Source: Porphyromonas sp. (GTDB taxonomy: Bacteria; Bacteroidota; Bacteroidia; Bacteroidales; Paludibacteraceae). Taken from it: a stretch of 32,370 nucleotides of DNA. A program made the position numbers and the translations under genes. Within the stretch, counting starts at the first letter, position 1. The number at the start of each line of letters is the position of its first letter. The notes beneath the pieces are model-generated. The model did no database searches and was not told where the DNA came from. It was given only the letters and a program-made list of their open reading frames with translations. Of the stretch, positions 1 to 32,370 are shown piece by piece. Location: positions 1 through 32,370 of the forward strand of contig DYSC01000011.1 in the NCBI GenBank assembly GCA_020726365.1. The letters run 5' to 3'.

Positions 1-30
1 TTTTAAAGTGTAAAAAAATAATTTAATTTA

Positions 31-3000
31 TTAGATTTTAATGAGTTGTGATTGAAATATGTTGTTTTTAGTTTTGCATTTTAGTAAATAAATCTGCGCA
101 TTTAATTCTGGTAAATTAAGTTGAATCTCTGTTTGAGTTTTGAGTTGGGTTGTATAATGCAAAGTACCTTTCATATCCCAAATCTCAATATTCATTATTT
201 CGTACTGCATCGATTGTGGAACTTTAATATTTAAAACGCTGCTTTTAAGAGGGTTAGGAAATGCCGAGAAGTCACTTGATTGACTGAGGTGTTGAATTTC
301 AGAAGCAGTACCTTCGTACTTTAAAACTAAACTGGGAAATCTACTGTCAATTGCTGTTTTAGCTGCTCCATCAGCAGTGGTAAAAATTGTACGTCCGTAC
401 ATATTCTGATTTACATCGCTATTACTAAGTCGCACAAAAATATATTTCCCTGCATGAGCGTTTGTGTAGGCCGTTTTCAGTATTTGTGTCAGCGATTCTT
501 CTCCCGAAGTATTCATTTTTACAACTCCAACAGGGGTATCTTTTGTCGAAAAATTTTCCTGTATAGCAGTTCCATTGGTGCTCAAAAAATCACCTGCATA
601 GCAATCGGACAATAATACTGCCGATGAAGTGCGTGGCTCAAGCGTATATAAATCGATATGACCCGTGATGGAAGTAGGCGTATTAAAGCTTTCGAGATAA
701 GCCTGAAAAGATGCGGACTTCAGTTTTTTACCTTCAGGCATAGGAGGAATTTGAAACGGAAAAACCGCCGACATTTGCTTGCCCGATACATAACCTCCTC
801 CTGCTATTACATTATCACGATTATTAGTATCGACAAATGTATGAAGCGGAAAATATACCGCAGCATCCGCCACGTTGGCTTTTACAATAATAGTATTCAT
901 ATCCGGAGTTACTGTAATGCCAATATTTTTCGAAATGGTACTTCGTCCGTTATCAGCATTAAGTGTAATGGTATAAGCTCCAATGTGCGATTCATTAGGC
1001 GAAACTACAAAATGTCCGCTATTATTATTGTCGATTACGGAACTAATAAATGCAGGCAACTGGCTAAATGTAAATGTAATGGCTTCATTTTTAGTTGTAG
1101 TGGCACCAAAGTTGATGGTTTTAGAAGTATTTGCTTCCACACTGGTATTTTCTGCAACTGTAATTACAGCCGGATCGGAGTCAACTTCAGCTGTTACGGT
1201 AACTTGTCCTCTATCTGGAACGGCATCTATCAAGGCATACTTGTTTCCATTATACGAAATTAAGCGAGCCGAAACCGAAACTCCATTTTGCACTGCCGTA
1301 ACATTTGCCCAATCGTTTCCAACTTTTATTTTAACAGTAAGCGGATAGAAAAACAAGGCATCGCTCATTTCATCGGTGAGTGTAAACTTAATTTCAGTTG
1401 TGTTGATAGAATTTACGGTCAAATGATGCGTATCGCGCGATTGTCCATATTGTGCAATAGCCGAAAATCCTGAAACCCACATACTGTCTTTTCGGGCAAA
1501 TAGATATTGTAATAAATTGTCGGCCTTTGTTTTAGCATCATCGGTGTAAAGTCCGTGAAAATGCGTACTTCCCCAGCCACGATAATAATTTACATTGAAC
1601 AAGGTCGAAACTTTATTCAATAAAGGATCGATATAGGTTGCAGGAGCTGCTGAAATACCCGGACTCGAAGCACTGTTTACATCTAGGTAATTTACTTTGT
1701 CAGCAAAATTGAGTACACCAGTTGTGCCACGTATAGCAATATATTGAGTACGAGCCCAGTTCACATTTCCTTCGCCAAAAGGATAGGCGTAAGTTAAGGG
1801 TTTATTGCCAAAACTTCCTGTTTCGGAAGCTACTTTTTGGCGGGTTGCTTTGAGCCTTGTTACATATTTCAACGAATCTGGATTTGGAGTTGACCCAACA
1901 GTTTTGTACCAGTTGCGGTCGTCGTGGCAATCAATAAAATTACCCAATTTTGCCAATTCAGCATATTTTGTCCAATCTTTCACATTGAATCTGTCGGCTG
2001 TTGCATCGGTATCAAAACCCGGCCACGAACCAGCCTCGGTAATCAAAAACCAAGTAAATGGAAATCCATAACTAGCTTGTTTGCCTTTCCAGAAATCAGT
2101 TTCACTTTCAATATTATCATCAATAGTGATGGAGAATGCAGCCACTTTATCATCTTTCCACAAACAAACCGATACATCGCCAAAATTAGTTCCCCATTGT
2201 TTATTAGTAGTTGCTAATCTGGATGTTGTAGTTGGATTCAGATTTATTTTTTCGGTTTGATTTATTTCTTTTAAATAATCTGGCGCCGAAGTTGATACGT
2301 TAATATCGTCGAAAGCTGCACTGCAATCAACACTTGGAGCCCAACTTGCATCATCACCACCAAAAAAAGTAGAAAAGTAAAATGAATCAATTAAACCATC
2401 AGGCGCAATACGTAATCTGAAATTCTTCTTTTCCAAAGTCAAATGTCCATCCACCCAAACACGAATAATTGCATTATTTGTATTGGCATCATTCACAATG
2501 ATTTGCTGTGTAAGCCGATGCCAAATATTGGTGCTAAACTGCGAGTTGGTAATACTTGTAGCTTCGCCATACTGCGTGGGTTGGTCAATATAATACAGAT
2601 ACAAATCGGGGGTTGCATCTGTCCACATGTATCGGGCACTCCATCCTTTGCCATCGGTAGGTTGAACTCCACCTGTAAACTCACTACCGCCACTTGTCAA
2701 TCCTGGAAGTTTTCCACCCAGCTTAAAATCGAAACCTGCATTGAACTTTACAAAATAATCCAAATAGTAAGTTGTAGCAGGTGTTAACGATGCCAGAAAC
2801 TGTACGCCCGAATTTGTTGGACCATAAACCGATTTGGGATAATTTACAGTCAGCACTTTACCCCTTTGTGCATCTTCGGTAATGTAGGCGCGTCCGTTGG
2901 TTTGTGACCAACCTACACTGCTGTATTTCGACTTGATAATTGCATCGGTGTAAGCTCCAATCGTTTCATTGTCGAAACTCATGTTAAATATACTTTGGGC

Positions 3001-3057
3001 AGTTAACAGAATATTTTGCAACAAAATAAAAGCAATAATTACGAGTGTTTTTTTCAT
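31..3057 (-). CDS. Secreted multidomain protein: signal peptide, PL14-like (alginate/glucuronan lyase type) domain, NodB-like polysaccharide deacetylase domain, Ig-like domain, DNRLRE/CBM96-like module, T9SS-type C-terminal sorting domain
   Basis: 1008-aa ORF; GGKLPGLTSGG...GWSARYMW...LYLYYIDQPTQYGE typical of PL14-like lyases; AFSITIDDN...CHDD...TYAYPFGEGN resembling NodB motifs; C-terminal FPNP...IYLLKCKT...LIKI resembling a T9SS type A CTD. Confidence 0.7.
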   Translation of the reverse strand: MKKTLVIIAFILLQNILLTAQSIFNMSFDNETIGAYTDAIIKSKYSSVGWSQTNGRAYITEDAQRGKVLTVNYPKSVYGPTNSGVQFLASLTPATTYYLDYFVKFNAGFDFKLGGKLPGLTSGGSEFTGGVQPTDGKGWSARYMWTDATPDLYLYYIDQPTQYGEATSITNSQFSTNIWHRLTQQIIVNDANTNNAIIRVWVDGHLTLEKKNFRLRIAPDGLIDSFYFSTFFGGDDASWAPSVDCSAAFDDINVSTSAPDYLKEINQTEKINLNPTTTSRLATTNKQWGTNFGDVSVCLWKDDKVAAFSITIDDNIESETDFWKGKQASYGFPFTWFLITEAGSWPGFDTDATADRFNVKDWTKYAELAKLGNFIDCHDDRNWYKTVGSTPNPDSLKYVTRLKATRQKVASETGSFGNKPLTYAYPFGEGNVNWARTQYIAIRGTTGVLNFADKVNYLDVNSASSPGISAAPATYIDPLLNKVSTLFNVNYYRGWGSTHFHGLYTDDAKTKADNLLQYLFARKDSMWVSGFSAIAQYGQSRDTHHLTVNSINTTEIKFTLTDEMSDALFFYPLTVKIKVGNDWANVTAVQNGVSVSARLISYNGNKYALIDAVPDRGQVTVTAEVDSDPAVITVAENTSVEANTSKTINFGATTTKNEAITFTFSQLPAFISSVIDNNNSGHFVVSPNESHIGAYTITLNADNGRSTISKNIGITVTPDMNTIIVKANVADAAVYFPLHTFVDTNNRDNVIAGGGYVSGKQMSAVFPFQIPPMPEGKKLKSASFQAYLESFNTPTSITGHIDLYTLEPRTSSAVLLSDCYAGDFLSTNGTAIQENFSTKDTPVGVVKMNTSGEESLTQILKTAYTNAHAGKYIFVRLSNSDVNQNMYGRTIFTTADGAAKTAIDSRFPSLVLKYEGTASEIQHLSQSSDFSAFPNPLKSSVLNIKVPQSMQYEIMNIEIWDMKGTLHYTTQLKTQTEIQLNLPELNAQIYLLKCKTKNNIFQSQLIKI

Positions 3058-3072
3058 TTATAGAGTGTTTTT

Positions 3073-5265
3073 TTACCAAATATTAAAATTCATGATTCGT
3101 TCTTCACTATTTCCAAACTTATAGCTCATCATGTAATACCCTGACGATAAATTGTATTTTCCTGACATTTTTACATCTTTCTGAGTTCCATCTGTTTCAT
3201 AATCATAACAAACCGTACCATCCGTTTTTTTTATACTAAAATAGAGTTTTTCTAAATTTGAATTATTACTAATCGAAATAGTGTAATCACCCAAAATTGA
3301 AGGTGATGGATAAACATAGACAGTTTGTAAATGCACCATAGCATTTATATTCGCATTACTTACTGGCGTAATTTTTATATCAATTTTCGGACGGCTATCA
3401 ACCAATTCAGCATTGGCACTGGCAATTTGCCATCGTGAGTATTTAGCAATATTTGTTTTATTGTGGTTCAATCGGATAAAAAACTGATCACCGGCTTTGT
3501 AGCCAGCTTCATAAAGTGAATTGATATAACCGGCTAAATTTAAATTGGCAGTTTTGCTGGTTTGTATTTTACCTGTTGCTGTATTTCCATCAAAAATTCC
3601 GGTTTGAATTAATCGGGCAAGGCTTGCTTTATTCGATTCACCTTCGTAATAATCGGCAAACTGCACTTCATTTCCTTCGCGAGGTAATAAGCCATACATA
3701 TCCACACTGCCTCCGGGTGCATTTTGAATTAACTCTAACTGAAAAGTGAAACTAACCTGTGAAATTTTCTCGTTCGTTTTTTTTGTCGGTAAAACAAAAG
3801 GAATAATGGCATTGCTGTTAAAAACATCACCTGCACCTCCCATTCGCATATTAGGTTGACCATTCCAGTTTTTTATGCCATTTGATTGTAATTCAACATC
3901 TGTTTTTTCGGCTTTTAGCTCAATATCTCTTTCGCCTACAGCCATTTTGCTGTACTCTAAAGCTCCTGCATTGGTCATATTATCTATTTTTCTAGGCATT
4001 CCAAACGCATCTACATCTGGTGAAATATTTTCCAAACAGGCATTTACGTTAGGCGAAAGGGGTTTTAACCTGAAATCGAGATACTCCCAGTTCAAAAAAG
4101 TTTCATCCAAATCGGAATATGTAGAGCCAAAGGTGGGATTGTTTTCCACGCTGCCATTTATTCCTTTAAAAATAGTAGCACTGACTAAATTATTACAAAC
4201 TGTATTTCCACCTAAACTGTCCATTTTATTCTCCAGCCATAAACGGGCAGGCCCAATAGGGACGAGATAATCTTTGCGGGTTTCGTCGGGATAAAGTGTT
4301 CCTAAATAGGGGTCAGCAATTGTATTATTCACTACTGTGCAATTATTGATATTAAATAATGACAATCCATGCCAATGGTCGCAAACCACCAGATTATTCT
4401 CAAAAGCACACATATCCAGTACATTATCAAACGAAACTATTCCCATTAATGCGCCTGTCAATTTGCGGTCGTAGCGGGTATAGTTGTAAATGATATTTCC
4501 CCGCAAAGTATTTTGTTTAATAATGGATAGGTTTTCTGCCGTTTTATTTTTAGTTGGGCTAAAAATAAATGCTGCCGTTGAGCCCTGACATAAATTCACG
4601 GAATTTTTTATCAGATTATTTTCAAAAGCACATTTATTTCCATTGGTTTGAATACCATTTTCAGTAAAAAAATTAATGCTATTATTCTGAAAATTTGATT
4701 GTTGCGATTGGTTAACAATTCCGTTTTTTACATTTCGTATACGGTTAAATAATATTTTATGTCTTTCACCATCCATTTGTATGGCATTGCGGGCATTCTT
4801 ACTCCAATTTTCTTTTGTCCAGCTTGTCGAATTTTCGACTGTTGAAATATTACAATAAAGTATCTGAATTAATTTTGATTGTGCAGAAATAGAAATAATG
4901 GACACATTTGTATCCGAAATTCCACCTAAATTAATTCCTGAAATTCTCCAGCGCATGGCAGGTGAATTTTCACCAATTTTTATACTTGTGATAAATGGTT
5001 TGTGATTTTCAAATGCCTGAATAGTAATATACTTATCCAAAACACCATTTAATTTTACATTGCCATGATTTCCACTCAATAAAATGATATTATCGCCACC
5101 AACAAATGTTTTATTGCTTTCCATCACTTCCTGCAATGTTTTCCAAGGATGTAGCAACGAACCATCATTGGCGTTTTTCCCATTTACAGGGTCGCAATAA
5201 TAGTTGGTTGCAAACAAGGAATTTGCAAAAAATAGTAGCAATATTATATTTCTAAATCTGGTCAT
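3073..5265 (-). CDS. Secreted right-handed parallel beta-helix protein with C-terminal DNRLRE/CBM96-like module and probable T9SS sorting tail
   Basis: 730-aa ORF with signal peptide; YYCDPVNGKNANDGSLLHPWKTLQEVM start and N-rich repeating coils; DAFGMPRKIDNMTNAGALEYS at the end of the helix. Confidence 0.65.
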   Translation of the reverse strand: MTRFRNIILLLFFANSLFATNYYCDPVNGKNANDGSLLHPWKTLQEVMESNKTFVGGDNIILLSGNHGNVKLNGVLDKYITIQAFENHKPFITSIKIGENSPAMRWRISGINLGGISDTNVSIISISAQSKLIQILYCNISTVENSTSWTKENWSKNARNAIQMDGERHKILFNRIRNVKNGIVNQSQQSNFQNNSINFFTENGIQTNGNKCAFENNLIKNSVNLCQGSTAAFIFSPTKNKTAENLSIIKQNTLRGNIIYNYTRYDRKLTGALMGIVSFDNVLDMCAFENNLVVCDHWHGLSLFNINNCTVVNNTIADPYLGTLYPDETRKDYLVPIGPARLWLENKMDSLGGNTVCNNLVSATIFKGINGSVENNPTFGSTYSDLDETFLNWEYLDFRLKPLSPNVNACLENISPDVDAFGMPRKIDNMTNAGALEYSKMAVGERDIELKAEKTDVELQSNGIKNWNGQPNMRMGGAGDVFNSNAIIPFVLPTKKTNEKISQVSFTFQLELIQNAPGGSVDMYGLLPREGNEVQFADYYEGESNKASLARLIQTGIFDGNTATGKIQTSKTANLNLAGYINSLYEAGYKAGDQFFIRLNHNKTNIAKYSRWQIASANAELVDSRPKIDIKITPVSNANINAMVHLQTVYVYPSPSILGDYTISISNNSNLEKLYFSIKKTDGTVCYDYETDGTQKDVKMSGKYNLSSGYYMMSYKFGNSEERIMNFNIW

Positions 5266-5292
5266 TATTTAAAGTCTGATCGCTCCTAAAGT

Positions 5293-7050
5293 TTATTTAG
5301 CTCCAAAAGTTGCGTTAATCACGGGCTTATTGGCTGTTTCAGCGCTGGCTACTTTGGCATGTATCCAACTATTTAAATCGGCACGATTAGCGTTAATGCG
5401 CAAAAAGAAATACTTTCCAACCGATGCTCCGCTCGCAATTTGTTGATTGATAAAAGCAGCTAATTGTGTTGAGGCAGTTGCATCCAAGGTAATTTTCCCT
5501 AATGTACCATCACCCAAGGAGTAGTTTTGGATAAACGAGCTTTTTATCAATGCTACACCTGAAGTAACATCCACACCATCGGCCACATAATAATCGCTCG
5601 AAAGTGCTGTGGCAGCAGTGCGATATGGCAAAGCATACAAATCATAACGTACATTTTGCCATGCACGATTCCAGTCGAGAAAAACATTGAGCTCAGCAGT
5701 TTTCACTTCCATTCCGGCTTGTAATTGTGGAATTTCAAACGGAATAACCACTACCGAATTGCCAAATCCTCCAGAGGCAGCAGTAATGCCGATTTTACCC
5801 ATGCTCATAGATGATAAATTGCTCACAACCCCTAAATTTGCTTCGTAAACTTCGGCATCTGCAACGTTAGCTTCCAAAACGAGTTTGTTATTTGCTGCAC
5901 TTACTTCGGCAGTGAAAGTTGTTTCAACTGTTTTTTCAGTATTCGAAGCCTGAATTTTTATAGTATGAATTCCCACATCGCAACCTCCGCAATTGGCATA
6001 CGGACTGTATTTTAGGGTAGCAGTATTGTTTTTATTATCGGTAAATGTAGCAAAACGGGGTAAATCAATTGCTTTGATAGTACAAACTCCACTGAGTGGA
6101 TTTACAACCGTAATGTTTTGAGTTACTACTTTGCCTTCATCCAATTTTACAGGGCTAATTGTCTCAAAACGTGGTGAATAATTCTGCGAAAGTACTGTGA
6201 TTGATTTGTTTTTCAATTTTAAAATACCATTTCCCCTAACAACGCCATCGCTGAAAATTGACCATGTACTTAAAAATGGGGACTTTGCACGAAATAAATA
6301 ATTGCTAGCCAAAGTTGTGCTCACGGCATTTTGAAGCAGATAAACCGAGTATGTTTGTGTAATTAAATCGACTGAAACTTTAAAGTTATAATCAGTATTT
6401 GCTTCATATTGAAAATCTGTTTCGGCAGCATAGCCACCGCCTGCATCAGTTCCTTTGAAAACATCAATCTTTCCAACATTATTAAAACGAATAATGCACG
6501 ATAGATTAGCATAAGTGGCAGCATTCCCACTTCCAAGTCCGGCGGCGGAATTCAATAAATTACCCGTAGTAGTTAGCGTAAAATAGGCATCGAACTGTCC
6601 GGTAAGCGTACCTTGCTCAAAAAGCTGATTGTTCCAAACGCCATAATCCCCTTTCATCAATCCGGGAATGCCTGCACTAAGCTTAAATGTAATCGTATCG
6701 GCATAGCCATTTGTGCGTGTGGCTACAAATCGTACTTGAATATTTTCTTCGACAACCGGTTTGTAGGTATAAACCAAATCAGAACTAAGAGTTTCGTTAT
6801 TTGCGTTTATCCATTTACAGCTTATCTCATTTTTAGGCGAAACCTGTAATTCGAGCAGCAACGAATCACCCACTTCTACATCGTAACCCTGCCAGCCAAG
6901 TTGACTTACCGATGCACCTGATCCAAGCAGGTAAATACGAATCTCGTTTTCTCCAATGGGCGGATTTGTAATTTCGTCAACACACGAAAATGTAATTGTT
7001 GCCACAAAAATCAGTAGAATGACTTTTATATGTTTATGTTGAATATTCAT
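5293..7050 (-). CDS. PUL surface lipoprotein (SusE/F position) with LamG-like, Ig-like and DNRLRE/CBM96-like modules
   Basis: Lipobox-like TFSC after a hydrophobic N-terminus; located after SusD; C-terminus resembles the two flanking enzymes. Confidence 0.65.
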   Translation of the reverse strand: MNIQHKHIKVILLIFVATITFSCVDEITNPPIGENEIRIYLLGSGASVSQLGWQGYDVEVGDSLLLELQVSPKNEISCKWINANNETLSSDLVYTYKPVVEENIQVRFVATRTNGYADTITFKLSAGIPGLMKGDYGVWNNQLFEQGTLTGQFDAYFTLTTTGNLLNSAAGLGSGNAATYANLSCIIRFNNVGKIDVFKGTDAGGGYAAETDFQYEANTDYNFKVSVDLITQTYSVYLLQNAVSTTLASNYLFRAKSPFLSTWSIFSDGVVRGNGILKLKNKSITVLSQNYSPRFETISPVKLDEGKVVTQNITVVNPLSGVCTIKAIDLPRFATFTDNKNNTATLKYSPYANCGGCDVGIHTIKIQASNTEKTVETTFTAEVSAANNKLVLEANVADAEVYEANLGVVSNLSSMSMGKIGITAASGGFGNSVVVIPFEIPQLQAGMEVKTAELNVFLDWNRAWQNVRYDLYALPYRTAATALSSDYYVADGVDVTSGVALIKSSFIQNYSLGDGTLGKITLDATASTQLAAFINQQIASGASVGKYFFLRINANRADLNSWIHAKVASAETANKPVINATFGAK

Positions 7051-7064
7051 AATTTGCTTTGTTG

Positions 7065-8738
7065 TTAATTTTTATCTACGCCTCTTTCAATATCAGTGTC
7101 CCACCAAACCGGAGCTCCCCAAAAATTAATTCCATTGTATAAATGTGAACTTACATTTTCAGCATTATAATTCATTTCGGTCAATGGATATGGCATTCGG
7201 CGAGGAATTAATTTATTCAGTTTGGTGTCCGTTTTGTTAGTTGAAGCCGATTTAAGCTGCGGATAACCTGAACGACGCCAATTTGCAAATCCTTCGATGC
7301 CATTAAAGAAATTGCACACATATTGTTGCATATTTATTACTTTTAGTTTGTCAACATCGCTTTCCCAGATTGCTGTTTTGTAGCTTGCCAACTCGGTGGA
7401 AACAGGAGCAATAGCTCCCTGAACTTTTTCAAGCATTATCACATGTGCTGTTACTGCTTTTTCGAAATGTGCCTGTGCCGTTTCAGAGGTAATATTCCAA
7501 CCGCGCTGTTCAGCTTCGGCTAACCAAAGCTCCACTTCGGAATAAGGCAGATAAATAGTTGGCGCATCAAATGTTGTTAGTTCTCGTCTGATTTGCAGAC
7601 ATTTGAATATTTTATCGATTTGAACCTGTTGATCTCCTTTTTGTACTATATGTGTTGACCAATCGATTCCTTCTGCCGAAAAATCTTCGAAAAAGAAAGT
7701 GGCGCGTGGCTGTCCGTGCAAAGTACCATATTTTTGTTTATATTCATTTGTAACTTCTATGCTTGTCGAAGTGGTTGATTTAGAGTTGACACGACTCAAA
7801 GCAGTGCCTTTGATGGGTCCATAAATTCCAAACATCATTTTGAAACGAGGGTCGTTATTGTCGCGCAAATAATCGGTATAAGTGGCGCACCCGAAAATTA
7901 TTTCTTCCGAAAATCTTTGCACCTGTGAGAATCCGTTTCCACGTATTTCGGACATTCCCGATGTACTTACATCATAATTAGCATGTTTAACTAATGCCGA
8001 TTCTTCGTATGTTTGCATCAATCCTCCCTGAAAAGCAATGATAGCTTCTGCTTTTGCTTTTGTAGGGTTTACATTTACTAAGCGCATGGCTAATCGTAAT
8101 CGGAGAGAATTAGTGAATTTTTTCCATTTGGCAACATTTCCATTGTAAATCAAGTCCCATGTAAATGGCTTTGAGGAGTCAAACAAACTTGTAGCTTCGG
8201 TGAGTTTAATAAAAAAATCGTTGTAAATAGCTTCTTGTATATCGTATTTCGGAAACATATTTCCACTCTGATAGCCTTTAACTGCATCAAAATAGGGAAT
8301 GTCGCCATAAGTATCGGTCAATTGCGAAAACAACAATACCTGCATAACCATTGCCGAGGCTTTGTAATTGATCATAGCCGGGGTTTTAGCAGCTTCGGTT
8401 TTGGCAAGTTCCAGATTATTAATCATTTGATAATAACTTTTCCACATGTATTCCACATAACTGTTGTCCAATTCGTACACCTGTCCGCGCGAAACAGTCC
8501 AACCATCTGCAATCATTTGTGTAACTCCCATGTGAAAATAGCACAACGAACGCCATTGCGTTTCGCGTTCACCCGAGAGCCTAAGCTCTACGGCACTTAT
8601 TATTGAAGGTACATCCGGACGAGTGGTGGTAGCGGGGTCGGTATTTAGTTCTTCGAAATGCGCACAAGAGCTCAACATAAGTATCGAAGCTATAAAAAGC
8701 AATATATTAGTGTGTTTTTTCATTTTCACGATTTTCAT
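7065..8738 (-). CDS. SusD/RagB family nutrient-binding outer-membrane lipoprotein
   Basis: Lipobox LSSC; ELNTDPATTTRPDVPS near the N-terminus; directly after the SusC gene. Confidence 0.9.
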   Translation of the reverse strand: MKIVKMKKHTNILLFIASILMLSSCAHFEELNTDPATTTRPDVPSIISAVELRLSGERETQWRSLCYFHMGVTQMIADGWTVSRGQVYELDNSYVEYMWKSYYQMINNLELAKTEAAKTPAMINYKASAMVMQVLLFSQLTDTYGDIPYFDAVKGYQSGNMFPKYDIQEAIYNDFFIKLTEATSLFDSSKPFTWDLIYNGNVAKWKKFTNSLRLRLAMRLVNVNPTKAKAEAIIAFQGGLMQTYEESALVKHANYDVSTSGMSEIRGNGFSQVQRFSEEIIFGCATYTDYLRDNNDPRFKMMFGIYGPIKGTALSRVNSKSTTSTSIEVTNEYKQKYGTLHGQPRATFFFEDFSAEGIDWSTHIVQKGDQQVQIDKIFKCLQIRRELTTFDAPTIYLPYSEVELWLAEAEQRGWNITSETAQAHFEKAVTAHVIMLEKVQGAIAPVSTELASYKTAIWESDVDKLKVINMQQYVCNFFNGIEGFANWRRSGYPQLKSASTNKTDTKLNKLIPRRMPYPLTEMNYNAENVSSHLYNGINFWGAPVWWDTDIERGVDKN

Positions 8739-8739
8739 T

Positions 8740-11700
8740 TTAGAATTTACAATTCAGATTAAAACCAAAACTGCTACGTTGTGGAAGCGCTCCATACTCA
8801 TAACCCTGACCATTGTTTATACTGTAAGTAGATTCGGGGTCAACGTTAGGAATACGCGAAAACACAAATAAATTTCGGGCTGTAACCGATATGGCAGCAC
8901 TTCTAAACATTTTCAACTTCTTTACAATGGTTTCCGGAAAATTATACGAAAGAGAAACTTCACGGAGTTTAATGTACGAAGCATCAAAAACATAATGAGA
9001 TAAAATCTGATTATTCGCAATATTGCTCCAATAGTCTTTCGGGTTCACAAATACATCGTTTTGTTTGTATTTCACTGAACCATCTTCGTTATAACCATCG
9101 GCAGTAACGGCATCGGCTTTGTAACCACCGGTTGCTATCCATGCGGCTGTTGTTTTGTTTTGTGCAATTCGTTCTGCTTCCGAATTAGCCCATTCCTCAC
9201 GACCTTCGAGCGTATTTATATGTGCTCCATATTGATAAAGTTTCATGTTGGTCATTGATAGTAAGTTAGCTCCTGATTTAAAATCGAATAACAAACGCAA
9301 CGTGATTCCTTTGTACGATAAAGTATTGGTGAATCCTCCGGTTAATTTGTGCTGTCCGTTTCCTAAAACCGTTTGAACATCAGAGCGTAAAGGCAATCCT
9401 TTTGCATCCACTACTATATTTCCTTCAGTATCGCGTTTAAAATCATATCCTATAATATCGCCATACGAGCCTCCTTCGATGGCTTTGATAAATGAACTTA
9501 TCCACGAGGCTCGGGCAATTTCCTGCTCTTTAGCCATTGGGTGAAGTTTAACTATTCTGTTAAAGTTCTGTGCTCCATTCAGGCGCAAATTCCATTGAAA
9601 ATCTTTGGTTTTTACAGCCGAGAAATCCAAAGCCAATTCCCAGCCTTTGTTATTTATTTCACCGGCATTTATATATGCATATTCATAAGCACTTGCCGAC
9701 GAGATAGGTAATTTCACAATTTCGTCAAAAGTTGTCTGGTTGTAATACGAAGCATCAATCCCCAATTTCCAGTTGAAAAGTTTGAAATCCAGCCCTGCTT
9801 CAAAACCTTTGTTACGCGATGGTTTTAACTCTCTGTTCGGCATAATGGTAGTAGCTTCGGTCGAAAGTATCGTACCATTCATGGTGTAAGGATAGTTTAT
9901 AAACGATTGTGTCAGGTTATAGGGATTTGTATCGCCACCCACTTCGGCATACGAAACACGTACTTTTCCGAATGAAATAAGCTTCGATTTTATTGTCGGC
10001 AAAGCTTCGGTAAGTATAAATGAAGAGGCTATGGATGGATAAAAATAAGAATTGTATTGCACCGGTAGTGTCGACGACCAGTCGTTTCGGGCTGTCAAAT
10101 CGAAATACAAATAGTTTTTAAACCCAATATTGGCAAAAGCATATAAAGAATTAATCTGTTTGCGAGGGTTGTTGAAAAGCACCGTATATTGTGTGTAGTT
10201 ATTAATCGATATACGGTTGCGTTCTACCTGACCTTTTCCCAGGAAGTCTTCGGTACTATTATTAAAAGTCATGACATTACCCCCCAAATTCCCGGAAATA
10301 AACCATGTTTTGTTCAATTGTTTTTTTGCCGACAATAGAAATTCTGAATTCATTTCGGTGGTTTTTGCAATAACACGGCGCAATTCACCCACTTCGGCCA
10401 ATGGTGTACTAAGTGGACTGTAACTGTAATAATCGTAGCTGTATGAATCAATTCCTGTTTTAACTTTCAATTCGAGCCAGTTTGTAATTTCATAATTAGC
10501 CGACATATACCCAAAAATACGATCCTTTTTAGAGTTGTTTTTCATTTCGTACAACGCAAAATAAGGATTAATAATACGGGTTTGCGAATTCCAATACTGG
10601 TAATTGCCAAGGGCATCTACACGCGAGTCTTTCAACCACGATTGGTCAATATTGGCAGGTAATCCGAGCAGGGCAATAGCCGTATTTGCACCTGAATAAC
10701 CCAAATAGGGACGGTTATTTACATTTTCGATGGAATAATTCACTTTGGCATCTAAAGTGAATTTTTTCCACATACGCATAAAACCCCTGAGGTTAAATGT
10801 GTTACGTTGTAAGTTGCTGTTTGGAACAATGTCGGTCATGCGTACATCGGCTGCCGAAAAATGAAAATTAGTCAGCTCATTTCCACCTGAGAATGACAAT
10901 GTGTTTTGTATATTTGAGCCTGTTTTGAAAAATCCTAGCATGTTATTTTTCTTCAATCCATAGTCTCGTAATTTACCATCGAAAGAAATAAACTGCAATT
11001 CAGGATTCAGTTTTTCGCCCCAGCTCCACATATAAGTAGCATCTACAATATCTTTAGGTGGTGAGCCTATTCCTTGTCCGTAAACATTCTGAATATCAGA
11101 ATATTGTCCCATTACTTTGTCGAAAGACATATTAGAATTGAACTCCACGCTGAAATTATTTTTCAGGGCTTTATCCCATTTTTTGGTGGTAATCAATATT
11201 ACTCCATTTCCGGCACGAGAACCATAAAGTGCAGCTGCTGCGGGTCCTTTCAGTACTGAAATGGATTCAATATCATCAGCATTAATCGACGAAATTCCAT
11301 CGCCCATATCCATGCCACCCCATTCCCCGGCATCACCCATATTTGTATTGTCAATGGGTACACCATCAACTACATAAAGCGGCTGATTAGTTCCGGTAAT
11401 TTTTGAATTTCCTCGAATAATTACTTTCGATGAACCGCCAACTCCTGTATTTGCCTGCAAAATATCCACCCCGGCTACTTTTCCTGAAATTGAATTTACG
11501 GCATTGATATTTTTCACTTCAATAATTTCGTTGGAGGATACTTTTGATACGGAATAACCTAAAGCTTTAGCATCACGACTTATACCAAGTGCAGTTACAA
11601 CTACTTCGTCTAACTTCTTTGTATCGGGTAAAAGTGTGATTATTAAAGTGGTATTGGTAGGTTTTATTTTTTGTGAAACATATCCCAAATATGTAATTGT

Positions 11701-12201
11701 TATTTCGGCATTTTCCGGCACTTCCAGATTGAATTTCCCATTAATATCAGAAATTGTTCCTATTCCTGTACCTTTAACAAGCAAACTTGCACCCATCAAA
11801 GGTTCACCGGTTTCATCGTTTATGGTTCCCGAAATTTTGCGTCCTCTGACTGGAACTGATTTTGTTACAATAATGTTTTTTTCATCAATTTTATAGCTCA
11901 ATCCACGGGGAATCAATACTTTATCCAGAATTTGATCCACTGTTAAGTTGTTGACTTCAACACTCACCGCTTTCTTGTCGTTTTCAACCAAATCGCCTCG
12001 AAACGAAAACCTATAACTAGTTTCCTTTTCCATACGATTAAAAAAATCGGTCAAGGATGTTGAATTTACTGAAAAAGTAAATTTGTTTTGTTGGGCATAA
12101 CTAAAATTCTGAAAACCTATTAAAAATATTAGTAAGCTCAGTAATTTTACTTTTATAAAGAGTTGCATTGTGATTTTGTGATTTTCTCGTTCCTGTATCA
12201 T
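8740..12201 (-). CDS. SusC/RagA family TonB-linked outer-membrane protein with N-terminal STN domain
   Basis: STN-like N-terminus, carboxypeptidase-regulatory-like domain (GTINDETGEPLMGASLLVKGTGIGTISDINGKF), plug (PLYVVDGVPIDN) and beta-barrel C-terminus; true start probably the internal MQLFIKVKLL. Confidence 0.95.
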   Translation of the reverse strand: MIQERENHKITMQLFIKVKLLSLLIFLIGFQNFSYAQQNKFTFSVNSTSLTDFFNRMEKETSYRFSFRGDLVENDKKAVSVEVNNLTVDQILDKVLIPRGLSYKIDEKNIIVTKSVPVRGRKISGTINDETGEPLMGASLLVKGTGIGTISDINGKFNLEVPENAEITITYLGYVSQKIKPTNTTLIITLLPDTKKLDEVVVTALGISRDAKALGYSVSKVSSNEIIEVKNINAVNSISGKVAGVDILQANTGVGGSSKVIIRGNSKITGTNQPLYVVDGVPIDNTNMGDAGEWGGMDMGDGISSINADDIESISVLKGPAAAALYGSRAGNGVILITTKKWDKALKNNFSVEFNSNMSFDKVMGQYSDIQNVYGQGIGSPPKDIVDATYMWSWGEKLNPELQFISFDGKLRDYGLKKNNMLGFFKTGSNIQNTLSFSGGNELTNFHFSAADVRMTDIVPNSNLQRNTFNLRGFMRMWKKFTLDAKVNYSIENVNNRPYLGYSGANTAIALLGLPANIDQSWLKDSRVDALGNYQYWNSQTRIINPYFALYEMKNNSKKDRIFGYMSANYEITNWLELKVKTGIDSYSYDYYSYSPLSTPLAEVGELRRVIAKTTEMNSEFLLSAKKQLNKTWFISGNLGGNVMTFNNSTEDFLGKGQVERNRISINNYTQYTVLFNNPRKQINSLYAFANIGFKNYLYFDLTARNDWSSTLPVQYNSYFYPSIASSFILTEALPTIKSKLISFGKVRVSYAEVGGDTNPYNLTQSFINYPYTMNGTILSTEATTIMPNRELKPSRNKGFEAGLDFKLFNWKLGIDASYYNQTTFDEIVKLPISSASAYEYAYINAGEINNKGWELALDFSAVKTKDFQWNLRLNGAQNFNRIVKLHPMAKEQEIARASWISSFIKAIEGGSYGDIIGYDFKRDTEGNIVVDAKGLPLRSDVQTVLGNGQHKLTGGFTNTLSYKGITLRLLFDFKSGANLLSMTNMKLYQYGAHINTLEGREEWANSEAERIAQNKTTAAWIATGGYKADAVTADGYNEDGSVKYKQNDVFVNPKDYWSNIANNQILSHYVFDASYIKLREVSLSYNFPETIVKKLKMFRSAAISVTARNLFVFSRIPNVDPESTYSINNGQGYEYGALPQRSSFGFNLNCKF

Positions 12202-12204
12202 AGC

Positions 12205-13248
12205 TTATTTTTTAACAGAAATAGCAATGTTATTTTTCTCTATTGTATATTTTATGGGATAGTGTACCGCTAATATTTCAAGCACTTTTTGAATATTATT
12301 ATTTTCGAAACTTCCATTAAATGTCTCATTTTCTATGCTTTCAATTCTACTCGAACTGATATTCACCCCGTAAAACCGTTCAAGCTTATTTAAAACATTT
12401 TTAAATGCTTCGTTTCTGAAAACCAACTCGTTGCGCATCCAGGCAGTTTCAAAATCTGCATTGGTCTGAGTTACTGTTATTTCGTTCAATTTTACATTGT
12501 ATCCATATTTTTCGTTGGGTTCAAGCATAACTTCACCCGTGTTGCCATGTGTTTTCGACACCTTAACCTTGCCTGTCAACAATACAACTTCCACGGTCTG
12601 ATCCTGGACATAACTCATTACATTAAAAGTCGTTCCGAGCACTTCTACAGCATGCGTTTTTGTGTTTACTATAAACTTCTTTCCATTCATTTTCGGCACG
12701 TCAAAATAAGCTTCACCTTCCAGATTTACATTTCGGGAGTCTTCTGAAAAGCTCTCGGGATAAGACAATGTTGATGCAGCATTGAGTTTCACTATGGAGC
12801 CATCAGGTAATGTAATTGTTGCTTTTTCACCTGCTTTGGTACTTACAGTCAACATATTTACAACTATATCATTTCTACTTAAACCCTTGTACAACTGAAT
12901 ACTACCAAGTCCAACGATAAACAAAACAACAGCAGCAGCATATTTAAACCAACTTAATTTTAGGAGTGTTATTGATTTCTTTGAAGAACTTTTACATTGT
13001 TCATCGATCAATACTTTCATCGAAGATTGTTCATTGCTGAACTCGTTTGGCTTAGCATCATATTCGTTCCACAATTCTTCTAAAGCCAGAAGAATTGATT
13101 CGTCAGTTTCATTTAACAACTTTTCTTTAAGTTCTGTTGCCTTACTTTCATTATAGTCTCTCGAAAGTAGTTTTACCAAAACCTCTTTGACCGGATAAAT
13201 CATATCATTTTTCATTTTTACCTGTTTTTTACCTGTTTTTCTTACCAA
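12205..13248 (-). CDS. FecR family anti-sigma factor
   Basis: Single TM segment; TKAGEKATITLPDGSIVKLNAASTLSYP and GEAYFDV FecR-type motifs; DUF4974-like C-terminus. Confidence 0.92.
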   Translation of the reverse strand: MVRKTGKKQVKMKNDMIYPVKEVLVKLLSRDYNESKATELKEKLLNETDESILLALEELWNEYDAKPNEFSNEQSSMKVLIDEQCKSSSKKSITLLKLSWFKYAAAVVLFIVGLGSIQLYKGLSRNDIVVNMLTVSTKAGEKATITLPDGSIVKLNAASTLSYPESFSEDSRNVNLEGEAYFDVPKMNGKKFIVNTKTHAVEVLGTTFNVMSYVQDQTVEVVLLTGKVKVSKTHGNTGEVMLEPNEKYGYNVKLNEITVTQTNADFETAWMRNELVFRNEAFKNVLNKLERFYGVNISSSRIESIENETFNGSFENNNIQKVLEILAVHYPIKYTIEKNNIAISVKK

Positions 13249-13260
13249 ACTAATTATGTA

Positions 13261-13800
13261 TCAATTTCTTTGAAATTCAATTTTTAAAGCTTTGATTGTA
13301 AGGGACAATTGATTTTTAACTGTACGTTCACTTATCGAAAGTTTTTCGGCAATTTGTTGGGTTGTGAGTCCTTTTTCTTTGTATAAATCAAAAATTTCTA
13401 GCTGACGTGGAAGCAAAACCTTTTTTGCTAAACTTATTTTGAGATTAAAATGCTCCAAATCTATCTTTTTATTCATTTCATTATCCGATAATTCAAGAGC
13501 ATTACTGAATTGCATATAATCTTCAAAATGTTTGTTGCCGGTTGAATTCCTAATTTCGTCGAGCAATTTATTTTTTGCTATAGTGAATATATAGGATTGA
13601 ATGGAGTTGTTTTCGTTGAGTGTTTCACGATTTGTCCATATCTTCACAAAGGTATCTTGTACAATTTCTTGCGTAACCACCTGTGAGCGTGTTAGTTTAT
13701 AGACAAAGCCGAATAGTTTTGAGAAATATCGATGATATAATATTGTAAAATCAGAATAAGATCCCGCTTTTATACCTTTGATTAAAGTATTATCTTCCAT
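13261..13800 (-). CDS. ECF RNA polymerase sigma-70 factor (Bacteroidetes type)
   Basis: Sigma-2 region (DFTILYHRYFSKLFGFVYKLTRSQVVTQEIVQDTFVKIW) and sigma-4 HTH (GLTTQQIAEKLSISERTVKNQLS). Confidence 0.93.
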   Translation of the reverse strand: MEDNTLIKGIKAGSYSDFTILYHRYFSKLFGFVYKLTRSQVVTQEIVQDTFVKIWTNRETLNENNSIQSYIFTIAKNKLLDEIRNSTGNKHFEDYMQFSNALELSDNEMNKKIDLEHFNLKISLAKKVLLPRQLEIFDLYKEKGLTTQQIAEKLSISERTVKNQLSLTIKALKIEFQRN

Positions 13801-14048
13801 TTTTTCGTGTGTAACTCTTTCAGTTTGAATATAGAATATTCTGTAATTATACGCTCATTACAACTGTTTTTCACGCTTGATTTATATGTTTAAAAACATG
13901 TTTACTTTAAGTTTTATTATTCTGATGTGAATTTCAAATTTATTTCCGTTATTATTATTTACCCTACCTATTTCCTAATCGTAAATATGCATGAACGTAA
14001 TAATTTAAATTTTTGTATGAGTTTACTATGTAAAACACCAGTGAGGTA

Positions 14049-14223
14049 TTGTAGAACTGAATTGCGCCCCGATATCGACTTTTTTGTGTACGGACACCGC
14101 CATGTAGCGCTCGACATGCAGTTAAAAAACAAAAGCCGCGTTGTTATCCTCGGCGACTTTGTTTCAATATTTTCGTACGGAGTTTTCGATGGCGAAAACT
14201 TTTGGTTGGAATATGTACAATAA
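14049..14223 (+). pseudogene. C-terminal remnant of UDP-2,3-diacylglucosamine diphosphatase (LpxH-like metallophosphoesterase)
   Basis: Plus-strand RTELRPDIDFFVYGHRHVALDMQLKNKSRVVILGDFVSIFSYGVFDGENFWLEYVQ resembles the LpxH C-terminus including the GHRH motif; the N-terminal metallophosphoesterase part is absent upstream. Confidence 0.7.
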
Positions 14224-14225
14224 GC

Positions 14226-14996
14226 CTATTCCTCTAATTTCTTCAACAACAATTCCACTCCTTTGTCCACATCCTTAGTTTCCTGAAGCGCTTTGATAAA
14301 AGCCGAACCAATAATTGCGCCCGACGAATAGCGGTTTACCATATCGCGTGTCGATTTATTGGAAATACCGAAACCAATAAGGCGCGGATTTTTCAGATTC
14401 ATGGCATTGATGCGGTTGAAATACTCCACTTTATTATCGAACGAACTCTGCGTGCCTGTAACCGCTGCCGACGAAACCATATAGATAAATCCGTTGGTGT
14501 GGCTGTCAATTTCACGAATGCGGGCTTCGGAAGTTTCGGGTGTAATCAGGAAAATAAATTCCAAACCAAACTCCTCAGCAATTTCTTTGTATTCAGCTAA
14601 AAAATCGGACATAGGCAAGTCAGGAATAATCATTCCATCCACTCCTACCCGACTACATTCTTCACAAAAAGCTTTAAACCCGAATTGCATAATCGGATTC
14701 AGATAACCCATCATAACCAATGGAATGTGAATATGCTCGCGAACATCAGTAAGTTGTTCAAACAGTTTGCGAATGCTCATGCCATTTTGCAATGCCTGCT
14801 GACTGCTATTTTGAATAACGATACCATCAGCCATCGGGTCGGAAAAAGGCACACCAATTTCCACCAAATCCACACCATTTTCATGCAAACACTTCAATGT
14901 AGGCACGGTATCGTCCAATTTTGGAAAACCCGCTGTAAAATAAACCGAAAGGATATTTTCCTTCTTGCGGTCGAATAAAAGATTAATTCTGTTCAT
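14226..14996 (-). CDS. trpA: Tryptophan synthase alpha chain
   Basis: YFTAGFPKLDDT, VDLVEIGVPFSDPMADG, GFGISN motifs. Confidence 0.97.
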   Translation of the reverse strand: MNRINLLFDRKKENILSVYFTAGFPKLDDTVPTLKCLHENGVDLVEIGVPFSDPMADGIVIQNSSQQALQNGMSIRKLFEQLTDVREHIHIPLVMMGYLNPIMQFGFKAFCEECSRVGVDGMIIPDLPMSDFLAEYKEIAEEFGLEFIFLITPETSEARIREIDSHTNGFIYMVSSAAVTGTQSSFDNKVEYFNRINAMNLKNPRLIGFGISNKSTRDMVNRYSSGAIIGSAFIKALQETKDVDKGVELLLKKLEE

Positions 14997-15077
14997 TTTT
15001 TATGTTGACGACAGACTACAGACAACAGTCTACAGTCAATTGTTTTTTCCATTAAATAACGCCTGAAAGGCAAATAA

Positions 15078-15764
15078 CTAGTCCCTTAATTGCTTAAGAA
15101 ACACATGAAGCACCTCCACATTCTTCAACCCCGGACTCACTTCAAATTTACTGTTTAAATCGATTCCGGCAAATTTTGGATGTTCTATTTTCAAAATAGC
15201 CTCTGCATCGTCGGCAGCAATGCCACCACTCAGTATAAATGGCGTTTCACCCCTATATTCATTTAAAATACTCCAATCGAATTTAACGCCTGAGCCACCG
15301 TAAGATTCCGTTTTGGTGTCGAACAAAAAATAATCGCAAGCACCTTCGTAAGTTTTTGTTACTTTAAAATTCGACACATCAGCTATCGGAAATGCCTTTA
15401 AAACTAATAAGCCTGCATCTTTTAATTTGCGACAAATATCAATATTTTCACTGCCGTGAAGTTGCACTCCATCGAGATTATATTTAAAAACAATGGTCAA
15501 AATATTTTCCAACTCCTCATTTACAAATACACCAATTTTTTTAATCGTTTTTGGCAACGAATTTAATGTATCAACATCCAATGGTTCAGTATAACGCTGC
15601 GATTTTGGATAAAAGATAAAACCCATAAAATCAAGCTTTAAATCAGCAATAGCCTGAATATTAGAAGAGTATTTCATACCGCAAATTTTGATAAGCCCCC
15701 TAAATCCCCCCAAAGGGGGACTTGTTAAGTTAGTCCTTTCTATATTATCTTCTTGCATTTCCAT
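15078..15764 (-). CDS. trpF: Phosphoribosylanthranilate isomerase, with N-terminal extension derived from a repeat
   Basis: KICGMKYSSNIQA, DGVQLHG, LSGGI motifs; conserved core begins about 28 aa after the ORF start. Confidence 0.95.
   Translation of the reverse strand: MEMQEDNIERTNLTSPPLGGFRGLIKICGMKYSSNIQAIADLKLDFMGFIFYPKSQRYTEPLDVDTLNSLPKTIKKIGVFVNEELENILTIVFKYNLDGVQLHGSENIDICRKLKDAGLLVLKAFPIADVSNFKVTKTYEGACDYFLFDTKTESYGGSGVKFDWSILNEYRGETPFILSGGIAADDAEAILKIEHPKFAGIDLNSKFEVSPGLKNVEVLHVFLKQLRD
15693..15723. repeat. GC-rich palindromic repeat, copy A (REP-like), in the trpF N-terminal coding region
   Basis: AAGCCCCCTAAATCCCCCCAAAGGGGGACTT. Confidence 0.85.
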
Positions 15765-15783
15765 ATAAAATCTATAAATTGCA

Positions 15784-16584
15784 CTATTTAAAGTCCCCCT
15801 TCGGGGGATTTAGGGGGCTTATAAATCGTTTCAATGCCTCCGCCGGATTTTCCTCTTTCATAAAATTCTCACCCATCAGGAAGCCTCTATAACCCACTTT
15901 GCGAAGCTCTTTTACTGTTTCTACTTTCGAAATGCCGCTTTCGCTCACTTTTACAAACTTATCGGGAATCAATGCCGCCAAATCAAACGAAGTCTGAATA
16001 CTTTGCTCAAAAGTTTTTAGGTTGCGATTATTTACGCCCAACATATCCACATGGTCGTTGGCATGACCGAGTTCTTCGGCGTTATGCACTTCGAGTAATA
16101 CTTCCAAACCAAGTTTATGGGCTTTTTCAGCCAATTCCAATGTTTGTTCCACTGTCAATGCCGCCGCAATCAACAATATAACATCAGCTCCCACTGCTTT
16201 CGCTTCATAAAGTTGATATTCGTCAATCACAAAATCTTTGCGCAACACCGGACAAGTAATAAACTGACGGGCAGCTATCAAATCCATCGGCGTACCGCCA
16301 AAATATTCTTCATCCGTCAAAATAGAAATTCCCGAAGCACCCGCAGCACTGTACCCTGAAGTTACATCCACCACATCAGCATCCTCATTTATCCACCCTA
16401 ACGAAGGCGATTTGCGCTTAAATTCCGAAATGATTCCTGAATCCGAATTCAGCAAACTTTGCTTCATTGATAAGCATTTACGCCCAAAAGCCGGAGTTTT
16501 TTCCAATGCCGAAATAGATGTTGTCAGTTTACGTGAAGCAACTTCTACTTTTTTATTGGCTATTATTTTATCTAAAATTGTCAT
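15784..16584 (-). CDS. trpC: Indole-3-glycerol phosphate synthase, with C-terminal extension derived from a repeat
   Basis: ILDKIIANKKVEV, SEFKRKSPSLGWI, PVLRKDFVIDEYQLYEAKAVGADVILLI, VSESGI. Confidence 0.97.
   Translation of the reverse strand: MTILDKIIANKKVEVASRKLTTSISALEKTPAFGRKCLSMKQSLLNSDSGIISEFKRKSPSLGWINEDADVVDVTSGYSAAGASGISILTDEEYFGGTPMDLIAARQFITCPVLRKDFVIDEYQLYEAKAVGADVILLIAAALTVEQTLELAEKAHKLGLEVLLEVHNAEELGHANDHVDMLGVNNRNLKTFEQSIQTSFDLAALIPDKFVKVSESGISKVETVKELRKVGYRGFLMGENFMKEENPAEALKRFISPLNPPKGDFK
15791..15820. repeat. GC-rich palindromic repeat, copy B, inverted relative to A, in the trpC C-terminal coding region
   Basis: AAGTCCCCCTTCGGGGGATTTAGGGGGCTT. Confidence 0.85.
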
Positions 16585-16834
16585 TACTATATTTTTCTTT
16601 TATATCAGAAACAGGATATAAATCATCTTCATTTTCTAAAAATTGATATGATTTTGACTTGGAAGTAAGTTGTTGAATTCCTTTTTGTAAAATACTCTCT
16701 TCGTGCTTTTCTTGAATTGCCATTCTATCCGTAACTCTGTTCATAGTATATAATTTTATAACTGGTAATAAATATGAGTTGATATAGCCAAATATAATAT
16801 TTATAAGTAGCGGAATCGACAGTATAAATATCAC
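16568..16834 (-). CDS. Small hypothetical protein (88 aa) in the trp operon between trpD and trpC; possibly TM-containing or initiated internally at MNRVTDRM
   Basis: Starts 6 bases past the trpD stop and overlaps the trpC start by 17 nt in another frame. Confidence 0.5.
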   Translation of the reverse strand: MIFILSIPLLINIIFGYINSYLLPVIKLYTMNRVTDRMAIQEKHEESILQKGIQQLTSKSKSYQFLENEDDLYPVSDIKEKYSNDNFR

Positions 16835-16840
16835 TTTCCG

Positions 16841-17836
16841 CTAACTATAAATCTTAATAAACTTCTCAAATGCTTGTTTTGCACTACCACTTTCGAGCGA
16901 TTCTGCTGCTTCGGCCTTGCATAGCTCCAATGGTTTGTAGCCGCTGCGTGTTTGAATAGCAAATGCAGTATTAATAATAACTGCATTGCGTTGTGCTTCG
17001 GTGGCTTTGTTGTCGAGCACATTCATAAATATTTGAGCAGCCTCGTCAACTGTATTTCCTCCCCAAAGTTCTTCTTGTTGAATTTTTTTGAAACCCAATT
17101 GCTCTGGTGTATATACAAATTCACCCATATTGTTCGAAACTTTGCAGGTATCTGTGAGCGAAACCTCATCGTAACCATCCAACGAATGAACAATGCTGTA
17201 TTGTACGCCCAAATTTTGATAAATGTAATTATAAAGGCGCATCATTTTGAGGTTATAAACGCCAAGACACTGATAGTTTGGTTGAGCGGGATTAATAAGC
17301 GGTCCTAAAACGTTGAAAAAAGTACGAACGCCAAGACCTTTTCGCACTGGTGCTACATTTTTCATAGCCGGATTGCAGAATGGAGCATGCAAATATGCAA
17401 AACCCGCATCTTCGAGCGAACGTTTAATTACATTTATATCGGTAGTAAACTTTGCACCAAAATACTCCAACACGTTGGACGAACCACTTACCGAAGTTGC
17501 ACCATAGTTTCCATGTTTCGCCACTTTGTAGCCCGCTCCGGCCACTGCAAAACAGCTACATGTGGAAATATTAAAGGTGTTTTTACCATCGCCACCCGTG
17601 CCCACAATATCGAGCGCATCGTACTCCGACAAGTCCATCGGAATTGCCAATTCGAGTAGCGCATTTCGAAAGCCAATCACCTCGTCGAGTTCAATACTAC
17701 GCATCAGATATACCGAAATAAATGCAGCTATTTGTGCATCGTTATATTTTCCGGCAGCTATGTTTGTCATCACTTCAGTAGCCTCCACGCGGCTTAGCGA
17801 CTGATGATTAAAAAGTTGATTAAGTATTTGTTTCAT
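16841..17836 (-). CDS. trpD: Anthranilate phosphoribosyltransferase
   Basis: DIVGTGGDGKNTFNIST, KHGNYGATSVSGSSNVLE, RTFFNVLGPLINP. Confidence 0.97.
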   Translation of the reverse strand: MKQILNQLFNHQSLSRVEATEVMTNIAAGKYNDAQIAAFISVYLMRSIELDEVIGFRNALLELAIPMDLSEYDALDIVGTGGDGKNTFNISTCSCFAVAGAGYKVAKHGNYGATSVSGSSNVLEYFGAKFTTDINVIKRSLEDAGFAYLHAPFCNPAMKNVAPVRKGLGVRTFFNVLGPLINPAQPNYQCLGVYNLKMMRLYNYIYQNLGVQYSIVHSLDGYDEVSLTDTCKVSNNMGEFVYTPEQLGFKKIQQEELWGGNTVDEAAQIFMNVLDNKATEAQRNAVIINTAFAIQTRSGYKPLELCKAEAAESLESGSAKQAFEKFIKIYS

Positions 17837-17872
17837 AAAACTATAAATATTATTATATCAGCAATATACAAA

Positions 17873-17903
17873 GCGAAAAATATCGCAACGAATATATTCA
17901 CAA
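17873..17903. repeat. Imperfect 31-bp direct repeat, copy 1 (downstream flank of the ATPase gene)
   Basis: GCGAAAAATATCGCAACGAATATATTCACAA; matches 19030-19060 at 26 of 31 positions by eye. Confidence 0.75.
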
Positions 17904-17907
17904 TCAT

Positions 17908-18999
17908 TTATATGTCAATTCTTTTACTAAATAACCATTCTTTGAAAAATGGGTCGTCGAACTCATATTGGCCCGATTTATAAACAATACCAGCTCTCGA
18001 AAGTCGTTTCAAACCACTAAAAACAGTACTGGTTGCTTTTATGTCATTTTTGGTTGCAAATTGCTCTTTCAGCGGATTTTGCGCATCTACCGACAAGCCG
18101 ATTAAAATCTTTTTATCCGTATTATTCATATTATTCCACAAGCGTTCAAAATCATTATCGTGCAATTGAATGGTTTCAATAATTGTTTCGTTTATAATGT
18201 TATCAAAATAAGCATTTCGTTCCAATTTCATCCACACGTGAAAAGCCAATTGCTGTGTATAGTAAGAATGACATTGCGAAAATGCCAATACCTGTTCCGA
18301 AATAAGTTCGTTTTGTTCGGTAACGCTGGCAAAACCGTCCATTAAAAAGTTTTTAAAATCAGGATATGGGATTTTTTTCAACGAAAATAAAACCCCAAAA
18401 TGATAGAATGGAGATTTCTTTTTCTCGAAAATATCTATCATCATCGATTCTACACTTCCCAAAAGCACATAGTTAATATTTTTATGTAACTGAATGGTTG
18501 CACGCAATTTTTTATCTAAGTTTTTATCCAGTTGCATCACTTCCTGAAATTCGTCAAGCACTACAATAATCTTACTATCAGCACCTAAACTTTCAATTAA
18601 ATTCAACACATCTTCCAACTGAACAAAGCTATCTACCGATGGTTGAAAACTAATCTCAACATGGTTTGATTGTGGGTCGATGGTTAAAGTCGGAACAATT
18701 CGAAAATTGCGAACCAAAAACTTTAATTTTTCGAATGGATATTTTTTAAAAACTTGTTTCAATAATTGAGATGCAAAATCGGCTACACCTGTCAACAATT
18801 GCAAATCGAGCCAAAGCACCGGACGCTGTGATGCTGTTACCACTTTATGTACCAAACTGGTTTTACCATAACGGCGAGGAGCAATCATTATCAAATGATT
18901 TTCACTTGCAATTAGTTGGGTTAAACTCGTATATTCGTATCTACGGTCGGTAAAAAAAACGTCGGATACTACCGTGCCAAATTTGAATGGATTGCTCAT
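17908..18999 (-). CDS. AAA/archaeal-type ATPase-like ATP-binding protein
   Basis: Walker A-like APRRYGKTSL, Walker B-like KIIVVLDEFQEV, C-terminal winged-helix-like segment ending QYEFDDPFFKEWL. Confidence 0.85.
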   Translation of the reverse strand: MSNPFKFGTVVSDVFFTDRRYEYTSLTQLIASENHLIMIAPRRYGKTSLVHKVVTASQRPVLWLDLQLLTGVADFASQLLKQVFKKYPFEKLKFLVRNFRIVPTLTIDPQSNHVEISFQPSVDSFVQLEDVLNLIESLGADSKIIVVLDEFQEVMQLDKNLDKKLRATIQLHKNINYVLLGSVESMMIDIFEKKKSPFYHFGVLFSLKKIPYPDFKNFLMDGFASVTEQNELISEQVLAFSQCHSYYTQQLAFHVWMKLERNAYFDNIINETIIETIQLHDNDFERLWNNMNNTDKKILIGLSVDAQNPLKEQFATKNDIKATSTVFSGLKRLSRAGIVYKSGQYEFDDPFFKEWLFSKRIDI

Positions 19000-19029
19000 A
19001 TTATTCTATATTTTAAACAATTACATATT

Positions 19030-19060
19030 GCGATAATTTTCGCAACGAATTTATTCGCAA
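19030..19060. repeat. Imperfect 31-bp direct repeat, copy 2 (upstream flank of the ATPase gene)
   Basis: GCGATAATTTTCGCAACGAATTTATTCGCAA. Confidence 0.75.
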
Positions 19061-19158
19061 ATATACTATTTTGTTTTTCAATTTACAAATATTTAGTGCA
19101 ATTGTCATTAGAATATTGAAAACAAATTTGCTTATTGGCACATTAAATTATTGACACA

Positions 19159-19797
19159 TTAACTCTCCAACCAATTTTTCAACATTTGCTCTCCATTGGG
19201 TGTCAGCACCGATTCGGGATGAAACTGAACTCCACGAACGTCGTAGGTTTTGTGTGCCAAAGCCATAATCATACCTTCTTCGTCGACTGCTGTAATTGTT
19301 AAACACTCTGGCAAAGTTGATTTTTCGGCAGCCCACGAATGGTAGCGCCCCACTTCAATCTTTTTATCTAATCCATTGAAAAGCACATCTTCTTCCAACA
19401 CATCCACCATGGAACTTACACCGTGGTGTACTTCGGAAAGGTTTACTAATGTGCCGCCAAAAGCTTCGGCAATGGCTTGTTCGCCCAAGCAAACACCCAA
19501 AATAGGTTTTGTAGGTGCGAACGTACGTATCACATCCAACAAAATACCCGATTCGGAAGGAACTCCCGGTCCTGGCGAAAGGATAATTTTATCGAAACGA
19601 ACAATTTCTTCTAACGCTATTTGGTCGTTGCGATGTACTTCCACATCGGTGTATCCTAATTTTTTAACAGCATGTACCAAATTGTAGGTAAACGAGTCGT
19701 AATTATCAAAAACTAATATGGAGATGCCTGCCCCCCGACCCCCTAAAGGGGGAGTTGTGTTAGCATCGTTTTGTTTATTTTCTATTATATGTTTCAT
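19159..19797 (-). CDS. trpG: Anthranilate synthase component II (glutamine amidotransferase), with N-terminal repeat-derived extension
   Basis: ILVFDNYDSFTYNLVH, LSPGPGVPSESG, GVCLGEQAIAEAFGG, VQFHPESVLTPNG. Confidence 0.95.
   Translation of the reverse strand: MKHIIENKQNDANTTPPLGGRGAGISILVFDNYDSFTYNLVHAVKKLGYTDVEVHRNDQIALEEIVRFDKIILSPGPGVPSESGILLDVIRTFAPTKPILGVCLGEQAIAEAFGGTLVNLSEVHHGVSSMVDVLEEDVLFNGLDKKIEVGRYHSWAAEKSTLPECLTITAVDEEGMIMALAHKTYDVRGVQFHPESVLTPNGEQMLKNWLES
19727..19756. repeat. GC-rich palindromic repeat, copy C, in the trpG N-terminal coding region
   Basis: CCTGCCCCCCGACCCCCTAAAGGGGGAGTT. Confidence 0.85.
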
Positions 19798-19833
19798 ATC
19801 GGAAAATTTTAATATTCAGTACTAATTTCTCTT

Positions 19834-19862
19834 ATTCCCCCTTTAGGGGGTTAGGGGGCAGG
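19834..19862. repeat. GC-rich palindromic repeat, copy D, inverted relative to C, abutting the trpE stop codon
   Basis: ATTCCCCCTTTAGGGGGTTAGGGGGCAGG. Confidence 0.85.
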
Positions 19863-21269
19863 TTATTTCCCCGCCATTTGTATTGCCCTTTTCAGCGCTG
19901 CTAGTTTGTTATTCACTTCTTGTAATTCACTTTCCTCGTCCGATTTAGCTACAACTCCTGCACCAGCCTGATAGTAAAGCGTATTGTTTTTGCTTACAAA
20001 CGAACGAATGGTTATTGCCTGATTCATACTTCCATCGAAACCGATGTATCCCAAGCAGCCACCATAGGGTCCACGGTCGTGTGGCTCGATGCTATCAATC
20101 AGCTGCATGGCTTTAATTTTAGGAGCTCCTGAAAGTGTGCCTGCCGGAAAAGTATCCGCAAAAAGCTTTATAATTTTCGTATCGGGTTTAAGTTTTCCAC
20201 TTACACTCGACACCAAATGGAGTACGTGTGAATAATACTGTACTTCGCGAAAAACATCTACTTCTACGTGGTCGGTATTGCGACTCAAATCGTTACGCGC
20301 CAAATCGACCAACATCACATGCTCAGCATTTTCTTTTTTGTCGGTACTTAGTTTTTCAGCCAATTCTGCATCTTTTTCGTCGTTGCCTGTGCGGCGGAAT
20401 GTTCCTGCAATAGGTTTGATAAATGCTTTTTGTTTTTTGGCATCTACGACCAAATGCGCTTCGGGCGACGAACCAAAAATACGGAAATCGCCAAAATTGA
20501 AATAAAACAAATAAGGCGAAGGATTTACAGATCGCAAGGTGCGGTACAGCATAAAATCGTCCCCTTTGTATTGTTGGTAAAAACGGCGCGAAAGAACAAT
20601 CTGGAAAACATTTCCTATGAAACATTCTTCTTTGCCACGAGTTACCATTTTTTTGTAATCATCATCGGAAATATCACATTTTTCTTCTCCCACAGCCGAA
20701 AACTCGTAAGTAGCAATATTGTTATTTTCCAAAATTTCTTCTATTTCGCTGATTTTCGAAGTTTCTCCCTCAAGCAAGTTTTCAATAATTGTCAATTCAT
20801 TGTTGAAATGATTCACAGCAATAATGTATTTAAACAACACATAATGCAAACCAGGCATACTTCCGGGAACCGTTTCGCGGGCTGCCAGTTTTACATCCTC
20901 GAAATATTGAACCGATTCGTACGAAGAGTAACCAAATAAACCATTAATGCCCACCGGATTATCATTTTGAATAATGTCTACCGATTTAAGAAAGGCGTCA
21001 AAACGCTCAGCAACCGTCAATTTATTAGTTACCGGAGTTTCAATTTTTGAGCCATCAGGATATTCCTCTTTGATTAGAAAGTGATTAACCGAAATTCCAC
21101 CAATCGGACAAAAACCAATATAGGAGAAACTATTTTCAACTCCATGATAATCAGAACTTTCCAGCAAAACAGAATTAGTATATAAATCCCGTATTTTGAG
21201 ATAAATTCCTACCGGCGTTTGCAAGTCGGCAAGCATGGTTAAACTATTAACTATTAATTTCATAATCAC
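19863..21269 (-). CDS. trpE: Anthranilate synthase component I
   Basis: Chorismate-binding motifs: NVFQIVLSRRF, INP-like VNPSPYLFYF, PIAGTFRR, FPAGTLSGAPKIKAM, YGGCLGYIGFDGSMN. Confidence 0.96.
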   Translation of the reverse strand: MIMKLIVNSLTMLADLQTPVGIYLKIRDLYTNSVLLESSDYHGVENSFSYIGFCPIGGISVNHFLIKEEYPDGSKIETPVTNKLTVAERFDAFLKSVDIIQNDNPVGINGLFGYSSYESVQYFEDVKLAARETVPGSMPGLHYVLFKYIIAVNHFNNELTIIENLLEGETSKISEIEEILENNNIATYEFSAVGEEKCDISDDDYKKMVTRGKEECFIGNVFQIVLSRRFYQQYKGDDFMLYRTLRSVNPSPYLFYFNFGDFRIFGSSPEAHLVVDAKKQKAFIKPIAGTFRRTGNDEKDAELAEKLSTDKKENAEHVMLVDLARNDLSRNTDHVEVDVFREVQYYSHVLHLVSSVSGKLKPDTKIIKLFADTFPAGTLSGAPKIKAMQLIDSIEPHDRGPYGGCLGYIGFDGSMNQAITIRSFVSKNNTLYYQAGAGVVAKSDEESELQEVNNKLAALKRAIQMAGK

Positions 21270-22522
21270 ATATTAAAATGTTTTACATACGTATCCATAT
21301 CTTTATCTCCCCTTCCCGAAACATTAATAACCACAATATCATCGGGTTTGAAAGTCCCTATTTCTTTTTTCAAAAGTGCCATTGCGTGAGCCGATTCGAT
21401 AGCCGGAATAATTCCCTCCAATCGCGTTAATTCAAAAGCAGCCTCCAACGCTTCATCATCGTTTACAGGATAAACTTTTGTACGTCCAATTTTGGCGAAA
21501 TGGGCATGGGCAGGTCCAATGCCCGGATAATCCAATCCGGCAGAAATAGAATAGGGTTCTGTAATTTGACCATCTTCGTCCTGCATTAATAAAGTGCGGA
21601 ATCCATGAATAATTCCTACCGTTCCCACGCTGATGGTTGCAGCCGTTTCGCCAGTTTCAACGCCTAATCCACCAGCTTCAGCGGATATAATTTTTACACG
21701 TTCGTCGTTTAAAAAATGATAATAGGTTCCCATAGCATTACTACCACCACCCACACAAGCCATCAGGTAATCGGGATAACTACGACCTATCTGTTCTTGT
21801 AATTGCCTTTTAATCTCCTCACTGATAACTGATTGAAAAAAAGCAACCATTTCGGGATATGGGCGCGGACCTACTGTTGAGCCAATTATATAAAACGAAT
21901 CTGGGTTTGAACACCAATACCGAATGGCTTCGTTTGTTGCATCTTTCAATGTCCAGTTGCCACTTGTAACCGGTTCAACTGTAGCCCCCAACATACGCAT
22001 TTTTTGTACATTCAAAAATTGACGTTCCACATCTGTTTTTCCCATAAAAACAATACATTCGAGCCCCATCAGCGCACAAGCGGTTGCCGTAGCCACACCA
22101 TGTTGTCCGGCTCCTGTTTCGGCAATAATACGGGTTTTGCCCATGCGTTTTGCCAACAGAATTTGCCCCAGTGCATTATTGATTTTATGTGCGCCTGTAT
22201 GGTTCAAATCTTCACGTTTCAGATAAATTTTCGTGCCGTATTTTTCCGATAAACGGGTTGCAAAATACAGCGGCGAAGGTCTTCCCACATAGTTTTTAAG
22301 CAAATCGTAATATTCGGCTCTGAACGAAGCATCGTCTTTAATAGCGTAAAAAGCTTCTTTCAGTTTTTCAACCGTTCCGTGTAAAATTTCGGGAATATAT
22401 GCTCCGCCAAATTCACCGTAGAAACCCAAATCATTAGGCAATTCAAGCCCAGCCCCACCTAACCTCCCCGAAGGGGAGGAATTTAAGTTAGCATCGTTTT
22501 GTTTATTATTTTTAGTATCCAT
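21266..22522 (-). CDS. trpB: Tryptophan synthase beta chain; start reassigned to the internal MDTKNNKQNDAN ATG because the longer ORF reads through a terminator hairpin
   Basis: YGEFGGAYIPE, LKREDLNHTGAHKINNALGQ, GAGQHGVATA, GGGSNAMG; 1257 nt in frame from 22522. Confidence 0.92.
   Translation of the reverse strand: MDTKNNKQNDANLNSSPSGRLGGAGLELPNDLGFYGEFGGAYIPEILHGTVEKLKEAFYAIKDDASFRAEYYDLLKNYVGRPSPLYFATRLSEKYGTKIYLKREDLNHTGAHKINNALGQILLAKRMGKTRIIAETGAGQHGVATATACALMGLECIVFMGKTDVERQFLNVQKMRMLGATVEPVTSGNWTLKDATNEAIRYWCSNPDSFYIIGSTVGPRPYPEMVAFFQSVISEEIKRQLQEQIGRSYPDYLMACVGGGSNAMGTYYHFLNDERVKIISAEAGGLGVETGETAATISVGTVGIIHGFRTLLMQDEDGQITEPYSISAGLDYPGIGPAHAHFAKIGRTKVYPVNDDEALEAAFELTRLEGIIPAIESAHAMALLKKEIGTFKPDDIVVINVSGRGDKDMDTYVKHFNM
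22448..22486. repeat. GC-rich palindromic repeat, copy E, in the trpB N-terminal coding region
   Basis: CCCAGCCCCACCTAACCTCCCCGAAGGGGAGGAATTTAA. Confidence 0.8.
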
Positions 22523-22549
22523 ATTATTTTTCAATTTCTTATGTTTCTT

Positions 22550-22580
22550 AAGGTGCCCCTTCGGGGGATTTAGGGGGCTA
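22550..22580. repeat. GC-rich palindromic repeat, copy F, inverted relative to E, abutting the attenuator T-tract
   Basis: AAGGTGCCCCTTCGGGGGATTTAGGGGGCTA. Confidence 0.85.
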
Positions 22581-22617
22581 AAAAAAAGGCTTATCGTGAA
22601 TTCCGACAAGCCTTTTT
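22580..22617 (-). terminator. Rho-independent terminator hairpin in the trp leader (attenuator)
   Basis: Minus strand AAGGCTTGTCG-GAATTCA-CGATAAGCCTT, an 11-bp stem with one G-U pair, followed by T8; lies between the leader peptide and trpB. Confidence 0.88.
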
Positions 22618-22657
22618 GTAATATCTTTTTATTCGACAATATACATTGGTGTTACCT

Positions 22658-22681
22658 CTCACGGATTAGCTAATCTGTAAG
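22658..22681 (-). promoter_or_regulatory. trp leader pause/anti-antiterminator hairpin (1:2)
   Basis: Minus strand CTTACAGATT-AGCT-AATCCGTGAG, 9 of 10 positions pair (one A x C mismatch, one G-U). Confidence 0.7.
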
Positions 22682-22722
22682 TGCCACCACCAAAATTTAG
22701 TTACTGTTAAAATTGAATTCAT
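22666..22722 (-). CDS. trpL: Trp operon leader peptide MNSILTVTKFWWWHLQIS
   Basis: ATG AAT TCA ATT TTA ACA GTA ACT AAA TTT TGG TGG TGG CAC TTA CAG ATT AGC TAA; three tandem Trp codons just upstream of hairpins and a terminator before trpB. Confidence 0.88.
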   Translation of the reverse strand: MNSILTVTKFWWWHLQIS

Positions 22723-22746
22723 TTCTTTTTGTTTTGTTTCCGTGTG

Positions 22747-22777
22747 CAAAGATGATAAATTAATTTTATTTATGCAA
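22747..22777 (-). promoter_or_regulatory. Putative Bacteroidetes-type trp promoter (TTG at -33, CATCTTTG near the TAnnTTTG -7 consensus)
   Basis: Minus strand TTG-20 nt-CATCTTTG, about 25 nt upstream of the trpL ATG. Confidence 0.6.
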
Positions 22778-22795
22778 GAAATCTATCAAAAAAAA

Positions 22796-23368
22796 TTAAT
22801 CTTCGACCGGAAAAATTCCTTTCGTGGACTTAAATAGATACTTCGTCATTTGTTCGTTCGACTCAAATCCGACAGCATAAATAATGCTTGTTTCCTGCGT
22901 AATTTTCACTATACTATCCGAATAAAGGCGCTGCTGCCCCTGATTCCAAAAGAGCTGTTGTGTTTCAAAAAGCTCTCCTTTAATATTCATCATCCGCACA
23001 TTTCCCTTCAATTCCCAAATTTTTTCGTATTCGTTGAAGCGGGCATATTTGCTGTGAATACTCGCATCTACTTTCAAATTTCCGTCGAATTTTTCGAAAT
23101 GAATACCTTCAGGAAACTCCCAATAAGGCTGTGCAGCACGGTCGTACATATTCCATTTTGATGTCGAAATACGATAACGCGTTACTCCCGAGTCGGAAAT
23201 AACGGTTGTAATGTCCGTAGCATGCAATCTCGGGATTTTTGTGCGGTCGGTAATGGCCGCTATTTTACCTGCTTCCACCTCTTTGGTACACGAACCATGC
23301 ATAAACAAAATAACAACCACCAAAAAGGCGATTGTTATTTTGAGAAATGAATATTTCGGCATTAACAT
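22796..23368 (-). CDS. lptC: LPS export ABC transporter periplasmic protein LptC
   Basis: N-terminal lipobox/TM, ISDSGVTRYRISTSKWNMYDRAAQPYWEFPEGIHFEKFD, LKGNVRMMNIKGELFETQQLFWNQGQQRLYSDSIV. Confidence 0.88.
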   Translation of the reverse strand: MLMPKYSFLKITIAFLVVVILFMHGSCTKEVEAGKIAAITDRTKIPRLHATDITTVISDSGVTRYRISTSKWNMYDRAAQPYWEFPEGIHFEKFDGNLKVDASIHSKYARFNEYEKIWELKGNVRMMNIKGELFETQQLFWNQGQQRLYSDSIVKITQETSIIYAVGFESNEQMTKYLFKSTKGIFPVED

Positions 23369-23388
23369 GCGTTTGTTGTATTGAAAAA

Positions 23389-24810
23389 TTATCTACAAGT
23401 AGTTGATTCTCCTATCCATCCGCCTACAAAAAACGAACTTCCAGCTTTTAACTGTGGTTGGAAAAATATATCATCTTTCGATGGAAAATAAGCGCTATAT
23501 GTGCGAATTAGTTCGTTAGCATCATCGGCAACACTCGGGTCAACTTGTTTTGCTTTTACAAATTTATCAACTGCCACCCAATAAACAGATTTTGCCAAAA
23601 CAGGATCATCAAAAATTCCGCGTGATTTAGCATACATGCTACCAATTAACAAATATGCTTTACCGTTGTTCGGTTTGAATTCCAACGAATTGCGGGCATA
23701 TTCACGTGCACGCGACATGTTATTCAATTCTTTATAAGCAATTTGAGCGTTTGTAAATTGATATTCAGCTTTATCTTCGGCCGATGTTGCTAATTTAGTG
23801 GCTTCATCGTAAAATGCTACGGCTTTTGAAAACTCTTCTTTTTTGTACGACATGGTTGCTAAAGCAGCAGCAGATTCAGCCGATGGCTCAATTTTGTAAA
23901 GCGCAACAGCAGCTGAGAAAAACACTTCCGAATCGATACAACGAACCCGTTTGTAAAGACTTACGATATTCGTCAACACATCCTTATTTGTAAGGTTTTG
24001 TTCAACCTGTGCTTTGTATAGCTTATCCAAGATATTACAATCGGCAGCACCACTTTGTGCAAACAATTGTTCGAGAGCTGGTTTTAATTGTACTGCGCCG
24101 GCATTTGTTCGTAAGGCAGTATTGGCAATAATCTGATCGAGAATTGCACTTACTTTTGTAAAATCCGAAATGTAATTTTCAGCATGTGTAGCATCTGCTT
24201 TATACATACCATTCGATACTGTTAAGAAAATACGTAACACGTCTAATTCAGAGTTTTCACCCATACCTTCTACCGATTTTTTTAACCATTCGTAAGCAGG
24301 TTTTTTGATTTCGTCGTTTTTAGCAAACTGCACATAATCCAATCCTTTAAGACCAAGAATCCATGGTGTAGGGTAACGGGCATCGTTGCCAAAATACTTG
24401 ATACGGTTATCGTACATTACCATCAGTTTGTCGAACACTTTTGCATAAGTAGCATCGTCTTTTGCTTGCGACAATTCCCACTGTAGAACTTCGCGTCCAC
24501 GACTGTAAATAACTTTATTGGCTCCCGGACAATCTTTGTAGGCAGCGCTCCAAGGTGCTAAAGCATCGGCATACTGTTTGTTTTTAGCTGATTCGTTGAA
24601 TAAACTAATGTTGATGTTACATTCTTCGGTAACAACAAGTACTTCGGGCATAGCCGGAACTGCAGGTACTTCAGGTGCTGCCGGAGTAACAACTTCGGTC
24701 GTAATATCTCCTTTTTTGTTTTTCTTGTCTTTTTTCGATTCCTTTTGAGCAAAACAGTTGGTAAACAATACCACACTGAAAAGGATTACTAATACATTTT
24801 TCGTTTTCAT
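23389..24810 (-). CDS. Secreted/periplasmic TPR-repeat protein
   Basis: Signal peptide; helical repeats such as EEFSKAVAFYDEATKLATSAEDKAEYQFTNAQIAYKELNNMSRAREYARNSLEFKPNNGKAYLLIG. Confidence 0.75.
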   Translation of the reverse strand: MKTKNVLVILFSVVLFTNCFAQKESKKDKKNKKGDITTEVVTPAAPEVPAVPAMPEVLVVTEECNINISLFNESAKNKQYADALAPWSAAYKDCPGANKVIYSRGREVLQWELSQAKDDATYAKVFDKLMVMYDNRIKYFGNDARYPTPWILGLKGLDYVQFAKNDEIKKPAYEWLKKSVEGMGENSELDVLRIFLTVSNGMYKADATHAENYISDFTKVSAILDQIIANTALRTNAGAVQLKPALEQLFAQSGAADCNILDKLYKAQVEQNLTNKDVLTNIVSLYKRVRCIDSEVFFSAAVALYKIEPSAESAAALATMSYKKEEFSKAVAFYDEATKLATSAEDKAEYQFTNAQIAYKELNNMSRAREYARNSLEFKPNNGKAYLLIGSMYAKSRGIFDDPVLAKSVYWVAVDKFVKAKQVDPSVADDANELIRTYSAYFPSKDDIFFQPQLKAGSSFFVGGWIGESTTCR

Positions 24811-24834
24811 AAATATTTGAGCTTATTATTTTTA

Positions 24835-26085
24835 TTATAATTTTCGTTTAAAGAACCAATTTTCGTTTATAACAGCATTTAGTGTAAATTTCAAATAATC
24901 TTCACGTAATAAAGTACTTGAGCCGATTTTACCATATTCAAAACTTGCATTCAATACGGATTTACTGTTGCGCAACGGTAGACCCAATCCAAAAGTTATG
25001 CCAAAATTTTTTGGAGGTAATTGACCGTTTATTTTGTAATACGAATCGGAGGTATTTAAACCAAACCGATAAGTTACTCTATCGAAGTATTTACGTCCGC
25101 GTGGGTTAGGAATAAACTCTGTTCCCAGAGCTAATCTCGAACGATTTGCAAGTGTATCGGTAACACCCATAAACTTTACATCTGCCCAATTCTGCAAACT
25201 ATAATCCAACCCAACCGAAAATTGCTTATTGTAGTTGTAATTCAGTCCTACGCCAAACGATTCGGGCGTTTCAAACTCTTTATATACATTTTCAAATGGT
25301 GTAGGACTATTGATAATACTACCTGTCGACTGTGCATAAGTGGCATTCAACGCCGTTTTCATTTCGTAAAATGCTCCCAATGTAAAATCATGCTTTTTAT
25401 TAAAAAGCTGATTGTATTGCAAACCATATCGAAACCGGAAACTATTTACTTTTATCGAATCGCTCTGATACGACGAAGAAAATTCCGTGTTGTCAAAAGT
25501 TAAATATCTATTGTTCAAATTATTACCAAACATATAATAGGTATTTACACCTAACGATAAATGTTTCAGTAACCGAATCGAAAAACCCATGTATGCCTGA
25601 CTAACACCACCTTGTCCGGTAAACGAACGTGTAGCAGTTACCGTGTCGGGATAAACATCAGTATCCAATATTTCTGTTGTCGAAAAATTATAGCCCGTAA
25701 ACGAATAAGGCAAAACACCCATACTAAAACCTGTATTTTTCCACAAGGGAAATTGCATAGTGATATACTCCAAATTTGCATTCATTTTCGAAGTCGATGT
25801 TCCATTGTATGAAAATCGTGAACCCAACATCGAAACACCCATATCGAACATAAAGGTCATGGAATCCACGGCATTGTACGAAGCTGGGTTCGTTGTATTA
25901 ATCGATGTGCGCGAACGCGACCCGATAGCCACACCACCCATTGCCCGTTGCTCGCCCGAATAGTTATCGCTTATATCGCCATATCCGTAAAGCGTATATG
26001 GCGAATTGGTATTGTTTTGCGCCGTCGAAAGGTTGCACGCAAGAACGATAAATAAAAGGACTAAAAGCTGTTTAATTTTTGACAT
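24835..26085 (-). CDS. Outer-membrane beta-barrel protein (conserved Bacteroidetes hypothetical)
   Basis: Signal peptide; NNTNSPYTLYGYGDISDNYSGEQRAMGGVAIGSRSRTSINTTNPASYNAVDSMTF; alternating barrel-like strands. Confidence 0.7.
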   Translation of the reverse strand: MSKIKQLLVLLFIVLACNLSTAQNNTNSPYTLYGYGDISDNYSGEQRAMGGVAIGSRSRTSINTTNPASYNAVDSMTFMFDMGVSMLGSRFSYNGTSTSKMNANLEYITMQFPLWKNTGFSMGVLPYSFTGYNFSTTEILDTDVYPDTVTATRSFTGQGGVSQAYMGFSIRLLKHLSLGVNTYYMFGNNLNNRYLTFDNTEFSSSYQSDSIKVNSFRFRYGLQYNQLFNKKHDFTLGAFYEMKTALNATYAQSTGSIINSPTPFENVYKEFETPESFGVGLNYNYNKQFSVGLDYSLQNWADVKFMGVTDTLANRSRLALGTEFIPNPRGRKYFDRVTYRFGLNTSDSYYKINGQLPPKNFGITFGLGLPLRNSKSVLNASFEYGKIGSSTLLREDYLKFTLNAVINENWFFKRKL

Positions 26086-26815
26086 TGAATTGAAGTATTC
26101 GGTTCAGACCTATTAATACAAGATATTTTTCTGCAAAGATGGGGCTTTTTAGCTTTGATACAAAGTAATTTGCGTCACCGCCTGTTAAAAAAATTGAAAG
26201 TTCAGGATATTTAATTTTTAAAGCATCAAAATAACCATTTATTTCAAAAACAACGCCATTCATAACACCATTTAGCAGAGCCGCATTCGTGTTTTTCCCC
26301 AATAAATCAAAATTTTCCGACGGCTCCACTTCCGGTAGTCGTTTGGTAAAAGCATGCAACGCTTTCGAACGCATCCGCAATCCAGGAGCTATATTTCCGC
26401 CGTGATACACGGCATTGGCATCTACAAAATCGTAGGTTATTGCCGTTCCGGCATCGATAACCAACAAATCGCTTTCGGGTTTTAGCGAAACCGCTCCCAC
26501 CACTGCTGCAATTCGGTCTTTACCAAGCGTTTCGGGCTGTTCGTAGCTGTTCGCAACCGGCAATTTAGTTTTTTCATTTAACAAAATAAAATACGGCAAT
26601 TGCTGTTTTAAAAAAGTTTCGAAATCCTCATGCTGAGCCGCAACATTACTTAGGATGCAGTCCGAAAATGAATATCGCTTTTGCAAATCTACTAACTCCG
26701 GAATTCCAAAGAAAGTATATATTTCCGTAAAAATCAACGCATCGTCCCGAAACACACCCACTTTGGTACGTGTGTTTCCACAATCAATACATAAATGACA
26801 GTTTTCGGAAGTCAT
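26072..26815 (-). CDS. coaX: Type III pantothenate kinase
   Basis: LCIDCGNTRTKVGVF, GKDRIAAVVGA, LLVIDAGTAITYDFVD, GGNIAPGLRMR, LTGGDA. Confidence 0.92.
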   Translation of the reverse strand: MTSENCHLCIDCGNTRTKVGVFRDDALIFTEIYTFFGIPELVDLQKRYSFSDCILSNVAAQHEDFETFLKQQLPYFILLNEKTKLPVANSYEQPETLGKDRIAAVVGAVSLKPESDLLVIDAGTAITYDFVDANAVYHGGNIAPGLRMRSKALHAFTKRLPEVEPSENFDLLGKNTNAALLNGVMNGVVFEINGYFDALKIKYPELSIFLTGGDANYFVSKLKSPIFAEKYLVLIGLNRILQFNVKN

Positions 26816-26821
26816 TAGAAA

Positions 26822-27673
26822 TTATAAAATCATTTTTTCAATCGGAATAACCAAAATTCCTTCGGCGCCAAGTGCTTTTAGCTTACCAATAACGTCCCAA
26901 AACTGTTTTTCGCCAATTACAGCATGGAGCGAACTCCAACCTTTTTTGGCAAGTGGCATTATAGTTGGGCTTTTCATGCCAGGTAGTACTTCAATTATTT
27001 CGTCGATATTTTCTGTAGGTACATTCATCAGCACATATTTTTTATCTTCAGCTTGTTGTACCGCCTCAATTCGGAAAAGCAACTCATTTAAAATAGATTG
27101 ATTCTCAGCAGATAAAGTAGGATGTTGTATTAATAGTGCTTCGGACTTCATCAACACTTCCACCTCTTTCAGATGATTAGTAACAAGCGTACTACCCGAA
27201 CTTACGATATCGAAAATGGCATCGGACAACCCAATTCCGGGTGCAATTTCGACCGAACCGGTTATGACGTGAATATCAGCATTTACATTTTTTTCGACTA
27301 AAAAATCCTTCAGAATTTCGGGATACGAAGTGGCAATTACTTTGCCGTTGAACCACTCAATACCTTTGTAATCAACTTCTTTGGGAAGTGCCAGCGAAAG
27401 ACGGCATTTACTAAAACCTAATCGTTTAGTTATCAATGCATTTTTCTTTTTCTCGGCATATTCGTTTTCGCCAACAATACCAATATCGGCCACACCATCG
27501 GCTACCGACTGCGGTATATCATCGTCGCGCAGAAAAAGCACTTCGAGTGGAAAGTTGCGCGCAGGAAGCAACAATAAACGCTTTCCGGATTCAAGTTTAA
27601 TACCCGACTCTGTGAGCAGGAGCATGGTTTCGTCGTACAACCGACCTTTAGCTTGTACAGCTATTCGTAACAT
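26822..27673 (-). CDS. hisG: ATP phosphoribosyltransferase (long form with C-terminal regulatory domain)
   Basis: LRIAVQAKGRL, DDDIPQSVADGVADIGIVGENEY, DAIFDIVSSGSTL, long-form regulatory tail. Confidence 0.95.
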   Translation of the reverse strand: MLRIAVQAKGRLYDETMLLLTESGIKLESGKRLLLLPARNFPLEVLFLRDDDIPQSVADGVADIGIVGENEYAEKKKNALITKRLGFSKCRLSLALPKEVDYKGIEWFNGKVIATSYPEILKDFLVEKNVNADIHVITGSVEIAPGIGLSDAIFDIVSSGSTLVTNHLKEVEVLMKSEALLIQHPTLSAENQSILNELLFRIEAVQQAEDKKYVLMNVPTENIDEIIEVLPGMKSPTIMPLAKKGWSSLHAVIGEKQFWDVIGKLKALGAEGILVIPIEKMIL

Positions 27674-27702
27674 ATATATTTGGTTTTGAATTTTTTGGAG
27701 TG

Positions 27703-27710
27703 CAAAAATA
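27703..27710 (-). promoter_or_regulatory. Putative -7 element (TATTTTTG) for hisG
   Basis: Exact TAnnTTTG match about 30 nt upstream of the hisG ATG; no clear -33 seen. Confidence 0.5.
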
Positions 27711-27743
27711 CAAAAAAAACGCTGATAATTCAGCTTTTAACAA

Positions 27744-27775
27744 AAAAAGTCCGTTAAATGAATAACGGACTTTTT
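27744..27775. terminator. Bidirectional rho-independent terminator between the small lipoprotein gene and hisG
   Basis: AAAAAGTCCGTTA-AATGAA-TAACGGACTTTTT. Confidence 0.88.
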
Positions 27776-27805
27776 CATGCGTCTGCATTTTAAGCCATAG
27801 CTTAA

Positions 27806-27967
27806 TTATTTTACTGAATCAACAGCCATTGTATCAACAGCCATTGTATCAACAACAGCTACAGTGTCAACAGCTAGAGAGTCAGTTGCAGGAGCTTCTT
27901 CAGCAGCTTTAGGAGCGCAAGAAGCGATAGCAATAGCTACAGCAAAAAATAAAAATACTTTTTTCAT
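27806..27967 (-). CDS. Very small lipoprotein with AVDT/VDTMA tandem repeats (53 aa)
   Basis: MKKVFLFFAVAIAIASCAPKAAEEAPATDSLAVDTVAVVDTMAVDTMAVDSVK; lipobox IASC; terminator follows. Confidence 0.75.
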   Translation of the reverse strand: MKKVFLFFAVAIAIASCAPKAAEEAPATDSLAVDTVAVVDTMAVDTMAVDSVK

Positions 27968-28238
27968 TTTGTTTTTAACTTTAATTATTAAACATGTTTT
28001 GTAATTCAAAATCGATGCAAAATTACAACATTTTTCGTTATTAAAACAAATTGTGAAATATTTTTTTGAAATATTTTTTATAATAAACCTAATATGCTGA
28101 TTATATGGTATTTAAACCTTCAAGAAATAACACAAAAAATACGGGAAAGCTCACTTTTAATACTGATTTTATTAAAAAAATGAATTGGGGTTTGATATTT
28201 GGAGTTTAAAACAACTCAGCTATGTGCTTTATGTTGTC

Positions 28239-29123
28239 CTAATTTAGCTGATTCAGTACGAATTTTATCTTCTCGTAAGTGTTAATTGTATTTGGAACGA
28301 GCGGAAGGCGGAGTTTATTTTTGATAAAACCCATCAAGGCAAGCATACTTTTTACGCCAGCCGGATTTCCTTCGACAAAAAGCAACTCGATTAATTCTGT
28401 AAAGCGATGATGAATTTTTCGGGAATTATCATAGTCACCTTCGAGTGCCAAACGCACCATACGGCTGAACTCACGTGGAAACGCATTGCCAATAACCGAA
28501 ATTACACCAACAGCGCCAAGCGTTATAAGCGGAAAAGTAATAGCATCGTCGCCGGAGATGACCATAAAATCGTCCGGTTTGTTTTTGATAATATCGTCGA
28601 TTTGCGAAAAATTACCCGAAGCTTCTTTTATGGCACAAATATTACTGAATTCGTTAGCCAACCGTATAGTTGTGGCAGGCAACATATTAATTCCGGTACG
28701 TCCGGGCACGTTATACAACACAATAGGAAGTGGTGATGCCTTAGCAATGGCGGCATAATGTTGGTACAATCCTTCCTGTGAAGGTTTGTTGTAATAAGGT
28801 GTAACTGAGAGTATGGCATCAATACCATTCAGGTCGATAGAAGTGAGTTTGTCAACAACCGCTTTTGTACAATTTCCACCAACACCAAGCACAATGGGTA
28901 GACGTCCGCCCACACAATCAATCACAAAACGGGTAACCTTATCGATTTCGGCTTGAGTAAGCGTAGGAGTTTCGGCAGTAGTGCCTAAAACCACCAAATA
29001 ATCCGTTCCGTTTTTAATTTGGTACTCCACCAACCTCGAAAGCGCTTCGAAGTCAATCGATTCATCTGTTTTGAAGGGTGTAATCAACGCTACACCCATT
29101 CCTGTTAATTTATGATTAATCAT
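28239..29123 (-). CDS. dapA: 4-hydroxy-tetrahydrodipicolinate synthase
   Basis: GMGVALITPFKTDESID, LGTTAETPTLT, YYNKPSQEGLYQHY, LYNVPGRTG, IKEASGN. Confidence 0.96.
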   Translation of the reverse strand: MINHKLTGMGVALITPFKTDESIDFEALSRLVEYQIKNGTDYLVVLGTTAETPTLTQAEIDKVTRFVIDCVGGRLPIVLGVGGNCTKAVVDKLTSIDLNGIDAILSVTPYYNKPSQEGLYQHYAAIAKASPLPIVLYNVPGRTGINMLPATTIRLANEFSNICAIKEASGNFSQIDDIIKNKPDDFMVISGDDAITFPLITLGAVGVISVIGNAFPREFSRMVRLALEGDYDNSRKIHHRFTELIELLFVEGNPAGVKSMLALMGFIKNKLRLPLVPNTINTYEKIKFVLNQLN

Positions 29124-29148
29124 TTATGATAATTGTACAAATTAGGTG

Positions 29149-29156
29149 CAAAAATA
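29149..29156 (-). promoter_or_regulatory. Putative -7 element (TATTTTTG) for dapA
   Basis: Exact TAnnTTTG match upstream of the dapA ATG, just after the preceding gene's stop. Confidence 0.5.
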
Positions 29157-29161
29157 CGGAT

Positions 29162-29734
29162 TTAATCGTTAGTTTGTATGCTTTTGAGGTAAAAAAACAA
29201 ATGATTGTAAATTTGAATTGCCGAAGTATCTTCCTCTTTTAGTTGATTTTCATCTTTTAGTTGCTGTGCATCGATAACCACATCGTACATGCCCGGGTAA
29301 TTGTGCGTGCCTACTTTGCAAGCTGCATTCGCATAAAATGCGAGATATTGCAGAGGTTTTATTTCGTTTACCGTAAGGTCTATCAGCAAATCGAAATTCA
29401 ACTCCGAAAGCTCACGCATAAACGATGCAGAAGGCATTCCACTAAAATCAGCATCTTTTTGGTGCAGAATCCGGAAGTCGGGTAATATAGCCGTCGAAAT
29501 TTCCTTTTTCTGAACAAAACCCCAAGCCATTACCTTTTTTCCATCGTTGTTGAACGATTGAATCAATTGCTTTATTTCTGAGTTTTTTTCGAGGTAATCG
29601 CTTTCGAACAATACTATAACAGAACGGGCGCTTTCGTAATTTACGAAACGCTTTTCACGTTCATCGGCTTTTAAATGCTTATTCAATCGCCGGTTGAACA
29701 AAAAAAGAATGATTTTCTGAATAAGATTGTTCAT
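29162..29734 (-). CDS. Conserved Bacteroidetes protein, DUF6913-like
   Basis: 190-aa ORF; ARSVIVLFESDYLEKNSEIKQLIQSFNNDGKKVMAWGFV...FDLLIDLTVNEIKPLQYLAFYANAACKVG. Confidence 0.65.
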   Translation of the reverse strand: MNNLIQKIILFLFNRRLNKHLKADEREKRFVNYESARSVIVLFESDYLEKNSEIKQLIQSFNNDGKKVMAWGFVQKKEISTAILPDFRILHQKDADFSGMPSASFMRELSELNFDLLIDLTVNEIKPLQYLAFYANAACKVGTHNYPGMYDVVIDAQQLKDENQLKEEDTSAIQIYNHLFFYLKSIQTND

Positions 29735-29806
29735 ATAATCTGTTTTATATCTTCAAAAATGTTCTCAAAAGCATCCAAACTTGTACCACTTTCTGCTTAC
29801 CACTGC

Positions 29807-32266
29807 TTATCTCAGTTTTGCATCCAATTTAGATTCGAAATTAGAAAGCATTTTTTTCATAATGCCATCAATTTGGCTGTCTGTCAATGTTTTGGTTTCG
29901 TCCTGCAAAATAAAACTTACAGCATACGATTTTTTACCTGCTTCTAAGTTTTTACCTTCGTACACATCGAAAAGCGTTACTTTTTTAAGCAATTTTCGCT
30001 CGGTGTCGAATGCAATTTTTTCTATTTCGGCAAAATTTACCGCTTTATCAAGCAACAATGCCAAATCGCGTTTTACTTCGGGAAATTTCGAAATTTCGGT
30101 AAAACTTACTTTGTGTTTCGCAATTTCTTTCAGCAGATTATTCCAGTTAATGTCAGCAAAAAACACTTCTTGTTCCACATCTAATTTTTTGCGAATTTTA
30201 GGGTGTACAACACCAAAAACCGCTAACTGAAAACCACGTGTACTGTAAACTGTCAAAGCCTCGGCAAGCAAATCGTCGGCAAATTCGCCCACCACCAACT
30301 TACGTACATTAACGCCTAAACGGCTGAATATGTTTTCGATATAGGCTTTCAACTCGTAAATGCTCGACTTTTGTTCAGCTGTAGTCCACGACTGACCAAG
30401 TTTATTTCCGGTAAGCCATAAGCCCAAGTGATAATCTTCGGAATAAGCAGCCAGCGTTTCTCCTTCTTTTTTATTTTCGGAGTTGTAATAATAGCAATTT
30501 CCGAATTCGTAGAATTTCAAATCAGCATTTTGGCGATTTACGTTGTAAGCAATATTCTCGAGTCCACCAAAGAGCAAAGTCTGACGCATCACGTTCAAAT
30601 CGGAACTCAATGCATTGATAATCTTGACGCTATTTGCTGCCGGAAATGAAGTTAAATCGATATAATATCCACCTTTTGTTAGCGAATTATTCAGAATTTC
30701 GTTGAATCCCTGTGCTGTGAGTTGCTCTGCAATCAGATTTTGAAGTTTATGACTGTCGGGCTTCGAACTGTAACTCAGCGTAGAAACCAAGTTTTCGCCA
30801 ATTTCCACATTGTTATAACCATAAATGCGTAAAATATCCTCAATCACATCCACATCGCGCTGCACATCCACACGGTAAGCCGGCACATGCAACACATAAC
30901 CGGTTTCGGTACGTTCAGCAATTTTCATTTCCAACGCGCCCAAAATTGTTTCAATATTTTCGCGCCCAATTTCTTTACCAATGAGCGAATTTATTTTTTG
31001 CAAACTAACCGCCACTTCAAACGTTTTCACCTCATTCGGGTAAATATCCACAATTTCGCTCGAAATGCTTCCACCTGCCACTTCCTGAATAAGTAACGCA
31101 CAACGTTTCAGCACATAAATGGTATTGGTTGGGTCGCAGCCACGCTCGTAGCGGAACGAAGCATCGGTATTTAATCCGTGACGTTTAGCTGTTTTGCGAA
31201 TGGACACCGGATGAAAATAAGCACTTTCCAAAAATACATTTTGCGTGGTTTCGGTTACACCTGAGCTTAATCCGCCAAACACACCACCAATACACATCGG
31301 TTTATCGCCATCGCAAATCATCAAATCGGCAGCATTCAGTTTGCGTTCAGCGCCATCCAGCGTTACAAAAGGCGTTCCTTCGGACAAGCATTTTACGCGC
31401 ACTTCTTTTGATGTAATTTTATCGGCATCGAAAGCATGGAGCGGTTGTCCTAGTTCGTGCAGTACAAAGTTAGTAATATCGACAATATTATTAATAGGGC
31501 GAAGTCCGATAATCAACAATGCATTTTTTAACCAATCGGGCGATTCGGCTACTTTCACACCCGAAATTGTAACTGCCGAATAACGCGGACAAGCTTCGGG
31601 GTTTTCAACCTTTACAGGAATGGTCAGATTTGTATTTTGAACTTTAAAAGCTTCTACAGAAGGCTTCATCAATTTAATTTCAGGATTTTTCAAAGCAAAA
31701 TAAGCCGCCAAATCGCGCGCCACACCATAATGCGAAGCAGCATCCACGCGGTTAGGCGTAATATCCACTTCAATCAGAAAATCGCTTTTAATTCCGTAAT
31801 AATCTTTGGCTAATGTACCTACCACGGCTTCGGCAGGCAATACAATAATGCCATCGTGACTTGTTCCGATTCCAATTTCGTCCTCCGCACAAATCATCCC
31901 CATGGATTCTACACCACGAATTTTGGAACGTTTAATAGTAAAACTTTCGTCGCCCGAATAAAGCACAATTCCCACAGTTGCCACAACCACTTTTTGTCCT
32001 GCAGCTACATTGGGCGCTCCACATACAATTTGCAAAGGTTCGCCTGAGCCAACATTCACTGTGGTAACATGCAAATGGTCCGAATTTTCATGGTCGGCAC
32101 ACGTGAGTACTTCGCCAATTACCAATCCTTCGAGTCCACCTTTTACGGTTTGTACTTCTTCCACACTACCTACTTCAAGTCCAATCGAAGTTAGTGCTTT
32201 TCCCAGTTCAACAGCATCAATATCAGTATTGATATAGTTTTTCAGCCAATTATACGAAATGTTCAT
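29807..32266 (-). CDS. pheT: Phenylalanine--tRNA ligase beta subunit
   Basis: MNISYNWLKNYINTD, EMR-like VIGEVLTCADHENSDHLHVTTVNVG, VDITPNRVDAASHYGVARDLAAY, C-terminal anticodon-binding domain. Confidence 0.97.
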   Translation of the reverse strand: MNISYNWLKNYINTDIDAVELGKALTSIGLEVGSVEEVQTVKGGLEGLVIGEVLTCADHENSDHLHVTTVNVGSGEPLQIVCGAPNVAAGQKVVVATVGIVLYSGDESFTIKRSKIRGVESMGMICAEDEIGIGTSHDGIIVLPAEAVVGTLAKDYYGIKSDFLIEVDITPNRVDAASHYGVARDLAAYFALKNPEIKLMKPSVEAFKVQNTNLTIPVKVENPEACPRYSAVTISGVKVAESPDWLKNALLIIGLRPINNIVDITNFVLHELGQPLHAFDADKITSKEVRVKCLSEGTPFVTLDGAERKLNAADLMICDGDKPMCIGGVFGGLSSGVTETTQNVFLESAYFHPVSIRKTAKRHGLNTDASFRYERGCDPTNTIYVLKRCALLIQEVAGGSISSEIVDIYPNEVKTFEVAVSLQKINSLIGKEIGRENIETILGALEMKIAERTETGYVLHVPAYRVDVQRDVDVIEDILRIYGYNNVEIGENLVSTLSYSSKPDSHKLQNLIAEQLTAQGFNEILNNSLTKGGYYIDLTSFPAANSVKIINALSSDLNVMRQTLLFGGLENIAYNVNRQNADLKFYEFGNCYYYNSENKKEGETLAAYSEDYHLGLWLTGNKLGQSWTTAEQKSSIYELKAYIENIFSRLGVNVRKLVVGEFADDLLAEALTVYSTRGFQLAVFGVVHPKIRKKLDVEQEVFFADINWNNLLKEIAKHKVSFTEISKFPEVKRDLALLLDKAVNFAEIEKIAFDTERKLLKKVTLFDVYEGKNLEAGKKSYAVSFILQDETKTLTDSQIDGIMKKMLSNFESKLDAKLR

Positions 32267-32295
32267 ACCTAAAAACGTTTAATTTTTTTGAGCCA

Positions 32296-32303
32296 CAAAG
32301 ATA
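32296..32303 (-). promoter_or_regulatory. Putative -7 element (TATCTTTG) for pheT
   Basis: Exact TAnnTTTG match about 30 nt upstream of the pheT ATG. Confidence 0.55.
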
Positions 32304-32370
32304 ACTATTTTTTTAGAGATAGTAAACTATAATACTCCCCAATATTAGGACCACTAGTTAAGCTAAAAAA

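Follow-up and report, generated by a model that had tools for sequence, protein, structure and literature searches.

A Bacteroid-trp leader in a Paludibacter-like Bacteroidota trp operon: a likely ribosome-mediated attenuator with a proposed antiterminator at the terminator loop

A 2010 publication listed the Bacteroid-trp RNA (RF01692) among candidate cis-regulatory RNAs of Bacteroidetes (Weinberg et al. 2010, PMC2864571), and a role for it as a trp-operon leader has been discussed as likely in Flavobacterium psychrophilum (PMC6414381). The open-access literature yielded no experimental study of a Bacteroidota trp leader (subscription papers were outside the scope of the search), and leader mechanisms in Bacteroidales seem to have been little tested experimentally. 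The locus considered here lies in a 32,370-nucleotide stretch of DNA from Porphyromonas sp. (contig DYSC01000011.1), hereafter called the window. An Rfam scan recovers RF01692 on the minus strand at 22605..22742, with the complete model aligned (1-131 of 131) and a score of 61.9 bits against a gathering score of 49 bits. This is the sole Rfam family at gathering score in the whole window; the T-box model gave no match at that level anywhere in it, and matches to Thr_leader, MIR398, and other families score under their respective cut-offs and are explained by the terminator hairpin or the inverted repeat. Given the full-model match and the prior publication, the window leader belongs to an already known kind: it is a member of the catalogued Bacteroid-trp family, not a new discovery. 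The two agree in phylum, gene context, small ORF, and terminator start. However, the Rfam model stops at the terminator 5' arm, whereas the window leader continues through the antiterminator pairing, which the model thus does not contain. We propose this missing antiterminator for the family; the new part is the comparative evidence on self-pairing.

A second yardstick is the E. coli trpL leader, taken from the MG1655 record. As in the window, trpL combines a tandem-Trp leader peptide, a hairpin 1:2, a terminator, and a stop codon that lets the ribosome mask region 2. The two differ in the tryptophan run (WW in trpL, WWW in the window), in the first gene of the operon (trpE and trpB, respectively), and in the partner of region 2, which pairs with the terminator 5' arm in E. 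coli but with the loop and the top of the 3' arm in the window. The first-pass annotation had assigned the enterobacterial 1:2/2:3/3:4 logic to this locus. That analogy holds insofar as hairpin 1:2 and the 2:3 pairing are mutually exclusive, with region 2 common to both; it does not extend to the 5' arm, since the loop and 3' arm are captured instead. Sphingobacteriales-type leaders (Pedobacter, Sphingobacterium; L079-L108) come from the same phylum, likewise carry a WWW peptide and a terminator, and precede trpB in the retrieved loci of about 2 kb. Leaders of this type (L079-L112) share the 5'-arm partner of E. coli, whereas Bacteroidales-type leaders do not. Two antiterminator geometries for one operon in one phylum would allow a direct test of how large a portion of a terminator hairpin needs to be blocked for antitermination.

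The window leader (22742-22580, minus strand) is located between lptC and trpB, and its T8 run ends 57 nt from the trpB start. All features of the leader and operon lie on the minus strand. trpB (21266..22522, ATG at 22522; TIGR00263, 589 bits) is the first gene of the operon, and its closest named TrpB, at 85% identity, is from a Paludibacter sp. MAG. The rest of the operon, at 14226..21269, consists of trpE, trpG, an AAA ATPase gene, trpD, trpC, trpF, and trpA. An earlier reading of this operon as trpBEGDCFA was right about the trp genes and their order but missed the AAA ATPase gene (ATPase_2/AAA_14; 17908..18999) between trpG and trpD.

Bacteroidota-type promoters follow the consensus TTTG / TANNTTTG. 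Upstream of the leader ORF, as first reported, a promoter-like element CTTG-20 nt-CATCTTTG can be read at 22778-22747 and is presumably of this type; a comparable CTTGCA...CATCTTTGCA is visible by eye upstream of many leaders of the genus, an automatic best-match scan having proved noisy. A scan for consensus sigma-70 promoters returned nothing useful, as expected for Bacteroidota. The 18-codon leader ORF, MNSILTVTKFWWWHLQIS followed by a stop (22722-22666), is present as annotated, with its three consecutive TGG codons at 22692-22684 forming a putative stall site. The hairpin noted after these codons is also present, at a gap of 2 nt rather than 4 nt from the last TGG. It comprises region 1 as the proximal arm (CUUACAGAUU, 22672..22681), an AGCT loop, and region 2 as the distal arm (AAUCCGUGAG, 22658..22667), whose 5' end is overlapped by the leader stop codon. 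The terminator has a 5' arm AAAAAGGCUUGUCG (22604..22617), a GAATTCA loop, a 3' arm CGAUAAGCCUUUUU (22583..22596), and a T8 run (22580..22587). It had been described as an 11-bp GC-rich hairpin plus T8; the hairpin and T8 stand, but the stem is 14 bp long with one G.U and 5 G-C pairs, and with so few of the latter it is not GC-rich. Region 3 (UUCACGAU, 22593..22600), which spans the terminator loop and the top of the 3' arm, can pair with region 2 over 8 bp with one bulged C, exactly as originally claimed. The leader as a whole folds at -38 kcal/mol (z -4.1), and none of 200 shuffles was as stable.

These parts suggest, with high confidence on our part, that the Bacteroid-trp leader of this Paludibacter-like Bacteroidota trp operon is a ribosome-mediated transcription attenuator. 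The locus is best interpreted as a site of ribosome-mediated Trp attenuation, in which the response to Trp, like leader translation, stalling, and the change in read-through, would follow the established biology of attenuation. With ample charged tRNA-Trp, a ribosome would pass the WWW codons, reach the stop codon, and mask region 2, and the terminator would then stop transcription ahead of trpB. Under Trp shortage, a ribosome stalled at WWW would disrupt hairpin 1:2 and release region 2 (UCCGUGAG), which could grab the emerging terminator loop and the top of the 3' arm (UUCACGA); the captured loop would delay the terminator, and RNA polymerase would continue into trpB. In an untranslated leader, hairpin 1:2 would fold and termination would follow. 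Under such a scheme, a leader ribosome in these bacteria has to be near enough to RNA polymerase to have an effect.

The pairings required can be assessed across relatives. In alignment A1, which was built purely from sequence and comprises 61 leaders, the terminator is paired in 98.8% of cells, with two-sided changes at 11 of its 12 pairs, and hairpin 1:2, which likewise shows pair changes, in 84.2% (25-52% when slid). For the antiterminator, in which region 2 (UCGURAG) faces the loop and top of the 3' arm (CUYRCGA), the figure is 92.8%, against 25-43% for slid versions. Two-sided changes occur at four of the eight antiterminator pairs, in 30 cells as compared with 9.9 in shuffles; the clearest is an exchange of G-C for A-U at columns 38:123 (45 and 13 sequences). 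On the TrpB tree, this exchange corresponds to some 4-5 changes, too few for a formal test, and the covariation is thus supportive, not conclusive. An outer stem between the WWW codons and CACC, although present in the Rfam structure and in the minimum-energy fold, was rejected, being paired in 56.7% of cells on A1 while slid versions reach up to 67.5%.

A duplex test, separate from the A1 counts, scored pairs of regions against shuffled regions. Across 68 Bacteroidales-type leaders, region 2 pairs significantly with the loop and top of the 3' arm in 87%. Its pairing with the terminator 5' arm was significant in 3%, no better than chance, and the other region combinations in the same leaders remained at the chance level of 0-6%; candidate antiterminators joining the spacer or leader ORF to the terminator 5' arm, loop, or 3' arm were discarded on these grounds. 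Of the Sphingobacteriales-type leaders, by comparison, 62% of 8 show significant pairing of region 2 with the 5' arm, but not with the loop. The comparative sequence data thus support, as a candidate antiterminator, a helix between region 2 and the terminator loop together with the uppermost part of its 3' arm, and conservation together with covariation would add this pairing to RF01692 as a structural refinement.

Growing transcripts of the window and seven relatives were folded with the ribosome footprint masked. With a ribosome on the Trp codons the antiterminator forms; with one at the stop codon it never does; and without a ribosome it is absent save for one transcript end in a single relative (L042). 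The stop codon falls within the GURAG core of region 2 in 45/65 leaders, a position at which a ribosome finishing translation would cover that region; the window stop codon lies 6 nt upstream of the core, still inside the terminating-ribosome footprint. Once the full terminator has been transcribed, it beats the antiterminator at equilibrium, and switching must therefore be kinetic. E. coli trp gives a milder form of the same outcome in the same folding; there, the antiterminator holds until the 3' arm is complete, whereas that of the window yields earlier. The Bacteroidales design would, on these models, run as a tighter kinetic race than E. coli trpL. On balance we lean toward a Bacteroidales trp attenuator that captures the loop and top of the 3' arm, unlike one that captures the 5' arm, with read-through set by a short kinetic race.

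It is also conceivable, though we think it unlikely, that the leader is a Trp attenuator in which region 2 pairs with the loop as a pseudoknot on a still formed lower stem, and in which read-through comes about through delayed nucleation or pausing. The antiterminator helix is confined to the loop plus the three uppermost pairs of the 14-bp stem, so the lower stem could form simultaneously, and the victory of the terminator at full length is in keeping with such an arrangement. A loosely similar idea exists for the fhsA motif, where a pseudoknot between a terminator stem-loop and the preceding hairpin has been proposed to prevent termination (PMC11109978). However, the prevalence of the region 2-loop pairing in the duplex test and its compensatory changes indicate that this pairing is probably selected, and blocking the loop and closing pairs would by itself slow formation of the terminator hairpin.

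Less probable again is that the leader regulates poorly in this particular genome, with an antiterminator weakened by a C inserted in region 2 and a loop U and a mainly constitutive terminator. The window antiterminator does look weak, given the bulge from the inserted C and a G.U pair: its pairing energy is -7.0 kcal/mol, against about -12 kcal/mol in most leaders, and is the weakest measured in the genus. In partial-transcript folding it reaches 0.78 and is ahead for only three transcript ends, -9 to -7, compared with about 7-12 ends in the seven relatives. However, the inserted C also occurs in several relatives (L006, L008, L010, and L021) whose loops are intact, and the WWW codons, the hairpin, and the terminator are all intact in the window.

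Functional attenuation, the reading we prefer, is also consistent with the distribution of the family. The source genome holds one Bacteroid-trp copy, and leaders were found in 35/48 genomes of the genus, 44/200 sampled from the family, and 33/344 sampled from the order. The window leader has the features of RF01692: trp genes lie downstream in a Bacteroidota genome, and a short ORF with at least two UGG codons is followed by a terminator. A WW or WWW leader ORF is present in all of the first 42 leaders retrieved from genus and family. The alignment of relatives proposed at the outset does show retention of the Trp codons, TGGTGG being nearly invariant in A1, together with compensatory changes of supportive strength; the longest run is three tryptophans in 48/65 leaders and two in the other 17/65. 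trpB lies downstream of nearly all of these first 42 leaders, the exceptions being L037, where another ORF comes next, and L013, which ends too early to tell. In the former (L037:1080-1232), the ORF that takes the place of trpB encodes a 150-aa unknown protein. The lptC end is only 17 nt upstream of the promoter-like element, so an lptC terminator could be expected somewhere nearby, but the notion of a chance TGG-rich ORF beside an ordinary lptC terminator is refuted by the conservation of WW(W), spacing, and a complementary terminator loop across many genera, nearly always before trp genes. These patterns support the view that ribosome-mediated trp attenuation is widespread in Bacteroidales.

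Elsewhere in the operon, inverted pairs of one palindromic repeat occur at 22456-22576, 19731-19858, and 15697-15816. The three pairs, 120-128 bp end to end, span the starts of trpB, trpG, and trpF, and their arms could fold about the start codons. The chance expectation for the repeat is 0.02 matches in the window; the genome contains 73 matches, and none to the reversed pattern. The inner copy at trpB is translated, as NSSPSGRLGGAG, where relatives have NSPLGAGG.

The repeats are related to a family of DUF559 insertions. A 418-bp unit interrupts the isoleucyl-tRNA synthetase gene in frame in the same genome (contig C85, 8531-8948; L190, L221); it has inverted palindromes CCCCTAAATCCCCC..GGGG at its ends and encodes a DUF559 Vsr-like endonuclease domain, and it has relatives at L203-L207, L214, L216, and L218. 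DUF559 is found in 22/25 genomes of the genus, with about 23/57 copies inside open frames 870-1506 aa long, among them ValS, IleS, PurL, and UvrA, and the insertions are edged by repeat-encoded peptides (SPxGDLGG and the like). The units resemble a mobile family of endonuclease elements that insert in frame into essential genes. In two relatives, the trp leader is followed some 1.5 kb further downstream by a DUF559 copy (G039:C461:5174-5491 and G046:C1:8264-8584), and the same element family thus seems to enter trp operons.
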